A stretch of 64,000 nt of DNA, taken from positions 1-64,000 of IMG/VR virus record IMGVR_UViG_3300009537_000004. One strand, given 5' to 3'. Below, piece by piece: positions 1 through 64,000 of the stretch. The notes under the pieces are model-generated. The model had not been told where the DNA came from, searched no databases, and saw only the letters and a list, made by a program, of their open reading frames with translations. The position numbers and the translations under genes were made by a program. Every line of letters begins with the position of its first letter. Position 1 is the stretch's first letter. This DNA is from a virus.

Positions 1-28
1 GAAAGGGATACCTTTCGTTTGGCGCAAG

Positions 29-295
29 ATGAAGCCTAAAACGGTTCATTGTAAACTAGAACCGTTTGATGTTTATGTAGGTCGCCCATCTAAATGGGGA
101 AATCCATTTAGGATAGGTGAAGATGGGACTCGCGACGAAGTGATTGAAAAATTTGAACGATGGATACTGGGGCGCCCAGAAATGGTGGCAGAAGCCAGAC
201 GAGAACTAAGAGGAAAAATTCTTTCTTGTTGGTGCGCTCCACAAGCATGTCACGCAGATGTTTTATTGAGAATAGCTAATGAAGAAGAAGGATAG
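29..295 (+). CDS. DUF4326 family protein
   Basis: An 88-residue protein that matches the small DUF4326 family: it has the segment V-Y-V-G-R-P-S-K-W-G-N-P-F near residues 15-27 and a C-terminal C-W-C-x-P-x-x-C-H-A-D motif. The family is common in phages and has no settled biochemical role; the Cys/His residues may bind a metal (inference). The ATG at 29 gives a family-like N-terminus, but no clear ribosome site precedes it and the frame stays open to the left edge, so the true start could lie outside the window. Its end overlaps the next gene by 17 bases, which suggests translational coupling. Confidence 0.75.
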   Translation: MKPKTVHCKLEPFDVYVGRPSKWGNPFRIGEDGTRDEVIEKFERWILGRPEMVAEARRELRGKILSCWCAPQACHADVLLRIANEEEG

Positions 296-497
296 AGTAG
301 AAGCAGCAGTAGATAATGACCGTTCCATAATGTTGTTAACTAATGTTGACGACATGGCGCAACCCCTCATTATCTTAGTTCCTCAATGGTCAAAGGCAAC
401 ATTTGACAGATTGCCTAAACTGAAGCAAGAGGAAATCGTTTCTGAATTTGCACATGAAGTTGGAGAAGCTTGGGAAAAATTTCTGAAGGCAGACTAA
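279..497 (+). CDS. small hypothetical protein
   Basis: A 72-residue acidic protein of unknown function. The N-terminus is lysine-rich, followed by a hydrophobic stretch (about residues 26-34, P-L-I-I-L-V-P) and a helical, acidic C-terminal half. It overlaps the end of the DUF4326 gene and stops one base before the next start, so it sits in a tightly packed operon. I recognise no motif. Composition matches the neighbours. It is accepted as a gene mainly because of this spacing. Confidence 0.6.
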   Translation: MKKKDRVEAAVDNDRSIMLLTNVDDMAQPLIILVPQWSKATFDRLPKLKQEEIVSEFAHEVGEAWEKFLKAD

Positions 498-498
498 A

Positions 499-1143
499 AT
501 GAAAGTAAGAGCAATATCACCTACCGTCGTTCACTACGCTTCCAAGAAGCATTGGTATGAGGGAATGCCGTTTCTTGGAAACTTGAAGTGGCGCATTCAA
601 AGCATAGATTCTTGGATTCGAGCGCTCCTGCGCCGACACAACCACATCCACATGGATGCTCTTCGCCGCGGTCAATGGTATGATTCCGACATTCGCATTT
701 TTGAGGCCAACTTTCAGTTTCTTGTTAACTATGTAGAGAAAGAGCTTGCTTGGATGCAGCTCATAACAGAGGGCAAGGCTCGTTGGTATCATCGTTGGTT
801 TGGTGTTCATAATGGCCGCGACCTGGGCCTTAAATATCTACATTGGGAGATTCAGTTGGGCGATGACTCTCTTGGCCAATCTGATGCTGCGAAGAAGGTC
901 AAAGAGTTATATCTGTGGTACAGAGACATTCGCCCAAACCGAACTGATCCATTCGATAGCGTTCCAGACCGCGATTGGGAAACCGAACCGGCGGAAGATG
1001 GTTTTAATCGCCTGGTAATTTCGGAAGATTCGGAATATATTAAGGCGCTCCAACAAGCACATGAGTTAGATCAGAAATATTATGACGAAGATACACAAAA
1101 AGCTATTGAAATTGTTAAGCTTCGCCAGTTCCTTTGGACTTAA
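499..1143 (+). CDS. hypothetical helical protein
   Basis: A 214-residue protein rich in Trp, Tyr, His and Arg, predicted mostly helical, with no signal peptide or membrane segment. A central G-R-D-L-G-L-K-Y-L-H-W-E segment (about residues 105-116) and an acidic region with several D-P and D-R-D-W-E elements follow. It is not a family I can name. It begins two bases after the preceding stop and is followed by about 160 bases without a normal-sized gene. Two antisense or shifted frames across it are shadows. Confidence 0.7.
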   Translation: MKVRAISPTVVHYASKKHWYEGMPFLGNLKWRIQSIDSWIRALLRRHNHIHMDALRRGQWYDSDIRIFEANFQFLVNYVEKELAWMQLITEGKARWYHRWFGVHNGRDLGLKYLHWEIQLGDDSLGQSDAAKKVKELYLWYRDIRPNRTDPFDSVPDRDWETEPAEDGFNRLVISEDSEYIKALQQAHELDQKYYDEDTQKAIEIVKLRQFLWT

Positions 1144-1176
1144 AGGTTACTTGTATTCTTCATTAGGAGATACGGA

Positions 1177-1233
1177 ATGAAGTGTATTGACGAGAAAGGG
1201 GGTGATCCAACGTCGGTTACATTTCTTGTTTAA
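1177..1233 (+). CDS. possible 18-residue mini-ORF
   Basis: A short frame with a good ribosome site (TAGGAGA, 5-6 bases before the ATG) in the gap between two ordinary genes. It encodes 18 residues beginning M-K-C-I-D-E-K-G-G. No homology can be judged at this length. It may be a real micropeptide, a leader peptide for the downstream membrane gene, or chance. The gap 1144-1306 otherwise holds a second mini-ORF, a hairpin and a promoter-like element. Confidence 0.25.
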   Translation: MKCIDEKGGDPTSVTFLV

Positions 1234-1250
1234 CCTATAGCCTTGAGGAG

Positions 1251-1262
1251 ATACTTATAAAT
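1251..1262 (+). promoter_or_regulatory. candidate late-promoter element
   Basis: The stretch ATACTTATAAAT resembles both the T4 late -10 element (TATAAATA) and the TA(C/T)TTAT motif seen upstream of other operons here. It lies 45-55 bases before the membrane-protein start at 1307, in a gene gap. The phage encodes a gp55-like factor that would recognise such an element. This is motif-based only. Confidence 0.3.
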
Positions 1263-1295
1263 GGTACGGGGAGGCATGGTGCCTCCCCAAACCAT
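1261..1295 (+). promoter_or_regulatory. strong 5' leader hairpin
   Basis: GGGGAGGCA (1268-1276) and TGCCTCCCC (1280-1288) form a perfect 9-bp stem with a TGG loop. The helix extends outward through a 2x2 internal loop with ATGGT (1261-1265) paired to ACCAT (1291-1295). No T-run follows, so it is not a typical intrinsic terminator. It ends 11 bases before the ATG at 1307 and lies inside a 17-codon frame, which suggests a translational control element in the leader of the membrane-protein gene. Confidence 0.55.
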
Positions 1296-1314
1296 ACTTG
1301 GAGATTATGTTTAA
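1261..1314 (+). CDS. possible 17-residue leader peptide
   Basis: An ATG at 1261, ten bases after GAGGAG (1245-1250), opens a 17-codon frame through the hairpin; its stop (1312-1314) lies just past the start of the membrane-protein gene at 1307. The larger gene's own GGAG is only three bases from its ATG, so re-initiation from this leader would help explain its translation. No sequence conservation can be judged, and the frame could be fortuitous. Confidence 0.25.
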   Translation: MVRGGMVPPQTILGDYV

Positions 1315-2464
1315 GAATTTAGTTTGGATGTCGGCAATAGCAATTGCCCTCTGTGCAGCATTATTTTCAGTCACGGGAATCGCCACTCTATTTTCCGCTA
1401 AGTTCTTTGCTGTTGCGATAATGGCAGCAGCATTGGAAATAGGAAAATTAGTAATGGCGTCCTATTTGTATAGGTGGTGGAAGAAAACTCCCCGTCTACT
1501 CAAAGCCTATGCCATGGCAGCTGTGGGTGTATTGATGGTCATTACATCTATCGGCATCTATGGCTATTTGTCTTCCGCTTACGCCGAAGTTGCTGCGGTA
1601 CCCCAAAACACTCTCAATCAAATCACCTTTGCAGAAACCCGCCAAAATTCTTTGAATGAAATAATTCAGAGATTGCGGACTGATAACACTACTATTAATA
1701 GTCGCCGCGCTCAATCTCAAGCAGCACTGGACAATATTTTGGCAGGAGAAACTGACTTAAGCCAACGCAGTGCATTTGCAAATTTACGCCAAGAAGTGGC
1801 TGATCTGGACTTGGAAAGACAAGCAAATAACGCTCGCATTGAAAGAGCAATTGTAGAGAGAGACAGCTTAGAAAACGTCAAAGTCAACCTCAACGCGGAA
1901 CTCAACACTAACTCAGATATTGGTCCATTCATATATGTAGCAAGAACAATCAACGCTCCCCTGGATAGTGTAGTCAAGTGGTTTGTTCTTATCATTGTAT
2001 TTGTATTTGACCCTCTGGCGATGGCCCTGATTCTGGCATACAACAATATGGTTGTTAAAGAAATGAAAGCGAAGGGTATTGAAGTGGATGAAACACATGA
2101 CCCAGGTATGGAATGGTTCAAAAAACTGGTTCCTCAGAAAATTACTACAACTCCTCAGGGCATGGAAAAAATTGCTGATTTGGTTGAAAATCCGCCTGAA
2201 CCTACGCAAGAGCTGATAGAGTTGATGCATGACCCAAGTCCAACGCGCACACCTAAACCAATTGAACAATCACATGAGGGGTGGGTTCCAGCTGCCGCGA
2301 GTTTAGCCAAATTGGAAAAAGAACATGACGCCGTTGCAGAAGCAGAACCAAGAGAGGGAACCAACATTTATGATGAGCCTGTTGGTTCGCCTAAACTAGC
2401 GCCGGAAAAGGCTCCACCACACGAGCCTCATCGCTTGAGTACCACCAACGAATTTGGGGGTTGA
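1307..2464 (+). CDS. four-helix membrane protein with coiled coil
   Basis: About 385 residues. Three hydrophobic helices come first (roughly residues 5-30, 33-55 and 65-90), then a long Gln/Asn/Arg-rich heptad region (about 105-205) that should be an extracytoplasmic coiled coil, a fourth helix (about 220-246) and a charged, Pro-rich cytoplasmic tail. The layout resembles DUF4407-like membrane proteins and similar proteins I have seen in T4-like marine phages; the function is unknown. I chose ATG 1307 over the upstream TTG 1298 because it has a GGAG (spacing short, three bases) and a better N-terminus. It may act in the host inner membrane, for example in superinfection exclusion (inference). 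Confidence 0.75.
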   Translation: MFKNLVWMSAIAIALCAALFSVTGIATLFSAKFFAVAIMAAALEIGKLVMASYLYRWWKKTPRLLKAYAMAAVGVLMVITSIGIYGYLSSAYAEVAAVPQNTLNQITFAETRQNSLNEIIQRLRTDNTTINSRRAQSQAALDNILAGETDLSQRSAFANLRQEVADLDLERQANNARIERAIVERDSLENVKVNLNAELNTNSDIGPFIYVARTINAPLDSVVKWFVLIIVFVFDPLAMALILAYNNMVVKEMKAKGIEVDETHDPGMEWFKKLVPQKITTTPQGMEKIADLVENPPEPTQELIELMHDPSPTRTPKPIEQSHEGWVPAAASLAKLEKEHDAVAEAEPREGTNIYDEPVGSPKLAPEKAPPHEPHRLSTTNEFGG

Positions 2465-2538
2465 CATTTTGAAGCTTCCCTATTATTTTCAGGTTGCAGC
2501 CCCCGTTTGGGGAAAAATGATAAAGGTTTCTACTTATT

Positions 2539-3183
2539 ATGAAAGTATCATTTGCAGTTACAACACACAACGAAGGTGAGTGTATTGAACGGTTGCTTTC
2601 TCAACTGGAAGAACATATTGAGGAATGCGAGTTTGAAGATGAAATAGTTATTCTTGATGACTTTTCTGATGATTCAGACACCGTTAGTATACTCGAAAGC
2701 TACTCAAACTTACCCTATGTGCAACTCCACAGGAGAGCACTGGAAAGAGATTTCGGAGCACACAAGAGTTATTTAAACACTCTCTGTAGTGGCGATTATA
2801 TTTTCCAGATAGATGCTGACGAGCTTTTAGAGCCCAGACTGTTGGAGAATTTGCACTCCATCTTAGAAGCAAATCCCACAGTTGATTTATTTTTTATACC
2901 GCGCATCAATACGGTTGACGGATTGACTGATGACCATATACGTGCGTGGGGATGGCAAGTCACAGATAATGGTTGGGTGATGTGGCCAGATTATCAAACA
3001 AGGTTATATCGCAATGATTCTGAGATTATGTGGCTTGGAAGGGTACACGAAAGAATTCAAGGGTTTGATACCTTTGCTCAATTGCCGGCAGAAGAAGCAT
3101 TTTGTATTTTGCACCACAAGCACATTGAAAAACAAGAAGAGCAAAATGCATTTTATTCCGAAATCATGCGGGAAAGAGAGTAA
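2539..3183 (+). CDS. family 2 glycosyltransferase
   Basis: A 214-residue GT-A fold enzyme. It starts with the typical V-S-F-A-V-T-T-H-N-E-G-E nucleotide-sugar strand, then I-L-D-D-F-S-D-D-S (residues 38-46), and the metal-binding D-A-D motif at residues 93-95 (Q-I-D-A-D-E-L-L-E-P). The C-terminal part keeps W, H and R residues typical of the family (V-H-E-R). It transfers a sugar from a nucleotide-sugar donor; the acceptor is unknown and could be DNA bases, a virion glycoprotein or host surface glycan. It lies between two membrane-associated genes. No membrane segment is seen, so it should be cytoplasmic. Confidence 0.85.
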   Translation: MKVSFAVTTHNEGECIERLLSQLEEHIEECEFEDEIVILDDFSDDSDTVSILESYSNLPYVQLHRRALERDFGAHKSYLNTLCSGDYIFQIDADELLEPRLLENLHSILEANPTVDLFFIPRINTVDGLTDDHIRAWGWQVTDNGWVMWPDYQTRLYRNDSEIMWLGRVHERIQGFDTFAQLPAEEAFCILHHKHIEKQEEQNAFYSEIMRERE

Positions 3184-3210
3184 GTTAATTAACTTAACCC
3201 GGTGAAATGT

Positions 3211-3849
3211 ATGAGTAATAAAAAAAAGAATACTCCTCGTTTTGTTGCACAGTTAATACTAATACCGATCGCTCTATTGATTTTGGTTGGTTTTGTAGAT
3301 AGCAGACGAACTGATAAAAGAGTAGTATACGCGAAACCTATTATTGTTACAAAACCATATCATCCAGAACCGCAGGGAGATTTGTATGTGTTTTTGGGTG
3401 CCGTAGCATTACGAGAGAGTAATAATCACCAACGGGCAGTTAACCGATTGGGGATGCTCGGTAAATATCAATTTAGTCCGCGGACTTTGTGGAGTTTAGG
3501 CGCTAGATTTAAAGTTACGAGAGCTCAATTTCTTGGAAATGCTGAACTTCAAGATAGCGCAATGGTTAAGTATCTAATTGATAATCGGTCGGTCTTGAAT
3601 GACATAATCGTTAAATATGACGGTCAGTGGTATAACGGAATCTATATTACCGAATCCGGACTATTGGCTGGGGCGCACTTAGTCGGACCACACGGACTCA
3701 GAGCATATTTTGACACAACATACACTGTTCAAAAGCCAGATGGCCGAATTATTCGCCCCCGAACGAGAGACAGTAATGGCACCGACGTATCGGAATACAT
3801 TGAGCGGTTTTCCGGCTATGATTTGCATGCTTTGGGGGTTGCACACTAA
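3211..3849 (+). CDS. membrane-anchored transglycosylase-like lysin
   Basis: About 212 residues. A basic N-terminus and a hydrophobic segment (about residues 11-29) make a signal anchor. The body has A-L-R-E-S-N-N (Glu about residue 69), then N-R-L-G-M-L-G-K-Y-Q-F-S-P and G-L-L-A-G-A-H-L-V-G-P, the pattern of lysozyme-like lytic transglycosylases with Glu as the catalytic acid. It probably cleaves peptidoglycan from the periplasmic side, as endolysin or entry enzyme. I prefer ATG 3211 to GTG 3202 because GGTGA lies six bases before it. A holin-like gene is far away at 62741. Confidence 0.7.
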   Translation: MSNKKKNTPRFVAQLILIPIALLILVGFVDSRRTDKRVVYAKPIIVTKPYHPEPQGDLYVFLGAVALRESNNHQRAVNRLGMLGKYQFSPRTLWSLGARFKVTRAQFLGNAELQDSAMVKYLIDNRSVLNDIIVKYDGQWYNGIYITESGLLAGAHLVGPHGLRAYFDTTYTVQKPDGRIIRPRTRDSNGTDVSEYIERFSGYDLHALGVAH

Positions 3850-3861
3850 ATCACTGAGGTT

Positions 3862-4149
3862 ATGATGATAGGATTTTTGGTATTTCTACTAATAGTTTCT
3901 GTTTTCCTTAATGGAGCATTGGGTTATTCGACCTGGAATCTTCTAAAGAAAAATGAGATAGCAGAAGATTACATTATTCAGGCCTACTCTGAAGCTCGAA
4001 GAGCTTTAGAAGACATGCGAGCAATTGACCGCATGGAAATGTTTGAAAAAGATGATGATGTCGGGGCTGTCTTTTCACAAATGGTCCAGATAGTTGACAC
4101 CTATGCACAATTTTTAGGAGCGGAGGAAGAGAATACGGAAGAAGTTTGA
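3862..4149 (+). CDS. small single-span membrane protein
   Basis: A 95-residue protein with one N-terminal transmembrane helix (about residues 2-22), then an acidic helical domain that probably forms a coiled coil (residues 25-90). An ATG doublet at 3862 and 3865 follows a GAGG ribosome site; either codon could be used. Its stop overlaps the start of the late sigma factor gene (TTTGATG), so the two are translationally coupled. The function is unknown; such small membrane genes are often found beside gp55-like genes in T4-type phages (family knowledge, moderate confidence). Confidence 0.65.
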   Translation: MMIGFLVFLLIVSVFLNGALGYSTWNLLKKNEIAEDYIIQAYSEARRALEDMRAIDRMEMFEKDDDVGAVFSQMVQIVDTYAQFLGAEEENTEEV

Positions 4150-4877
4150 TGAACGACAAAAACAGACGAGTATACTTTACAAAAGAAACAGAAAACGCAA
4201 TCATACGATTTAACAAGTCTAACGATCTTGAAGAAAGAGAACAGATATACAGGGATCACATTGATTATCCCTTCAACAAGTTAGCAGAAAATATAATCAA
4301 CAGATTCAAATTCCCTTATATGGACAGTTCTTTCGAGGACGTGAAGGCTCAGGTTGTATCTTTTTTGGTATTGAACATTCACAAGTATTCAGCTAACAAG
4401 GGAAAGGCATTTTCTTACTTCTCCGTTATAGCAAAAAATTACCTTATTCTCAATAACAACAACCTCTACAAGCATGAAAAACGGTCTATATATTGGACCG
4501 ACAGTATAGACGGACGTGCCTCATTAGAAGAAATGATGGTTGTGGATACTTCTATATCTGAAACTCACCAAGATATAAAGGAATTCACCAAATTGATGTT
4601 AGAGTTTTGGGATCACAACCTCGCACGCATTTTTAAGAAGCAAAAAGACAGAGAGATCGCAGATGCGATTCTCACTCTCTTCCGTAGGGCAGATGGGATA
4701 GAGAACTTCAATAAGAAGGCCCTCTACCTTATGGTAAGAGAGATGACTGGCCACAAAACAAGTGCCATAACCAAAGTAGTCAACAAGATGTCTAAATACA
4801 TGGCAGTGCATCTTGAGGAATTCAGAAACCACGGAGTTATACGAGAGCACTCAGAGCATTTTAGTTATAACAAATAA
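4149..4877 (+). CDS. 55: late-transcription sigma factor, gp55-like
   Basis: A 242-residue protein resembling the T4 gp55 class of divergent sigma factors. The central part has an A-x-S-Y-F-S-V-I-A-K-N-Y-L-I element (about residues 95-108), comparable to the region-2 helix that contacts core RNA polymerase and the promoter -10 element, preceded by the N-terminal I-N-R-F-K-F-P segment. It would redirect host polymerase to late promoters. It is longer than T4 gp55 (about 185 residues). ATG 4149 overlaps the previous stop. A GC-rich hairpin follows the gene and separates it from the baseplate operon. Confidence 0.75.
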   Translation: MNDKNRRVYFTKETENAIIRFNKSNDLEEREQIYRDHIDYPFNKLAENIINRFKFPYMDSSFEDVKAQVVSFLVLNIHKYSANKGKAFSYFSVIAKNYLILNNNNLYKHEKRSIYWTDSIDGRASLEEMMVVDTSISETHQDIKEFTKLMLEFWDHNLARIFKKQKDREIADAILTLFRRADGIENFNKKALYLMVREMTGHKTSAITKVVNKMSKYMAVHLEEFRNHGVIREHSEHFSYNK

Positions 4878-4894
4878 ACTATCACCTGGAAGGC

Positions 4895-4919
4895 GGCGCC
4901 TGGTTTGGGCGCCATTTTC
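4895..4919 (+). terminator. hairpin after gp55-like gene
   Basis: GGCGCC at 4895-4900 and again at 4908-4913 form a six-bp all-GC stem with a seven-base loop, followed by ATTTTC. It lies 17 bases after the sigma factor stop and before a fresh GGAGG-led start at 4958. The short T-run makes it a modest intrinsic terminator. Confidence 0.5.
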
Positions 4920-4957
4920 ATGCGCCCATCTAATTATATTATGGAGGTTTATCCAAT

Positions 4958-5416
4958 ATGGCTATGAAAAATCCCGAGGTTTTTGAGGGCAAAAACTTTC
5001 AAGAACTCTTAAAGGATATATACGACAACACCAGCGCCAAGAAGACGCAGATCAAAACTTTGATGGATACTTTGGCCAACATGCTCAAAGCACCAGGGTC
5101 TAAACCTGCAGATGCGGCCGTCATTGCTCCTCTAGTCAAAGACTTCTTAGAGGTTGCTGTTAAAAATGACGAACATCTAGTGAAAATGGCCACCATCATT
5201 CAACGCCTCATGTCTGCAGAAACCATTTCCCGTGGAACAAGTTTAACTGATATATTGACCGAAGAGGAAAAGAGTGAATTGCTTAAAGAAGCAGAAAAGG
5301 AAGCATTTGACGAGCTAGAAAATGAGGTAGAAGAGGCGGTTAAAGAAAATGTGGAAATAGAAAACCTCAAGGAAAGGGCAAAAAAGACTATAGATACTCT
5401 TAAGGATGATAAGTAA
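4958..5416 (+). CDS. hypothetical helical protein before gp5
   Basis: A 152-residue, strongly acidic and almost wholly helical protein with a Lys/Glu-rich C-terminal half that should be a coiled coil (about residues 100-150). A clear GGAGG precedes the ATG. Its stop overlaps the ATG of the gp5-like gene. It has no known motif. Position at the head of the baseplate operon suggests a baseplate assembly chaperone or minor structural protein (inference). Confidence 0.65.
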   Translation: MAMKNPEVFEGKNFQELLKDIYDNTSAKKTQIKTLMDTLANMLKAPGSKPADAAVIAPLVKDFLEVAVKNDEHLVKMATIIQRLMSAETISRGTSLTDILTEEEKSELLKEAEKEAFDELENEVEEAVKENVEIENLKERAKKTIDTLKDDK

Positions 5417-6789
5417 TGGCACGTAGGGTCTACACTTCCAACATTTTTCGTGGACAACGCAATCAACCATTTGGCCAATCGGTTCAGGTTGGAACTACTT
5501 ACCAAGAAACATTCCAATTTGAAGAAGCCGTAGTTGTTGATGTTATTATTAACGACTCCCATCCTTCATATAACGAAGATGGCGATAACGTAGGCGTCAT
5601 TAAGTTTCGCTTCATCAACTCTCAACAGTATCTTCCTGACGACAGTCTGAACGAAGCATTTCCATTTTCCGCAAACATATCAGATTATCCTCTTCTCAAT
5701 GAGATAGTGTATATATTTCGTGCATTGAATCGTTGGTATTACATGACCAAATTCAATATCACGAACAAGGTTACTACTCAAGCACTTTTTGGATTGAACA
5801 AAAGATTAGGCCCCATCAAAAGTGACGGAGAGAATTCACAGCAAAAAACGGAAATTGCTGCCGGTGGGGCAGAAATGCGACAAAGCCCAGAAGCTGAAGA
5901 AGCTCGTTTGGGAGAAGTTTTTCAAGATAAAGAAGGTGTTTATAGACTAAGGCACCAAGAGGGTGACCTGATTATTGAAGGGCGTTCAGGCCACTCCATT
6001 CGTTTTGGTTCAAACCAAGCCGAAAACCAGGCACCAAACTTAATCATCCGCACAGGCCCCAATCCTGACCCCGAGTTGAGTATTGATGATAGTGACTTCG
6101 CTCTTGTAGATGAAGACGTTAACGACGATTTGTCGTCTATCTGGATGGTATCGGACCAGGTTGTTCCTCTAACATTCGCAACCGTTGACAGCGATACACA
6201 TTTTGAGTCTGTAAAGGAAAAGCCTGGAACTCTTGATGGAAACCAAATCATTGTTAACAGTGACCGCATTGTTCTCAATACAAAACGCGATAAGTTATTG
6301 GTTAGTACCTTCTTAGGAACACATTTTACTACTCTACAGGACCATACGGTTGACACAGACAAGACGTATAGGAGTTTTGCAGGCGTCAATCGTGAGATTA
6401 AGATTGGGAAAGACTATCTAATTACTGTAGGTGCTGATTACTTATTAAGTGTAGAGGGTGATAAGACTTCTAAGGTTGTTGGAGCAACAGTTCACGAATC
6501 TGAAGGCAATCATTCTATCGTAGCTGACAAGATTTTCATTGGGTCACTGGATGATTCGTCAGAACCATTAGTTCTTGGAGAGCAACTAAGGAACTTTGTT
6601 GACCAGTTTTTGAACATTATACTCAGCAATGCTACTACTTTTACTCTCCCAACCGTGGGTGTAGGACCACTGAATCCGGCAGTAGCAGCTCAGATAGCAG
6701 CGTTGAGAGCACAGTTTGGGACCACCTCCAAGGGGTCTGCCCAAAGTCAAGGATTTTTAAGCCAGAATAATTTCGTAACTAGGGGATAG
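5416..6789 (+). CDS. 5: baseplate hub / spike protein, gp5-like
   Basis: A 457-residue protein. Residues about 30-125 look like the OB-fold of gp5/VgrG-type spike proteins: strands around V-V-V-D-V-I-I-N-D-S-H-P, then G-V-I-K-F-R-F and Y-P-L-L-N-E-I-V. A later segment, G-D-L-I-I-E-G-R-S-G-H-S-I-R-F-G-S, and the repetitive D-Y-L-I-T-V-G-A / D-Y-L-L-S-V-E-G region resemble the spike beta-helix. No lysozyme domain like that in T4 gp5 is evident. It should form the trimeric central spike of the baseplate. The next genes are small, then gp25 and gp6, the usual baseplate neighbourhood. Confidence 0.75.
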   Translation: MARRVYTSNIFRGQRNQPFGQSVQVGTTYQETFQFEEAVVVDVIINDSHPSYNEDGDNVGVIKFRFINSQQYLPDDSLNEAFPFSANISDYPLLNEIVYIFRALNRWYYMTKFNITNKVTTQALFGLNKRLGPIKSDGENSQQKTEIAAGGAEMRQSPEAEEARLGEVFQDKEGVYRLRHQEGDLIIEGRSGHSIRFGSNQAENQAPNLIIRTGPNPDPELSIDDSDFALVDEDVNDDLSSIWMVSDQVVPLTFATVDSDTHFESVKEKPGTLDGNQIIVNSDRIVLNTKRDKLLVSTFLGTHFTTLQDHTVDTDKTYRSFAGVNREIKIGKDYLITVGADYLLSVEGDKTSKVVGATVHESEGNHSIVADKIFIGSLDDSSEPLVLGEQLRNFVDQFLNIILSNATTFTLPTVGVGPLNPAVAAQIAALRAQFGTTSKGSAQSQGFLSQNNFVTRG

Positions 6790-6791
6790 GA

Positions 6792-7073
6792 ATGAAAAAG
6801 TCAAAATTACTAGAGATTGTCCGTGAAGAAATACGGAATGTATTAGCTGAAAACTTTAAGGAAGGTGACAAAGTTAGATTGCGTCAGTCCCGAGGTGGCA
6901 AGCACGCTGGTAAAGTAGGAATTTATCAGGGCCCGATGCAAAATGATGCTAGCTTTCCTTCTAAGGGAATGCACTTCAAGAAGGGAGATGCCAGAGTTAT
7001 GGTTACAGATCCTCACACAGGTAAGAAAACTCTTGTGATTGGTCCGCATTCTATGATAGAAAAAATTAAATGA
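6792..7073 (+). CDS. small KOW-like protein with helical N-terminal leader
   Basis: A 93-residue basic protein. Residues 1-21 form an amphipathic helix of the R-E-E-I-R-x-V-L-x-E type, ending in L-A-E before N-F-K-E-G. The rest (F-K-E-G-D-K-V-R-L ... G-K-V-G-I-Y-Q-G) looks like a small SH3/KOW-like barrel. The same helix type and a similar barrel recur in the gene at 63728. Leu-Ala-Glu fits the Leu/Ile-x-Glu site used by T4-type prohead proteases, so processing is possible (inference). It overlaps the next gene by four bases. Confidence 0.65.
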   Translation: MKKSKLLEIVREEIRNVLAENFKEGDKVRLRQSRGGKHAGKVGIYQGPMQNDASFPSKGMHFKKGDARVMVTDPHTGKKTLVIGPHSMIEKIK

Positions 7074-7255
7074 AGATCTTCCTAAATACCAAAATTAAAA
7101 GGCATGATGCTGGTGATGTATGGCAGACCAAGAAAGGTTCTAAAAGTCAATTCGGTGCAATGAACCAAGTCAATTTAGTCGGATATTTTGATAATAAGAA
7201 GGATGTAGAAGAGTGGGCCACAGGAAGACATCCACCATCTTATAGTGGTTGGTGA
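7070..7255 (+). CDS. 61-residue hypothetical protein
   Basis: A small protein, basic in its first half, with aromatic residues near the C-terminus (G-Y-F-D ... S-Y-S-G-W). The ATG overlaps the stop of the previous gene (AAATGAAG), indicating coupling. No domain is recognised. It is accepted because it fills the space between two coupled genes exactly. Confidence 0.5.
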   Translation: MKIFLNTKIKRHDAGDVWQTKKGSKSQFGAMNQVNLVGYFDNKKDVEEWATGRHPPSYSGW

Positions 7256-7281
7256 GGCGCAGAATAAACCAAGAGGTTGTT

Positions 7282-7788
7282 ATGAATAGAAAAGAATTGA
7301 GACAGATGATTCGCGAGGAAGTCAAGACAGAAGTTTTACGAGTTCTTCCCGAACTCATTGGTGAGGTATTGAATGAAGTTGTGTCCAAGCAGCTCAGAAA
7401 GCCAGCTAAGAAGGAGCGCCAAGTAGTCAAAGAAAACAAACAAAAGAAAACAATGACTACTCTTGATCGCTCCAAATTAGCAGCTCTGTTGGGTTATGGG
7501 GATATAGAAGAGCGCCGCGGAAACTCAGCTCCAATTTCTGCCAGAACAATTGCAGGAGTTAAGGTGGAGGGTGGCTTGGCGGCCAGAGAAATGGCGGCTG
7601 GGCAAGCACATTTAAGAGATTATTCGGCCGAGAATGTCGCCGAAATTCCTGAGGAAATCAATGAAAATGTAGTTGCGGGAGAAGCTCCACCAGTTCCCGC
7701 AGAACTTGTTGCGGCATTAGGTAGCAGAGCTAAGCAGGTTTTAGAGGAAGCAGAACGAAAGTCTAATTGGCGACCAGGTATGAAATAA
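7282..7788 (+). CDS. hypothetical protein with helical leader, upstream of gp25
   Basis: About 168 residues from ATG 7282, chosen over an upstream GTG because AAGAGG precedes it and the N-terminus M-N-R-K-E-L-R-Q-M-I-R-E-E-V matches the recurrent helix in other genes here. The helical N-terminal 40 residues contain several Leu/Ile-x-Glu triplets (L-P-E, I-G-E, L-N-E). The remainder is Ala/Glu-rich and likely flexible. Its stop overlaps the gp25 start (TAATGG). Function unknown; a baseplate or tail-associated role is suggested only by position. Confidence 0.6.
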   Translation: MNRKELRQMIREEVKTEVLRVLPELIGEVLNEVVSKQLRKPAKKERQVVKENKQKKTMTTLDRSKLAALLGYGDIEERRGNSAPISARTIAGVKVEGGLAAREMAAGQAHLRDYSAENVAEIPEEINENVVAGEAPPVPAELVAALGSRAKQVLEEAERKSNWRPGMK

Positions 7789-8168
7789 TGGCAGACAACC
7801 AAACTGGAATTGGAATTATTCTTCCTCTGAAACGGGGAAAGACTGGCTATTTTGAGCAATCCTTCACTGCCTTGGAGCAAGTCAAGTCCAATCTAACCAA
7901 TTTGCTTCTTACTAGAAAAGGTGAGCGGGTTTTTCAACCTGAATTTGGTTCAGACCTACATAGTCTAATTTTCACTCAAATGGATGACGAGTATGACGCC
8001 GCAGTTCAGAACGCAGTTCAACAAGCAATATCCAAGTGGATGCCATTTCTTTCTATTATTGAGATGGTGGTCACCCGCTCCGAAGACATGAATCGCACAT
8101 TGGTGAAGGTCACATTTGCATTGAGTAGCAATGTCACTATTACAGACAGCATAGTGATAGAATTTTAA
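7788..8168 (+). CDS. 25: baseplate wedge subunit, gp25-like
   Basis: About 126 residues from ATG 7788, which overlaps the preceding stop. It shows the GPW/gp25 family pattern: an N-terminal I-I-L-P-L-K-R-G-K-T-G-Y-F strand, L-T-N-L-L-L-T-R-K-G-E-R-V-F-Q-P-E-F-G-S-D-L region (about residues 37-58), and a C-terminal half with alternating strands. This lysozyme-like fold subunit joins the wedge to the sheath start point in contractile systems. It is followed directly by gp6, the conserved pairing. Confidence 0.9.
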   Translation: MADNQTGIGIILPLKRGKTGYFEQSFTALEQVKSNLTNLLLTRKGERVFQPEFGSDLHSLIFTQMDDEYDAAVQNAVQQAISKWMPFLSIIEMVVTRSEDMNRTLVKVTFALSSNVTITDSIVIEF

Positions 8169-8178
8169 GGAGATTTTT

Positions 8179-10161
8179 GTGGCTAACACGAACATTCCGA
8201 GACTCTCTAAGAGTTTCGCTCCAAAAGCGAAGGAAGTCAAGTATTTAAACAAGACATTCTCTGATTTTCGTCAGGGATTGATTGAACTTGCTAAGGTTTA
8301 TTATCCAAATACTTACAGAGATTTCAACGAAGCATCGCCTGGTATGATGTTCATTGAGATGGCAGCATATGTGGGCGACGTTTTGAGCTACTACATTGAC
8401 TCTCAGTTTAGGGAGAGCTTACTAACCTTCGCCCAGGAAAGAGACAGCATCATCAACATCGCTCAGGGATTTGGTTTCAAGCCAAAGCCAGCAGCTGCAG
8501 CATCAACGGAGGCCGACGTATTTCAAACGGTTCCAGCACTCAGTACAGGATCAGCTTTCTTCCCCGACGAACGGTATTATTTGAGAATAGCATCCAATGC
8601 CATATTCTCCTCAGAAGATTTTGGTTCAGTCAATTTCCGCAATCCACAGGAGATTGACTTTGCAGACCCACTCAACAGAGAGATAACCGTCTTCGCGGTT
8701 AACTCTGCTAATGCTCCAACATTATATCTTGTACGAAAGAAAGTCCGATTGGAAGCTGGAGATTTGAAAACTTCCACTCGCACCTATGGTAATCCCGTTC
8801 GGTTCAGTAAGATTGTTCTTCCTGACACAAACGCTCTTGGTATAATTTCGGTCACCGACTCCAACGGTAATGTTTGGAATGAAGTGGATTACTTAGCACA
8901 AGATTTAATCATTGAAGACAAAGAGAATTTGGCGCCAGCATCAGGAAGCGTCACAATGAGTTTGGCACCAAGAAAATTGATTAAGTTTAAGAAACAACCT
9001 CGCAGATTTGTCACCAGATATAACGAAAATTTCCAATTAGAAATATTCTTTGGTTCGGGAGTTCTTAACGACGATGACGAGCTGGTATCCTTGGATAGTA
9101 GTAAGATTGCAAGTGATGAATATGAAACAAGACTTTCTTCCACTACACTTGACCCCGCCGACTTTTTGTCATCTAATACCTTTGGTCTGGCACCGTCCAA
9201 CACGACCCTTGCCATAACTTATGTGGTAGGAGGAGGTATTGAGAGCAATGTCCCAGCCAACACAATCAATGCGGTCAGAAATGTTCGTGCACTTAATGAC
9301 AGAGATGTGTTTTCAACAGAAGAACAAGTACTATTTGATGAAGTGGTGCGCTCTCTTGCGGTCAACAATCCTGAACCAGCGACGGGAGGAAAAGGAGCCG
9401 ATTCAGTTGAAGAAATTCGCCAGAGTGCATTAGCATTTTTTAATTCTCAAAACAGACTTGTCACTCCTGAAGACTACAAAGTAAGAGTGCATGCAATGCC
9501 ACCAAGGTTTGGTGGAATTGCTAAGTCATTCATCGTTCAAGAGGACCAATTAGCAGCGATTGAGAACTCAAGAATCACCGATATTCGTACAACCGAAGGC
9601 GCTCTCTCAACAACAGCGCAGGGTGAATTAGTTGTCAATGAGGGGAATCCCCGTTTGGTTAACATTTATGTCTTGGGCTACGACGCAGACAAGAGATTGA
9701 GAACCCTCAACAGTCAGACCAAAAAGAATCTCAAGGATTATCTTAGCCAGTATAAAATGCTGACCGACCAAATCAATATCATTGACGCATTTGTTGTAAA
9801 CATAGGCGTTAGATTTAAGATTGTTGTGTTCAAAAATCAAAACATCAATGATACATTAGCGTCGGCAATGGATGCTGTCAAGGATTTCTTTGATGTGGAT
9901 AGGTGGGATATTAACCAACCAATAGTCGTTAATGACTTGCTTCTACAAATAGCATCTGTTGAAGGTGTGCAGAGCGTGACCGAACTGAACATCTTTAACC
10001 GATATGCGTACAAAGACGGCGGCGATTATGAGAATTTCAAATATGATATTCAAGGGAATGCTTTTGATCCAGAGTCGGGAATTATTTTCCCCAGCCTTGA
10101 TCCTTGCATATTCGAGGTGAGATTTCCCGACAGTGATATAATCGGTTCAGCGGTGCAGTAA
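8179..10161 (+). CDS. 6: baseplate wedge subunit, gp6-like
   Basis: A 660-residue protein matching the gp6/baseplate J family: the N-terminal F-N-E-A-S-P-G-M-M-F-I-E-M-A-A-Y-V-G-D-V-L-S-Y-Y-I-D segment (about residues 53-80) is highly characteristic, and the C-terminal part has the conserved V-T-P-E-D-Y-K-V-R region (about 425-440). Gp6 dimers form the ring linking the baseplate wedges. The start is GTG 8179, with AGGAG at the usual distance. It is close to T4 gp6 in length. The gene follows gp25 and precedes variable plate genes. Confidence 0.9.
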   Translation: MANTNIPRLSKSFAPKAKEVKYLNKTFSDFRQGLIELAKVYYPNTYRDFNEASPGMMFIEMAAYVGDVLSYYIDSQFRESLLTFAQERDSIINIAQGFGFKPKPAAAASTEADVFQTVPALSTGSAFFPDERYYLRIASNAIFSSEDFGSVNFRNPQEIDFADPLNREITVFAVNSANAPTLYLVRKKVRLEAGDLKTSTRTYGNPVRFSKIVLPDTNALGIISVTDSNGNVWNEVDYLAQDLIIEDKENLAPASGSVTMSLAPRKLIKFKKQPRRFVTRYNENFQLEIFFGSGVLNDDDELVSLDSSKIASDEYETRLSSTTLDPADFLSSNTFGLAPSNTTLAITYVVGGGIESNVPANTINAVRNVRALNDRDVFSTEEQVLFDEVVRSLAVNNPEPATGGKGADSVEEIRQSALAFFNSQNRLVTPEDYKVRVHAMPPRFGGIAKSFIVQEDQLAAIENSRITDIRTTEGALSTTAQGELVVNEGNPRLVNIYVLGYDADKRLRTLNSQTKKNLKDYLSQYKMLTDQINIIDAFVVNIGVRFKIVVFKNQNINDTLASAMDAVKDFFDVDRWDINQPIVVNDLLLQIASVEGVQSVTELNIFNRYAYKDGGDYENFKYDIQGNAFDPESGIIFPSLDPCIFEVRFPDSDIIGSAVQ

Positions 10162-10172
10162 GGAGATATTTA

Positions 10173-11288
10173 ATGGCTAGAAAATTTGTAACTCCCGTAT
10201 ACGATGCATCAATCTATGAAGAATTTCAAGAGCGTAATACTGGCTTTGATGAAATCATAGAAATTGGAAAAAGTGTAGATGGAACGAAGGCAATTCGTGG
10301 ACTGATTCTCTTTGATGAAGAAGAGTTTTCTAATATTCCGTGGTCTTCTGCTGAATTTTATCTCAATCTAAGAGTTGCTAGAGGAAATAATTTCCAAGGC
10401 AGCCAGATGATCAACTTCTACGAAGTCAGTCAGAGTTGGCAAGAAGGAACAGGTTATTATGTTCAAGACTTTACTAATCCCGAAGATGGTGTCAGTTGGA
10501 AATATCGGTTCAACCTGGGTAATACAGACGTTTCTGAATCATATATTGGCGGCGTAACACAATCGTATACAGCTTCTGCAGACGTGTGGGGCAGTGCTTT
10601 TGACCCGAAGTATGGTGGAGTCACAGGTTCAGTTGGCTACACAGGTTCCGGCTTTATTGACGCATGGGGATTTGGATGGAAGCCCGCCGACGTAAGACTT
10701 GATGTGACGGAGTTGGTTAGAGATTGGATTAGTGGGTCAAGAGTGAATAACGGAATGTTGGTCAAATTAGCTGACAGTGAAGAACAGAATGAGAATGTCA
10801 AAGCTAATGTGAAATTTTTCTCTCGACAGACGCATACAATATTTCCTCCAACTTTGGAAGCAGTTTGGAACAGCCAAACCATTGCGACATCCGGAAGTGG
10901 TTTGTTTGAAGCTCCGGCCGAATGTGAGTTGTTTGTCACAAATATGAGGCGATCATTTGTTACAGGCTCAACCTATCGCATTCGTTTTGGAGCAAGACCG
11001 ACAATTCCAATAAAGACATTTGATGACACCTTTCGATATGGCAACAAATATTTCTTGCCAAGCGGATCATACATTGGAGTCGTTGACGTAGCCACCAGCG
11101 CTTATGTGGTTCCATTCGATACTGGCTCGTTGATTAGCGCTGACACAACCAGCAGCTATTATGACTTGAAAATTGAGAATATGTATCTCAACCGAACTTA
11201 TAAGTTGCAAGTTATGGTAAGCAAACCCTGGGGACCGGAAGTCATTGACACAAACCAAAACTTTAAGGTGGTATTGTGGCACAAGTAA
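10173..11288 (+). CDS. virion structural protein with DNRLRE-like beta-sandwich
   Basis: A 371-residue protein. Residues about 35-185 resemble the DNRLRE / disaggregatase-type carbohydrate-binding beta-sandwich (R-G-L-I-L-F-D ... I-N-F-Y-E-V-S-Q-S-W-Q-E-G-T-G-Y ... D-V-R-L-D-V-T-E-L-V-R-D-W). A C-terminal beta-rich domain follows. It lies directly after gp6, so it is probably a baseplate peripheral protein, perhaps glycan-binding. Its end overlaps the next start by 13 bases. Identification of the domain is from pattern only. Confidence 0.6.
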   Translation: MARKFVTPVYDASIYEEFQERNTGFDEIIEIGKSVDGTKAIRGLILFDEEEFSNIPWSSAEFYLNLRVARGNNFQGSQMINFYEVSQSWQEGTGYYVQDFTNPEDGVSWKYRFNLGNTDVSESYIGGVTQSYTASADVWGSAFDPKYGGVTGSVGYTGSGFIDAWGFGWKPADVRLDVTELVRDWISGSRVNNGMLVKLADSEEQNENVKANVKFFSRQTHTIFPPTLEAVWNSQTIATSGSGLFEAPAECELFVTNMRRSFVTGSTYRIRFGARPTIPIKTFDDTFRYGNKYFLPSGSYIGVVDVATSAYVVPFDTGSLISADTTSSYYDLKIENMYLNRTYKLQVMVSKPWGPEVIDTNQNFKVVLWHK

Positions 11289-11668
11289 TAAAGAACATCC
11301 AAGGCGAGGTCGTCATAGTTTCAGATTTGACGCAACCAGCAAATACGCAACCTCCTGAATTGCAAAGGCAAGTTGTGGTTGTGGAAAATTTCTTAGAAGG
11401 TGAGCAAACCGACAAAATCACTTTCGTGCTCGATGAGAGATTTCGTGAGAGAGCAATTCAAGAGCTCATTGAGAGAGGAAAAGGTGTTGATCCCGCAACG
11501 GCACAGACCAATAGAGATTTGGCCGGATTTGTTGAAGTTGACTTGCAGACTTTCACAGAGGAAGAGGACCGCACACCGACGTATTTGAGCTCGTTGATGC
11601 GGTCACCTGTATATAGACAAGATGCGGTCAAGAAAATAATTGATTCAGATTTTAAAGAGTTTGTTTAA
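11276..11668 (+). CDS. hypothetical baseplate-region protein
   Basis: A 130-residue protein with a short V-I-K-N-I beta element at the N-terminus, a T-rich linker, then a helical C-terminal half ending M-R-S-P-V-Y-R-Q-D-A-V. It overlaps both neighbours. The bases encoding V-I-K-N-I (GTAATAAAGAACAT at 11285-11298) recur at the 3' end of the gene ending at 14111. No family is recognised; a small wedge component is possible from position. Confidence 0.55.
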   Translation: MAQVIKNIQGEVVIVSDLTQPANTQPPELQRQVVVVENFLEGEQTDKITFVLDERFRERAIQELIERGKGVDPATAQTNRDLAGFVEVDLQTFTEEEDRTPTYLSSLMRSPVYRQDAVKKIIDSDFKEFV

Positions 11669-12612
11669 TGCCCAACCAACACAATTTTCCAGAGAAGCTG
11701 TCCAATTTACAACATGTTAGGCCGTCACGAGTTTCCAATGACGACTTAGCACTTATTGTTGCGCAGTCTCCCGAAGGCGACCCGATAGAAAGCAATATTG
11801 TCTTTGGACAAACTATCAGAGATGTTGTGGAAGTATATGTTTATGATGAACTCAATAACATCGTAGCTCAAATTAATGTCCGTCCAAACGATCCAGCCTT
11901 GAGATTGATTGCGTTTACTCCTGAACAACAAGTAGGAGTCGGCCAAGACCAGAGTCCTGATTTACTACAAATGGATTTGGTCAGCATTATTGGAAGAGCT
12001 AATCTTCCTCCCGGCCGCTATTCAGTGGCAGTTAACTTTTTCAGGGATGAGGTCGGCCGGCAGGAAGGTGGAAATGAAACAAAGCTGTTCATCACAGACA
12101 TTTCGCCGTCACGAACCGAAGTAAGATTGCAGCCCGTTCGCCCAACCGAAAAGCTCGTTGGAGAGATACGAGAATTCTCCAATCCGTCAGTTCCACACTT
12201 TGTTGCACAAGCTTTGATTGACCAAACTTTTGGAGTTTCTCTTGACCCCATAGAGAGAACAGAAACAATAACTTTACCTAAATTCTCAAGAGAATTGGCA
12301 AGATTAGATACAAAGGCTGGCACCACTGGTAGCTTATCGGTTTCGTCAAGGCTTGATAGAGCTGGTTTGGGTGGCGATTTTTACGCAGATTTTGATATAT
12401 CATTGAGATTGATTAGAGACAAAGCATTAGATATTCTTGCACAGAAAGCGTCAGATTTACAAGTGCAAAATAGAGAATTGCGTCAGATTATTAAAGAAGC
12501 TACGGAGCAAGTTCTTATTGAAATGGTAACGGTTGGAGAAATTGACCCCCGATTGCAGTTAGTTGATTCGGATGGTAATGTAGTAACTCCAACTACAACA
12601 GGGCAAGGATAA
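11668..12612 (+). CDS. hypothetical baseplate structural protein
   Basis: A 314-residue protein with a beta-rich N-terminal region (Y-V-Y-D-E-L-N-N-I-V-A-Q-I-N-V, an Ig-like or wedge strand pattern), a middle domain containing L-P-P-G-R-Y-S-V-A-V-N-F-F and I-T-D-I-S-P-S-R-T-E-V-R-L, and a helical C-terminus rich in Gln/Glu. The D-I-S-P-S-R-T-E-V-R-L phrase is typical of phage baseplate proteins of this kind (family impression). ATG overlaps the previous stop, and its own stop overlaps the next ATG. Confidence 0.6.
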   Translation: MPNQHNFPEKLSNLQHVRPSRVSNDDLALIVAQSPEGDPIESNIVFGQTIRDVVEVYVYDELNNIVAQINVRPNDPALRLIAFTPEQQVGVGQDQSPDLLQMDLVSIIGRANLPPGRYSVAVNFFRDEVGRQEGGNETKLFITDISPSRTEVRLQPVRPTEKLVGEIREFSNPSVPHFVAQALIDQTFGVSLDPIERTETITLPKFSRELARLDTKAGTTGSLSVSSRLDRAGLGGDFYADFDISLRLIRDKALDILAQKASDLQVQNRELRQIIKEATEQVLIEMVTVGEIDPRLQLVDSDGNVVTPTTTGQG

Positions 12613-14111
12613 TGGCAAAACTAATAGATGACCAAGAACAAGAAGGAAGTTCAGGAGGCGGCGCAGAACAAGGGCCTACAACTCCTGTAACTCCACCTGC
12701 CGGTGGCCAAGGTCCGCTTGATCCTGGCCGAGATCTTGGTATACCTATAGCGAAATACCGCCAGCAACGATACACAAATTCTCTTCTATTTGGTCCACCG
12801 GCGGAAACTAAAATTGTTAGTGAAGCTGCCGTAGGAACTAATGTTGTAAATGCATCATACCGTTGGCAGGGTTATCAAGCCTTTTCTGCAGAACCAATAA
12901 AATTTACTATCAGGGGTGACGACGCATTTCGTCTTCTCATTGGCGACCAGCTGGTCATTGACCAAGCAGGAACTGGCCTTGGACGAGTCAAATCTGCCAT
13001 AGTTGATATGCCAGCCGGCGAGAGCTTACTTATCGTAGAATGGCAAAAGTATGGTGGAGGAACCAAATCCGTCAGGATGAATTGGGACAAGGCAACGCCA
13101 GGGTGGGTCAGTTGTGAAGATGGAGTGAGAAGGCCGGGTGACCCGCCAGACGGCTGGATCCAGACCGAAACTAGCTGCTGGCGCCCACCAACTCCCGAAG
13201 AGATGGACTTGGCTGGCATCGTGCAGATCAGTCCAAGCTCGCCGATTGAGGTAGGCTACGCTCTCAGATCAGGAGCTCAAGCTCCGCCAGTAGTGGTGAT
13301 GTTCTACAACAGAGCAACCAACCTCTCAGTCAACGTCCAGCTGGACGGACCAGCAGCCGCGGCGTTCTCCGAGGCTGCCTTCGAGCTCATGCCACAGGAG
13401 ACACGGGAGGTGACCGTCACCTTCCCGCCAGCAGAGCTCGACCAGCTCGCTGAGGGCACGAGCACGTCAGCGATTGCTGTGGTGCTCTCTCAGGGATCGC
13501 TAGCGCCTGATGAGGACGCAAAGATCGGGCCTCCTGTGGAGCCACCTGAGGAGCCGATCGTCATCCCGCCGCCTGACGCTCCTACGCCTCCACCTCTGCA
13601 GACGTGGTGTGACGCCTCTGGGCCGGAGGTGGTTACCCGTCCTGGCACTCCACCTGAAGACTGGACGCAGCGAGCAGACGGCTGCTACGTGCCGCCAGCA
13701 AGCACGACCCCGAGCGTCACGCTCGCAGCCACCTTCGCAGAGACAGCCCCGAAGCTGCTCGATGGCGTCAGCATCGCTCAAGGCTCGCTCGCAGCTAGCA
13801 TCAGTGGTGACGACCCGAACCTCTGGTCCTGGGCGTGGGACCTGGACGTGCTCGGTCAGGGCTCAGGCACCGGCGACACAGCAGCGCGGTCACTCCTGGC
13901 ACGCTGGGTGATGACGCAAGCAGACCTGCAGGAGCTCGAGACCGCTGGTGCTGCGTCACGCCTGGTCGAGGTCGTCGCACGCAAGGGCACTGACGTACTG
14001 CGCAAGAGGATCAAGGCAGTGCTTGACGACCCGGCGCTAGCGCTGGTGACGTCACCTACGCAGCCGTCATCACTCCTGAAAACTACAGTAATAAAGAACA
14101 TTCCAAACTAA
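12612..14111 (+). CDS. PA14-like structural protein with GC-rich C-terminal half
   Basis: A 499-residue protein. A Gly/Pro linker leads into a PA14-like beta-sandwich (about residues 70-160: Y-R-W-Q-G-Y, then D-D-A-F-R-L-L-I-G-D, then P-A-G-E-S-L-L-I-V-E-W). Two copies of a short P-P-x-x-W ... C-(W/Y)-x-P-P element follow (about residues 175-195 and 340-360). The second half (about 13190-14079) has far higher GC and different codon choice than the first. PA14 domains often bind carbohydrate, so it may be a host-contact plate protein (inference). Confidence 0.6.
   Translation: MAKLIDDQEQEGSSGGGAEQGPTTPVTPPAGGQGPLDPGRDLGIPIAKYRQQRYTNSLLFGPPAETKIVSEAAVGTNVVNASYRWQGYQAFSAEPIKFTIRGDDAFRLLIGDQLVIDQAGTGLGRVKSAIVDMPAGESLLIVEWQKYGGGTKSVRMNWDKATPGWVSCEDGVRRPGDPPDGWIQTETSCWRPPTPEEMDLAGIVQISPSSPIEVGYALRSGAQAPPVVVMFYNRATNLSVNVQLDGPAAAAFSEAAFELMPQETREVTVTFPPAELDQLAEGTSTSAIAVVLSQGSLAPDEDAKIGPPVEPPEEPIVIPPPDAPTPPPLQTWCDASGPEVVTRPGTPPEDWTQRADGCYVPPASTTPSVTLAATFAETAPKLLDGVSIAQGSLAASISGDDPNLWSWAWDLDVLGQGSGTGDTAARSLLARWVMTQADLQELETAGAASRLVEVVARKGTDVLRKRIKAVLDDPALALVTSPTQPSSLLKTTVIKNIPN
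13190..14079 (+). other. GC-rich cassette inside a structural gene
   Basis: Within one reading frame the composition changes: 39 of 60 bases are G or C at 13381-13440, against 27 of 60 at 12781-12840 in the same gene. Codons shift to GAG, CTC, CTG, CGC and GTC. The low-GC style returns abruptly at about 14080, where the sequence matches a 14-base stretch from 11285. Confidence 0.7.
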
Positions 14112-14120
14112 GGTGAATAG

Positions 14121-15473
14121 ATGACCGTTCCGGTAATACTTGTTACTCCATATCAGGACCCGCCCAACACCTTCCGTGCTACAAGCATTACGGATATGTT
14201 TCGTGTTGTGCCGGCTCCTGACAAGTATTGGAAAGATTTGGATAGTTTGGGAGCATCGTTTATCTATGATGTTGGGTTGGGTCCTGAAGTTAGGTCACTC
14301 ATATTCACATTCCAAAACCGCACAGTCAGTCATACATTACGAGTGACGCTCACTTTACCACCATACTTACGATCAGATATAGGTAATGTGTTTGATGTTC
14401 CACGCATAATGGATACAACTACTCCTCCTGTGGTTGTTCCCGACGATTTGCCTGAGGGAGTTAGATTCTATCCAATAATTGTTCCAGAGACTTTTGCTCC
14501 CATTGAAGGAAGTGGCAAAGGTATCATCAATGTATGGATTAGCTTCAGTGAAGAACAAGCAAAGACTTATATTCCAGGAACATTTGAGGAAGCAATAATA
14601 GTTGATGTGGTGCCATTGAATGTGAATGGTCCCGTTTTTGTTGATGAGACTGCTGTCGATCCGATTGACTTGAACGAAAAACTTGAAGAAGGTGATACAG
14701 TTCCTCGTGATGATGATGTCATCACTCCACCAGACGAAGAACCTACTGACGAAGCCGAGTTAGAAGTTCCGGTGTTTATTGACCGCGACGTTGAAGTTCC
14801 TGTGGAAGTTATCAAGTGGATTGACGGCACCGACGGCCAGAGTAAGGATTGGCCGCCGCCCGCGGGCTGGCAAGCAGGCAACGACGGCAGAATGTATCCG
14901 CCTATCATTGAATCGGAATGCGAAGTCATCACTGGCACAGAACGAAATGTGGAAGACATTCCAGAAGACCAAAGAACTCCTCTTGAACAATTGTTATTTG
15001 AATCTCTTGGTATTGCACCAACTTTTGGTGGCGCCACTCAGCGACGAGGCTATGTAATTGATCTCGACCCTCTACTGAGCGGTTTCAACACTAGCAGGGT
15101 AACAGGAAGAACTATTGAACTACTGATAGGGGATTCCAAGAAAGATGGTATTGGTTTCAAAATCATCAACTGGAAAAAAACATTCAAAAATGGAGAAACT
15201 GTTCCTCCACCTTCTAATTCAGAAATACGGCAATTGTTTGAAAAGACAGAACTTTATACTGGGCATCTCAAAGAAGGTGTTATTGTGCCCGGTGGCATAT
15301 TTAGTCCAGATAGGTTAGTAAGTTTGAGCATCAAAAAGCTGTTAGATGAAAATAAGAAGTTATATGTTGCGGAAGATGCAGACGAAGGTGACCTTCGCCG
15401 CATAAGAATTTGGGGAACTACAATGGCGCTCGTCAAGGATATTGAGGCTAATGGGGAGGGCAAGCCAGTATAA
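14121..15473 (+). CDS. hypothetical baseplate structural protein
   Basis: A 450-residue protein with a beta-rich N-terminal domain (F-T-F-Q-N-R-T-V-S-H-T-L-R-V-T-L-T-L-P-P), an acidic linker (about residues 195-225, with D-D-D-V-I-T-P-P-D-E-E), and a short W-P-P-P-A-G-W ... M-Y-P-P element like those in the preceding gene. The C-terminal part is Lys-rich and helical. It starts nine bases after the previous stop and overlaps the next gene. No named family; probably a peripheral baseplate component. Confidence 0.6.
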   Translation: MTVPVILVTPYQDPPNTFRATSITDMFRVVPAPDKYWKDLDSLGASFIYDVGLGPEVRSLIFTFQNRTVSHTLRVTLTLPPYLRSDIGNVFDVPRIMDTTTPPVVVPDDLPEGVRFYPIIVPETFAPIEGSGKGIINVWISFSEEQAKTYIPGTFEEAIIVDVVPLNVNGPVFVDETAVDPIDLNEKLEEGDTVPRDDDVITPPDEEPTDEAELEVPVFIDRDVEVPVEVIKWIDGTDGQSKDWPPPAGWQAGNDGRMYPPIIESECEVITGTERNVEDIPEDQRTPLEQLLFESLGIAPTFGGATQRRGYVIDLDPLLSGFNTSRVTGRTIELLIGDSKKDGIGFKIINWKKTFKNGETVPPPSNSEIRQLFEKTELYTGHLKEGVIVPGGIFSPDRLVSLSIKKLLDENKKLYVAEDADEGDLRRIRIWGTTMALVKDIEANGEGKPV

Positions 15474-18400
15474 TGCCAAACTTGGAATCTAAAACGGTCA
15501 ATCTAACACTGGTATTCAATATTAGTCCTGAAATACCAAAGTTTGATTCTGCGCCTCAATCAACGCTGTCAACCCTACAAGTCAACGGGCTTCCAATCCG
15601 AATGGAAGAGGCAATTACCAATATTGCTAAACGATTGACGGCAGGAAAAATTGCTAGCTACTTTGATCCTGACCGTGAGCTCAAAACTCTGATAAACTTT
15701 GGTGAAGACACGCAAAGATTGCTTACCAACTGGATGAAAGACCCAGCCAATCTTGCTAACCACGGAATTCTTGCAAAGCTCTATGAACCACTTCCAATCA
15801 ACATTGATCCAAAGTCATTGTTATGGATTAGTAGGGAACTGTCGCCAACGCTTCTTGACCAAATCGCGGTTGTCATCACTCCTGAACAACAAATCATTCT
15901 CTACCTACGTTCGCCTAATCGCGATGCAGCAGCAGAAACTTCACCACAAGTTCAGCTCACAGATGTCACGCTAGCAGATTTGTTGGTATCGGGTTCCACC
16001 ACATCAGGCTCACAAGTTATTGCAAGTAATCCAACGCTTGAGCAGTGGTATACTACTGCGTTAGAGGGCGTCTATCTAAATGTTGATTACACAGACTACA
16101 ATAATTTTGTTCATTTTAGTTCGGCCGAAAATAGACTTCAAGTTTTCAGACAAAAGTTACTGAAAATAGAACAACTACAAAGTGCGCTAAATGTTCAGTC
16201 GGCCGCGGCCGTAGCTACTCTTTTTTCCAGTTCTTTGAGCAATGTCTCTGGAACTGCTCAATTCAAGGTAATGCAAAGCTTGGCAGACCAACAGCAAGAC
16301 ATCGTTCGCGGGTTTGATGGATATGAACGATTCCTCTACTACAACTCCGGCTCTTTCACTGGATCGCTGTCAGGTCTTGACGAAGATGAAGTGCTTGAGA
16401 TCGCGGACGTGTCTTGGCCTAAGTCCACCGGAAGTATTGCATATCCAACCGGCAGCGTGTTACCGGTGACGCACTCGTTGTCTGTGGCCTTCTATGATGC
16501 GCAGTCAGCAATAGCGACAGACTATGACAGACAGAACGCAGAGTGGCTCGTCTTGAATGTTCCTGAATACATCCAAAACGATCCTGACTCTGCCGAGTTC
16601 CTAACATTCCTCAACATTGTTGGTCATCACTTTGATACGCTCAAGCTCTACATTGACCAGATGCCTGAGATTTATGACAGGGGTGCTGACCCCGACGCTG
16701 GCATCTCTCCTGACCTGCTTTGGACACTAGCGCAATCACTTGGCATTGATCTTCCAAACCAATACGCCATCAAAAACTTGGTTGATTTCACGGTCGGTCG
16801 TGCAGCAGCAACGCAAAAGACCTACTCTCAAGCAATCACGGAGACCTGGAAGCGCTTCATCCACAACCAGGTCTACATCGCAAAGACCAAGGGCACGCTG
16901 ACAGGCTTGCTCGCACTGCGCAACGTCTACGGGGTTCTTCCGCAGCTTGTGCGCATCCAAGAGTCAGCCACGCCGTCGTCGCTCTTCACGACTGGCTCCT
17001 TCGAGCTCTTCGATGAGCTCACATCGGTCCTGACCTTCAACTCTGGAGCACGCGTGGAGGTGCCATTCTCGGCGACAGGCCAGGACCCTGACGTGGTGGA
17101 GCTGCGCTTCCGCGACACAGAGTTCGCGTCAGGCACCCTGATGACCGCCTACGACAGCACGCCGACCGCTCTGTGGTCCGTGCTCGTCAAGCCCACTGGC
17201 AGCGCTGACAACGGCCGGGGAGTGCTGCAGGTCGTCACTGACGCTGTGGTGTACGAGACCCCGAAGGGCGACTTCCTCAGCGGCGACTACTTCACGCTCA
17301 TGCTTCGACGCACCACAGCTGGTCCTGTAGACCTGACCGTCAAGAGCTACGAGGACGAGCGCTTCACCTACGCGCACGGACCTGTGGAGCTCTCAGGCTC
17401 GCTCTCCGCGTCGTGGGATGCAGCCGTCAGCATCTCTCTTGGTGACGGCCTCTACAGCGGTTCCGTTGACGAGCTCCGTGTGTGGAGCGAGGTCACGACT
17501 GACGCAACCTTCGATGACCACGTGCGCTTTCCTGGCCTCTACGCCGGCAACTCGTTCAGCTCGTCCACGGACAGCTTGGTGGTGCGTCACTCGTTCAACG
17601 TACCGCGCGACCTGACGGTGACGCAATCGGTCACCAACGAGACTCCGTGGTCTGGTGCAATCGGTGCTTTGTCTGAATCAGTTGCGGTAGGGTTTGATGC
17701 AGCTGCAGCGTATCCATATCAGTTTGAGTGGATTGTACGTCAGACGCAAAGATTCTCCGCAAATGCTGGTGGAGAACAATACAGCAGTAATAATATTACC
17801 ATCGCACCATCGGCCGATTACAAACCTGGTACAGTTCAAGTAACAGGAAGTAATCAGATTCCTGTTCTGAGCAGGGATCGCAGAATACGAGCAATCCCAT
17901 CGGGAAGCACGACTTTCCCCGGCGACGAAATCAAACAAAGAAGTACCATTGGTTTCTATTTGACTTTGGCGGAAAGCATCAATGACAGCATTATGCGCTC
18001 AATGGGACAAATTGATCTCAGCCAGTTGATTGGAGATCCTCTAAACTTGTATGAAGAAAAGTATGTTGATTTGATTAGTCGTTATGAATATTATGTAAAC
18101 AACTATTCGCCAACTTTCAACTACAACAAATTTGCGAAATACACCGATGGATTGTTGGACGGTCTTTTTGCGCAGTCCAGAGCCAACATTCCAGCGTCAG
18201 CAAAGCTCATCACCGGAGTTGCCATAGAACCGCCAATTCTTGAAAGAGCAAAGATTGTTCTGAATAAACCACTCAAGGTTGAAGGTTCCAATACTCGACG
18301 TGAAGCAGATGCACGAAACATTCTTGCAACTGAGGGAAGCTATCCAGGAGCTCGTTATGCAGAAGCTGAGATTGAAGAAACTGGGCTTCCTACACCTCTA

Positions 18401-19282
18401 GCAGATATGAAGCAATTGTTGACCACAATTGAAGAAATTTCAAGAGAGGTTCTCAGTGATATTACTTTATTGAACCCACTTTTGAGTGTTGAAGATATTA
18501 CAATTCCGTACGCGTTTATCACTCAATTGAACGGATTGGTTGAGTTTGAAGATGAATTTACCATACTGGCCATTGTTCCAAGCTATAGCACAACGATTGA
18601 CGCAGACATTATAGGTACAGCAAGCTCGTCACTTTCTGACCAATTCAATTTCCAGGAAATAAAAGCGGAAAGTAGCTTCGACGACCCGCTTTCTACTACA
18701 TACTTTACACATCCATCTGGTTCATATGGACTTCTGGATTATGAGTTTGAAAGAATAAGAGAGAACATTCTCACAGACCGAGGCGCGTGGGTTAGAGGAA
18801 CGCTTTATCGCGTCAACGATATGGTCACAATTAGTGGCAGCGAATATCGCTGTTTGACTGACAAAGTTTTGTCGGCAGCAGGAAATCCTGTGCCATTCGT
18901 CAGCTATGTTGCACCAAACCTTGACACAAAAAACTGGACCAATGTAACCTATCGGCAGGTTCCGGTACTACGACTATTCAAAGCGGTCGTTAGTGGTTCA
19001 AGCCCTATAGGAATTGGTGGTACTACAATAGTTCCATTCGGCCAGACGGGGTACACGCCGTTCACAGGCTACGCACCGCAGCACTTCAAGTTCTTCAGAA
19101 ACACAGCCACAGGCTGGGTCAACGCTCGCTACGACGGCTGCTTGCAGACAGCAGCTACGACCACCGACGGAAAAGACCCTGTTGAAGTCTTCCCGAGCTC
19201 GGAGGCGCAGCTGTTCGTCAAGGAAGGTAGGTCTGTTCAGGACGACACGGACGAAGATGGACCAATCCTGACAGTAAGGTAA
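15473..19282 (+). CDS. large baseplate/tail protein with gpI-like and LamG-like regions
   Basis: A 1269-residue protein. Residues about 360-490 resemble the P2 gpI-type tail region: L-N-V-P-E-Y-I-Q, I-V-G-H-H-F-D-T-L-K-L-Y-I-D-Q-M and the later K-T-K-G-T-L-T-G-L-L-A-L-R-N-V-Y-G. A LamG-like beta-sandwich follows (about 510-720), and near residues 1100-1165 a W-V-R-G-T-L-Y-R-V-N-D-M-V segment looks like a ChiC-type carbohydrate-binding module. Size and position recall T4 gp7. GC-rich cassettes cover about 16790-17650 and 19040-19265. It is probably the main peripheral wedge protein. Confidence 0.65.
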   Translation: MPNLESKTVNLTLVFNISPEIPKFDSAPQSTLSTLQVNGLPIRMEEAITNIAKRLTAGKIASYFDPDRELKTLINFGEDTQRLLTNWMKDPANLANHGILAKLYEPLPINIDPKSLLWISRELSPTLLDQIAVVITPEQQIILYLRSPNRDAAAETSPQVQLTDVTLADLLVSGSTTSGSQVIASNPTLEQWYTTALEGVYLNVDYTDYNNFVHFSSAENRLQVFRQKLLKIEQLQSALNVQSAAAVATLFSSSLSNVSGTAQFKVMQSLADQQQDIVRGFDGYERFLYYNSGSFTGSLSGLDEDEVLEIADVSWPKSTGSIAYPTGSVLPVTHSLSVAFYDAQSAIATDYDRQNAEWLVLNVPEYIQNDPDSAEFLTFLNIVGHHFDTLKLYIDQMPEIYDRGADPDAGISPDLLWTLAQSLGIDLPNQYAIKNLVDFTVGRAAATQKTYSQAITETWKRFIHNQVYIAKTKGTLTGLLALRNVYGVLPQLVRIQESATPSSLFTTGSFELFDELTSVLTFNSGARVEVPFSATGQDPDVVELRFRDTEFASGTLMTAYDSTPTALWSVLVKPTGSADNGRGVLQVVTDAVVYETPKGDFLSGDYFTLMLRRTTAGPVDLTVKSYEDERFTYAHGPVELSGSLSASWDAAVSISLGDGLYSGSVDELRVWSEVTTDATFDDHVRFPGLYAGNSFSSSTDSLVVRHSFNVPRDLTVTQSVTNETPWSGAIGALSESVAVGFDAAAAYPYQFEWIVRQTQRFSANAGGEQYSSNNITIAPSADYKPGTVQVTGSNQIPVLSRDRRIRAIPSGSTTFPGDEIKQRSTIGFYLTLAESINDSIMRSMGQIDLSQLIGDPLNLYEEKYVDLISRYEYYVNNYSPTFNYNKFAKYTDGLLDGLFAQSRANIPASAKLITGVAIEPPILERAKIVLNKPLKVEGSNTRREADARNILATEGSYPGARYAEAEIEETGLPTPLADMKQLLTTIEEISREVLSDITLLNPLLSVEDITIPYAFITQLNGLVEFEDEFTILAIVPSYSTTIDADIIGTASSSLSDQFNFQEIKAESSFDDPLSTTYFTHPSGSYGLLDYEFERIRENILTDRGAWVRGTLYRVNDMVTISGSEYRCLTDKVLSAAGNPVPFVSYVAPNLDTKNWTNVTYRQVPVLRLFKAVVSGSSPIGIGGTTIVPFGQTGYTPFTGYAPQHFKFFRNTATGWVNARYDGCLQTAATTTDGKDPVEVFPSSEAQLFVKEGRSVQDDTDEDGPILTVR
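16790..17650 (+). other. GC-rich cassette in the 1269-residue gene
   Basis: 37 of 60 bases are G or C at 17221-17280, but only 17 of 60 at 18061-18120 in the same gene. The block covers the end of the gpI-like region and the LamG-like domain. Codon choice shifts with it and the reading frame is uninterrupted. Confidence 0.7.
19040..19265 (+). other. short GC-rich cassette at the 3' end of the large gene
   Basis: 34 of 60 bases are G or C at 19081-19140. The block encodes the last 75 or so residues of the 1269-residue protein, after a low-GC stretch, and ends just before its stop. Confidence 0.5.
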
Positions 19283-19349
19283 GTGGTTATTTCTTGGGAA
19301 CATAATATGTATAGATAGTTGAAAATCAACTTATGGGAGCACAAAAACT

Positions 19350-19985
19350 ATGGGATACTTGAACAACGCAACACTAACAGTGGATGCTATCCTTACTAAG
19401 AAGGGGCGTGAACTGTTGGCAAAGGGTGAAGGTTTCAATATTACGCAGTTCGCAGTAGCGGACGACGAGGTTGACTACACTCTTTACACAACCGCACATC
19501 CGCTTGGAACCGATTTCTTTGGCAGTATCATTGAAAATATGCCCGTTTTGGAAGCCTCGCCCGACGAGACCCAAGGCATGCGGTTCAAGCTGGTTACGCT
19601 CCGAAGAGGAACAAAAGAAATTCCAATCATCGCAATTGGAACTACAAATATCGTTCTAACCGCAGGACAGTCAAACGCATTCCCAATTAGACCAACAACT
19701 TCTAAGGGGTTGAATGGTGCTGGATTTGGATATACAGTGACTCTACACAACGCTGATGCAGCAACCCTAAATGGTAGTGGGTTGCCGGCAACCGTAAGAG
19801 CAACGACTCCTACGTTCTTGAGCGACGTACAGAGCGCAAACGCAACTGTCGCTGTTGGTTTGGAATTCACTTTGATTCCGAAGGATGTAGCATCACAAAT
19901 TGTAACACAATTAACAGTAGTCGGAAACCAAACTGGCGCATCAATTACGATTCCAGTTACGGTCAATCCAGAGCCTACGGTATAA
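19350..19985 (+). CDS. conserved virion structural protein
   Basis: A 211-residue protein with the distinctive N-terminus Y-L-N-N-A-T-L-T-V-D-A-I-L-T-K-K-G-R-E-L-L-A followed by F-x-I-T-Q-F-A-V-A-D-D-E-V-D-Y-T-L-Y. This opening is widespread in structural proteins of T4-like marine phages (family knowledge); its exact place in the virion is not known to me. The C-terminal half is a beta-rich, Thr/Val-rich domain. A GGGAG ribosome site precedes the ATG, and a small hairpin lies in the leader. Confidence 0.7.
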   Translation: MGYLNNATLTVDAILTKKGRELLAKGEGFNITQFAVADDEVDYTLYTTAHPLGTDFFGSIIENMPVLEASPDETQGMRFKLVTLRRGTKEIPIIAIGTTNIVLTAGQSNAFPIRPTTSKGLNGAGFGYTVTLHNADAATLNGSGLPATVRATTPTFLSDVQSANATVAVGLEFTLIPKDVASQIVTQLTVVGNQTGASITIPVTVNPEPTV

Positions 19986-19999
19986 CCGGAGATTAACTT

Positions 20000-21025
20000 A
20001 TGAATATCTTTAAGAAATTTGATGACGACGATATTGTAAGAGCCAACCCGGCGGAAGTTTCTGTTGGACTTTGGACTGGCGATACCGGCAGCTTAGCAGC
20101 CTTTTATACTTCTAGCGCTCAAAGTGCATCTTTGAGCGGACAATACTATCTTGATGTATACAACATTGACCCATCATCCTCTGTAGCAGAGGTACAGTTT
20201 TCGATAGCTTACGGACATATAGAAGGATCAGGATCATCACTTCTTTCTGACGATGACAATGCTTTGTTACCTACGAAGGCTACATATTTCCAATATCGTA
20301 ATATTTTGCTTGAGCCAGGCGACACCAATTTCACATTCCTTCCGGATACCGCAGGAGCTACCTACAATTCCGATGACATTTATGTTATCAATATCAAGCG
20401 TTCTCGCTTGAAGGAAAGGCTAGATCCAGGCAACTGGATTCTAACTCTCAGTGGAAGCGGGCATACATTCATTGATGACAGCGGACAAACTCTAGGAGAG
20501 ACTTTTGGTAGCTCCGGCCGCGTGTTCAATGTTGTTAGCGGTTCGCTCACAGGAGCTTCCGGTTCAACAACGGTGCAATCATCGTCTGTCAGTGGAGGAT
20601 TCGGCCTAGTTTATCCTGATGTGGGAATCATCGTTCTTAATCCACAGGCTTTGTTCTCCGTGGGCGTCATACCCGCACCTGATCTCGACACTACTGGCGG
20701 AACCAGACCCAACAATCAGGCACTGTTGACGATGATACAATCAGGAAGTGATTTCCAAGCAAGGTCAGCAGAAACCATTTCCTCAACTCACTATTTTGTG
20801 AGAATGAGAAACAAGGAGTTCAATTACTCCAACAACCCGTCCTTCTTCAACGAAGCAAACGGTGCGATTTTGAACACCAACTTTGTTCAGAATCCAAAGG
20901 TTTTTGCGACAACTGTTGGGTTGTATAACGACGAAAACGAGCTACTTGCAATTGCGAAGTTGAGTCAACCTTTACAGAAGAGTTTTGACAGAGAGGCATT
21001 GGTCCGCGTCAGACTTGACTTCTAA
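20000..21025 (+). CDS. virion structural protein, paralogue A
   Basis: A 341-residue beta-rich protein that is paralogous to the next gene. Shared elements are the middle S-D-D-I-Y-V-I-N-I-K-R-S-R-L-K-E-R-L-D-P-G region, F-N-Y-S-N-N-P, and the C-terminal T-V-G-L-Y-N-D-E-N-E-L-L-A-I-A-K-L. Ser and Gly are abundant. It is likely a multi-copy component of the neck, tail or baseplate periphery. GGAGA precedes the ATG. Confidence 0.65.
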   Translation: MNIFKKFDDDDIVRANPAEVSVGLWTGDTGSLAAFYTSSAQSASLSGQYYLDVYNIDPSSSVAEVQFSIAYGHIEGSGSSLLSDDDNALLPTKATYFQYRNILLEPGDTNFTFLPDTAGATYNSDDIYVINIKRSRLKERLDPGNWILTLSGSGHTFIDDSGQTLGETFGSSGRVFNVVSGSLTGASGSTTVQSSSVSGGFGLVYPDVGIIVLNPQALFSVGVIPAPDLDTTGGTRPNNQALLTMIQSGSDFQARSAETISSTHYFVRMRNKEFNYSNNPSFFNEANGAILNTNFVQNPKVFATTVGLYNDENELLAIAKLSQPLQKSFDREALVRVRLDF

Positions 21026-21042
21026 GTTAGAAGGGTAACAAT

Positions 21043-21912
21043 ATGCCACCGCTAGTCTTCAAGACTCTTGGTTCGGACAGCGTTACCATCCGCCCGTTCA
21101 AAGTCCACAAAACTCAAGTGCTCTCATACACATCGGGCAGCGGGAGCAATTCACCAGAGCTCAACGTAGCAACAGGAATTGCTCTCGCCGATGTTCTTGA
21201 GTTTGACCCAAACACTTCTCCCACGAACGAAGATGGATCCTATCAGGAACCGCTCTACGAATCAATAGAACATCTGTTTTACGATTCCGCACTCTATACA
21301 AGCAGGAGCGTCACCTTTGCTGCGGGTGGTAGTGGTGACCGCGGATTCACACCATCGGGTTCAGTCTATGTTGTAAATGTGGCTCAGAGCTATTGGGGTG
21401 AGAGAATTAGAAAGGGAACTTTTGTCTTAGATGCCCCGCCGGGATCTGGATCGATTATTGAAGATGCTGCTGGACGACTTTATGTTAGCGGCTCAGATAA
21501 TGTAGTAGGAAATGTATTCTATGGTTTGGGTATAGCAGTAGTAAACCGTGCGACTGCTTCCGGTTCCGGAAGTGAGCTTGTAGTGGACGATGGTCTATTT
21601 ATAGCTGGCGGAGATACCGTCCGCGTCACTTTTGACGCAACTCAAACTCTATACGAATATCAAATAATTGCTACGATTAACCCTGGCGAGTTTAACTACT
21701 CCATAAATCCTAGCGCAAGAGGTAAGTTTTCAGGAAGCACAGGCCAAACTTTTGTTGTAGACGAAATGGCATCGGGCACTTTGAGCCCATACATTACAGA
21801 AGTTGGGCTATACAACGATTATTACGAACTGGTAGCTGTAGCTAAACTTCCAAGGCCCATTAAGAGGCTCAGAAACACACAGCAAAGTTTCGTCATTCGC
21901 TTTGACGCATAA
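21043..21912 (+). CDS. virion structural protein, paralogue B
   Basis: A 289-residue protein sharing with its upstream neighbour the Y-V-V-N-V-A-Q-S-Y-W-G-E-R-I-R-K-G-T segment, F-N-Y-S-I-N-P, and E-V-G-L-Y-N-D-Y-Y-E-L-V-A-V-A-K-L-P-R-P. It is shorter in the loops. The pair looks like a tandem duplication that has diverged, perhaps forming a hetero-oligomer. Its last base overlaps the start of the HAD gene (TAATG). Confidence 0.65.
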   Translation: MPPLVFKTLGSDSVTIRPFKVHKTQVLSYTSGSGSNSPELNVATGIALADVLEFDPNTSPTNEDGSYQEPLYESIEHLFYDSALYTSRSVTFAAGGSGDRGFTPSGSVYVVNVAQSYWGERIRKGTFVLDAPPGSGSIIEDAAGRLYVSGSDNVVGNVFYGLGIAVVNRATASGSGSELVVDDGLFIAGGDTVRVTFDATQTLYEYQIIATINPGEFNYSINPSARGKFSGSTGQTFVVDEMASGTLSPYITEVGLYNDYYELVAVAKLPRPIKRLRNTQQSFVIRFDA

Positions 21913-22412
21913 TGCAGTATCGTATTTTTGATTTTGACGACACGCTTGTCAAGACAGACGCAAAGGTTATCGTTACTAGGCGGAATGGGGAGAGAAGGGC
22001 TCTCAGTTCTGCTGAGTTTGCGGTTTACAAACAAAAACCTGGAGATAAATTAGACTTGTCTCAATTTTCAGACTACCTTGTGAATCCCCGAGCGATTCCA
22101 AAGTATGTTGAGAAGTTGAAAGATGCTATGAGCGGCCCAGGTGAAGCAATAATCTTGACGGCACGAGGAGAAGCAAAGCCGATTGCTAAGTTCCTAAGAA
22201 GCATCGGAATCACGAGCGGTGTCAAGATTAAAGCATTGAACACGGTGGACCCAAACGATAAGAAGAATTACATTGAACAGCTGATTAAGAGAGGCGCTAC
22301 CGACATAGAATTTTACGATGATTCGGTCAAAAATATCCAAGCTGTTCAAAAATTAACAAAGCAGTACCCTGATGTGAGACTAAGAATTGTTCATGTCCCA
22401 TCAGCTCATTAA
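21912..22412 (+). CDS. HAD-family phosphatase
   Basis: A 166-residue HAD hydrolase. The nucleophile motif is F-D-F-D-D-T-L (Asp7 and Asp9), motif II is I-I-L-T-A-R, and motif IV is I-E-F-Y-D-D-S-V-K-N, with a Lys-rich segment before it. The T-A-R and D-D-S pattern is like that of polynucleotide 3'-phosphatase domains of PNK-type enzymes, so a nucleic-acid end-repair role is possible (inference). It is cytoplasmic and sits among structural genes, coupled to the preceding one. Confidence 0.75.
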   Translation: MQYRIFDFDDTLVKTDAKVIVTRRNGERRALSSAEFAVYKQKPGDKLDLSQFSDYLVNPRAIPKYVEKLKDAMSGPGEAIILTARGEAKPIAKFLRSIGITSGVKIKALNTVDPNDKKNYIEQLIKRGATDIEFYDDSVKNIQAVQKLTKQYPDVRLRIVHVPSAH

Positions 22413-22424
22413 TAGGAGAAACCA

Positions 22425-22724
22425 ATGAGTAATTTAGTTGACCTCTACGAGAACAGCAAAAAGAAGAGGGTCGAAGAAGCTCGCGAAATTCCCTCCAGAG
22501 AAACCGATTACTTTGACCGGGAGAAGGAATTTGCGACCGGCTTCAAGGCGGGAAAGAAGAAGTTAGATCCTACTGACTATACAGAAAAGGGTCTTGACCA
22601 GTATAATGAAGATCGAAATGACCTAACTCCACCTGAGTCTTTTGATGCGTCACAACCGCTCCATCGTTATACTCCTGAGACTCCATTCTATGATCCTGGA
22701 GCTCCCGATTCGTCAGCCACTTAA
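22425..22724 (+). CDS. small charged hypothetical protein
   Basis: A 99-residue protein, very hydrophilic, with a basic/acidic N-terminal half and a Pro-rich C-terminal tail (P-E-T-P-F-Y-D-P-G-A-P). It is probably unstructured in part. A clean AGGAG lies before the ATG. No family is recognised. Confidence 0.55.
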   Translation: MSNLVDLYENSKKKRVEEAREIPSRETDYFDREKEFATGFKAGKKKLDPTDYTEKGLDQYNEDRNDLTPPESFDASQPLHRYTPETPFYDPGAPDSSAT

Positions 22725-22743
22725 GTAAGATAGAGAGGTTACT

Positions 22744-23094
22744 ATGAAAACACGGTCAGCAAAGGCAAAGGGCCGCCGCTTACAAAACGAAGTTTGTGAG
22801 ACTTTGGTGGAACATTTCAAAGAAAAGTTAGAGTCGGGTGATATTCGCCCTGCTCTAATGGGAGAGTCAGGCGAAGATATTAAGAGGTCACCACTCGCCA
22901 AAAGACTACTCCCATTTTCTTTTGAATGCAAGAACCAGGAAAAGCTCAATATATGGAGTGCATTGGAGCAAGCAAAAGCTAATTGTCCTGATGGGGATTT
23001 GCCTGTGTTGGTGTTCAAGAGGAACCGTTCTGAGACACATGTTGCAATGAGATTTGAGGATTTCTTGAAATTATTAGGAGAGAGTAGTGATTAA
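22744..23094 (+). CDS. PD-(D/E)XK nuclease, resolvase-like
   Basis: A 116-residue protein with the PD-(D/E)XK pattern: K-G-R-R-L-Q-N-E-V (Glu16), G-E-D-I (Asp45), then F-S-F-E-C-K-N-Q (Glu61-x-Lys63) and a downstream helix with Q. The size and order match small Holliday-junction-resolvase-like endonucleases of phages and archaea. It may resolve branched DNA before packaging, working with the Mre11-Rad50 fusion. It overlaps the next start by eight bases. Confidence 0.7.
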   Translation: MKTRSAKAKGRRLQNEVCETLVEHFKEKLESGDIRPALMGESGEDIKRSPLAKRLLPFSFECKNQEKLNIWSALEQAKANCPDGDLPVLVFKRNRSETHVAMRFEDFLKLLGESSD

Positions 23095-23446
23095 ACTTAT
23101 TGTCTTCAAGGAAGTTTATGCCGGCTTTGGCGAAACAATTGATTTTGCGATATTCAATCAATTGGCCAGAGCATATAATGCAGAACTTCAGATGATACGG
23201 GATTGGAGCGAAGCAATTATTCCTGAGGCCCATTCATTAGTAATAGTTGATGAGGCAGGAGTGAATGATATTAAGTCTTTCACTCATCCTGAAAACGCAG
23301 TTTACGTTATCGGTCGCACTAGCTTGGATGTCCACCAAACAGTGCCTCATAATTGCGCAGCGGGTGAATGTGTAAGAATAGATACGCCCAATTCAATTTC
23401 ATTGTTTGGGCATTCAGCAGCGGCTATAGTTTTATCACGGAGATAA
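23087..23446 (+). CDS. SPOUT-like (SpoU-type) protein
   Basis: A 119-residue protein from GTG 23087, with AGGAG before it. The C-terminal half reads like the knotted SAM-binding region of SPOUT methyltransferases: H-P-E-N-A-V-Y-V-I-G, then R-I-D-T-P-N-S-I-S-L-F-G-H-S-A-A-A-I-V-L. In SpoU/TrmH enzymes the equivalent segment binds S-adenosylmethionine and 2'-O-methylates tRNA or rRNA. The usual N-terminal catalytic Arg/Asn motif is not obvious in this short version. The RNA target is unknown. Confidence 0.5.
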   Translation: MIKLIVFKEVYAGFGETIDFAIFNQLARAYNAELQMIRDWSEAIIPEAHSLVIVDEAGVNDIKSFTHPENAVYVIGRTSLDVHQTVPHNCAAGECVRIDTPNSISLFGHSAAAIVLSRR

Positions 23447-23449
23447 GTA

Positions 23450-25108
23450 ATGACAGTTGCAGTTGCTCCGAATCTCACCGTAATTAATTATGCTGAATCA
23501 ATTACTGGTTGGTCGGAATGGAATTTAGGTGGTGGTGTAAATCTTGAGTTATTTACTGACCCAAGTCGGGAGGGAACCAACTCCATAGGAACAATTGCAT
23601 CAGAACTTGCAGCAAATGAGAGTTCGGGTGGTTATTTTACTGCTGGCGCGCCAATAAATCTCAGAGGTAAAAGACTTTATGTTTGGATGAACATTCAGAT
23701 TAGTATTCAAAACAAAGAGAATGGCGGCGCGCGCATTATTATTGGTGATGGAGCAAATACAAGGGCTTACTATGTAGGTGGTGGTGATGCGTTGGGATTT
23801 CAAGTAGGATTTTGGAACTGCTTTGTATTAGAAATAGATAACCTTCCCTCAGGATGGGAACAAATAGCCGGCACGGGCCCACCAGATGTAACCTCTCTCA
23901 CAGAATTTGGAGCAAGTATTAGCACTCCTATTAAATCTAGAGGTGTGGCAAACGTTTTTTGGGATGTTATTCGTTATGGAACTGGTCTCACTATCACAGG
24001 TGGAACAGCAGAAGACCCAGTTACATTTGCACAAATAGTGGAAGATGACGAAAGCGAAGCTACAGATAAAGCATACGGTATTATAAGAGAAGCAGCTGCC
24101 GGAGTCTACTCAGTTCAAGGAGACTTGACTTTCGGCGACCCAACCGGAAGTGCAGGCCTTTATTTCTATGACACAGATGCTGTGGTTGTAGTAGGTGCGC
24201 AACCTAACCAAACAAGCAGCGGAGCACCATATAAATTTTCGGTTGTTGCCGCAACAAGTGAATCATATTTTCAGCTGGGAAATCCTGTAGGAACAGGAGA
24301 TGATCAAGTAGGGGCAAGGCCTGTGCAACTAAGGCAAGCCACAGCAAAAACAGGAAGCATTCTCTTTACTTTTGAATCAACAGACGCTCAAGCCACTCAA
24401 TCGTTCAATTTTGGTACAACATTTGTAGGATTAAACAGTGCTTCCATAGGCGCCATATTTGCAACAAGCTCCGCTGGAGCGGCATTTTCTGGTTCTGGTC
24501 TAACTTTTGACCGATGCGGCCAGGTAAACATTGGGTCTGTTCCTGTACGCAATAGCATATTTTCTGGCCATTCAATTAGTGGTTCTGGTGCACTTATTTG
24601 GACTACAGAAACAGATATAAAAAAGAGTGCATTTCGTAATAATACTGACGGAACAGGGAACGGGTCAGCAGGAATTGAGATCCCAATTACAGGAAGTTTC
24701 TCTTTTAATGGACTCACATTCTCCAACAATGACTATGACATTCTCAATAGTAGCAATGGACAGGTAACAGTCAGCGTCGTCGGCGCCGGAGACACACCAA
24801 CCTACTCCAATGCCAGTGGGTCATCAACTAAGATTGTAGCAGAAACAGAAGTAACATTAACTGGTATGTCCTCCGGCTCAGAAGTGAGAGTTTACGATAA
24901 AAGTTCTGGCGTAGCAGTGGACGGGGTAGAAAATGTTGGAGATACAGGAATTTTTTCTTTCTCTTACACCCCCGGCGAAGTGGTCTACATCGTCATCCAT
25001 GCTCTCAGCTATGTCTATATATTAATTGATGATTATACAATCCCAACTACAGATACCACATTGCCTATTGAGCAACGGTTTGATAGAAATTACAGCAATC
25101 CTATTTAA
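23450..25108 (+). CDS. tail/adhesin structural protein, beta-helix-like
   Basis: A 552-residue protein. The first 180 residues look like a beta-sandwich (N-L-R-G-K-R-L-Y-V-W-M-N-I-Q-I-S), and the middle (about 185-430) has short Gly/Ser-rich turns typical of a right-handed beta-helix. The C-terminus ends in R-F-D-R-N-Y-S-N-P-I, a tail motif shared with the gene ending at 27326. A candidate promoter element follows it. Probably a fibre or baseplate decoration protein. Confidence 0.6.
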   Translation: MTVAVAPNLTVINYAESITGWSEWNLGGGVNLELFTDPSREGTNSIGTIASELAANESSGGYFTAGAPINLRGKRLYVWMNIQISIQNKENGGARIIIGDGANTRAYYVGGGDALGFQVGFWNCFVLEIDNLPSGWEQIAGTGPPDVTSLTEFGASISTPIKSRGVANVFWDVIRYGTGLTITGGTAEDPVTFAQIVEDDESEATDKAYGIIREAAAGVYSVQGDLTFGDPTGSAGLYFYDTDAVVVVGAQPNQTSSGAPYKFSVVAATSESYFQLGNPVGTGDDQVGARPVQLRQATAKTGSILFTFESTDAQATQSFNFGTTFVGLNSASIGAIFATSSAGAAFSGSGLTFDRCGQVNIGSVPVRNSIFSGHSISGSGALIWTTETDIKKSAFRNNTDGTGNGSAGIEIPITGSFSFNGLTFSNNDYDILNSSNGQVTVSVVGAGDTPTYSNASGSSTKIVAETEVTLTGMSSGSEVRVYDKSSGVAVDGVENVGDTGIFSFSYTPGEVVYIVIHALSYVYILIDDYTIPTTDTTLPIEQRFDRNYSNPI

Positions 25109-25117
25109 TCCATTTTG

Positions 25118-25132
25118 CTAACTACTTATAGA
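25118..25132 (+). promoter_or_regulatory. candidate late-promoter element
   Basis: Contains AACTACTTATAGA, identical over 13 bases to the element at 34674-34686, both placed 30-45 bases before a gene start after an operon end. The repetition at operon boundaries supports a late-promoter role for the gp55-like factor. Confidence 0.45.
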
Positions 25133-25173
25133 GTAGAACGATATATGTATAGTAGGCTTCTTTGAGGAAAGGC

Positions 25174-25743
25174 ATGACCAGCTATAAGCTATACACTGAC
25201 AAACCAACCATTTTTGAGTGCAAAATTCAGTTAGAGGGGGCCTCTCTATCTAATGCAGTCGCTAGATTGGTTTTGGAGGCCCCAAATCGCAGCCTCCTGT
25301 TTGAAGGTGAAATAAGCAAAGGTGGTAAGTGCTCCATTCCCATTGAAAAACTTCGTGGTATTTGGGGAGAAGATGTGAAGGGAAAAATGAAGTTAGAAGT
25401 CATTGTAGATGACTCTTACTTCCAACCTTGGACGCAATCCTTTATTGTAACAGCGTCCAAGAGACTTCGTGTTGAGGTTGCTGAACCAAAACCACAGAAG
25501 ACACAAATCAAAGTTAGCGTAGTCAATCCTGAAGAAAGAAAGAGGAAAGCATTGGCCGAACAAATAACTAGGTCTTTAAAGAAGAAAGGGATCACAGCTA
25601 AAAATGTTACTCGTAGCGTCAAAAATAAAAAGTATGTGACCAATTTCATCAAAGAAGCTGTAGAACGATGTGACGGTGGTATTGATGGTAATAAATTACT
25701 TACAAATGTCATTCACAACTTATCAAATAGTGGAGCTCGATAA
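25174..25743 (+). CDS. hypothetical protein, Lys-rich C-terminus
   Basis: About 189 residues from ATG 25174, preferred over TTG 25162 because GAGGAAA sits just before the ATG. The N-terminal half is a beta-sandwich-like domain (F-E-C-K-I-Q-L ... L-L-F-E-G-E-I); a basic helical C-terminal domain follows (R-K-R-K-A-L-A-E-Q-I-T-R-S-L-K-K-K). It starts a new transcription unit after a promoter-like element and overlaps the next ATG. Unknown function; possibly a fibre adaptor or chaperone. Confidence 0.6.
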   Translation: MTSYKLYTDKPTIFECKIQLEGASLSNAVARLVLEAPNRSLLFEGEISKGGKCSIPIEKLRGIWGEDVKGKMKLEVIVDDSYFQPWTQSFIVTASKRLRVEVAEPKPQKTQIKVSVVNPEERKRKALAEQITRSLKKKGITAKNVTRSVKNKKYVTNFIKEAVERCDGGIDGNKLLTNVIHNLSNSGAR

Positions 25744-27326
25744 TGTCGAAAATTGTTGATCCTGATAATTTAACTAGAAATACATCGGTCAATTTCTATA
25801 TTGCCGATCCAGAAGCTAGATATATTGAACTTTCGTCTAGTTTGGATGACCCCGCCAGCTTAATTCCGCCGCTTACTTCGGGCTCCGACTCGGGAGTTAC
25901 TAACCAATGTCTTTACTCATTTTGTAAGGAGCAATGGAAAAATCAAGAAGACCTAATTCGAATTCCATTTCCATTCATTTCCATTACGAAAACACAGTTT
26001 GACTTAATAAATAACTGGGATTATTACAATGATGCTACTCGTTATCTGATACGTGACGGTGGCTGGTCAGTTATTTCCGGCTCAGTTACAACACAGGAAT
26101 GGGTTGGTCTCGTAACTCTTGGTACGCTTGGTGTAACAGACCAAGTTTATTATCAACAGAGCGCTTCCCTCGAACCATACTTCAATTTCAAGATGAGTGG
26201 TTCGGTTAACCAAGCAATTCAGCAATTTTCAGCGTCATATCTTGGAACGGTATACAATAAAAGGTCATTTACTAAACTTTTCGTTCGTGAGTATCAGAAA
26301 ACTTACGACGATGCATCTGTCCAGGACGATCTCGCAATTGAAACGCAAGAATATGTTGTATATTCACTCCCGCTAACAAACGCGACTGATCTTCATATCA
26401 CCACAACTCTTGAGGGCCAAGCAACCGGTTCTCCATACAACGAAATAACAATCTCGTATCTTACTGGCTCAGGCTTTGACAACTATTCGGATGGACAAAC
26501 TTATGAAGCAGGACGGGTTGTCTATGACTCAGCCGGCTCGCCAAACCAAGAGTGGTTCATCACTAACGCTGGTGGAACTACGGTCGCAGGTGACGGCACC
26601 GTAGCCGGTAATACCGGAACGGCAACATTCGTAACTTGGTCAGCGGCAAATGGCGGCGGCCAAAGACTGATTAGCTCTGTAAACTACGCTTTCAATATTA
26701 TCATTGACGCTGGTGCAGGACAAAACAACGACACCGAGGAAATTTATACTCGAATTCAATATGAACTTCGTCTGTCGTCCTCCATTGATGACAATGACCA
26801 ATTCACTACGCCTCATACTGGTTCTGTGTCCGACTTGCTTTTGAGCTTCCTTGGTGATACATTGATCACCGCAAACGGTGTGTATGTTGATAACTTCCAG
26901 GATGCGGACACAAACAGCATTGACTTCTATGATGTTTCGGGCTCTGTTCGCAGATTCCCGTTCGTTGCAACTGGTCAAATCAACTTCAATGACAACCTGT
27001 CTAGTGACGCGCAGGCAGAATACTTTATGTTCTTCACAAGCATCGCGTCAGGATCATTCGGCTCGGCCAGCGCAGTTATTGTTCAAGACAACACTGACGT
27101 ACTCATCACCGGTTCCGTCAGCGGCTCGAGTTCAGTCGCCTTTACTTTTGATTATGATGGAAATGCACAAGGAGGCAGAGCTTCTGGAACCGATGCTCCT
27201 GTTACTGTAGTTGCAATTGGATTGAGCACCGCACAGTATGTGTTGGCGACTTCAACAATTGAAAGAACAAAAACGAATACTATTACTTTAGTATCCGCTC
27301 TTGAAAGAAACTACTCAAATCCATAA
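25743..27326 (+). CDS. virion structural protein with R-N-Y-S-N-P tail
   Basis: A 527-residue Ser/Thr/Gly-rich protein. Its N-terminal domain contains C-L-Y-S-F-C-K-E-Q-W-K-N-Q and I-R-D-G-G-W-S-V-I-S-G; the middle is beta-rich with T-T-L-E-G-Q and A-G-A-G-Q-N-N-D-T-E-E-I-Y-T-R-I-Q-Y. It ends in E-R-N-Y-S-N-P, matching the end of the protein at 23450. A strong terminator hairpin follows. Probably a major or minor structural protein of tail or neck. Confidence 0.6.
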   Translation: MSKIVDPDNLTRNTSVNFYIADPEARYIELSSSLDDPASLIPPLTSGSDSGVTNQCLYSFCKEQWKNQEDLIRIPFPFISITKTQFDLINNWDYYNDATRYLIRDGGWSVISGSVTTQEWVGLVTLGTLGVTDQVYYQQSASLEPYFNFKMSGSVNQAIQQFSASYLGTVYNKRSFTKLFVREYQKTYDDASVQDDLAIETQEYVVYSLPLTNATDLHITTTLEGQATGSPYNEITISYLTGSGFDNYSDGQTYEAGRVVYDSAGSPNQEWFITNAGGTTVAGDGTVAGNTGTATFVTWSAANGGGQRLISSVNYAFNIIIDAGAGQNNDTEEIYTRIQYELRLSSSIDDNDQFTTPHTGSVSDLLLSFLGDTLITANGVYVDNFQDADTNSIDFYDVSGSVRRFPFVATGQINFNDNLSSDAQAEYFMFFTSIASGSFGSASAVIVQDNTDVLITGSVSGSSSVAFTFDYDGNAQGGRASGTDAPVTVVAIGLSTAQYVLATSTIERTKTNTITLVSALERNYSNP

Positions 27327-27345
27327 TCCTTGATTTGGTAGTAAG

Positions 27346-27398
27346 ATACGAATGGTGGGCGGAGAGATTCGCCCACCATATCGTATTTGTTTATTCCT
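27346..27398 (+). terminator. strong intrinsic terminator
   Basis: ATACGA plus ATGGTGGGCG (27346-27361) pairs with CGCCCACCAT, a bulged A, and TCGTAT (27370-27386), giving a 16-bp stem with an eight-base loop. A T-rich tail (TTGTTTATT) follows. It ends the 25174-27326 operon and is immediately followed by a promoter-like element. Confidence 0.8.
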
Positions 27399-27402
27399 TC
27401 CA

Positions 27403-27418
27403 ACCTATTTATCTATAG
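27403..27418 (+). promoter_or_regulatory. candidate late-promoter element
   Basis: ACCTATTTATCTATAG lies between a terminator and the ATG at 27447, about 30 bases before the start. It fits the TA(C/T)TTAT motif. The flanking CCTAT and ATAGG also form a small inverted repeat. Confidence 0.4.
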
Positions 27419-27446
27419 GTCTTACAAGACGATGGAGACTTCATAG

Positions 27447-28838
27447 ATGGCTTCTAAGTTTACTTATGATTTTGAAAATAGATTATTGATAGTTAGCAGC
27501 AGCATCACCGAGTTGGATGTTCAAGTTGACTTATATTCGGATTGGAAAGAAGATGTCATTACTACTGTTTTCAATCCTGGTGTAGTACACCCCTTTCGAA
27601 CAACCGCCGGCGATCCTATTGGCGGCGGCAATAAAATTAGCCCATATTTTTTCCTTATTAACGGGTGGAAAATTAGGCCTCAAGAAGCTAACCACACCTT
27701 AACCATACGAGGAAACTTATATACAGATCCGGCTGGTCAAGACATTATTATTCCAACTTCAGGAGCATATACTGTCAATGCTGTTCTTGAACGAGCCGTA
27801 GACTCAACTGCAGTGTTGTTAAATGAGCCAGTAATTCAACATGCTTCTTTCGGTGAGGGGGTTTGGGTCAATCCTTCCAGCCCATATGCAGGAACTACTT
27901 TTCCTATTGGAACATTATTACAACCAGTTAATAATGTAAGCGATGCATTATCTATTCTTGTGGCCCAAGGATTACCTAATATGTATCTTCTTGGAAGTGT
28001 TGAGTTTGTTGATGAAGATATATCGGGCATTGAGATATTTGGAAAAGCCCCTGAAGTAACAATAATTGTTCACTCCGGCGTTAATATAGACAATACACAG
28101 TTTGAGGACTTGATAATATCCGGTTCTTTCATGCAATCTGGACCGCCGGCAGAAACAGTTATTAAAAGAAGTAGAATTGAAAATCTTACCTCATACAGTG
28201 GTAAATTAGCAAAAGATGTTAGATTGGCAGGAGTAATGTTTTTGTCAGGATCTGGGCCAATTTCATTCTTAAGGGCATATGATTTTGATACTTCTTTTGG
28301 TGCTGCTACATTTGATTTATCTGATATTTATTCTGGAGCTCAAATTGGTGTTAGAGATTATTTTGGAGCTTTAAAAATTGTTAGTTGTTCAACAGATGTT
28401 GATATGGCAATTGATATTAGGGGGAGGTTGATTTTTGATTCCACCGTAACATCGGGTTCTTTCATAGTAAGAGGTATAGGTCAAGTAGATGACCAATCTA
28501 CAGGAACAGCTTTAATTAATACAGACGATCTGATCGGATCTGAAGTAAAAACTGAAATTTCCGAAATTATAACATCGCAGTCTTTGGTAGATGGAGATTT
28601 TGATACAGTTATTACCTCTCAATCAATCGCAGACACGAAGCTCAATTCATTACTCTCTGTGAGTGGTTCTGGATTGACTCCGGCACAAGCAGAAATGTTG
28701 TTAGGATTATATGAAATTATGGGCCTTGACCCAACACAACCATTAATAGTGACGCCCGTAGCTCGCACAGTGTCGTCCAGCATCAGCCAGAGCATTACAA
28801 CATCTGGTGATGAGGTCACTGTTACACGGACAGTATAA
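27447..28838 (+). CDS. tail structural protein with beta-helix region
   Basis: A 463-residue protein. The N-terminal 100 residues (F-E-N-R-L-L-I-V ... V-D-L-Y-S-D-W-K-E-D) form a domain often seen in phage fibre-associated proteins. Residues about 170-350 look like a right-handed beta-helix with I-x-I and short turns. The C-terminal 100 residues are helical then Ser/Thr-rich. It heads a new operon after a terminator and promoter-like motif, and its stop overlaps the next ATG. Confidence 0.6.
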   Translation: MASKFTYDFENRLLIVSSSITELDVQVDLYSDWKEDVITTVFNPGVVHPFRTTAGDPIGGGNKISPYFFLINGWKIRPQEANHTLTIRGNLYTDPAGQDIIIPTSGAYTVNAVLERAVDSTAVLLNEPVIQHASFGEGVWVNPSSPYAGTTFPIGTLLQPVNNVSDALSILVAQGLPNMYLLGSVEFVDEDISGIEIFGKAPEVTIIVHSGVNIDNTQFEDLIISGSFMQSGPPAETVIKRSRIENLTSYSGKLAKDVRLAGVMFLSGSGPISFLRAYDFDTSFGAATFDLSDIYSGAQIGVRDYFGALKIVSCSTDVDMAIDIRGRLIFDSTVTSGSFIVRGIGQVDDQSTGTALINTDDLIGSEVKTEISEIITSQSLVDGDFDTVITSQSIADTKLNSLLSVSGSGLTPAQAEMLLGLYEIMGLDPTQPLIVTPVARTVSSSISQSITTSGDEVTVTRTV

Positions 28839-29254
28839 TGGCATTAACTTTGCCACAGATAATTTCGCCTATTGATATAGCTACTAATGGTCTGTTGGCA
28901 ACGGTGGCCATAGATAGAACACAATCCGGCGGACCACAGCTTATTGTGACGCCCGCCCTAACAATTGCAACAATGGGCTGGATCGTATTTCTTGAGGAAG
29001 AAATCGTTGAGGTTCCTGAAAAGAAAGGCGGCCGCAAACCGCCTAGAGTACGACCAGGCGATAAACGCAAGAAAAAGTTTCGTAAGAAAATCACTTGTAG
29101 AGTGCAGGTTGACAATGAGTGGTATACCGATGTAGCTTACACAGATGACCTCAAGCTGAACTTGAGAGATGTTCGCGTCAAGCTTGACTTGGATGAACAA
29201 AAGAAACCAATAATAGAGATTATTTTACCAGAGGTGAAAAATGGAAGGGATTAA
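28838..29254 (+). CDS. hypothetical protein with basic middle
   Basis: A 138-residue protein with a hydrophobic beta-rich first half (I-V-T-P-A-L-T-I-A-T-M-G-W-I-V-F-L), a strongly basic stretch (about residues 62-90, Lys/Arg/Pro-rich), and an acidic strand-rich end. It overlaps its upstream neighbour by one base and its downstream neighbour by 14. No family assigned; the basic stretch may touch nucleic acid or another virion protein. Confidence 0.55.
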   Translation: MALTLPQIISPIDIATNGLLATVAIDRTQSGGPQLIVTPALTIATMGWIVFLEEEIVEVPEKKGGRKPPRVRPGDKRKKKFRKKITCRVQVDNEWYTDVAYTDDLKLNLRDVRVKLDLDEQKKPIIEIILPEVKNGRD

Positions 29255-29468
29255 ATCAAGAAACGGCATCGCCAAAGGCGATAGGGTTCTATGGACAGGC
29301 TCATCAAAAATCCGGCCGGACCAAGTTGGTTTGGCCAACAAGTATCTTAAACAAGGCCAGCCATATGTTGTAGACTTTGTATTTCCTGGTGAGAATTTTG
29401 AACAAGTTGAATTAGAAGGTATTCCTGATGCAGCATTCGTTCATGATATGTTTATTAGGATAGGATGA
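29241..29468 (+). CDS. small SH3-like hypothetical protein
   Basis: A 75-residue protein whose pattern (G-D-R-V-L-W-T ... Y-V-V-D-F-V-F ... V-E-L-E-G) is that of a small SH3-like barrel. It overlaps both neighbours by a few bases. No specific role can be given. Confidence 0.55.
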   Translation: MEGIKSRNGIAKGDRVLWTGSSKIRPDQVGLANKYLKQGQPYVVDFVFPGENFEQVELEGIPDAAFVHDMFIRIG

Positions 29469-29818
29469 TGACAGAAACCTATCACAAATATGTTGAAGTC
29501 CCCAACTTAAAGAATTTTGGGTATGGAATTAGGTATTTTGATGATGACCATACCATTTATGTATCGCCGCCCGTCTACAGGCTAATAGCAGAAAAACTAT
29601 TACAGACGCTGGACTATCTTGTGTTGAGTTACACTCGCAATCAAAAGCCTATTGATAAAATTGCACGGGATATTATGATTGAACTTGATAATTGTCCCCC
29701 CGGCGGGTTTACTACCGAAATGTTAGGGCAACTTGTCAACAAACAGAAAAAGTTTGTAAATCCTGACTTGATCGTGTCACCAGTGCAGCCGGCCGGGTTG
29801 ACAAGTTCCGCAAAGTAG
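29465..29818 (+). CDS. hypothetical protein upstream of primase
   Basis: A 117-residue protein with a beta-rich N-terminus (Y-G-I-R-Y-F-D-D-D-H-T-I-Y-V-S-P) and a helical C-terminal half. ATG doublet at 29465/29468 overlaps the preceding stop. A 35-base gap separates it from the primase gene. No motif is recognised. Confidence 0.55.
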   Translation: MMTETYHKYVEVPNLKNFGYGIRYFDDDHTIYVSPPVYRLIAEKLLQTLDYLVLSYTRNQKPIDKIARDIMIELDNCPPGGFTTEMLGQLVNKQKKFVNPDLIVSPVQPAGLTSSAK

Positions 29819-29853
29819 ATTATATTATAGGTCATAACATTTGACCAAACATT

Positions 29854-30777
29854 ATGACTGACGTAATTGAGTTACTTACTCTTCTTGACAATAGTTTAGG
29901 GAATCATAGATCGCAAGGACGAAATGAGTATTTGTTCTTTTGTCCTTTCTGCTCTCACCACAAACCAAAGCTTGCAGTAAACGTAGAAACGGGGCAGTGG
30001 CATTGTTGGATTTGCGAAACCAGCGGCCGCAGCCTTGTTTCTTTGCTCAAAAAAGTCAATGCTCCAAGAAACAAAATCAATCAACTGGCAAAATTACTAC
30101 ACCAAGACATTCAATTTGCAGAAACAGACGAACCGTCTGGTGATTTGATGTTGCCGGCCGAATTCAAACCGCTATGGAAAAAGCACAAAGATTACGAATC
30201 AAAGCATGCGCTAGCATATCTCAAACGCCGTGGTATTACACCTTCCGATATAATCAAGCATAACATTGGATATTGTTCGGATGGGTTATATGCTTATCGA
30301 ATCATCATTCCCAGTTATGATCATAGAGGCCGACTTAATTTCTTTACAGCAAGAGCATATCGTGACTTAAAGCCACCATATAGAAATCCACCATGTAGCA
30401 AAAATGTTGTTGGATTCGAGTCATTAATATCGTGGGACTTCCCGATAGTTATATGTGAGGGGCCAATGGACGCGATAGCAATTCGCCGCAATGCGATTCC
30501 TCTGTTTGGAAAAACACTTCCAGAAAAGCTTTTAGAGAAGATTTTTGAGCACAATGTGAAGGAAGTATATTTAGCGTTAGACCAAGATGCATTAAAGAAT
30601 GCGTTAAGAATTGCAAAAACATTAATGGATCAGAATATCAATGTTTACATCGTGAAATTGGACGGAAAAGACCCCGGCTCAGTGGGGTTTGAAAAAATGC
30701 TGGGCAGAATCAAAAATACTAAGGACAAGCTCACTCTTGGCGGACTCATTAAAGAAGGGCTGTCATTGGTAAAGTAG
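29854..30777 (+). CDS. 61: DNA primase (zinc finger + Toprim)
   Basis: A 307-residue primase. The N-terminal CHC2-like zinc finger has Cys30, Cys33, Cys51 and Cys54. The Toprim domain shows V-I-C-E-G-P-M-D-A-I (Glu202) and L-A-L-D-Q-D-A (Asp243 and Asp245), the metal-binding residues of bacterial-type primases. It is close in size to T4 gp61 and would lay RNA primers for the replisome, although no gp41-like helicase is present in the window. The ATG lacks a strong ribosome site. A homing endonuclease gene follows at once. Confidence 0.85.
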   Translation: MTDVIELLTLLDNSLGNHRSQGRNEYLFFCPFCSHHKPKLAVNVETGQWHCWICETSGRSLVSLLKKVNAPRNKINQLAKLLHQDIQFAETDEPSGDLMLPAEFKPLWKKHKDYESKHALAYLKRRGITPSDIIKHNIGYCSDGLYAYRIIIPSYDHRGRLNFFTARAYRDLKPPYRNPPCSKNVVGFESLISWDFPIVICEGPMDAIAIRRNAIPLFGKTLPEKLLEKIFEHNVKEVYLALDQDALKNALRIAKTLMDQNINVYIVKLDGKDPGSVGFEKMLGRIKNTKDKLTLGGLIKEGLSLVK

Positions 30778-30779
30778 AG

Positions 30780-31421
30780 ATGTTCATTTACGCTATTAGA
30801 AAGAAAAGCAACCTCACACATGTTCTTATAGGACAAACTATTCAGAAAAATCCACAACAAAGATGGAAGTCCCATAAAAGAGCACTAAAAAGAAACATTC
30901 ATAAAAATCCCCACATTCAAAATGCTTGGAATAAGTATGGTGAGGATGCATTTGAATTTGTTGTTTTGACAGAAGCCAGAAATCAAGATGAATTAGATAA
31001 ACTTGAGTGGGTTTACGAGAAATTGTTTGGTTATTATAATCTTCGTGAGGGTGGGGGTGGTGGAAAATTCAGTGATGAAGCAAAAAGAAGAATGAGTGCT
31101 GCAAGAGTTGGAAAAGTTCCTTGGAACAAAGGATTAACCAAAGAAATTGACGACCGCATTCTAAGAGATAGTATTGCAAGACGGGGAAAGGGAAATCCTA
31201 TGTATGGAAGGAATTGGTCGCCTAAGCAACGAAAAATCATGAGAAAACAAATAGGCGAAAATCACCCGAACGCAAAACTTACTGAGAAAGATGTTATGGA
31301 GATAAGAAGAAGACATCAACCTTATAAAGTGGGATTTGGAAAACTGGCCAAAGAATATGGAGTAGATAAAAAATTGATTATTAATATTGTTAAACGACAA
31401 ATTTGGAAACATGTGAAGTAA
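30780..31421 (+). CDS. GIY-YIG homing endonuclease
   Basis: A 213-residue free-standing nuclease. The N-terminal GIY-YIG core is variant: F-I-Y-A-I-R, then V-L-I-G-Q-T, followed by R-W-K-S-H, N-A-W-N-K-Y-G, and the catalytic Glu region L-E-W-V-Y-E-K-L-F-G-Y-Y-N-L. The C-terminal part has NUMOD-like DNA-binding segments (F-S-D-E-A-K-R-R-M-S, G-K-V-P-W-N-K-G) and a helix-turn-helix (L-A-K-E-Y-G-V-D-K). It resembles the Seg family of T4. It sits between primase and the Mre11-Rad50 gene without interrupting either. Confidence 0.85.
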   Translation: MFIYAIRKKSNLTHVLIGQTIQKNPQQRWKSHKRALKRNIHKNPHIQNAWNKYGEDAFEFVVLTEARNQDELDKLEWVYEKLFGYYNLREGGGGGKFSDEAKRRMSAARVGKVPWNKGLTKEIDDRILRDSIARRGKGNPMYGRNWSPKQRKIMRKQIGENHPNAKLTEKDVMEIRRRHQPYKVGFGKLAKEYGVDKKLIINIVKRQIWKHVK

Positions 31422-31424
31422 AAT

Positions 31425-34400
31425 ATGGCAACAATAAATCCTGTCAAAGTTGATGTTCACTTTGATAAACTAGAAAAAATAATTCAGATCGCTGATATAC
31501 ATATAAGGTTGTTTAAGAGACACAAAGAATACAAAGAAGTATTTGAACAACTATATGAAGATTTGAAATTTAAAGGTCAATTATTTGAAAATTCAGTAAT
31601 AGTTGTTTGTGGCGATATATTACATGCAAAAACTGATCTATCTCCTGAGATGATCGCTTTGGCATCTGAGTTCTTGAAGAAGTTGGCAGATATATCGCCG
31701 ACGCTGGTTATAGTAGGAAACCACGACATGAATCTGGCAAATTCATTTCGCCTGGATTCGCTCTCCCCAATTATAGAAAACATTTCTCATCCTGACCTTT
31801 ATTATTTAAAAGATAACGGCATCTACACGGTCGCTGACACTGAGTTTGCGGTCTACTCAATTATTGGTGATCGTAGAGATTGGCCCCGACTCAAGAAGTG
31901 TAAATCACCAAACAAAATTGCTCTTTGCCATTCTCCTGTCAACACAGCAACTACCGACACAGGCTTCACTATTACAAGCAGACATGTTGACTTATCATTG
32001 TTCAATGGATATGACATGGTGCTGTTGGGCGACATTCACCGCCATCAAGTTTTGCAAGAGTACGATGCAGCAAATAAGAAGCCCATAGTAGCATATGCCG
32101 GTTCTATGATTCAACAAAACCACGGTGAAAGGCTGGAAGGTCATGGGTGGTTAGAGTGGGACGTTAAAAATCGAAGCTTTGAATTTCATGAAGTTAAGAA
32201 TGACTATGGATATGCTACGCTCATCATCGAGAACGGCAAACTTCCAAATCTTGACCACATTCCACCAAAGGCTCGTTTGAGAGTTTTTGTAAAGGATTTA
32301 GAGGCTAGCAAGGTCAAGAAGATTGAGTCAATTCTGAAGAAGAAGTTTGATCTGAAAGAATTCATCGTCAATAAAATGCGTGACTCGAGCGTCACTTTGG
32401 ATAACCAGAAGCACGCATCTGATTTTATAGATGTTCACGATATTGAAAACCAAAACAAACTGATAGAAGATTATCTAACTCGCCACCACGCGTTGGTAGA
32501 TGATACTTTGATGACTCGAATTTTTGAGATCAACAAAGAACTCAACGCAAAGGTTGGTGGTGAAGATTTATCTCGCAACATTCATTGGAAGCCGTTGCTG
32601 TTTGAGTTCAGCAATATGTTCTCATACGGGGACGACAATGTGTTAAACTTTGAATCTATGCGTGGCGTCCACGGATTGTTCTCTCCCAATGCGTCCGGCA
32701 AAACAGCAGCATTCGACGCTCTGATGTTCTGTTTATATGACAAGACACCCCGAGCGTTCAAAGCGTCACATATAATCAACAACCGAAAGAACAAATTCCG
32801 TTGCTATCTAAAGTTTGAGATTAATGGGGTGGAATACGGAATCAAACGAATTGGTATTCGCAAAAAGAACCAAGATGTAAAAGTAGATGTAGACTTTTGG
32901 CACACTGATGAAAACGGCAACAAAATATCTCTTAATGCCGAAGACCGTCGCCATACAAATGCAGTCATTCGTCGCTATGTGGGAAATTATGAGGACTTCA
33001 TTCTAACCAGTCTAAGTTTACAAAACAACAACGCGCTGTTCATTGATAAAAGCCAGTCTGAGAGAAAGGACTTGCTCAGTCAATTTATGGGTATTAACAT
33101 TTTCGACTTGCTTTACCAGTTAGCTCTGGATGAAATGAAAGAGGCAACCGGAGCTCTCAAAATGTTGAGCAAGGGAGAGGGGACGCAAGCATTGGTAGCC
33201 GCTCAAGAAGAAATTGACGTTCTTCAGGAAGAGTATAAAATCGCAGAAACGGAGAGGGGCGAGAAGGAGGCTGAACTAAATGAAGTAGTGACTTCCATTA
33301 CTAACTTCTACGAAGCTAAAGTTCCGTTAGATTTGAATAGCTTTGACATAACGAAGTTAGAGGAAACAAAAGCAGAATTGGTAACTTCACTAACCAGCCT
33401 CAGCGAAACTGTGGGTACTTTGGTTCGTAGGGTTGAAGATCTCAGAGCACAATCTGGTAGTTTGGCAGAAGCAGTAAAAACCTACACCGATATGGATATA
33501 AGTGATTCGTATGAAGAAATGGTCAGTAATGAAAAGAAACTGAAAGAATTAGAATCTGAACTAAAGATGGTTCAATCCCAAATAGAGTCTGTTCAAAGTC
33601 AAATAGACCATATGGTGACGCATGAGTTTGATCCAGAATGTGAGTTTTGCGTCAAAAACAATCAAAAAATGGTCCAAACAACCAATCAGTTGAAAAAGTC
33701 TTTGGTTGAGTATAAAAGAGCGCGGTCATCCTTAACTCCATATATAGATGATCTTCGTTCCCTGATGCAAGATTACGATGATGTAGTAGAAGACTACCAA
33801 GTATTTATTTCTACCAGCAAGGAATTGGCAGAGGTTGACCGAAATCTTTGGTCATCCAAAGCCCATCTTTCAGATTCTAAAAGTCGCGTCACTTCTAAAA
33901 AGGCAAAGTTAAAAGAGGCCGATTCTAACATTAAGAAGTATTATGAATCTGTGGATCTCATAGAGAAAAATGCAGAGATAGATGAAAAGATTGGGAACTT
34001 GGAGCAAAAGCAAAACGAACTGGAAAACGAAATCAAATTACGAGAGGCTAAGATTCGTGGTTTGCACGGAAAGCTTCAGGTACAAAAGGCTAACAAAACT
34101 AAGATTCTAAAACAGATTGCCGAAATGGAAGAACTGGAACAAACCATTCACGCATATCAATACTATGTGGATGCGGTCAAACGCAATGGTGTTCCATATG
34201 AAATAATTTCCAAGGTGATTCCTTCTATAGAATCTGAAGTTAATAATATTCTATCACAAATTGCAGACTTTACCATTGGACTAGAAGTTGATGGCAAGAA
34301 TATTAACGGTAGAATTTCTTACGGGGACAATCGCCATTGGCCGTTAGAAATGTCGTCAGGAATGGAAAGGTTTATTAGTTCATTGGCCATTCGTGTGGCA

Positions 34401-34625
34401 TTGATTACAGTGTCCAATTTACCAAAACCTAACTTTCTCATTATTGACGAAGGATTGGGAGTGCTGTCATCTGAAAATCTAATGAGTATGCACATGCTGT
34501 TCTCAATTCTCAAAAACCAGTTCGACTTCATCATAATCATAAGCCATCTTGAGGCTGTAAGAGATATGGTGGACAGTCTTATGGAAATTCAATTGGACAA
34601 TGGATATTCCAAACTGAACTACTGA
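31425..34625 (+). CDS. 47-46: fused Mre11-Rad50 (gp47-gp46) recombination nuclease/ATPase
   Basis: A 1066-residue single polypeptide. The N-terminal Mre11-like phosphoesterase has Asp24-x-His26, G-D-I-L-H (63-67), G-N-H-D (98-101), C-H-S-P (His169) and G-D-I-H-R-H (202-207). The Rad50-like part has Walker A N-A-S-G-K-T (Lys426), a long coiled coil with zinc hook C-E-F-C (Cys739, Cys742), a signature M-S-S-G (976-979) and Walker B L-I-I-D-E-G (Asp1008, Glu1009). In T4 the two activities are separate proteins, gp47 and gp46. It processes DNA ends for recombination-dependent replication. No stop or frame change divides the two halves. Confidence 0.92.
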   Translation: MATINPVKVDVHFDKLEKIIQIADIHIRLFKRHKEYKEVFEQLYEDLKFKGQLFENSVIVVCGDILHAKTDLSPEMIALASEFLKKLADISPTLVIVGNHDMNLANSFRLDSLSPIIENISHPDLYYLKDNGIYTVADTEFAVYSIIGDRRDWPRLKKCKSPNKIALCHSPVNTATTDTGFTITSRHVDLSLFNGYDMVLLGDIHRHQVLQEYDAANKKPIVAYAGSMIQQNHGERLEGHGWLEWDVKNRSFEFHEVKNDYGYATLIIENGKLPNLDHIPPKARLRVFVKDLEASKVKKIESILKKKFDLKEFIVNKMRDSSVTLDNQKHASDFIDVHDIENQNKLIEDYLTRHHALVDDTLMTRIFEINKELNAKVGGEDLSRNIHWKPLLFEFSNMFSYGDDNVLNFESMRGVHGLFSPNASGKTAAFDALMFCLYDKTPRAFKASHIINNRKNKFRCYLKFEINGVEYGIKRIGIRKKNQDVKVDVDFWHTDENGNKISLNAEDRRHTNAVIRRYVGNYEDFILTSLSLQNNNALFIDKSQSERKDLLSQFMGINIFDLLYQLALDEMKEATGALKMLSKGEGTQALVAAQEEIDVLQEEYKIAETERGEKEAELNEVVTSITNFYEAKVPLDLNSFDITKLEETKAELVTSLTSLSETVGTLVRRVEDLRAQSGSLAEAVKTYTDMDISDSYEEMVSNEKKLKELESELKMVQSQIESVQSQIDHMVTHEFDPECEFCVKNNQKMVQTTNQLKKSLVEYKRARSSLTPYIDDLRSLMQDYDDVVEDYQVFISTSKELAEVDRNLWSSKAHLSDSKSRVTSKKAKLKEADSNIKKYYESVDLIEKNAEIDEKIGNLEQKQNELENEIKLREAKIRGLHGKLQVQKANKTKILKQIAEMEELEQTIHAYQYYVDAVKRNGVPYEIISKVIPSIESEVNNILSQIADFTIGLEVDGKNINGRISYGDNRHWPLEMSSGMERFISSLAIRVALITVSNLPKPNFLIIDEGLGVLSSENLMSMHMLFSILKNQFDFIIIISHLEAVRDMVDSLMEIQLDNGYSKLNY

Positions 34626-34633
34626 GCGACCTT

Positions 34634-34666
34634 GGGCGCCGATTTTCAAACTCGGCGCCCGATTTA
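34634..34666 (+). terminator. terminator-like hairpin after the recombination gene
   Basis: GGGCGCCGA (34634-34642) and TCGGCGCCC (34652-34660) form a perfect 9-bp stem with a nine-base loop, followed by GATTTAT. The T-run is weak. It lies eight bases after the stop codon and just before a promoter-like element. Confidence 0.6.
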
Positions 34667-34671
34667 TGCGC

Positions 34672-34686
34672 TAAACTACTTATAGA
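34672..34686 (+). promoter_or_regulatory. candidate late-promoter element
   Basis: Contains AACTACTTATAGA, a 13-base identity with the element at 25120-25132. It lies between a hairpin and the first gene of the fibre block, about 35 bases before the ATG. Confidence 0.45.
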
Positions 34687-34717
34687 TTGAGGAGTTCCAC
34701 CCTTCACGCGGGTTATT

Positions 34718-37399
34718 ATGGCTAAGATCAAGAAGTTTAAATCCAAACAGAATCTACGCAGAATTAAGGTCTTTAAAGAAGACACACAACCAGGATCAAG
34801 ATTCTTTCAGCTAAGAGAAGTTCCACAAATTTTACACAGCGGAAAGAACGCATTTCTTATTCAGGGGTCAGAGAATCTAAATCCCAACACTGAAGTATTG
34901 GTTGAGATTTTGGATGCCAATGGTGACACAATCTTCAACCAGCCAATTCCAAAGTATGCGGAGGGACAGGCCCGCGTCGTTTCTGTTGAGATTTACGAAG
35001 ATACCCCTCCTGGTCCAGGACTGCTGATTATAGTAGGTGAAGCTGATACTGATGAAGATGGGAGTCCAATTCCTGACCAATGGAGAGGGACTTATAATGT
35101 TAGGTATCAACAAAGAATTACTATTGACCCGCTGAGAATTAATACCAGCAAGATTAGACTATATCAAAGACCAACCTTGGCAGTAACAGAGATTTTATCT
35201 CCGTTCAGAAAGTCTGTTCAGTCGGGTGTTATTGAGGCTGTGGGTTCGGGCTCAACCACCATCCTTCAGCAATCCGCCGGAGCTACTGGTTCTGCTACTT
35301 TCAACCAAGTTTTTACTGCTCCCGTCGCTTCGCTTTCCCGCTCAATGGAAGATGGGACAATCAAATTGGCCATTTCGACGCCCGATGGCATATTACCACA
35401 AACATCTTCCATAAAAACGGTGCTCAATAGCTTTACGGCATTTTTGGATGACAAGCTGAATATTAGTCCCGGCCTAGTCTATCCCGTTTCGGCTTATACA
35501 ATCAGCTTTCAAGACACCCCAATATTTTCTCCTACTCTGCTAAGTCGCTCTTTGGCCGATGTTAAGTTGGACAAACTGACCACATTTTCTGGTGATATAG
35601 CTCGAGCAAGATTCTATGTCAGATCTATTGACTTCGGCGGAGACTTTGAGTTGGTGTTGGATACAAGGTTAGAATCAACAATACTGACGCAAACAGCTTC
35701 AGCTGAATTCGGTCCTGCAACACAAATGGGAGATTTCAATGACCAGCAAGTTATTGACCTATTTTGGAGCGGCGGCTATGTGACAACTTCTGTTTCTCCT
35801 CCATATCTTCCAAGCTCAGAGGTAGTGTTGGCAAGGAATACATCCGTATTGGCAGATTCTATGTACGTTTCTTCTGATACTCCTGTTGGCATTGGAGGGA
35901 CTAGCGGATACAAAACCAATCCAGCAGAACAATTTTTTGGAAACTTCCGTAGATTAGAACCATCAATGAGTTTCCATGATGAACTGGAATATAGTCTGGA
36001 ATTCAATACAATCTGCGAGAAGGATAACGATGCCTTCAATGCTAGAATGGATGTCTACTTGTCCGGTAGTGCTTTTCCTAGTGACAATCCTCTTGGCGTA
36101 TTGCTGACTACTTTAGAATCTCCAATTGGACAAATAGAGAGAGTGTTCACTGATAATGCCGTCAATTTTGTTCCGTCCCGCGACGGCGCAGGATATTTGG
36201 TTTTTGTTGTATGGGGCGGAGATTGGTATATTTCAGATGTAGTTTTGCAATCATCCTTTGAAACCGGCTTCAATCCCGACCAAGTTGAATTCATCATTCC
36301 TGTTCTTGGAAAGAGATTTGAGAACCTGGAATTCAAAGCTGAACTGTTTGATCCAAGCAACAACTATCTTGGGTTTGATGTTCTTTCCGACGTTGTGCTT
36401 TTTAATGGTGGAAATTTATTGATTCGTGGAACAGATCATAGGGTTGAAGGACGGCTAACTGTGTCTCCATCTGGTTCAGGCGTCACTATTTCGTCTGACG
36501 GATATTTTGATGAAGATGGTTCACCAATGTCTGGTTCCGCAATCTACACCGGAGAAGGAAGATGGTTTCATAAGGATACCGCAATTCTTTTGGCAGAAGA
36601 TACTGACGGTAATCCAAGAATTAGTTTTGGAGACAAACTGAAGGGTTATGTTGATTCTGTAACCGGCGAGTTTGTTCTTATCGTTCAAGGAACTATTCTT
36701 GTGGGAACAGGATCATTAGTAACGGACATTCTAAGTTTACTTCCAAGACTTCCTACGGATGATTTCTACCACAGAATTCGTGGAATCAATCTTGACTTTT
36801 ATGATGTGCAAGGCAAGAAGGCACTCACTGCAGGAGAAGTAGAATCCGCAACCGACTCTCAATTTGCATCTTCTGAACAGATTGCTAGAATGGGTAAATA
36901 TACTCGTGGCACAATTCCACGAACGGTTCCGGATGAGTCACCATTGATTGTGTCCGGAGTCACTGCATCATTCAATCCGCTATCAGCAGCAACGGTAACA
37001 GCAACCATTTCATCGTCAGGAACAATTGAAGTTCCAGCGGGCGTAGTCATATGGAATAATACTCTCTATGGCAACATGCTTGTGGACATTGATGAGTTGG
37101 AGCTTACCAGCTCCGCATACTCAGTGAATATGGAACTGATAGTAGATACAAGCTGGGTGGGCTATTCTTCAGGAAGCAATCCTGGACTTAGCTCCGATGT
37201 TTTGGATTTGAGCGGAACTCGTGTTGTGCAAACCATTTCTGATGACGCAGACTTTTGGGTCACGGTCACTGGTAGTTTTTCTCCAAACCCATTTCTTTCG
37301 TATCCAATTCATATTCCAGAGGACCGGCCGGATGGATACAACACGCTTTATGTTGTAGTATCTTTGACTGTAACTACAACAAGAAGTGACCAGGTGTAA
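34718..37399 (+). CDS. large virion structural protein, start of fibre block
   Basis: An 893-residue protein. The N-terminus is basic (K-I-K-K-F-K-S-K-Q-N-L-R-R-I), then beta-rich domains follow, including Ig-like strands (V-L-V-E-I-L-D-A-N-G-D-T-I-F-N-Q-P-I) and several F-x-x-S-L-A-D-V-K-L-type repeats. No enzymatic motif is seen. It probably attaches the fibre array to the tail or baseplate, as the first gene after the promoter. Its stop overlaps the next start. Confidence 0.6.
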   Translation: MAKIKKFKSKQNLRRIKVFKEDTQPGSRFFQLREVPQILHSGKNAFLIQGSENLNPNTEVLVEILDANGDTIFNQPIPKYAEGQARVVSVEIYEDTPPGPGLLIIVGEADTDEDGSPIPDQWRGTYNVRYQQRITIDPLRINTSKIRLYQRPTLAVTEILSPFRKSVQSGVIEAVGSGSTTILQQSAGATGSATFNQVFTAPVASLSRSMEDGTIKLAISTPDGILPQTSSIKTVLNSFTAFLDDKLNISPGLVYPVSAYTISFQDTPIFSPTLLSRSLADVKLDKLTTFSGDIARARFYVRSIDFGGDFELVLDTRLESTILTQTASAEFGPATQMGDFNDQQVIDLFWSGGYVTTSVSPPYLPSSEVVLARNTSVLADSMYVSSDTPVGIGGTSGYKTNPAEQFFGNFRRLEPSMSFHDELEYSLEFNTICEKDNDAFNARMDVYLSGSAFPSDNPLGVLLTTLESPIGQIERVFTDNAVNFVPSRDGAGYLVFVVWGGDWYISDVVLQSSFETGFNPDQVEFIIPVLGKRFENLEFKAELFDPSNNYLGFDVLSDVVLFNGGNLLIRGTDHRVEGRLTVSPSGSGVTISSDGYFDEDGSPMSGSAIYTGEGRWFHKDTAILLAEDTDGNPRISFGDKLKGYVDSVTGEFVLIVQGTILVGTGSLVTDILSLLPRLPTDDFYHRIRGINLDFYDVQGKKALTAGEVESATDSQFASSEQIARMGKYTRGTIPRTVPDESPLIVSGVTASFNPLSAATVTATISSSGTIEVPAGVVIWNNTLYGNMLVDIDELELTSSAYSVNMELIVDTSWVGYSSGSNPGLSSDVLDLSGTRVVQTISDDADFWVTVTGSFSPNPFLSYPIHIPEDRPDGYNTLYVVVSLTVTTTRSDQV

Positions 37400-38226
37400 T
37401 GTCCGCAAGCCTTGAGTTTGCAATTGCTGGTTTCGGCGGTCCCGTGGGGCCGGTGTTCTACTACGCGGTCACCTCGGCGTCAGCAGCACGCAGGGGCCTC
37501 TTCCTACAGGGCGTGAGCGGCTCGCCGCAGCTCTCTCTACAGCCGCGAAGCGGAAGCCCTGCTTTCCTTCTTCCTGGTGACCTGTGGTATCAGCAGAGTG
37601 GAAGCACTGGTGACCCGAACCTCTTCATCGCTGAGCAGTGGCCAGGCGAAGACCCGGCAGCGCACCGCTTCGTGCTTGCTCGTGAGGGTGAGACCGTGGT
37701 GCAGGCGGTCACTCGCTTCGCCACGGGTGACGCCCCTGCCGACCTGTTCGCCGGCGCGAACGCTGTCGTCGTCAACGGCTTCTTCATCACGGCCAACACC
37801 GCTGCGGTCAGCGGTGCTCTCGTGCGCAATGCGACGTGGGACGGCGGCTTCTTCATGCCTGACGCAAGCACCGTGGCCGTGTCTGGTACGGTTGACCTGC
37901 TCGTCCCGAGCGGCTCGCTCACGGTCGAGCGCGGCGACCTGTCTGTGCTGTCCGGCTCGATCTACGTCTACAGCGGCAGCGTCACGCTAGCAGGTGAGAC
38001 AGCATCGTTCGACATCAGCGGCTCCAGCGTGACCGCATCGTTGCTTGGCAACCCAATCATGAGCGTCAAAACAGGTTCCGTTAGCTCGGCCTCCCTATCA
38101 CCAATCCCGATTGATGGAACTCTGTACGTCAACACTTCTAGCTTAGATATTAGTGTTCGTGCCAGCGGACAGTTCTATGATTTGACGTTCACTGCGCCGG
38201 ATTTGGTTGATGGAGGCACTTACTAA
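37399..38226 (+). CDS. fibre-block protein, GC-rich paralogue
   Basis: A 275-residue protein. Its C-terminal 150 residues are paralogous to the gene at 42739: both have R-N-(A/W)-x-W-D-G-G-(F/L)-(F/Y)-M, then L-(V/I)-P-S-G-S-L, S-G-S-I/V-x-V, and end D-(L)-V/M-D-G-G-x-Y. Unlike its paralogue it is GC-rich over most of its length (38 of 60 bases at 37741-37800). Repeated S-G-S turns suggest a beta-solenoid. A trimeric fibre or adaptor role is likely. Confidence 0.6.
   Translation: MSASLEFAIAGFGGPVGPVFYYAVTSASAARRGLFLQGVSGSPQLSLQPRSGSPAFLLPGDLWYQQSGSTGDPNLFIAEQWPGEDPAAHRFVLAREGETVVQAVTRFATGDAPADLFAGANAVVVNGFFITANTAAVSGALVRNATWDGGFFMPDASTVAVSGTVDLLVPSGSLTVERGDLSVLSGSIYVYSGSVTLAGETASFDISGSSVTASLLGNPIMSVKTGSVSSASLSPIPIDGTLYVNTSSLDISVRASGQFYDLTFTAPDLVDGGTY
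37420..38055 (+). other. GC-rich cassette covering most of a fibre gene
   Basis: GC counts are 38 of 60 at 37741-37800 and fall again after 38055. The homologous stretch of the paralogue counts 27 of 60 at 43321-43380. The same protein family is therefore written in two codon styles in one genome. Confidence 0.65.
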
Positions 38227-40703
38227 TGCCCGAAGTTACTTGTTCACTACTACCACAGAAAATGAGAGAGTTGCAGGCGGAATGGGCATCGTCTGGCTCT
38301 ATCGCTGCGTATGACTTCGGCGCCGGCGGCTCGGTCACCGCTTCGTACACCAGCGATGTTACGCTTACCAATGCTTCCATTGTTGCACGACCTGATGCAT
38401 TGAGTTTGGACTACAAAACCGGATTTGCGTTCGGCCCTATCGAAAACGGAAACACGGCATCAGGATCAATAGCTAGAGCATGGCGCATTCAAAATCTCTA
38501 TAACGAGAGCAGCTTTACTGGTTCTGTTGTGTTGTCAAGAGAAAATGACGCAGGAAATAACTGGGACACAGGGTCAGTTCTCTTTGAATACTCTGGCAGC
38601 AGAATAGAAGAAATCGATCTTACTTTTGATCAATCCGGCCGCCCAGTTGTTACAGGTGACCGCAGATTTATAGTGGCTGATATTTCTCAATCACAGGTTT
38701 GGTTGTATAGGTTTAGTACAGTTGCCAGCGCATTTATCTTTACTGGAATAGCTACTGGCAGTACGCCAAGAATAATGCTTGACGACCCAATAGATGTTTC
38801 AAACAGCGATGTGCTGCTATTCTATGTTAGGGGTTACACCAGTGAAGATCGTTTTGGAAGTTGGGGTATAGGTCAGTTTATTGCAGCAACGGGAAGCGGA
38901 GTATCAGGAGATTTCAGTTCAAGTTATCAAACTGGTTCGGTCACTCTTTCTCTGTCACCATATCATTTCTCTTCTGAATCGTTGAATGAGATTGGAGTAT
39001 TTACCAGCCAAACAGGAAGAGACCCTTCTATTGGTATAACTGGTTCATTCAACTTTCCAGGTGTTGCAAGCTTAGGCGTTACTATTGTTGGTCCTGACGC
39101 AGCAGGAAATCAGCTTTTTGCCTACAATACTGCCGGCGGCCTTATTGATCAACGTTCGTTTTTATATGATAGCAATGCCAATGTATTGACAAAAGACACG
39201 CAGGTCATTCACGCTACGTCCGGATCATATATTCGAACATTCAGATTAGCACCAGCGACGAACGATTATGTTGGTTATGATATGATTTTGTTTGAACCAA
39301 CCTCCGGCTCAACGGAAGGAAATTTCTCTACTCAGCAAGTTTATTACCGTCAACAGAGAGATAACTATGCAATAGAGTATGTAGTTCCGTTGATAGAAGA
39401 TACTTTTCTTGAATGGGTAGATTGGATGTTTGGGTCATTTACAGGAACGATAGGTGGTGGTGATGAGCCAGGCGTTCTTATCGGTGAGGTTGTATGGGAG
39501 AGTTGGGTGTCGGGTACAATCATTGGAACATGGTCAGGTTCATTTACAGGGTCTAGCCTTATTTACCATACTGGTAGTGGAATCTCCGGTTCCAGTAGCG
39601 AAAGTATGTGTGACAACAACATCAATATTGAGATTCATCAGTATCATTTGAGTAGCGGGTCAGGAGAGCAAGGAATCTTCTCGTCCCGACCAACCGTTTC
39701 CGCATCGGTTCAAATGACAATCTCGTTTAGTGACCCATATGTGCACCGCGTTGGAATGAGATGTATCAACGCCAATTACGCAAATGATTTGATCGGGTTT
39801 GATTCTTCTGGAAACGAAGTTGACAGAGCTACATTTCCATATGTATTTGGGCAGACCACGGGTCCGTGGACAGAGGCATACATTACTGCTTCGGGCGTTG
39901 CTGGCACTGGTTCAAGTCCAATCGTTAGGGTTGTAGTAGATCCTGACCCATTAGATTATATAGCGTTTGACTCATTACTATACAGCCCAATCCTCCCCAC
40001 ATCAGATTTTATAGGAGAATCTGGTTCGTTCCAAGGAATTCTAACTGGGTCAGTCAGTGGCAATGTTCTTGGATTTGCTAGTGGAGCAATGACAGGAACC
40101 TTCAGTGGCTCTCGCGGATTCAATGATGGAATATTGACCGGCTCAACTTCGTCAAGCTTGATAGAAGGTGAACTATTCATCTACGATTTGTTCCTGGAAG
40201 ATGTAACAAAGCTTCGAGATAACCGGCTGTCTCTGTATGTGTCCAGAAGAAATATTGATTCTGGATCTGGCGACATTGGAGAATATAGAGTTCAAAAGCT
40301 AGAAACCATTTTGTATCCTCAAAAAGTAGTGGAAGATGAATATACGGCAAGCGTCACCTATCTAACGAGTTCTTTGCTTCCCATTATCGCACATACGGTC
40401 TATGACATTGATTCGTATGTTAGTGCCAGCATGATGCTGGAATCAGGAAGCTTGAGGCAGTTTATTTTGACACATTCAGTCTATGACAAAGACTCTTATG
40501 TAAGTTCAAGTATGACCTTGGAATCAGGAAGCTTGAGGCAGTTTATTTTGACACATTCAGTCTATGACAAAGACTCTTATGTGAGTTCCAGCATGGTATT
40601 GTCTTCTGGTAGCATGAGACAAATTGTTATCACCCACACGGTTTATGATAAGGACTCCTATGTGAGTTCGTCAGTAAATCTTTTATCAGGTAGTTTGGAG
40701 TAA
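38226..40703 (+). CDS. tail-fibre/adhesin protein with C-terminal repeats
   Basis: An 825-residue Ser/Gly-rich protein. It contains two or more related domains with L-S-P-Y-H-F-S-S / I-H-Q-Y-H-L-S-S and F-A-Y-N / L-I-G-F-D-S-S-G-N elements, suggesting internal duplication of a carbohydrate-binding-like beta-sandwich. The last 110 residues are four 27-residue repeats with H-(T/S)-V-Y-D-x-D-S-Y-V-S. Near-identical DNA in two repeats suggests recent expansion. It is a likely host-range determinant. Confidence 0.65.
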   Translation: MPEVTCSLLPQKMRELQAEWASSGSIAAYDFGAGGSVTASYTSDVTLTNASIVARPDALSLDYKTGFAFGPIENGNTASGSIARAWRIQNLYNESSFTGSVVLSRENDAGNNWDTGSVLFEYSGSRIEEIDLTFDQSGRPVVTGDRRFIVADISQSQVWLYRFSTVASAFIFTGIATGSTPRIMLDDPIDVSNSDVLLFYVRGYTSEDRFGSWGIGQFIAATGSGVSGDFSSSYQTGSVTLSLSPYHFSSESLNEIGVFTSQTGRDPSIGITGSFNFPGVASLGVTIVGPDAAGNQLFAYNTAGGLIDQRSFLYDSNANVLTKDTQVIHATSGSYIRTFRLAPATNDYVGYDMILFEPTSGSTEGNFSTQQVYYRQQRDNYAIEYVVPLIEDTFLEWVDWMFGSFTGTIGGGDEPGVLIGEVVWESWVSGTIIGTWSGSFTGSSLIYHTGSGISGSSSESMCDNNINIEIHQYHLSSGSGEQGIFSSRPTVSASVQMTISFSDPYVHRVGMRCINANYANDLIGFDSSGNEVDRATFPYVFGQTTGPWTEAYITASGVAGTGSSPIVRVVVDPDPLDYIAFDSLLYSPILPTSDFIGESGSFQGILTGSVSGNVLGFASGAMTGTFSGSRGFNDGILTGSTSSSLIEGELFIYDLFLEDVTKLRDNRLSLYVSRRNIDSGSGDIGEYRVQKLETILYPQKVVEDEYTASVTYLTSSLLPIIAHTVYDIDSYVSASMMLESGSLRQFILTHSVYDKDSYVSSSMTLESGSLRQFILTHSVYDKDSYVSSSMVLSSGSMRQIVITHTVYDKDSYVSSSVNLLSGSLE
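40438..40582 (+). repeat. 81-base tandem repeat in adhesin gene
   Basis: Bases 40438-40501 are identical to 40519-40582, an offset of 81 bases (27 codons). Diverged copies flank them on both sides. The unit encodes S-G-S-L-R-Q-F-I-L-T-H-S-V-Y-D-K-D-S-Y-V. Confidence 0.9.
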
Positions 40704-40706
40704 TTT

Positions 40707-41756
40707 ATGAGAAACAGAATATGGATTCCCGAGAAACCAATAACACACGAATTAGAAAGAGGAGAATTTAGTCCTCCAACTCTAACTGTCAAATTTGGCG
40801 GTTACTTCTATGTTGATTTGATCGATGCCAAAACTGGCAGGGTCAAAGAGCATTATGAGTTTCCAAATTTATTGACTGATACTGGAATGGATTGGGTTGG
40901 TGGACAAGCAGGCATTTCAACTTTGTTTGCTTATCTAGGTGTGGGCACGGACAATACGACTCCAAATACTGGTGATACTACATTGGGTGCGGAAGTCAGC
41001 CGAACTAATTCAGATGGAGGCTTCACTAGCGAGCAAACTAGCGGATACGTTACTGGTTCCGGCGGCCCGTTGGACTCTCCATACTACTATCAGCGCCGCG
41101 TGCGCCTGTTTACTGAAGCACAAGGTAACGGCAACCTTACTGAGTTGGGCTGGTTCAACCAAAGCTCAGGCGGCACAATGGGAGTTCGGTCACTCTTCAA
41201 AGATAGTGGAGGCTCACCCATCACAGTTACTAAGACTAGCTCTGACCAGCTAAAAGTCACTTATGAGTGGAGAATGTATCCGCCGGTAACGGTCACCACC
41301 GGCAGCATCGCGCTCAGCAAAACTGCAACATCTCACTCTTATACTGCAAGTGCATTAGATATAGATAATGACAACTATTGGGGAATCACAGATGGAATGA
41401 CTGTTGATATGCTTTTGCTCTATCGAGCATATGCTGTCGCCTCAGCTTCTCAGGTAATATCACCAACCGGCAGTGAATCAAATTTCTTAGGAGGTTCCAG
41501 TTTTATTCCTGCCGACGATAACACCGTTCAATCTTATTCGGCCGGCACATTCTATTTGGATCTGGAATCTACATGGAATGCCGCTACTGCTAATTTTGGG
41601 TCAGGAGGAATTCCTGGTTTTGGCTTGGCTACTGCGGACAGCTCCAACAGAAGACAATGGCAAGTATATGTTTCGGAATCAATCAAGAAAACTAACTTAG
41701 ACCAACTGAAATTGAACTGGCGCATTACATGGGATAGGGCAGTAATAACATCATAA
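40707..41756 (+). CDS. fibre-block structural protein, paralogue 1
   Basis: A 349-residue protein. It shares with the next gene the N-terminal R-I-W-I-P-E, then G-G-Y-F-Y-V-D-L-I-D-A-K-T-G, N-L-(L/I)-T-D-x-G, L-T-E-L-G-W and (Y/F)-K-T-S. The remainder is beta-rich. The pair looks like a tandem duplication. It resembles phage tail-tip or fibre proteins that contact a polymer, but no named family is evident. Confidence 0.6.
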   Translation: MRNRIWIPEKPITHELERGEFSPPTLTVKFGGYFYVDLIDAKTGRVKEHYEFPNLLTDTGMDWVGGQAGISTLFAYLGVGTDNTTPNTGDTTLGAEVSRTNSDGGFTSEQTSGYVTGSGGPLDSPYYYQRRVRLFTEAQGNGNLTELGWFNQSSGGTMGVRSLFKDSGGSPITVTKTSSDQLKVTYEWRMYPPVTVTTGSIALSKTATSHSYTASALDIDNDNYWGITDGMTVDMLLLYRAYAVASASQVISPTGSESNFLGGSSFIPADDNTVQSYSAGTFYLDLESTWNAATANFGSGGIPGFGLATADSSNRRQWQVYVSESIKKTNLDQLKLNWRITWDRAVITS

Positions 41757-41767
41757 GGAGTCTATAA

Positions 41768-42739
41768 ATGGAAAGAAGAAGGATTTGGATTCCTGAAAGT
41801 TATTGTTCTTCTATTGTGGAATTACCACCAATTGGTATAGGTGGATACTTCTATGTTGATTTGATTGACGCAAAAACAGGTCACATCAGACAGCACTTGG
41901 AGTTTTCTAATCTCATTACAGACGATGGCTTGGACCTTATCGGAACAGGTATCAGTTTGGACTCAATCTACAACGAGCTCGCGGTCGGCACTGGCACTAC
42001 CGCTCCCGCGGTCACCGATACTGCTCTTGAGAATGAAGTTGCTTCCACAACAAACGACAATAACATTGCTGATGTAGACGGAACGACCAGCAGCCCACGA
42101 GAGTATTCGTTTCGCCGCCGGACGCGAGTATTTTTAGAAGGCGAAGCCAATGATGATTTGACGGAGTTGGGTTGGAAGGTCGGGTCAACATTAGCAAATC
42201 GTGCACTATTCAAAGATTTGGCAGGAAATTCAACAACGGTTTACAAGACCAGCAATGATATTCTTCAAATTTCTTACGAGTATCGAATCTTTGCTCCTCT
42301 TGTTGATTTGTCAGGAAGTTTTGATTTAGGTGCCGGTTCTGGAAGTGCAACCTATACTCTCCGACCACAAAATGTGAACCAAGCAGACGGATGGGGCGCT
42401 CTCCGAAGTGATATGGGAGACTTATCAACTGCATTTGCTAAGTTACATGAAACTTCTACTTTAGGGTCACGAACTGGGAATAACGACCCGTCGCCGTCAG
42501 ATGAAGAATCCAGTAGCAGTTTAGCTCCTTATACACCTGGCAATTATTACAGAGATATAGAATATGTGTGGACATTTGCCGCCGCAAATTTTACAACTGG
42601 TGTTGGTTTGATTACTTGGAATCCGTGGTATACTACTGGTAACAAAGCAATATGGCAAATGAGTTTGAGCGGCCAAATAGCTAAGAGCGCCGCAACTAAA
42701 TTCACCATATTTTTCCGTCAAGCATGGAATAGAGTCTAA
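41768..42739 (+). CDS. fibre-block structural protein, paralogue 2
   Basis: A 323-residue protein homologous to its upstream neighbour over most of its length (R-I-W-I-P-E, F-Y-V-D-L-I-D-A-K-T-G, L-T-E-L-G-W, A-L-F-K-D). Its C-terminal end (I-F-F-R-Q-A-W-N-R-V) corresponds to the W-R-I-T-W-D-R-A end of paralogue 1. AAGGAG precedes the ATG. The two may be alternative or heteromeric fibre subunits. Confidence 0.6.
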   Translation: MERRRIWIPESYCSSIVELPPIGIGGYFYVDLIDAKTGHIRQHLEFSNLITDDGLDLIGTGISLDSIYNELAVGTGTTAPAVTDTALENEVASTTNDNNIADVDGTTSSPREYSFRRRTRVFLEGEANDDLTELGWKVGSTLANRALFKDLAGNSTTVYKTSNDILQISYEYRIFAPLVDLSGSFDLGAGSGSATYTLRPQNVNQADGWGALRSDMGDLSTAFAKLHETSTLGSRTGNNDPSPSDEESSSSLAPYTPGNYYRDIEYVWTFAAANFTTGVGLITWNPWYTTGNKAIWQMSLSGQIAKSAATKFTIFFRQAWNRV

Positions 42740-43851
42740 TGGCCCTCCCTACCGGATCTGTAGGACAAAGTTGGGGAACTTTCGCGTTTCCAATCACTGC
42801 CGGTTCGCCAGCAGTATCTCGTTCTTTGCCTACCGAATTTGTGGTCACTTATGAAGCACCTGAAGGATTGTATGCTTCCTGTTTGTCAACCTACACTCTT
42901 CGCACCAGAGAGATGGGACAAGTTAGCAGCTCCATTGCGGACTTGGGCGATTATCAGAGAATCACATGGCGGATACTTGACACAACTGCTCCTGGCGTCA
43001 TTGATACTGTTTTCTTCACCGTCCGTGGCGCGCTAGTCATTGGTATCGGCGATATAGAATTCTATTATCAATTTGAGTTCGGTGTGTCAGAATCACTACA
43101 ACGCCGTAAAGGATTGTTCATTACTTCGGAGTCATCACCACACCTAAGCATAGAGCCGTTCAATTTCCAAACAAACCTAAAATTACCTGGTGACATATAT
43201 CTTATCCCTTCTGGACTGAGCATTGACCCAGGACTTAGGATTATTGAGGTAGGAGCAACCGGAAATCAATACACCGGTAGCTTCTGGACAGCAAGGTTGA
43301 CGCAATCTATTGATGAATTGATTAGCAGAGTAACTGCTTCTAATGCTGTCTATGCTCTCACCGGCCTAATCACAGACAGAGGATATGTAACGCCACTGTC
43401 GGGTGGAATAGCTCCATTAGTTAGAAACTGGGATTGGGATGGTGGTTTGTATATGGCCGATTCCACTTCTGTTGCTATTTACGGAACTAACAAAAACTTT
43501 CTGATTCCATCAGGAAGCCTAATCATTAGGGATGGAAGTGAAATCCTTTCCGGCTCTGTAAATGTAGAAAGTGGTAGTATTTATATACGAGGGCCCGCTG
43601 TGCGCTTTGATATGCTTGGAGAGAGCGCATCAGCGTTCGTACAGGGACAGCCGTTTGTGCATTTGACGCAAAGCACCTCTCCAATAGTAAGTGTGGAATC
43701 GGGTTCACCGTTTTTGCCGGATGGAACGATGGTATTGGTTCCTGACCCAGCAACTTCGTCACTTCTACAAGAAATGCACATAAGAGCAAAAGGTAATTGG
43801 TATACTTTGGTGACGCAATCGTTTGATGTAATGGACGGCGGATTCTACTAA
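42739..43851 (+). CDS. fibre-block protein, low-GC paralogue
   Basis: A 370-residue protein whose C-terminal half matches the gene at 37399 (W-D-W-D-G-G-L-Y-M, L-I-P-S-G-S-L-I-I, S-G-S-V-N-V-E-S-G-S-I-Y, ending M-D-G-G-F-Y). Its N-terminal 190 residues are an extra domain with Ig-like strands. Codon use is that of the surrounding genome, unlike the GC-rich paralogue. It overlaps its upstream neighbour by one base. Confidence 0.6.
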   Translation: MALPTGSVGQSWGTFAFPITAGSPAVSRSLPTEFVVTYEAPEGLYASCLSTYTLRTREMGQVSSSIADLGDYQRITWRILDTTAPGVIDTVFFTVRGALVIGIGDIEFYYQFEFGVSESLQRRKGLFITSESSPHLSIEPFNFQTNLKLPGDIYLIPSGLSIDPGLRIIEVGATGNQYTGSFWTARLTQSIDELISRVTASNAVYALTGLITDRGYVTPLSGGIAPLVRNWDWDGGLYMADSTSVAIYGTNKNFLIPSGSLIIRDGSEILSGSVNVESGSIYIRGPAVRFDMLGESASAFVQGQPFVHLTQSTSPIVSVESGSPFLPDGTMVLVPDPATSSLLQEMHIRAKGNWYTLVTQSFDVMDGGFY

Positions 43852-43852
43852 T

Positions 43853-44563
43853 ATGGCAGAGACAATCATACTGATACGAAGGAGTGGTATTTCGGGCTCA
43901 GCCCCGAGTTCCGGCTCTCTGCGTGTCGGTGAGCTTGCTCTCAATACTACTGATGGCGGACTGTTTTATCACAACACAGGTTCTGACACACCCGAACTGA
44001 TCCGCGCCGGCACCGCGTCCTTCGCGCTCAACGCAGCCGTCAGTGGTGGCTCAACAGACAGCTCGTCCTGGGCCGAAACCGCATCCTACGCGGAAGTTGC
44101 ACAGACGCTTCTTGGGTCAATAGAATCTGCGTCCTGGGCCGAAACCGCATCGTTTGCGTCAAGTGTCATAAAAGAGGAGCATTTTACTGTATACTCAAGC
44201 GAACCCGCTAAAACCGTGCTGATCAATCAAACAGAAAGTCTATTTGAATATGGCCCGGAATTTAGAAAGAAAATGGTTTTGAATACTTATACTCAGGCTA
44301 GAGTTTCAACAATAGTTCATGATGCAGGATACGCTAGTTCTTCTTTAGCAATACAATACTCTGCAAATGATGGAAATGATTGGGACTTTATGAATGGCTC
44401 TACTGCTCCATCACTGAGTTTAGCGGTCACTGGAAATATTGCAGGAGAATGGGTAGATATAGTATCGGAATCCAAATCTGATATTTTACTACGATGGGTT
44501 ACTCAAGGCGGAGATTCGGTGGAAAGTCCTTCTATTGGGTCAATCATTTTAACAATTAGATAA
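43853..44563 (+). CDS. tail-fibre protein with S-W-A-E-T-A-S-(Y/F)-A repeats, copy 1
   Basis: A 236-residue protein. The N-terminal 50 residues (I-R-R-S-G-I-S-G ... L-R-V-G-E-L-A-L-N-T-T-D-G-G-L-F) resemble the N-terminal part of phage tropism-determinant/fibre proteins. Two S-W-A-E-T-A-S-(Y/F)-A repeats follow (about residues 72-105). The C-terminal 125 residues are homologous to the next gene (Q-Y-S-A-N-D, L-L-R-W-V-T). Probably a trimeric fibre segment with a binding head. Confidence 0.65.
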   Translation: MAETIILIRRSGISGSAPSSGSLRVGELALNTTDGGLFYHNTGSDTPELIRAGTASFALNAAVSGGSTDSSSWAETASYAEVAQTLLGSIESASWAETASFASSVIKEEHFTVYSSEPAKTVLINQTESLFEYGPEFRKKMVLNTYTQARVSTIVHDAGYASSSLAIQYSANDGNDWDFMNGSTAPSLSLAVTGNIAGEWVDIVSESKSDILLRWVTQGGDSVESPSIGSIILTIR

Positions 44564-44576
44564 ATAAGGGAAAAAA

Positions 44577-45374
44577 ATGTCAGATATTAAACTATTTTTT
44601 GATAGACATGTTAGTGGAACCTTTTCAGGATCCTTTGACGGTTCTATCTCAACTGCAGTAAGCGCATCGTTTGCAACGACAGCATCGTTTGCGACCCTCG
44701 CGGCTCTTGCGGATACCGGTTCTTATGTTGCTGGTGGCAATGTTGACGGCGCAGTAGCTCTAGCCGATACAGCAAGTTATGTAGCCGCTGGAAACATTGA
44801 CGGCGTAGTGGCATCTGCATCATTTGCAACGACAGCATCGTTCGCTCAGACAGGATCGTATGTTGCCGGTGGCGATGTTGACGGCGCAGTAGCTCTAGCC
44901 GATACAGCAAGTTATGTAGCCGGTGCTGATGTTGATGGAACAGTTGCGTTAGCTACCACGGCATCATTTGCCAGTAAGGCAGCGGTGGCTCCAATTCAAT
45001 TGTCTCTCAACAACAATTTTGGTGCAGATATTGTAATTACAAATCTTACCGGTTCTGTTGAGGAGTGGGATAGTGGTCAGAGAACAAAAGTTGATCTAAC
45101 TAACTACTCGCGAGCAAGAACAATTGTGAGGGTCAATCAAACAGATGTCAGCGGTGCAGTTGGTATACAATACTCAGCCGATGAATCGTCTTGGACATTC
45201 TTAGACGGCGGAGAAGGACCATCTGCGTCATTGGCAACTGTTGGAACCATAGCAAGCGATTTTGCTGAATTGGTTGGGGGCGCACAAGCCGATGTGTATG
45301 TACGCTGGGTAACTTTTTCAGGAAGTGAAGCAGACACAGCAAAACTTGGGAGCGTAACTCTGCTCGCTAGATAA
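44577..45374 (+). CDS. tail-fibre protein with A-D-T-A-S-Y-V-A repeats, copy 2
   Basis: A 265-residue protein. Residues about 20-140 consist of T-A-S-F-A and A-D-T-A-S-Y-V-A-G units, with D-G-A/V-V-A linkers, suggestive of a trimeric fibre shaft. The C-terminal 120 residues are homologous to the C-terminal domain of the previous gene (Q-Y-S-A-D-E, Y-V-R-W-V-T). A 48-base exact DNA repeat lies within the shaft. GGGAAAAAA precedes the ATG. Confidence 0.65.
   Translation: MSDIKLFFDRHVSGTFSGSFDGSISTAVSASFATTASFATLAALADTGSYVAGGNVDGAVALADTASYVAAGNIDGVVASASFATTASFAQTGSYVAGGDVDGAVALADTASYVAGADVDGTVALATTASFASKAAVAPIQLSLNNNFGADIVITNLTGSVEEWDSGQRTKVDLTNYSRARTIVRVNQTDVSGAVGIQYSADESSWTFLDGGEGPSASLATVGTIASDFAELVGGAQADVYVRWVTFSGSEADTAKLGSVTLLAR
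44740..44922 (+). repeat. 48-base direct repeat in fibre shaft
   Basis: Bases 44740-44787 are identical to 44875-44922, an offset of 135 bases (45 codons). The unit encodes N/D-V-D-G-A-V-A-L-A-D-T-A-S-Y-V-A. Exact identity at synonymous positions points to recent duplication or recombination. Confidence 0.9.
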
Positions 45375-46162
45375 TGGCAGTAACAATTGGAAAACGAGAA
45401 CTAACCTCTGGTAGTTTTACCGGATCGTTTGCTGGTGACGGCACTCTGCTTGTAGGAGTGACTTCTGATTCAGCTTCTTGGGCAGAGACTGCTTCATATG
45501 CAGAAATAGCCAACACACTTTTGGGTTCAATAGAAAGTGCTTCCTGGGCAGAGACTGCTTCGTATGCAGAAATAGTCACGCTGACCACCGATGAAAAAAT
45601 CTACTCCAATGACCAACCAGATTACAACTTTCTGGTTTTGGAAGCTGACAACTTTGGAGTATCAGCAAACAGTGTCGTTCTAAGCTCTCGCGCAGACTTA
45701 GCATTTGTATGTAACGCCAATGCGTCCGCCGGCGGCACGTATACTTTTGAGTGGGTGGTTGATGGGCAGTTTGGAAGTGGTGTTTCGGTTATGACGCTCT
45801 TGGCTATTGATAATGGAACTCGAATAGGACAGCTACAACATGCCTCCGGCAGCATAAGTGCGCCTGGCATTTCATTTATGAATGACCCTGACACCGGCAT
45901 CTATCACACTGGCACGGTGGTTGGATTGGTGTATGGAGCTGATGCAGTAGCATTTTGGAATGCCAGCGGCTTCGGTATAGCTCAGAATGAATACCTTGGG
46001 TTTGATGGTAACTTTGATACGAAGTTGTATCACAATGGCACCGATGATGAATTATTCTATGGGGCTAATGCGACTAATGATGCGTTAGTTGCGGCGGTCG
46101 TAGTGACGCAATCGGCAGCAACCGGCGACTACCCGAAGGGCACTATTTGGGCGCAATACTAA
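45374..46162 (+). CDS. tail-fibre protein with S-W-A-E-T-A-S-Y-A repeats, copy 3
   Basis: A 262-residue protein. Two A-S-W-A-E-T-A-S-Y-A-E-I repeats (about residues 35-75) match those of the gene at 43853. The C-terminal domain is different: M-N-D-P-D-T-G-I-Y-H-T-G and Y-H-N-G-T-D-D-E-L-F-Y-G are motifs seen in phage tail spikes and fibre tips. It is coupled to its upstream gene by overlap and is followed two bases later by the cysteine-rich gene. Confidence 0.6.
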   Translation: MAVTIGKRELTSGSFTGSFAGDGTLLVGVTSDSASWAETASYAEIANTLLGSIESASWAETASYAEIVTLTTDEKIYSNDQPDYNFLVLEADNFGVSANSVVLSSRADLAFVCNANASAGGTYTFEWVVDGQFGSGVSVMTLLAIDNGTRIGQLQHASGSISAPGISFMNDPDTGIYHTGTVVGLVYGADAVAFWNASGFGIAQNEYLGFDGNFDTKLYHNGTDDELFYGANATNDALVAAVVVTQSAATGDYPKGTIWAQY

Positions 46163-46163
46163 C

Positions 46164-46706
46164 ATGACCGGTAAGGTATACGACGGAAGTGCTTGGCAAA
46201 CGCCGACCACTTGGAAGGTTTATGATGGAAGTACCTGGCAGACGATAAGTCATGCTTGGGTTTATGATGGTGCGGCTTGGCAAGAGTTTATCTCTCCATG
46301 TGACCAAGTAACCTATGTCATTTCAACCACCACTACATTAGTCTCTGTGGGCTCCTGCGCAGGATGCCCAAACTCCGGTCAAGCAGGAGTAAGTTGGACA
46401 CCAAAGAGCACATGTACTAATGCCTACATGCAATGGTACATCTCAAAGAATGGTGGCAGTTATACACAGATTGGATCGGCGGGTGGCTGTGACATATCAG
46501 ACCGATATTATAGTGGATACAATGAATCAATTTATAATGTTCTATCTACTTGTAATGCAGATTGCGATTTGAGTTGCACAGCAACAACGTATCGTGGCAA
46601 AGTAGAACTATACGCCAGTTCAGACGATACACTTTGCCAGACTGAGATAGCAGCAGTATCATCCACTCGTTATGTTTGTGGATGTGGCGACTGCGGAGGA
46701 GCGTAA
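46164..46706 (+). CDS. cysteine-rich fibre-associated protein with Y-D-G-S-x-W-Q repeats
   Basis: A 180-residue protein. The first 45 residues contain three K/W-V-Y-D-G-(S/A)-x-W-Q units. The remainder has twelve cysteines, including C-A-G-C, C-N-A-D-C-D-L-S-C and a C-terminal C-G-C-G-D-C-G-G-A. The latter part may be a compact disulphide- or metal-stabilised head exposed on the virion. Its position at the end of the fibre run suggests a tip protein. No known family. Confidence 0.6.
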   Translation: MTGKVYDGSAWQTPTTWKVYDGSTWQTISHAWVYDGAAWQEFISPCDQVTYVISTTTTLVSVGSCAGCPNSGQAGVSWTPKSTCTNAYMQWYISKNGGSYTQIGSAGGCDISDRYYSGYNESIYNVLSTCNADCDLSCTATTYRGKVELYASSDDTLCQTEIAAVSSTRYVCGCGDCGGA

Positions 46707-46711
46707 ATAAA

Positions 46712-47140
46712 ATGCCAACACCAGACGGACGAGAATGGCTAAGTCCACGCAAATTAGGTTTTATCATTATGGCTCGCTTTGTAAGCACATTCAAAGGTGA
46801 ACCTTGGTTTGATGGAGGAGTAGATTGGACTTTGGATTGGGATTGGACAACAGAAACTTTCACTATTACTGGTGGTCCATTTCCGTCAACCTCTATGTTA
46901 GGACAGCCTGGAATAAAGCAACAATTCATAGATATTTTGGTTGGTGCTTATCAAACAATCGGATATAACATGGAGTTCAAGATACTTCGACTAACAGAGC
47001 GGCTGAAAGACCGCATTGCAGATGGCACTTTTACTCACATTGAACAAGTAAAGACAGCATTTAGAGATATTTATACCAAGGAAGTATTAGACCAAGTAGA
47101 CGAAGAAGGAAATCTGATATCATCAGGTTCAGGAGGCTAA
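46712..47140 (+). CDS. hypothetical protein after fibre cluster
   Basis: About 142 residues from ATG 46712, preferred over an upstream in-frame start inside the previous gene; AGGAG lies ten bases before it. The N-terminal part has a Trp-rich strand pattern (P-W-F-D-G-G-V-D-W-T-L-D-W-D-W). The C-terminal half is helical. An alternative start at the internal M-A-R-F (46770) is possible. A fibre-assembly chaperone is one idea from position, without sequence support. Confidence 0.55.
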   Translation: MPTPDGREWLSPRKLGFIIMARFVSTFKGEPWFDGGVDWTLDWDWTTETFTITGGPFPSTSMLGQPGIKQQFIDILVGAYQTIGYNMEFKILRLTERLKDRIADGTFTHIEQVKTAFRDIYTKEVLDQVDEEGNLISSGSGG

Positions 47141-47141
47141 T

Positions 47142-47318
47142 ATGGCATGCGGCGGCTGCGCAAAACGCGCAACAAAAGTCTTGAAGGCAATGGGCTACAG
47201 AGAACAAGGGAAGAACCTTGTAAGTCCGAGAGGAAAAGTTGTCCCTAACAAGGAAGTGCAAGAGCACCACGCTCGCGTCACTGCTCAAGCACTACTTGAG
47301 TTACTTAAAAAGAAGTAG
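47142..47318 (+). CDS. 58-residue Cys/Lys-rich protein
   Basis: A short gene from ATG 47142, preceded by AGGAGG at 47131, that fills the gap between two larger genes. It begins M-A-C-G-G-C-A-K-R-A-T-K and is basic and helical afterwards. The C-G-G-C pair resembles the end of the cysteine-rich protein upstream. Its ribosome site and exact fit support it as a real gene; function unknown. Confidence 0.65.
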   Translation: MACGGCAKRATKVLKAMGYREQGKNLVSPRGKVVPNKEVQEHHARVTAQALLELLKKK

Positions 47319-47326
47319 GAGGTTTT

Positions 47327-47608
47327 ATGGCAGAAAAAAGGAAGAAGCTCAGTGAAGTAGCATTTGATGCGCTCATTAATTCTCAGTTACAGCTTAATAA
47401 TGCACAGCAGCAAGTAAGACTTGCTCGTAATGATCTCAATAAAATAGTTGCGTTAATTTTAGATGGGTTAGGGTTACCAATAAACACCCAGGTTAATCTC
47501 GACCCAAAAACAAAAGAACTGGTTTATTTTTTAGAGGAGCCAAAAGATGTCATTCAGCGGTTACAAGGAAAGCCGCTGGAAGTAACTAAAGAAAAATCTG
47601 ATGACTAA
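47327..47608 (+). CDS. hypothetical helical protein
   Basis: A 93-residue protein, helical in its first half with many Gln/Asn (L-Q-L-N-N-A-Q-Q-Q-V-R-L-A) and a strand-rich end. TAGGAGG precedes the ATG. It overlaps the fusion enzyme by eight bases. No motif is recognised. Confidence 0.55.
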   Translation: MAEKRKKLSEVAFDALINSQLQLNNAQQQVRLARNDLNKIVALILDGLGLPINTQVNLDPKTKELVYFLEEPKDVIQRLQGKPLEVTKEKSDD

Positions 47609-49751
47609 TCCATATGATCTTGGAAAAGAAATAGGCACCCTTCTCTTCGAGAAGGTTCTTACAGAACAAAAGAAGAAGCGCATTGTGGCAGTTTATGCTG
47701 GTCGCTTTCAACCATTTCATGCTGGTCACTATTCTGTATATGCAGATATGGTTCGCCGGTTCGGTAAAGACAATGTATTCATTGCTACTAGTGAAAAAAT
47801 CGAACCAACAAAGTCTCCATTTTCGTTTGATGAGAAGCAATCAATCATCACAAAAATGTTTGACGTTCCCAAAGATAAAATTGTTGCTGTTAAAAGCCCG
47901 TTTGCACCTGAAGAAATCCTCAGTAAATTCGATTCCAAAACTACCGCGGTCGTAACTGCTTTCTCTGAGAAAGACGCTGGCCGCTTGGGAGCAGGAAAAT
48001 ATTACCGGAAATTGCCAGACAAAATTGATTCGGAAAATCTTGAAGGATATGAAGATAAGGGCTACTATTATGTTGCTCCCGTTCACAAGTTGGAGATAGG
48101 TGGTCAAAATATTAGTGGCACCGCCGTTCGTCAATTATTAGGAAATCCTAATATTGATGAGCGAACCAGAAAGTCAATTTTTAAGAGAATTTATGGAAAG
48201 TTCGATAAAGATATATTTGGACTGATAACTAAGAAAACAAGAGAGTCAGAACATGTACGAAGGAAAGTCGCAAGACATAAAGAGAAGGCGGCCCAGGAGA
48301 AAGAGGATCGCCAAAAGCAAATCAAAAAGAGCGGTAGACAGAGAATCACAAATCCGGAAACAGGACGAAACATTCTCGTCAAAACTGCCCTATCTTATGA
48401 TCCGAATCACCCCGCCCACAGAGCAGCAATAGCTCTCCGACAGGAAAGTGTAAGGGAAAGAGCAGCTCAATACAACCCAATAGGTGAAAATATGATTAGC
48501 CGAGTGTTACTAATGAAAGAAGGCGGTGCCGCTGGTCACATGGCGCACCCGTTTGACGATATGAATTTGACTTTTGGAGATTTAAAGACAATTGTTGAAC
48601 TTGGACTTGAGGGGCATCTCAATGTTGAGGCTCCTGTAACGGAAAAGTTAGACGGCCAAAACATTTCCGTATCGTGGAGAGATGATAAAGGTGTCATTTT
48701 TGCACGAAATTCAAGTCACTTAAAAAATAGTGGCCTGAATGCAATGGATGTGAATGGCGTGAAGAGCATGTTTGCTGGCCGCGGCTCCCTAAGTGATGCA
48801 TTTTCGTCCGCGGCTGAAGATTTACAAGGTGCTATTTCAAGACTAACCGCAAAGCAAAGAAATTTCATTTTTGACAACGGTAAAAAGTTTATGTCGTTAG
48901 AAATCATCTTCCCAGCCACCCAAAACGTCATTCCTTACGGACATAATATGTTGGTATTCCACAATACCACCGAATATGATGACTCTGGAAATCCAATTGG
49001 AGTAGTTTCCGGAACAGGCCGAATTTTAGCAGGAATGATTAAGCAAATCAACCAGGACATTCAAAAGACTTTTACATTTACAGGACCAGTAGTAGTTACC
49101 TTGCCCAAATCACAAAACTTTGCTCGTCGCAAAGGATCATATTTTGGCCGAATCACAAGGTTGCAAAAGCAATTCAATCTTAGTGATAGTGACCCAGTTA
49201 TGATGTGGCACCAGCGCTGGTGGGAAAATTTCATTCAGTATCAGGCTAAAAAATTCCGATACAACATGTCGAACAATGTATTTATGGGGCTTGTTCAGCG
49301 GTGGGCATTTCAAAACCTGGGAGGTTATTCTGTTCGTGATATGAGAAAAACTATCAACGATGAAAAATTTTTGCAATGGGTATTAGACTTTGATAAAACA
49401 GGAAAGCAAGCTCAATTCAAAGAGAATATCGCTCCATTTGAGAAATTGTTTTTGCAGTTGGGAGCAGAAATCTTACAAAACGCCAGTGGGTTTATATCTG
49501 CATCTCCTAATGCCGCAGCCCAGCAGCTCAAAAAAGAATTAGATTCTACTTCAAGACAACTAAACCAAACAGGAAATATTGACCAGCTTTCCAGATTTAG
49601 AGAGCAGTTAAGTAAGCTAAATTCCATTGGAATGGATAAGTTAGTTCCAACTGAAGGAATAACTTTTATGTATAGAGGAAAGATGTATAAATTGACAGGC
49701 ATTTTTGCACCTCTTAATCAACTTCTTGGTATTGTTAAGTATGGAAGATAG
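47601..49751 (+). CDS. NMNAT-like nucleotidyltransferase fused to ligase-like adenylation domain
   Basis: A 716-residue fusion. The N-terminal domain (about 25-210) is a cytidylyltransferase/NMNAT fold with G-R-F-Q-P-F-H-x-G-H (34-43) and I-S-G-T-A-V-R (171-177). A basic linker follows (about 210-290). The C-terminal part has nucleic-acid-ligase motifs: motif I E-K-L-D-G (Lys349 as AMP acceptor), a III-like S-L-E-I-I-F-P, and near the end E-G-I-T-F (Glu685) with K-M-Y-K-L, like motifs IV and V. It may be an RNA- or DNA-repair ligase coupled to NAD or nucleotide metabolism. I am sure of both motif sets, less so of substrates. Confidence 0.75.
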   Translation: MTNPYDLGKEIGTLLFEKVLTEQKKKRIVAVYAGRFQPFHAGHYSVYADMVRRFGKDNVFIATSEKIEPTKSPFSFDEKQSIITKMFDVPKDKIVAVKSPFAPEEILSKFDSKTTAVVTAFSEKDAGRLGAGKYYRKLPDKIDSENLEGYEDKGYYYVAPVHKLEIGGQNISGTAVRQLLGNPNIDERTRKSIFKRIYGKFDKDIFGLITKKTRESEHVRRKVARHKEKAAQEKEDRQKQIKKSGRQRITNPETGRNILVKTALSYDPNHPAHRAAIALRQESVRERAAQYNPIGENMISRVLLMKEGGAAGHMAHPFDDMNLTFGDLKTIVELGLEGHLNVEAPVTEKLDGQNISVSWRDDKGVIFARNSSHLKNSGLNAMDVNGVKSMFAGRGSLSDAFSSAAEDLQGAISRLTAKQRNFIFDNGKKFMSLEIIFPATQNVIPYGHNMLVFHNTTEYDDSGNPIGVVSGTGRILAGMIKQINQDIQKTFTFTGPVVVTLPKSQNFARRKGSYFGRITRLQKQFNLSDSDPVMMWHQRWWENFIQYQAKKFRYNMSNNVFMGLVQRWAFQNLGGYSVRDMRKTINDEKFLQWVLDFDKTGKQAQFKENIAPFEKLFLQLGAEILQNASGFISASPNAAAQQLKKELDSTSRQLNQTGNIDQLSRFREQLSKLNSIGMDKLVPTEGITFMYRGKMYKLTGIFAPLNQLLGIVKYGR

Positions 49752-49787
49752 TTATAGAAGGATGCATATGCTTACAAAGGGGTTATA

Positions 49788-50432
49788 ATGCCAGAATATA
49801 AACCGTGGAAAGGTGACAAATTAGATGATGCTGTCAAGAGTTCACGCAAAACTACTGAGGTATCAGAGGGAATAGAAGCACTTCGTGGTATTCGTGAGAG
49901 CATGGGCAAAGTTCTTAAGAAAGATCAAGCACTCAAAATTAGCACATATACTCCTGAGAAAACAGAACGCAAAGAGGGAGAACGATGGGAGGAAGATGGG
50001 AAGTTGTGGGAAATGAAAGACGGCACCAAACAATCTGTTAGCAAACTCCAATCAGCAAAAAGACCGTGGTTCTGTCCAAAGTGCGGAAAAGTTATGAATA
50101 CACGCCTTGACGACAAAATGTGGTATAAGAAGGGAACCTGCTACGATTGTGTCGTCAAAAACGAAACTCAGATGCGCCTTGACGGAACCTGGCACAAGTA
50201 TCAAGCCAAAGTTTTGAGAGCCAACGCTATTGCTTGGGCCAAGGAAAAAATCGAAGAACTTGAAAGTTACAAAACTATGGTTGGGAATCCTCAGATACAT
50301 TTTGCCGACGGTCGCTGGGAGGAGTGGAACATTGGTGGTGAAAAGATAGCGTCAGACCTACAAGCAGAGATTGACAGTCTCGGCAAGTATGTAGCTGAGT
50401 TGGAAGAACTTCAAGCCAAAGTAGATAAGTAA
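49788..50432 (+). CDS. zinc-ribbon protein upstream of terminase
   Basis: A 214-residue charged protein. A zinc ribbon is visible at about residues 95-120 (W-F-C-P-K-C-G, then C-Y-D-C). The flanking regions are helical; the C-terminal 60 residues should form a coiled coil. It overlaps the terminase ATG by one base (TAATG). In T4 the small terminase gp16 precedes gp17, so this could be a functional replacement (inference), but no gp16 similarity is visible. Confidence 0.6.
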   Translation: MPEYKPWKGDKLDDAVKSSRKTTEVSEGIEALRGIRESMGKVLKKDQALKISTYTPEKTERKEGERWEEDGKLWEMKDGTKQSVSKLQSAKRPWFCPKCGKVMNTRLDDKMWYKKGTCYDCVVKNETQMRLDGTWHKYQAKVLRANAIAWAKEKIEELESYKTMVGNPQIHFADGRWEEWNIGGEKIASDLQAEIDSLGKYVAELEELQAKVDK

Positions 50433-52057
50433 TGACCGCACCAGTAGCTCCAAACTTACGGGACATAATCAAACGGGAGTATAAGCGTTGCGCTAAAGAC
50501 CCCGCGTATTTCATGTGCAAGTATTGCGTCATTCAGCACCCGATACGAGGCAAAATTCATTTCAATTTGTACGACTATCAGGAAGAAACCGTCAACAACT
50601 TTGTGACTCACGATTATATAATCATCAATAAAGCGCGTCAGATCGGACTTTCTACATTGACCGCGGGCTATGCTCTATGGTTGATGATGTTCCACGACGA
50701 CAAGAACATCTTGGTCATCGCTACTAAGCAGGACGTGGCAAAGAACTTGGTGACCAAAGTTCGCGTAATGCACCAAAACCTTCCTGTTTGGCTCAGAGCA
50801 AACTGCTCCGAAGACAACAAGCTGTCACTACGCTTCTCAAACGGCTCGCAGATCAAAGCAGTCGCAAGCTCACCCGATGCCGGCCGCTCAGAAGCTCTGT
50901 CACTCCTGATCATGGATGAAGCAGCACACATTGACCCAGCAACACTTGCTGACGACATTTGGACAGCAGCGTCATCCACTCTAGCAACTGGTGGTAAGGC
51001 AATCATTCTTAGCACTCCGAATGGTATGGGTAACTTTTTCCATAAGACTTGGGTAGGAGCAAACGACGAAAGCAATGGGTTCTTTCCCATCTTTCTCGAT
51101 TGGCGTGTTCATCCTGACCGCGACCAAGACTGGCGTGATGAACAAACTAAGATTATGGGCGACCAAGAAGCACGTCAGGAACACGACGCCGACTTCATAG
51201 CCTCGGGCAACACCGTCATTGATGGTGACCTCATCCAGTTTTATCGTCAAACTTTTGAGAAAGAACCGCAGTGGAAACGCGGTTTCGATAATGGTATTTG
51301 GGTATGGGAGCCGGCAGATTACTCTAAGAGTTATATGGTAGTGGCCGATGTAGGCCGCGGCGACTCATCCGACAAATCAGCTTTCCATGTGATAGAGTTA
51401 GAGTCTGTAGCACAAGTATGCGAGTACCGTGGTGAAGTCGGCACAAAAGAGTTCGGTGCTATTCTAGTGGCTATTGCAACCGAATACAATGACGCTTTAT
51501 TGGTAGTGGAAAATGCCAACGTAGGTTGGTCAGTTCTGCAGGAAATCATTGACAGGGGCTATCGCAATCTGTTCTACATGGAAGACGACTACAAGTTTGT
51601 TGACCCGTCTATTCCCCAGGACCGTAAGCATAAGCGCCGTGTCATCGAACGGCGCAAAGTACCTGGTTTCACTACTTCTGTTCGCACCCGACCGCTGGTC
51701 ATCTCTCGTCTGGACGAATACATGCGCGACAACTCCGTAGTCATTCAGTCCAAACGCACGATGGACGAGCTAGAAGTGTTCATTTGGAACGGAAGCAAGG
51801 CCGAAGCAATGGCGGGATATAATGATGACTTGGTAATGGCTCTGGCCATTGGACTTTGGGTCAGAGATACTGCCTTGAAGTTGAGACAGAAGGGTATTGA
51901 CATTACAAAGATGGCTCTTGACAAATTCACTCATAAAACTACCTACGATACCGTTTATACTCCCCAATCGCCGATTGGGCGTGATCCATATTCTATGCCG
52001 CTCGGACCAAACAAAGAGTATCCTGAGATGGAAGACATTCGTTGGTTGTTGGATTAA
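50432..52057 (+). CDS. 17: terminase large subunit, gp17-like
   Basis: A 541-residue packaging motor. The ATPase has a variant Walker A K-A-R-Q-I-G-L-S-T (Lys67, Arg69, Gly72, Ser74), Walker B L-L-I-M-D-E-A-A-H (Asp162, Glu163) and coupling motif I-L-S-T-P-N-G. The RNase H-like nuclease has V-A-D-V-G-R-G-D (Asp306), V-V-E-N (Glu360) and a C-terminal N-D-D-L-V-M-A acid cluster. The usual P-loop lysine is absent; an upstream lysine, as in lambda gpA, probably replaces it. It cuts concatemers and drives DNA into the prohead through the portal encoded at 53352. Confidence 0.92.
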   Translation: MTAPVAPNLRDIIKREYKRCAKDPAYFMCKYCVIQHPIRGKIHFNLYDYQEETVNNFVTHDYIIINKARQIGLSTLTAGYALWLMMFHDDKNILVIATKQDVAKNLVTKVRVMHQNLPVWLRANCSEDNKLSLRFSNGSQIKAVASSPDAGRSEALSLLIMDEAAHIDPATLADDIWTAASSTLATGGKAIILSTPNGMGNFFHKTWVGANDESNGFFPIFLDWRVHPDRDQDWRDEQTKIMGDQEARQEHDADFIASGNTVIDGDLIQFYRQTFEKEPQWKRGFDNGIWVWEPADYSKSYMVVADVGRGDSSDKSAFHVIELESVAQVCEYRGEVGTKEFGAILVAIATEYNDALLVVENANVGWSVLQEIIDRGYRNLFYMEDDYKFVDPSIPQDRKHKRRVIERRKVPGFTTSVRTRPLVISRLDEYMRDNSVVIQSKRTMDELEVFIWNGSKAEAMAGYNDDLVMALAIGLWVRDTALKLRQKGIDITKMALDKFTHKTTYDTVYTPQSPIGRDPYSMPLGPNKEYPEMEDIRWLLD

Positions 52058-52068
52058 CTATTTATTGT
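52055..52068 (+). promoter_or_regulatory. candidate late-promoter element
   Basis: TAACTATTTATTGT follows the terminase stop and lies about 30 bases before the ATG at 52097. It fits the TA(C/T)TTAT motif found upstream of other operons. Confidence 0.35.
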
Positions 52069-52096
52069 TGGCGGATAATGCTTTACGGAGAAATGT

Positions 52097-52519
52097 ATGG
52101 TTAGACTCAAGAGTTTGTTGTTTGAAAGTGACTTGTCTGAAGAAGTAACATCAGGCTCCGAACCTATTAATGGCAAAAGCAAAACAAATGCCAAAAATTG
52201 GGTACACGGCAAAGTTGACAAGTATACCAAGGGATTTTTCAGTGACGAATATTGGAAGCCTATTCAGACCATATTCAAAGAGTTTGACGCACAAGGTTTG
52301 AATTGGGTTCCTACTGGTGCCAAGTATGAAGAAGAAGTCAAGACTCTTGCTGATGGCTCCCGACATTCTGTTCCTGTTAGAAAGACTTGGACATTTGAAA
52401 TTAGCTTCGTCAATAATAGAGATAAAGGGGATGTATTATATGGCCGCATTGTAGCGGCTGGATCAGGGCCGATAGAAAATCCGCTTGATAGATATGATGT
52501 GACTTTGACGTTGAGCTAA
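52097..52519 (+). CDS. possible internal head protein with CTS-like leader
   Basis: A 140-residue protein from ATG 52097 (CGGAG six bases before). The N-terminus M-V-R-L-K-S-L-L-F-E ends in Leu-Phe-Glu, a prohead-protease-type site, and resembles the leaders of the cupin gene at 52924 and the genes at 58141 and 59210. The rest is a beta-rich domain (W-T-F-E-I-S-F-V ... Y-D-V-T-L-T-L) of unknown family. Its place between terminase and portal, and the leader, suggest packaging in the capsid (inference). Confidence 0.6.
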   Translation: MVRLKSLLFESDLSEEVTSGSEPINGKSKTNAKNWVHGKVDKYTKGFFSDEYWKPIQTIFKEFDAQGLNWVPTGAKYEEEVKTLADGSRHSVPVRKTWTFEISFVNNRDKGDVLYGRIVAAGSGPIENPLDRYDVTLTLS

Positions 52520-52520
52520 A

Positions 52521-52937
52521 ATGCCTACGAAAAAGACTCAACCTATAGAGAGTGGTGAGGGGTTTCCAAGAGAATATTTACCACAGATTCCCAAAAAGAA
52601 GATTCCAACGTTCATTAGGATTCTTCAAAAGCATGGAGTGAAAGTTACAGCGGACCAAGTTCCTGCAGATAAAATAAAGCCGCTGCAGAAGAACGCGAAC
52701 AAAGAGAAGATTAAGAAGTTACAGCCGCATATATACCAATTCGCTCATGACCCGTTTATCGTGTCTGATGGTTTGTATCTGTTGGACGGACATCACAGAT
52801 GGTTGATAATCAAAGGCAGTAATAAAGACGCACCAGTGCTAACCATTCATGTTCACTTGCCAATTCAACAATTGATGAAACTGGCACACAAGTTTAGTGG
52901 TTCTCACAGGCGCAACGAGGAAGATGATACGGCTTAA
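52521..52937 (+). CDS. ParB/sulfiredoxin-like domain protein
   Basis: A 138-residue protein with the ParB-like pattern: P-Q-I-P-K-K-K-I-P-T-F-I-R near the start, I-Y-Q-F-A-H-D-P-F-I-V-S-D-G-L-Y-L-L-D-G-H-H-R-W (about residues 73-96). The D-G-H-H-R-W motif is the nucleotide-binding site of ParB-type CTPases and nucleases. Without other ParB domains it may act as a small nuclease or NTP-binding protein. It overlaps the cupin gene by 14 bases. Confidence 0.7.
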   Translation: MPTKKTQPIESGEGFPREYLPQIPKKKIPTFIRILQKHGVKVTADQVPADKIKPLQKNANKEKIKKLQPHIYQFAHDPFIVSDGLYLLDGHHRWLIIKGSNKDAPVLTIHVHLPIQQLMKLAHKFSGSHRRNEEDDTA

Positions 52938-53325
52938 AGATATTCTCTTAGAGAACGAACGCCAATTTGAAGGTGGGTTTGGCACTAACATCGAGAAGGA
53001 TAGTTTGGAGAACAAGAATTTTCGCAAAGTTCTCTATACTACCCATCAGATGCAATTAGTGGTCATGTCCATTGACACTGATATTGGTGAAGAGGTTCAT
53101 AAAGGAATAACTCAATTTATACGAATTGAGAGCGGGGAGGGAGTTGCAATCATTGACGGCAAAAAGTATCCGCTACGCGCCGGAGATTCAATTGTAGTCC
53201 CAGGTGGGTCAAGGCATAATGTGGTCAATACCGGAGATTCTCCGTTGAAGTTGTATTCGTTATATTCTCCCCCAAAGCATCCTCGAAAAACGATACATAA
53301 AACAAAAGAAGATGCAACAGAGTAA
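52924..53325 (+). CDS. cupin protein with CTS-like leader
   Basis: About 133 residues from ATG 52924, chosen over GTG 52897 because the N-terminus M-I-R-L-K-D-I-L-L-E then matches the leader of the gene at 52097, and GAGG lies just upstream. A cupin barrel follows: H-K-G-I-T-Q-F-I-R-I-E-S-G (motif 1) and V-P-G-G-S-R-H-N-V-V-N (motif 2), with metal-binding His residues. Cupins can be enzymes or sugar-binding proteins; the substrate is unknown. The Leu-Leu-Glu end of the leader fits prohead-protease cleavage. Confidence 0.7.
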   Translation: MIRLKDILLENERQFEGGFGTNIEKDSLENKNFRKVLYTTHQMQLVVMSIDTDIGEEVHKGITQFIRIESGEGVAIIDGKKYPLRAGDSIVVPGGSRHNVVNTGDSPLKLYSLYSPPKHPRKTIHKTKEDATE

Positions 53326-53351
53326 AGGTTTTAACATTGTAGAGGTGATTT

Positions 53352-55271
53352 ATGGCTGACAAGTCATTACGACAAAGATTGAAGCGGCTGTTCAGTACGA
53401 ACGTAATCGTGCGAAATGTCGGAGGAACTAAACTTAAGGTTGCCGACACAAGCCGAATGCAGGCTTTCACTAATAGAAACCTGTATGACAGATATAGCAG
53501 AGTTCATCACGCTGGCTATGGGCAATACTCGACAGTTCGTGGTCAGTATACCCTTGCGTATCAGGGTGCCCGACTCCAGCTATTCCGTGACTATGACATC
53601 ATGGATAATGACGCAATCATTGCGTCAGCACTGGATATTTACGCAGACGAAACAACCGTTCAGTCCGAGGCAGGGGAATCTCTCATTATTGAGAGTTCGG
53701 ATGAAAACATTCGTGAGATTTTACACAACCTCTTCTACGACATTTTGAACGTTGAGTTCAACCTGTGGCCGTGGATTAGAAACATGTGCAAATACGGAGA
53801 CTTTTATCTGTTTTTGGAAATTACTGATGATTATGGCATCATCAACGTGTTGCCACTTTCGGTTTATGACACCATTCGTGTCGAGGGCGAAAATCCTGAG
53901 AATCCGTATGAAGTTTATTTCCAAACAATGGGAACACAGATGCCAAAGGATAGGTTTGAAAACTTCGAGATAGCTCACTTTCGCCTTCTTTCCGACGCAA
54001 ACTGGCTTCCGTATGGTAAGGCTATGATTGAACCTGCACGCCGAACATGGAAGCAGGTGCAACTGATGGAAGACGCGATGCTTGTGCATCGCCTTGTACG
54101 AGCACCTGATCGCCGAGTTTTTCGTGTGGACATTGGCAATCTTCCTCCACAAGAAGTTGACACTTTCATGGAGAAGTTGATTACTAAGGTGCAGAAAACG
54201 CCTCTCATTGACCCCCAAACGGGCGACTATAACCTCAAATTCAACCTCATGAACATCATTGAGGACTTCTATCTACCGGTTAGAGGTGGTGACAGCGGAG
54301 CTCAAATCGAAACTTTGAATGGATTGAGTTTCAATGCTACCGAAGATGTGGAATATTTGCGCAACAAGATGATCGGCGCCCTCAAGATTCCGCGAGCATT
54401 CCTTGGATATGAGGAACAGCTGAGTGGAAAGGCAACTTTGGCAGCTGAAGATGTACGTTTTGCGCGCACAATTGAGAGAATTCAGAGAATTGTCATCTCA
54501 GAGCTAACAAAAATTGCTATTATTCATCTTTATTCACAGGGATACACCAACGAAGATCTTGTAAACTTCTCCCTGAACCTCACAAATCCGTCAACAATCT
54601 ATGAACAAGAGAAAATTGCGCTCTGGCAGGAAAAAGTTCGTCTTGCCGGAGATATACAGCAGCTAAATCTCATTGGAAGTGACTGGATTTATGACCATGT
54701 GTTTGGAATGAGCTCTGGTGAAGTTGACGACCAGCGCATTGAAGTGGTTAAAGACAAGAAACGCTTGTTTAGGCTACAATCTATTGAGCAGGGACAAGAT
54801 CCCGCAGCAGCCGGCGGCACGCAAACGCCGGGAGCAGAGTCAATGGCGAGCGAACCAGGCTCTCCTGGAGCTCCTGGCGGCGGAAAGCCCGATTTGAGCG
54901 GATTGCCAACCGCAGAAGAGGGCGTTGACTTCTCTGACCTTCCAGAATTGGAAAACCCTGACCTAATCTCAGACGACCGCGCTGTAGGACGCCCGCCTGA
55001 GGGCAAAAAGTTGGGAACTGACCGACACCCGTACGGCCGCGACCCATTTGGGTCTAAAGAAAACAGAAAAGCTCTTCATCCTGATCCCGAAGGGAAAGTA
55101 AAGGTGACGCGAAAGGGACTGTCACGCGAAAGTTTGGAGTTGCGTCATTTCATGAAGCAATTGAAGGAAAGATTTCCTGTTAAAAGCAAGGATGACAGAA
55201 AAATGCTTTCTGAAGGAAACGGACAAAGAAGTTATTTGGACGAGGAAGTTCTCATTGACGAGACTGATTAG
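53352..55271 (+). CDS. 20: portal protein, gp20-like
   Basis: A 639-residue portal. The conserved core includes R-D-Y-D-I-M-D-N-D-A-I-I-A-S-A-L-D-I-Y-A-D-E (about residues 77-98), L-W-P-W-I-R-N-M-C-K-Y-G-D-F-Y-L-F-L, R-R-T-W-K-Q-V-Q-L-M-E-D-A-M-L-V-H-R and P-R-A-F-L-G-Y-E-E-Q-L-S-G-K-A-T-L-A. These are hallmarks of T4-type portals. A Pro/Gly-rich segment and a charged C-terminal tail follow. Twelve copies form the vertex through which the terminase pumps DNA. GAGG precedes the ATG. Confidence 0.93.
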   Translation: MADKSLRQRLKRLFSTNVIVRNVGGTKLKVADTSRMQAFTNRNLYDRYSRVHHAGYGQYSTVRGQYTLAYQGARLQLFRDYDIMDNDAIIASALDIYADETTVQSEAGESLIIESSDENIREILHNLFYDILNVEFNLWPWIRNMCKYGDFYLFLEITDDYGIINVLPLSVYDTIRVEGENPENPYEVYFQTMGTQMPKDRFENFEIAHFRLLSDANWLPYGKAMIEPARRTWKQVQLMEDAMLVHRLVRAPDRRVFRVDIGNLPPQEVDTFMEKLITKVQKTPLIDPQTGDYNLKFNLMNIIEDFYLPVRGGDSGAQIETLNGLSFNATEDVEYLRNKMIGALKIPRAFLGYEEQLSGKATLAAEDVRFARTIERIQRIVISELTKIAIIHLYSQGYTNEDLVNFSLNLTNPSTIYEQEKIALWQEKVRLAGDIQQLNLIGSDWIYDHVFGMSSGEVDDQRIEVVKDKKRLFRLQSIEQGQDPAAAGGTQTPGAESMASEPGSPGAPGGGKPDLSGLPTAEEGVDFSDLPELENPDLISDDRAVGRPPEGKKLGTDRHPYGRDPFGSKENRKALHPDPEGKVKVTRKGLSRESLELRHFMKQLKERFPVKSKDDRKMLSEGNGQRSYLDEEVLIDETD

Positions 55272-55289
55272 TGGGAATGTAAAATACAA

Positions 55290-55300
55290 TAATACTTATG
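55290..55300 (+). promoter_or_regulatory. weak promoter-like element
   Basis: TAATACTTATG lies in the 90-base gap between portal and next gene and fits TA(C/T)TTAT, but it is about 60 bases before the ATG. The rest of the gap holds AT-rich sequence and a GGAG ribosome site; nothing else is evident. Confidence 0.25.
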
Positions 55301-55361
55301 ATTAGGTGATTAATATTACGGTAAAAAGTTTTCAATTGACCGGTACATCACGGAGTCTTAT

Positions 55362-56243
55362 ATGAAAAGCCAAAGGGTGCAGCATAGCAAGTATAAAAAT
55401 ACAGGCATCCTGTTTGAATTGTTAGCACGACAGGTAACAGCCGATACCTTGAATGGTAGAGAGCACTCACCAGCATTGCAAATCATTAGAGAGTATCTTC
55501 GCCCAACCACAGAGTTGGGCAAAGAGCTGGTTTTGTATCGTTCTCTAATGGAGTCTTCCAATCTTTCAGAAACTAAGGCACTTAAATTCATTGACATCGT
55601 TATTGAGCAACGCAAGAAGCTGAATACCAAGAAGCTAAATGAGCAGAAATACAATCTGATAAAGGCCATCAAAGACAAGTATCCTTTGAAGGATTTCTTG
55701 GCATCCAAGATTCCTCTATACAAAGAATATGCGTCAATCTATAAGACTTTCATGTTTGAATCTCAGCCGCAAAAATTGAATGTTACCGACGTTAATGATA
55801 TAGCAACAGCTAAATTCACTATTGTTGAACATCTTACTCATAGCCTAACCAAGTCTGACAAGAAGAGTCTTCCCGAAACTATTAGGGAGCAGCAAGAAGA
55901 CCTACGACTTCTTACCTATAAGATTTTGGTTGATAAGTTTAATGCTAAGTACCAAAGCCTCAATGAGCAGCAGAAGGTTCTACTTCGTGAGTATATCAAT
56001 AATATTTCTAACACTAACTCTCTGAGAGAATTCATCAACTCGGAAGTTCCAAAGGTAAAGAAGGAACTTCAAAGTAGGCTATTAAGCATTGACGATAAGG
56101 TGACTCGTATCAAAGTTGCCGAAGTCATCAATCAACTTGACAATGTTAAAAAGGGAAACACCGTACGCGACGGCCAGGTTACAGCTCTGATGATCGCCTA
56201 CCAGCTGGCCAAAGAGATTAAGTCTATAGTTGGGGACAAGTAA
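55362..56243 (+). CDS. hypothetical head-region protein
   Basis: A 293-residue, highly helical, Lys/Glu-rich soluble protein. The N-terminal Y-K-N-T-G-I-L-F-E-L-L-A-R-Q-V-T segment is reminiscent of proteins next to portal genes in T4-like marine phages, but I cannot name it. It has no Cys. Its position between portal and protease, where T4 has the prohead core genes 67 and 68, suggests a core or scaffold role (inference). It overlaps the next start by one base. Confidence 0.6.
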   Translation: MKSQRVQHSKYKNTGILFELLARQVTADTLNGREHSPALQIIREYLRPTTELGKELVLYRSLMESSNLSETKALKFIDIVIEQRKKLNTKKLNEQKYNLIKAIKDKYPLKDFLASKIPLYKEYASIYKTFMFESQPQKLNVTDVNDIATAKFTIVEHLTHSLTKSDKKSLPETIREQQEDLRLLTYKILVDKFNAKYQSLNEQQKVLLREYINNISNTNSLREFINSEVPKVKKELQSRLLSIDDKVTRIKVAEVINQLDNVKKGNTVRDGQVTALMIAYQLAKEIKSIVGDK

Positions 56244-57685
56244 TGATCCGCATCCGTGAGTATATACGGGAGTTGATTGAGCAAGAATTAGAGGAAATGA
56301 CCACGACAGGTAATGCTGCCGGCTTCTACACCCCGTTTGCATTTCAAGGCGACAAAGAAGCAAATCGCCGTAAGCGACGACAGAGCGCAGCAGTATCAGG
56401 TTATAAAGTTGTAAAGAACGACGAGCAAAAGAGTAGTTTCTCTCTCGACGAGCAGTTTGAGAGAGTGGTAGCGGGGATACGCGAAACAGACGAATACGGA
56501 CTGCTCTACCGCGACATTCAGAAGGCAGCAGAGTTGTTGAAGCATCAAGGCAAAGATATTGCTGCTGGCAATGTATTGAGAGCAGCTGAAAAATTCTATC
56601 GTGCAAAAGACTTGACCATGCTCAAAAGAACAAAAGAAACAGCACAGATGATATTGGGAGAGTCTCCACATATGGAATGGGTTAATGAAGCACATGCTCC
56701 TGAGTGGAAATACACCGATAATCAGGGACGCAAGCATCTTGGACATGTTCAGCATGTTTCTGACAGAGGCGGAACTGATGTGACTTACTTTTTTATTGAC
56801 AAGAACACCGGCGAGTTATCACTATTGAATGGACCAAGAGTAAAGAAGCAAGCAACGACCACGGGAAAAGCAAGCGAACCTCATCCTAAATTTTGGAAGA
56901 ATCGCAAAGAGAGCGTTAATGAAGTAAAGAAAGTTGATTTTAGAATACCAATTTCAGGAAGAGGATCCAGAACCAGCGGTGGTCAGTATGGAAAGACGCA
57001 TATATACGGATTGCGTTGGGCCGGTGATGTTGTAGCAGGTACAGCAGAGACTATGGGAAATGACGACGATTTGTGGAATGATACAAGAGAAATTATTGCT
57101 CGTTATGGATGGCAAGTAGGCGAACCAAAATTTTTGAGCGAGAATGAAGCAGGAACGGTTTCAAGTTTGCAAAAGAATATAAAGAATAGGATGAACGAAG
57201 CAAAAATTACTGGTGGTATGAAAGTGCGAGCAAAAGGAGTATTTGCGAAAGGCTTAAAGGATGGAGTTTGGTATACACTTCGCCCAGCTGGATTTGATCG
57301 TGGAGAACCCGTATTTGCATTTGTAATTGCTGGCGGCCAAACAGTCCATAGGAATACAGAAAGTACCATTATGAGATGGTTGCGCCAAGGCGAAGCAGGC
57401 GACAACAATGGTCTTGTGAGGGAGAGTGTCAGTGAAGCAGGAGACCCATACTATCCTTGGAGAAATGATGAGTCCCTAACTCCACGCCAGAAGATTGGAA
57501 GAGCGATCTCAGAGATTAATAAGCAGTTGGGGGAGATGCACAAGGTGGTCAAGAGAAGTGCACGCCTCAAGAAAGAGATGGGCATGTCAGCAAATGATTA
57601 TTGGAAACGAACTAATAATGCATTCTTAAAAATGGAACAGCGGATGCATAGAATTTCACAAAAACTTCGTGAGATGAGGGTATAA
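56243..57685 (+). CDS. modular head-region protein with helical leader
   Basis: A 480-residue mosaic. It begins with M-I-R-I-R-E-Y-I-R-E-L-I-E-Q-E-L-E-E, the recurrent helix, then T-T-T-G-N-A-A-G-F-Y-T-P-F-A-F. A second module around residues 150-215 has H-A-P-E-W-K-Y-T-D-N-Q-G-R-K-H-L-G and Y-F-F-I-D-K-N-T-G-E-L-S-L-L. A C-terminal module around 390-480 contains G-D-P-Y-Y-P-W-R. Modules are joined by Leu/Ile-x-Glu or similar acidic triplets. It looks like concatenated domains that a prohead protease could release (inference). Confidence 0.6.
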   Translation: MIRIREYIRELIEQELEEMTTTGNAAGFYTPFAFQGDKEANRRKRRQSAAVSGYKVVKNDEQKSSFSLDEQFERVVAGIRETDEYGLLYRDIQKAAELLKHQGKDIAAGNVLRAAEKFYRAKDLTMLKRTKETAQMILGESPHMEWVNEAHAPEWKYTDNQGRKHLGHVQHVSDRGGTDVTYFFIDKNTGELSLLNGPRVKKQATTTGKASEPHPKFWKNRKESVNEVKKVDFRIPISGRGSRTSGGQYGKTHIYGLRWAGDVVAGTAETMGNDDDLWNDTREIIARYGWQVGEPKFLSENEAGTVSSLQKNIKNRMNEAKITGGMKVRAKGVFAKGLKDGVWYTLRPAGFDRGEPVFAFVIAGGQTVHRNTESTIMRWLRQGEAGDNNGLVRESVSEAGDPYYPWRNDESLTPRQKIGRAISEINKQLGEMHKVVKRSARLKKEMGMSANDYWKRTNNAFLKMEQRMHRISQKLREMRV

Positions 57686-57686
57686 G

Positions 57687-58091
57687 ATGGGACTAACAGT
57701 CGGACCAATTGCAATGACCATTCCTTCTGGAAGCCAGTTGAGTAATGTGGTGTCAGCAAGTGTATTTGATAAAATAGATAGAATGACGGCATTTGCTCCT
57801 AGCGCATCTGACGGTCTTGCAACATTTCAGATGACACCTACATTAGGTGTTGCAACAGCATCTTGGTATGGAATGCTAACTTCAGCTGGCGCAGCATTGA
57901 CGCTCCCAGCAGCCACTGCTTCATATGATACATTACAACCAGCAGCTGGGTATCGTTTGAGCAGTTCAGTTGTAGAGTCAGGCAGCAGAGAATATTTGAT
58001 CATCGGAAAACTTCCTGTTTCAGTTAAAGTATTACCGCCGCAAGAAGCGTTTCCAATAACTTTTGCTGCTCTTGGGAGTGGGAGTGTATAA
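57687..58091 (+). CDS. small Ala/Ser-rich hypothetical protein
   Basis: A 134-residue protein, hydrophobic and Ala/Ser/Thr-rich, probably beta-structured (M-T-I-P-S-G-S-Q-L-S-N-V-V-S-A-S-V). Its stop overlaps a broken copy of the gp21 N-terminus (TAATGG), so it may once have been coupled directly to gp21. Possibly a head decoration protein; no family recognised. Confidence 0.55.
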   Translation: MGLTVGPIAMTIPSGSQLSNVVSASVFDKIDRMTAFAPSASDGLATFQMTPTLGVATASWYGMLTSAGAALTLPAATASYDTLQPAAGYRLSSSVVESGSREYLIIGKLPVSVKVLPPQEAFPITFAALGSGSV

Positions 58092-58165
58092 TGGCACTAT
58101 TAACTGATTATGTACAGCTGAGATACAAAAAGGATAAAATATGTTTGACATCAAAAAATTCTTAA
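58091..58165 (+). pseudogene. remnant of gp21 N-terminus
   Basis: The 24-codon frame starts M-A-L-L-T-D-Y-V-Q-L-R-Y, closely matching M-A-L-L-T-D-Y-T-P-L-K-Y of gp21 at 58626; the first 21 bases match at 20. It then runs out of frame into the next gene and stops. It is best explained as a leftover 5' end of a gp21 copy, with the gene at 58141 inserted beside it. It may still be translated as a short peptide. Confidence 0.7.
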
Positions 58166-58614
58166 CAGAAAACAATGTCACCACCGTAAGCAAAGTGGAT
58201 AAATTTTTGTCCGAAGGCATGATGGGATGGTCACATTGGGAGGAAAGTGATAACGCTGCCGATTGGCATGATAGTCTTGAAGATATTTGGAAACGATTTG
58301 AGAAGGGGCGGGACAAAGCAAAGCTCAAGGCAGATTTTCAGAAATGGCACGAGAAAATTCTCAAAGACAAATATGGATCAAGTTGGGATCTTGACGGTCA
58401 CATGGCGCTCCCGCTCATTGCCAATGATAAGTTGTATAAGCAAGTTCATGCTACATCAGGACTGAACGTCAAGCGATATTTTAGTGAAGCTATTAAGAAA
58501 ATACAATCAGATTTAAAAGCAGGTTCAGATTTAAGAGCAGGCGATGATGGCGCATCTCCTGGCTGGACTAGTGGACTAAAGAGAATGATTCAACTTGCTC
58601 AGAAATGGACATAA
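58141..58614 (+). CDS. possible internal head protein with CTS-like leader
   Basis: A 157-residue protein. Residues 1-10 are M-F-D-I-K-K-F-L-T-E, then N-N-V-T-T-V-S-K-V-D-K-F-L-S-E-G, giving two Leu-x-Glu sites, the second followed by Gly as in the T4 gp21 consensus. The mature part is Trp/Lys-rich and helical (W-S-H-W-E-E-S-D-N-A-A-D-W-H-D). The gene lies between the gp21 remnant and gp21 itself. An internal head protein injected with DNA is the leading idea (inference). Confidence 0.65.
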   Translation: MFDIKKFLTENNVTTVSKVDKFLSEGMMGWSHWEESDNAADWHDSLEDIWKRFEKGRDKAKLKADFQKWHEKILKDKYGSSWDLDGHMALPLIANDKLYKQVHATSGLNVKRYFSEAIKKIQSDLKAGSDLRAGDDGASPGWTSGLKRMIQLAQKWT

Positions 58615-58625
58615 GAGGATAATTG

Positions 58626-59210
58626 ATGGCACTACTAACTGATTATACACCGCTAAAATATAGCCGGCAGATGATTACAGAGGCTCTCCATAAGGGCGGG
58701 CCGCTTGTGCTGAAAAATGTATTACTACAGAGAGCAAACGCAAAAAACCAAAATGGAAGAGTGTATCCTCTCCCAATTCTTATGCGAGAGGGTGAGAGGT
58801 ATCAGGAGTTCATTAAGGAGCGACGAGCACTCGGCGAACTTGATCATCCCGAAAGTCCCGTCGTCAACCTTAAGAATGTCTCTCACAACGTTACCGAAAT
58901 GTGGTTCAATGGTGAAGATTTGGTGGGTAACCTTGAAGTTTTATCCACTCCATCAGGCAACATTCTCAAAGAGCTGTTGAAGAATGACATTAAGCTGGGA
59001 ATCTCAAGCAGAGGGCTAGGGTCAGTAAAAGAGTTGGACGAATCAACCGTTCAAGTTGAAGATGATTTTTCTCTCATTTGTTTTGACATAGTTTCAAATC
59101 CCTCCACGCAAGGTGCGTTCATTAATGAATCAGTTATTCCTGGGTCTCAGTGTGGACCATGGTGTAGAGTTGATAATTTGATCCATGAGTTTTTGACGGA
59201 GATGCGCTAA
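58626..59210 (+). CDS. 21: prohead core protease, gp21-like
   Basis: A 194-residue serine protease of the T4 gp21 class. ATG 58626 is chosen over TTG 58623 because AGGATAATTG precedes it and the N-terminus then matches the upstream remnant. The catalytic His74 lies in G-E-L-D-H-P-E, and the Ser is in L-G-I-S-S-R-G-L-G-S-V (Ser127 or 128). Near the N-terminus, M-I-T-E-A-L (residues 17-21) is a perfect Ile-x-Glu/Ala site, a possible self-cleavage point. It digests scaffold and trims leaders during capsid maturation. Confidence 0.92.
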   Translation: MALLTDYTPLKYSRQMITEALHKGGPLVLKNVLLQRANAKNQNGRVYPLPILMREGERYQEFIKERRALGELDHPESPVVNLKNVSHNVTEMWFNGEDLVGNLEVLSTPSGNILKELLKNDIKLGISSRGLGSVKELDESTVQVEDDFSLICFDIVSNPSTQGAFINESVIPGSQCGPWCRVDNLIHEFLTEMR

Positions 59211-59524
59211 TGTGGGATATTAAGAAGTTTTTAACGGAGAACAGACTAACTTTAATTGAACAAAGTCTCAACCCCTTTGAGCTTTATGACGACCACCCCA
59301 AAGCTGGTGCAGCCACAAAAAGTATCATGGCAGTTATTAAGACAGTAGCTCCTAAAGTTAAGTCTGGAAAAATGTCAGAGGAAGCAGCAGCAAAACTTGT
59401 GGCTAAGGAAGCTAGAAAGTGGTACTCTACAGGAGCAAATGATACTGCATCGCTAGAAGCTATTACGGATGTATTGGGGAAGGCAATTGGCAAGGGAATG
59501 GAATGGAGAGTGGACTCGTACTAA
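59210..59524 (+). CDS. small protein with CTS-like leader
   Basis: A 104-residue protein beginning M-W-D-I-K-K-F-L-T-E-N-R-L-T-L-I-E, nearly the same leader as the gene at 58141. The rest is helical and Ala/Lys-rich, with an E-E-A-A-A-K-L-V-A-K-E-A-R-K-W segment. It is coupled to gp21 by overlap (TAATG). A 15-base imperfect repeat lies at its 3' end. Probably an internal head protein (inference). Confidence 0.65.
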   Translation: MWDIKKFLTENRLTLIEQSLNPFELYDDHPKAGAATKSIMAVIKTVAPKVKSGKMSEEAAAKLVAKEARKWYSTGANDTASLEAITDVLGKAIGKGMEWRVDSY

Positions 59525-59545
59525 ACTAAATGGACTAGTACTAAA

Positions 59546-59974
59546 ATGACATTTGACTATAGAAAATTTTTGGCTGATAATAAGATCACCAACGTTTCCA
59601 GGCTTGACGAAGATATGCGTTATGGCCAATACTTTTACGATGATGTTGGGAAATTGATTAGTGGAAAAAGTATAGGAGATTGGAAAGTATCTTTCAACGG
59701 AATGTCGGGGGTATTAGAGTGGTCCAATAGAAAATATCCAAATTTATTTATTGCAGCTACTCCGTTTTGGGAAGGAAGTGAAGGAATACCAGGAGTAATA
59801 TCAAACGATTTTGGGGCAGCTTATTACAAAGAATTTAATATTCCGTGGCCAAAAGACAAGGTTACTGGTGACCCCAAGAAGGATGCTCTAATATACTTGA
59901 ACTTTATGAAGAAATGGTTTTCTAGGAACGCGTTGGGGTTTAAGAAAATGAACGCCATGAGAGCTAGGAGATAA
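59546..59974 (+). CDS. small protein with diverged CTS-like leader
   Basis: A 142-residue protein beginning M-T-F-D-Y-R-K-F-L-A-D-N-K-I-T-N-V-S-R-L-D-E. It aligns with the leaders of the genes at 58141 and 59210, but the first site is L-A-D rather than L-x-E; L-D-E comes ten residues later. The mature region is beta-rich with aromatic residues (L-E-W-S-N-R-K-Y-P-N-L-F-I-A-A-T-P-F-W). Unknown function; candidate internal protein. Confidence 0.6.
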   Translation: MTFDYRKFLADNKITNVSRLDEDMRYGQYFYDDVGKLISGKSIGDWKVSFNGMSGVLEWSNRKYPNLFIAATPFWEGSEGIPGVISNDFGAAYYKEFNIPWPKDKVTGDPKKDALIYLNFMKKWFSRNALGFKKMNAMRARR

Positions 59975-59976
59975 AT

Positions 59977-61164
59977 ATGACAGCAGTCAGCAAAGCACAA
60001 CAGCAAGCGGCGGGAATCGCATTGGCAGCTAAGAGAGCTGGCAAGAGCCCGAAGGCAGGAACTCCGTCAGCACAGATGTCAAAGATGCCTGAGAAGGAGT
60101 TGAGAAAGTTTGCCAAGACTTCTACTAAGGGACTGCCAGCAAAGAAAGAAGCTGTTGTCGCGGAAAAATCACCAAAGGGCTGGGAAAAAACGGTCAAGGG
60201 AATGAAAAAGCATAAAGACATTACCAATCCCTGGGCGTTGGCACATTGGATGAAGAAGAAAGGATACAAGTCTCATGAACAAGTTGAGAACAAACTCCGT
60301 GAATATATTCGTGAAGTTATTCGAGAAACTTTAGAAGAAAAGTATAAGGTTCGTGGAAAGCTTGGCACCGGAACCCGATTCAAAAACTTGGTCAAGTCGC
60401 TGGCAGCTCGAGAGGGAATAGAATTGACTGAAGATGATTATTGTGAGTTAGAAGAACAGAAGGTCCGTAATCCAGCAGCTTTGGCAGCATGGATCGGCCG
60501 TAAGAAATACGGGAAGCAAAAGTATCAGAAGATGGCAGCTAAAGGTAAGAAAGAGAGTGTTAAGGATTACGGCGCCAGAGTTAAAGAAACGGGCACGCCA
60601 GAAGGAGCAAAAAAGGGGTGGCAAAGCAGACTTAAAAGAGTCGCTCGTAAAGCATTTGATTATGAAGGTGAAACTGGTAGTACTGGTGAATTTCTAAGAA
60701 ATTATGCGCGCGCACTTGTCCGCTCACCATATGATGTTGCAAAAGGAATAGGTAGAATGAGAAAGGGCAAACAATTTATTGATCCTTATAATCCAAAGGA
60801 AGGAATTAACGAAGATGCTTTAAAAGACCTTATGTTTGGAGGAATGAAGACGTGGTGGAAATTTGATCCAGAAGACGTGATGCGTTTTATTTATTGGACA
60901 AAGCGCCAAGTCCCACCAGCAAATGATGCAAAAAGAAAAGAAGCCTGGAAAGCACTCATTCCTCAACTGCAAAAAAAGCATCCCGCACCAGCAAACGTTT
61001 ACAAAAAGTTGATGGGAGAAGTTGCAAAATTGCAAGAGAAGTGGGGCAAGGCAGAGGGGGTTGAAGAAGGTTATCCAAAAAAGCACAAGGGCCGAAGAAA
61101 GATTGGTTCAAGAAAAAGAAGGGCGATAAAAAAGCGCCGTCTTGCGCGTAAACAAGGGAGATAA
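59977..61164 (+). CDS. basic modular protein, DUF3008-like N-terminus
   Basis: A 395-residue strongly basic protein. Residues 1-55 (V-S-K-A-Q-Q-Q-A-A-G-I-A-L-A-A-K-R ... M-P-E-K-E-L-R-K-F-A) look like the DUF3008 family. An internal L-R-E-Y-I-R-E-V-I-R-E-T-L-E-E helix (about 108-122) matches the leader helix of other genes. Later P-A-A-L-A-A-W-I-G-R-K-K-Y-G segment and a C-terminal Arg/Lys tail suggest DNA binding. It may be a DNA-associated core protein of the head. Confidence 0.6.
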   Translation: MTAVSKAQQQAAGIALAAKRAGKSPKAGTPSAQMSKMPEKELRKFAKTSTKGLPAKKEAVVAEKSPKGWEKTVKGMKKHKDITNPWALAHWMKKKGYKSHEQVENKLREYIREVIRETLEEKYKVRGKLGTGTRFKNLVKSLAAREGIELTEDDYCELEEQKVRNPAALAAWIGRKKYGKQKYQKMAAKGKKESVKDYGARVKETGTPEGAKKGWQSRLKRVARKAFDYEGETGSTGEFLRNYARALVRSPYDVAKGIGRMRKGKQFIDPYNPKEGINEDALKDLMFGGMKTWWKFDPEDVMRFIYWTKRQVPPANDAKRKEAWKALIPQLQKKHPAPANVYKKLMGEVAKLQEKWGKAEGVEEGYPKKHKGRRKIGSRKRRAIKKRRLARKQGR

Positions 61165-61167
61165 GAT

Positions 61168-62565
61168 ATGCCGCAGAATCCGATGATGGGAAAGGGCCCA
61201 CTTCGTCACTCCAACAAGGTGAGAACCGCACACGATTCGGTCGCATCTAACGATGTTGACGATTTTGATCGTGGAGGCTACCCTGGGAAGCGTCATATTG
61301 ATGTGGAAGCAAATCCCGTCAAAGTGATTGCTGAATTTTCCAGATTAGGAGAAGCACTTCGTCGCACCGGTACATTCAGAGAAGTAGCAGAACAAATTGC
61401 ACGCATCTCTGAGATGGCCGAAAACACGGTCATGCAGGAAGCCGGCGATTGGTTTGACGCACAGACAATCAAGCGCAACATGAAAGAGCTAGGTAGCTAC
61501 TCCAAGGACTTCGGCAAGCTGGCCGAAGAGATGGACGCGATGCAGCAACGCGCAACTGCTCTCTACGACGACATGGGCAACGTGCTCTCCCGCTACTTCG
61601 AGCTCGCTGGCCCAGCAGCTGAAGAAGCTGAGGAAGCGCCGTTCGGCGGCAAGAAGGCCCCGAAGTTCGACGGTCCTGGCGGCAACCCCGCTGACGACCG
61701 CGGTCGCTCAGCTTGGGACGCACGCAGCAGCATTGACGCCAACGACGCCGACTTCGGTGGCAAGCAGGCACCCGCCTTCGACGGCCCCGGTGGCAACCCA
61801 GCAGACGACGCCGGACGCAAGGCGTGGGACGTGCGCGACGGCGAAGAGGACGACAGTGACGACGAACTGGAAGAAGGTGGACCTGGTAGTGGCCGCCGAG
61901 ACAACGGGTTTAAGAAACGATATGGAGTGGATAAAACTACTGTAGCTAAGAGAAAGCTTGACCCGAAAAGTAGAGGTCGCATTCCAGGAGGAATGACCAA
62001 GAGTGCTGCTAGGTCGCACTTGCGCAGAGCCGGAGAAAATGTTGGTGCCAACGAATCAGCAGTCGCGCCCAACTCCTACAACGCTCGCCGTGCATTGAGA
62101 CTTCCGCGAGCACAGCAAAGAATTCAAGGCGGATTCACTCGTGACCAGGCAAAAGACATTCTTCGCAAGGAAGGAGCTAAGACCGTATCGGAGGCAAAGA
62201 AATGTCTCTACAAAGAAATTATGAGATTGGCAGAATCAAATCAACTGACGGAAGCTCAAACTAAAGTTGTCAATGTTGATACTTTTTTGAGTATACTGAA
62301 GAATAAAAAGTTCCGTATTGGATTTGGTAGTCACAGCTATTCTACAAATGATCCGCCGTCATTTACAGATGCCAAAATAACCAAAGGAAAAATCATACAA
62401 CTTAAAAAAGATCCTCAAGGTTTGTATGACCACCCAAGGGGAACATGGGAATATTTAGGAAATAATAAAATCAGAATGGTCTTAGAAGGAGAAATCAATT
62501 TTCCTAAAGACGGCAGAAAGAAAATGCTAAGAGAAGCTGACCCTTTCGTAAAGAGGCCGAGCTGA
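61168..62565 (+). CDS. possible prohead scaffold/core protein
   Basis: A 465-residue protein. Residues about 50-150 are a long helical, coiled-coil-like region; two 28-residue Gly/Pro/Asp-rich repeats follow (about 159-186 and 196-223), then E-L-E-E-G-G-P-G-S-G-R-R and a basic region. Leu-x-Glu triplets followed by Gly or Ala recur (L-E-E-G, L-T-E-A, L-R-E-A), as expected of a protein digested by gp21. In T4 the scaffold gene 22 follows 21. The GC-rich block spans about 61480-61870. A possible -1 frameshift near its end would add about 60 residues. Confidence 0.6.
   Translation: MPQNPMMGKGPLRHSNKVRTAHDSVASNDVDDFDRGGYPGKRHIDVEANPVKVIAEFSRLGEALRRTGTFREVAEQIARISEMAENTVMQEAGDWFDAQTIKRNMKELGSYSKDFGKLAEEMDAMQQRATALYDDMGNVLSRYFELAGPAAEEAEEAPFGGKKAPKFDGPGGNPADDRGRSAWDARSSIDANDADFGGKQAPAFDGPGGNPADDAGRKAWDVRDGEEDDSDDELEEGGPGSGRRDNGFKKRYGVDKTTVAKRKLDPKSRGRIPGGMTKSAARSHLRRAGENVGANESAVAPNSYNARRALRLPRAQQRIQGGFTRDQAKDILRKEGAKTVSEAKKCLYKEIMRLAESNQLTEAQTKVVNVDTFLSILKNKKFRIGFGSHSYSTNDPPSFTDAKITKGKIIQLKKDPQGLYDHPRGTWEYLGNNKIRMVLEGEINFPKDGRKKMLREADPFVKRPS
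61480..61870 (+). other. GC-rich cassette in the scaffold-like gene
   Basis: 42 of 60 bases are G or C at 61681-61740, the highest count I made in the window. The block includes both Gly/Pro repeats and ends where the acidic D-D-S-D-D-E stretch gives way to low-GC sequence. Confidence 0.65.
61642..61836 (+). repeat. two 84-base repeats, scaffold-like gene
   Basis: Units at 61642-61725 and 61753-61836, 111 bases (37 codons) apart, encode F-G-G-K-(K/Q)-A-P-x-F-D-G-P-G-G-N-P-A-D-D and end W-D-(A/V)-R. They are similar but not identical in DNA. Confidence 0.8.
62541..62547 (+). promoter_or_regulatory. candidate -1 ribosomal frameshift site
   Basis: C_CCT_TTC in the frame of the 61168 gene is an X_XXY_YYZ heptamer: CCC and TTT re-pairing in the -1 frame. 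It lies at the first possible point, right after the -1 frame opens (stop TGA at 62538-62540) and 16 bases before the zero-frame stop. I did not find an obvious downstream stem or upstream ribosome-site stimulator. Confidence 0.4.
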
Positions 62566-62741
62566 GGAAAATAGTTCAGACTCGTTCGGCCGGAAAAGTG
62601 GATGGACGTAAGCTAGATTTGTTCACGGCTGGGGCGATACTAGCGGTTTTGGATGGATTGAAAAACCCATATAACAGAGAAAAGTATCTTAGGATGCCTG
62701 TTCAACAAATGGCAACGGTTGCCTTCAAATTGGTACATTAA
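62541..62741 (+). CDS. -1 frame extension or start-less domain
   Basis: This open frame encodes about 66 residues with a compact domain: V-D-G-R-K-L-D-L-F-T-A-G-A-I-L-A-V-L-D, then L-K-N-P-Y-N-R-E-K-Y-L-R-M-P and M-A-T-V-A-F-K-L. It resembles a domain I have seen at the C-termini of structural proteins in marine phages. It has no ATG near its beginning; GTG 62598 or CTG 62562 are weak alternatives. Expression through -1 frameshifting from the preceding gene is the better explanation. Its stop overlaps the next ATG (TAATG). Confidence 0.55.
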   Translation, partial: PFRKEAELRKIVQTRSAGKVDGRKLDLFTAGAILAVLDGLKNPYNREKYLRMPVQQMATVAFKLVH

Positions 62742-63088
62742 TGAATGTAAAGAAAAAAGTCAACGGAGCAATAAACGGAACTTTGGATAAAGTTTACAAA
62801 CTGATTGACAAGGCTCCGACAACAAATTTGCGTATCATCGTCACTCTTTTACTTGTCATCGGCACCGCTATAAGATATTGGGCTGCGGGCGGCGGCCCGA
62901 CCGCATGGTCTCCTGATTGGGATTGGTTGATGTTCTTGGCAGCAATGTCAGGGCTAGATGTTGTCCAGCACTGGGCAAAACGCAAAACAGCATGGAGTCC
63001 AACAGAGCAAGCTAATGCAGCCGTCATCCGTAACGGCCACGAAGAAGTAGAATCAACAATTAGTGCGGGAGAAGAGGAGGTCGGTTAA
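62741..63088 (+). CDS. holin-like membrane protein
   Basis: A 115-residue protein with two likely transmembrane helices, about residues 31-48 (I-I-V-T-L-L-L-V-I-G-T-A) and 61-77 (W-L-M-F-L-A-A-M-S-G), a basic N-terminus and an acidic C-terminus. Size and layout suit a holin. It is coupled to the frames on both sides (TAATG). A lysin candidate is at 3211, far away, so pairing is only a suggestion. Confidence 0.6.
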   Translation: MNVKKKVNGAINGTLDKVYKLIDKAPTTNLRIIVTLLLVIGTAIRYWAAGGGPTAWSPDWDWLMFLAAMSGLDVVQHWAKRKTAWSPTEQANAAVIRNGHEEVESTISAGEEEVG

Positions 63089-63531
63089 TGTTAGAATTAC
63101 TTCAAGTAGCGCCAATTCAAGGGGTTGAAATTCCCGTTTGGATAGCTTCCATGTCAGCATCAGCACTCATGCTTCTCAAAGGAGCATTGTGGGTGAGGGG
63201 AGCAAAAAACGGAAGCAACGGAAGCAGTAGAATAGCTGCAGAAGCTCAAGGTGAGTTCAGAGGAACCGTTAAAACTCTTATTTCTAATCAGTTTGAATTG
63301 CTGCAGCAGATGCATGAGTCAATGGAAGCTGATAGAAAGATGTGGAGTCCAACAATTCAAGAGTTGCTGCAAAATCAGAAAAAAACTGCAGAAATGTTGA
63401 TGGTGCATGATAAGCAAGAGCGCAAGGTTTGGCAGCAAATGATTAAAGAGATTCAGGTGTTTCAAAAGGATTCTCAAGCGGCATGGGTTGTTTGTCACGA
63501 TAAATTGGATAAACTAACAGATAATAAGTAA
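63088..63531 (+). CDS. single-span membrane protein with coiled coil
   Basis: A 147-residue protein with one membrane segment near residues 15-36 (V-W-I-A-S-M-S-A-S-A-L-M-L-L) and a long Gln/Glu/Lys-rich helical tail that should be a coiled coil. The layout is like an inner-membrane spanin or a holin partner. Its ATG overlaps the stop of the holin-like gene. No lipoprotein partner was found. Confidence 0.55.
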   Translation: MLELLQVAPIQGVEIPVWIASMSASALMLLKGALWVRGAKNGSNGSSRIAAEAQGEFRGTVKTLISNQFELLQQMHESMEADRKMWSPTIQELLQNQKKTAEMLMVHDKQERKVWQQMIKEIQVFQKDSQAAWVVCHDKLDKLTDNK

Positions 63532-63543
63532 AGGAAAGGTCAT

Positions 63544-63792
63544 ATGTATATTGAGGTAAAAGGTTCCGATGATGCAGCATTTCAACGAGCGGTGTCTGAA
63601 TTCAAGCGCCGCGTCAAGAAGGCAGGCATATTTGAAGACCTTAAAAAGCATGAGTATCATGTTAAGCCGTCGCTTCGTAAGAAATTGAAACGGCTTGACG
63701 CACTAAAAAGAAAACGGAGAGAAGAGAATGAGGCCATACGAAGAGCAAAAAATCCGCGAAATGATCCGCGAGGAAGTGAAACGGGTTCTTAG
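63544..63792 (+). CDS. rpsU: ribosomal protein bS21 homologue
   Basis: An 82-residue basic protein. Residues 11-62 match bS21: A-F-Q-R-A-V-S-E-F-K-R-R-V-K-K-A-G-I-F-E-D-L-K-K-H-E-Y-H, then K-P-S-L-R-K-K-L-K and a Lys/Arg-rich helix (written here in two parts). E. coli bS21 has 71 residues. bS21 sits on the 30S platform near the anti-Shine-Dalgarno sequence and helps initiation. Phage-encoded bS21 is known from a pelagiphage and huge phages. GGAAAGG precedes the ATG; its 3' end overlaps the next gene by 65 bases. Confidence 0.85.
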   Translation: MYIEVKGSDDAAFQRAVSEFKRRVKKAGIFEDLKKHEYHVKPSLRKKLKRLDALKRKRREENEAIRRAKNPRNDPRGSETGS

Positions 63793-63961
63793 AGAAGGCG
63801 GAATTACACTTAAAGAAGGCCGTGGAAAAAAGGGAAGCAGAGTTCGCACTCCTCATGGAACAGGAGTTATCCTGAATACTAATGGTGAGCAAGCTCGCGT
63901 CCAATTGGACAGCGGAGCAGTCATAAAAGTTCATAGGGACAGAGCAACTGTCATTGGATAA
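63728..63961 (+). CDS. small barrel protein with helical leader
   Basis: A 77-residue protein. Residues 1-24 form a helix of the I-R-E-M-I-R-E-E-V-K-R-V-L-R-E type, followed by G-G-I-T-L-K-E-G. Both L-R-E/G and L-K-E/G are exact prohead-protease-type sites. The remainder (G-S-R-V-R-T-P-H-G-T-G-V-I ... A-R-V-Q-L-D-S-G) is an SH3-like barrel. ATG 63728 follows GGAGAGAAG within the 3' end of the bS21 gene. It is the same architecture as the gene at 6792. Confidence 0.65.
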   Translation: MRPYEEQKIREMIREEVKRVLREGGITLKEGRGKKGSRVRTPHGTGVILNTNGEQARVQLDSGAVIKVHRDRATVIG

Positions 63962-64000
63962 GGTTAACTACCTCCTTTTCTTGTGGTTGCGACTGCTTTT

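Follow-up and report, generated by a model that had tools for sequence, protein, structure and literature searches.

Several unrelated small proteins of this T4-like phage begin with the same kind of short N-terminal leader, which fits the register of the sequence that phage T4 uses to load proteins into its head for delivery into bacteria, and the same rule recovers enzymes already found inside the particles of other phages. Capsid-targeting sequences (CTS) are a classic feature of T4, and the internal proteins of T-even phages are known as diverse anti-defence proteins. In the papers searched, however, we found none that recognises this signal in the abundant T4-like phages of natural waters, and its generality appears unreported there. 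A register that is Glu-specific in viral but not in cellular genes turns many hypothetical proteins into predicted virion cargo.

Leader peptides around the prohead protease

The window analysed here, a 64,000-base stretch, comprises bases 1-64000 of a 71,124-base uncultivated virus record (IMGVR_UViG_3300009537_000004). Its head block runs from a terminase (50432) and a portal protein (53352; phrog_213, 2e-57) to a prohead protease, followed by a gp22-like ORF and a gp23 capsid protein (PF07068, 1.4e-74) just beyond the window end. A DNA-level search of the head region against named phages gave no match. The relevant features, all on the + strand, are as follows.

58141..58170 (+), leader 1, MFDIKKFLTE|N, with I4, F7, L8 and E10
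58204..58215 (+), second [LI]xE site of ORF 1 (FLSE, residues 22-25)
58141..58614 (+), leader-bearing ORF 1, 157 aa, orphan body, predicted internal head protein
58623..59210 (+), prohead protease, gp21/Peptidase_S77 (PF03420, 3.1e-24; phrog_207, 1e-47)
59190..59201 (+), FLTE near the protease C-terminus (I187-x-x-F190-L191-x-E193), a leader-like tail and possible autoprocessing site
59210..59239 (+), leader 2, MWDIKKFLTE|N
59252..59260 (+), second [LI]xE of ORF 2 (LIE, residues 15-17)
59210..59524 (+), leader-bearing ORF 2, 104 aa, body related to an ORF in the uncultivated relative G006
59546..59578 (+), leader 3, MTFDYRKFLAD, shifted by one residue, Asp at the cut position
59600..59611 (+), alternative site RLDE (residues 19-22) in ORF 3
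59546..59974 (+), leader-bearing ORF 3, 142 aa, orphan body
52097..52519 (+), further leader-bearing ORF, MVRLKSLLFE|S, 140 aa, directly after the terminase, [LI]xE only at residues 8-15
52924..53325 (+), further leader-bearing ORF, MIRLKDILLE|N, on a cupin domain (Cupin_2, 8.7e-17)
59977..61164 (+), ORF with an N-terminal DUF3008 module

The earlier note had described three otherwise unrelated small proteins next to gp21 with alignable leaders, the first two ending in Leu-x-Glu, and this observation holds. The leaders read MFDIKKFLTEN, MWDIKKFLTEN and MTFDYRKFLADN. In a short-query BLASTP, the first pair shows 91% identity over residues 1-11 (E = 8e-7; 10 of 11 residues shared), whereas the first and third match at 46% over about 28 residues (E = 3e-6), so that this similarity runs past the presumed cut. 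The bodies have no detectable similarity to each other. Of the 11 leader codons of the first pair, 7 differ synonymously, 1 differs non-synonymously (F/W) and 3 are identical, which argues against a recent copy or a DNA-level element and points to constraint on the peptide. Although the three ORFs are neighbours with similar starts, it is therefore highly improbable that the leaders are remnants of gene duplication or a translation/regulatory element at gene starts without a targeting role, a reading also disfavoured by the dozens of unrelated bodies, the rarity in cellular genes and the enrichment in virion proteins described below.

The scope of the observation is wider than first described, as the same 10-residue register also starts the ORFs at 52097 and 52924, and a matching Phi-x-x-Phi-L-x-E element (IHEFLTE) ends the protease itself. 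The closest homologue of known structure of the cupin (the cellular protein 2oa2) aligns only from residue 19 onward, as expected for an added tag. A fifth ORF (56243, MIRIREYIRE) fits the bare pattern but belongs to another leader type. All five ORFs of the genome that fit the register lie in the terminase-to-gp23 block (p = 0.0007).

The bodies are orphan or rarely shared. No Pfam or PHROG match to a known internal-protein family was found, but such homology is not a defining feature in T-evens, where only the CTS is conserved (PMC3012670). A search for relatives of the bodies found none for 59546 or 59210 at the sensitivity used, and for 58141 the only relative matches residues 1-21, the leader region. 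Structure predictions for 58141 and 59546 were of low confidence (pLDDT 42 and 62), and the 59546 model gave no fold match, leaving the functions of the bodies unassigned. PADLOC returned nothing for the window ORFs. The ratios of K+R to D+E in the three proteins (26/24, 16/14 and 23/16) do not settle whether the mature proteins are basic. In the window, ORFs 58141, 59210, 59546 and 52097 carry [LI]xE only within residues 1-25, as IPII and IPIII of T4 do, suggesting that the bodies survive proteolysis; over the wider set of leader proteins, the idea that bodies avoid internal [LI]xE does not hold (ratio 1.16).

The T4 register in relatives, viral contigs and cellular genomes

Translation of the T4 record gave MKTYQEFIAE for IPII and IPIII, MELITELFDE for Alt and MAKINELLRE for gp24, which share the register, as well as the gp23 site FLTE|A. 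A review of the mutant work states that in the IPIII leader targeting lies mainly in residues 4 and 7 and processing in residues 8 and 10, that the cut follows L/I-x-E, and that Asp at position 10 blocks processing but not targeting (PMC9026906). The first two leaders of the window fit this register residue by residue, with the hydrophobic residues I4/F7 and the site FLTE in both. The third has its hydrophobic residues at Y5/F8 and lacks [L/I]-x-Glu at the cut position (FLAD), its only [LI]xE being RLDE at residues 19-22, so that we describe 59546 as working like a CTS protein rather than as a full member of the T4-type internal proteins. Compared with T4 IPI, IPII, IPIII and Alt, the ten-residue leader, hydrophobic positions 4 and 7, [I/L/F]8, Glu10, an S77 protease and a shared leader on unrelated bodies are the same, but the leader residues differ (FDIKKFLTE against KTYQEFIAE), the genes lie beside gp21 here and far from it in T4, a second [LI]xE often occurs at residues 15-25, one leader ends in Asp, and the bodies have no family match to known proteins in Pfam or PHROGs.

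To test whether the register exceeds chance, we took 84 protease-bearing contigs plus this genome and asked which residue follows the pattern M-x-x-Phi-x-x-Phi-[ILVF]-x. It is Glu in 96 of 213 cases (45%), against 9% at the same position generally and 4-11% at neighbouring positions, while Asp accounts for 4%. When the bodies were clustered with the leader removed, 42 of 111 families have Glu (binomial p = 3e-16), whereas contigs and phages chosen without regard to this system gave 1 of 27. When residue 8 is L or I, residue 10 is Glu in 85/128, but otherwise in 13/126 (p = 2e-21); this coupling is the gp21 cleavage motif and not a generic helix. Related sequences are not fully independent, so that the p-values are guides, but the observed register is well beyond chance.

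The earlier note had stated that an equal occurrence of the leader in host or non-virion proteins would count against a capsid-targeting role. We scanned 2.9 million viral contigs and about 85,000 bacterial and archaeal genomes with a pattern fixing only residues 1-8 of the commonest flavour (MIKLKD[LF][LF]). Among the ORFs returned, neither scan being exhaustive, residue 10 is Glu in 99/112 viral but 6/54 cellular ones (p = 5e-23), and one of those six shares its sequence start with a viral contig hit. The 99 proteins fall into 55 unrelated body families. The alternative that the leader targets the proteins to the core but is not a cleavage site, with Glu10 being part of the docking helix, could draw on the Asp in the third leader and on a short helix that AlphaFold draws over the leader at low confidence. 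It appears very unlikely, because Asp is rare at position 10 (3/112 viral) where a helix charge would accept it, and because [L/I] and Glu are coupled. Moreover, leaders that lost Glu10 sometimes keep a nearby [LI]xE, as in 59546 (RLDE) and, among the viral contigs, L192 (MIKLKDLLNPPVLNEG, VLNE) and L265 (MIKLKDLLTDAKQTLTE, TLTE). In comparison with contig L162, L192 and L191 (MIKLKDLLTLRE) keep an [LI]xE shifted by 2-6 residues, a natural test of the cut-site requirement.

The exact leader flavour is clade-specific. A search for M[FW]D.KKF[LF] as a DNA pattern in the 2.9 million viral contigs gave only 27 stretches, mostly chance; the only ones beside a gp21 gene are in the relatives L102 (same contig as L003) and L103 (same contig as L002), both with Glu, and L111 also carries the true leader but has no gp21 in its contig. 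The closest relatives have the same flavour on other bodies, with MFDLKKFLKE and MTFDIKKFLAE in L002 and MFDLKKFLTE and MFDIKKFIVE in relative G001. In G006 (contigs L134-L135, 24366-25219), three tandem ORFs with MFDIKTFLAE, MFDIKTFLTE and MFDIKKFLTE leaders lie beside a tail-sheath-like ORF, in a 27.7 kb contig with no protease hit. The cultured Flavobacterium phage vB_FspM_immuto_3-5A (Immutovirus), whose gp21 is about 50% identical, has nearly identical leaders (FDLKKFLVENKL) on two different proteins (QQO92112 and QQO92096; MENFDLKKFLVENKLTTNSKILKE and MENTFDLKKFLVENKLTNNSRLLE), preceded by 2-3 extra residues and followed by different bodies, which suggests, without proving, a Bacteroidota host; no virion proteome of this phage was found in the literature searched. 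Eight of ten leaders of the flavour in this genome and the uncultivated relatives have a second [LI]xE at about residues 15-25, and T4 IPI has its cleavage-type site at residues 17-19 (ITE).

Probable protease substrates and cargo, and virion proteomes

The S77 protease matches the HMM over the catalytic domain and lies between the portal and scaffold genes. In gp23-type capsid proteins of the group, [LI]xE or IxxE-like sites align with T4 FLTE|A (QLIDE|S here, QIVSE|A in immuto). The gp22-like scaffold has five conserved [LI]xE, though this protein is Glu-rich. The IHEFLTE at the C-terminus of the protease is consistent with the published suggestion that gp21 propeptides act like targeting sequences, although in an alignment of 75 homologues the more distant relatives do not all keep the Glu. 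T4 gp67 and gp68 lie immediately upstream of gp21, the position of ORF 58141, and core proteins are also gp21 substrates, raising the possibility that the three ORFs are prohead-core proteins that help build the core and are consumed during maturation instead of being delivered as effectors. We consider this unlikely, as T4 gp67, gp68 and gp22 carry many [LI]xE sites along the chain, whereas the three ORFs have them only in residues 1-25, have no family match to gp67/gp68 and, unlike conserved core parts, have orphan or rarely shared bodies. The same leader register also sits on enzymes elsewhere.

In relatives (contigs given in parentheses), the leader precedes zeta-toxin-like kinases (L075 and L162; 3.9e-8 and 1.8e-10), NUDIX proteins (L248, L250), a 5'-nucleotidase (L131), an ART-PolyVal-like protein (L084; 1e-4, below the cut-off) and many orphans. 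Three consecutive leader-bearing ORFs are found in L084/L089 (17364-18660), two of them looking like ADP-ribosyltransferase-type proteins (VYHLTKKSNLSSIKKYGLKP; LWYHGRS). T4 Alt, a virion-borne ADP-ribosyltransferase with the same register, is the precedent.

Published virion proteomes of cultured cyanophages allowed an independent experimental check. The S-SM1 cytidylyltransferase GC190, found in virions (PMC3037559), starts MKKFSAFLNE|A, and five homologues keep the register. In S-CREM2 (PMC10665884, Table 3), the unchanged rule picks the SAM hydrolase gp6 (MKDFDSFLEE), gp13 (MKDLHSFLTE), the kinase gp14 (MKRFDAFLTE) and the cytidylyltransferase gp154 (MKNFSSFLTE), against one undetected 55-residue ORF. 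The virion-detected Cas9-like nuclease gp12 of S-CREM2 (L398, 4705-7314) has an internal leader-like FASFMAE|AA at residues 19-25, suggesting a targeting signal after an N-terminal extension. The S-SCSM1 NMNAT found in virions starts MKSFLQFLKE|A, and the S-CRM01 virion kinase (APH-like) starts MISFDQFLSE. For the stretches of S-CREM2 and S-SCSM1 examined, the motif is present in 5/27 detected non-structural proteins and 2/119 undetected ones (p = 0.0025); the rule was fixed before these genomes were read, but the stretches were chosen around the listed proteins. The leader flavour in these phages is MKxFxxFLxE. In the text examined, the authors name no targeting signal, and they note that virion enzymes could be contaminants; the register offers a direct answer to this question, which the S-CREM2 and S-SCSM1 papers left open.

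The earlier note had proposed that the leaders are capsid-targeting sequences of internal proteins that are packaged in the capsid and injected with the DNA, with unknown effector functions, and our analysis supports this reading with good confidence, subject to the Asp in the third leader, the lack of a general link to gp21 and the absence of direct evidence from this phage. In the most likely mechanism, the peptide M-x-x-Phi4-x-x-Phi7-[L/I]8-x-E10 would bind the prohead core through residues 4 and 7 and carry whatever body follows into the prohead. The gp21-type S77 protease, perhaps recruited by the similar element in its own C-terminal tail, would then cut after Glu10 (some proteins have a second [LI]xE at residues 15-25), freeing the body from the core. 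The body would stay in the head with the DNA and enter the host at infection, where it probably acts as an anti-defence or take-over protein. For the third ORF, Asp predicts targeting without cleavage there, and release would use RLDE. The sequences themselves show the leader, the register, the protease, the conserved [LI]xE in the gp23-type capsid protein and the modular distribution, whereas loading, cleavage and ejection in this phage, for which no virion proteomics exists, and the effector role are inferred, injection and the effector role from T4 IPI and IPIII and from the enzyme bodies of relatives. More broadly, we consider it more likely than not that a single 10-residue import code (M-x-x-Phi-x-x-Phi-[L/I]-x-E) is shared across the T4-like phages, from T4 and cyanophages to uncultivated aquatic phages, and grafted onto dozens of unrelated bodies (zeta-toxin-like kinases, ART-like, NUDIX, nucleotidase, cupin, SAM hydrolase, kinases and orphans). 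If so, the protein cargo of these virions could be read from genome sequence alone, and the puzzling enzymes in cyanophage virions would be genuine injected cargo.

Genomic location and neighbouring elements

The earlier note regarded the location beside the protease as fitting and had named clustering of leaders near gp21 as a point to examine. Such a position is not general: in relatives the leaders lie up to about 70 kb from the protease, and the T4 IP genes are also distant from gene 21. Co-occurrence of leaders with S77 on fragmentary contigs was weak (12/22 against 5/20, p = 0.07). Ten of the 22 long leader contigs, one of them 207 kb, have no S77 hit, possibly because they are fragments, and a phrog_207 search over leader contigs returned no hit anywhere, including the controls, and is uninformative. 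Among contigs of about 20 kb or more, a T4-type portal is found in 13/22 with a Glu10 leader and in 3/18 others.

A second shared N-terminal element of about 20 residues, of the type KIREMIREEVKRVLxE / EIVREEIRNVLAE, is found on several unrelated ORFs of the window (6792, 7285, 56243, 63728), at about 70378 of the full record, internally in 59977, and in relatives (e.g. KLREIIRELIKxELDE next to gp21), and may be another core-binding or processing signal. The DUF3008-type N-terminus of 59977-61164 (MPAVSKAQQKFMGMVHA) recurs on bodies of very different length in head clusters (contigs L012, L051, L052 and L059), and a protein with a similar N-terminus (S-SCSM1_93) is annotated as virion protein in cyanophage S-SCSM1. 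Finally, the N-termini of two ORFs (window 30780-31421 and 67394-68080 of the full record) resemble GIY-YIG-type endonucleases, the second lying right after the major capsid gene, where T4 has segD.
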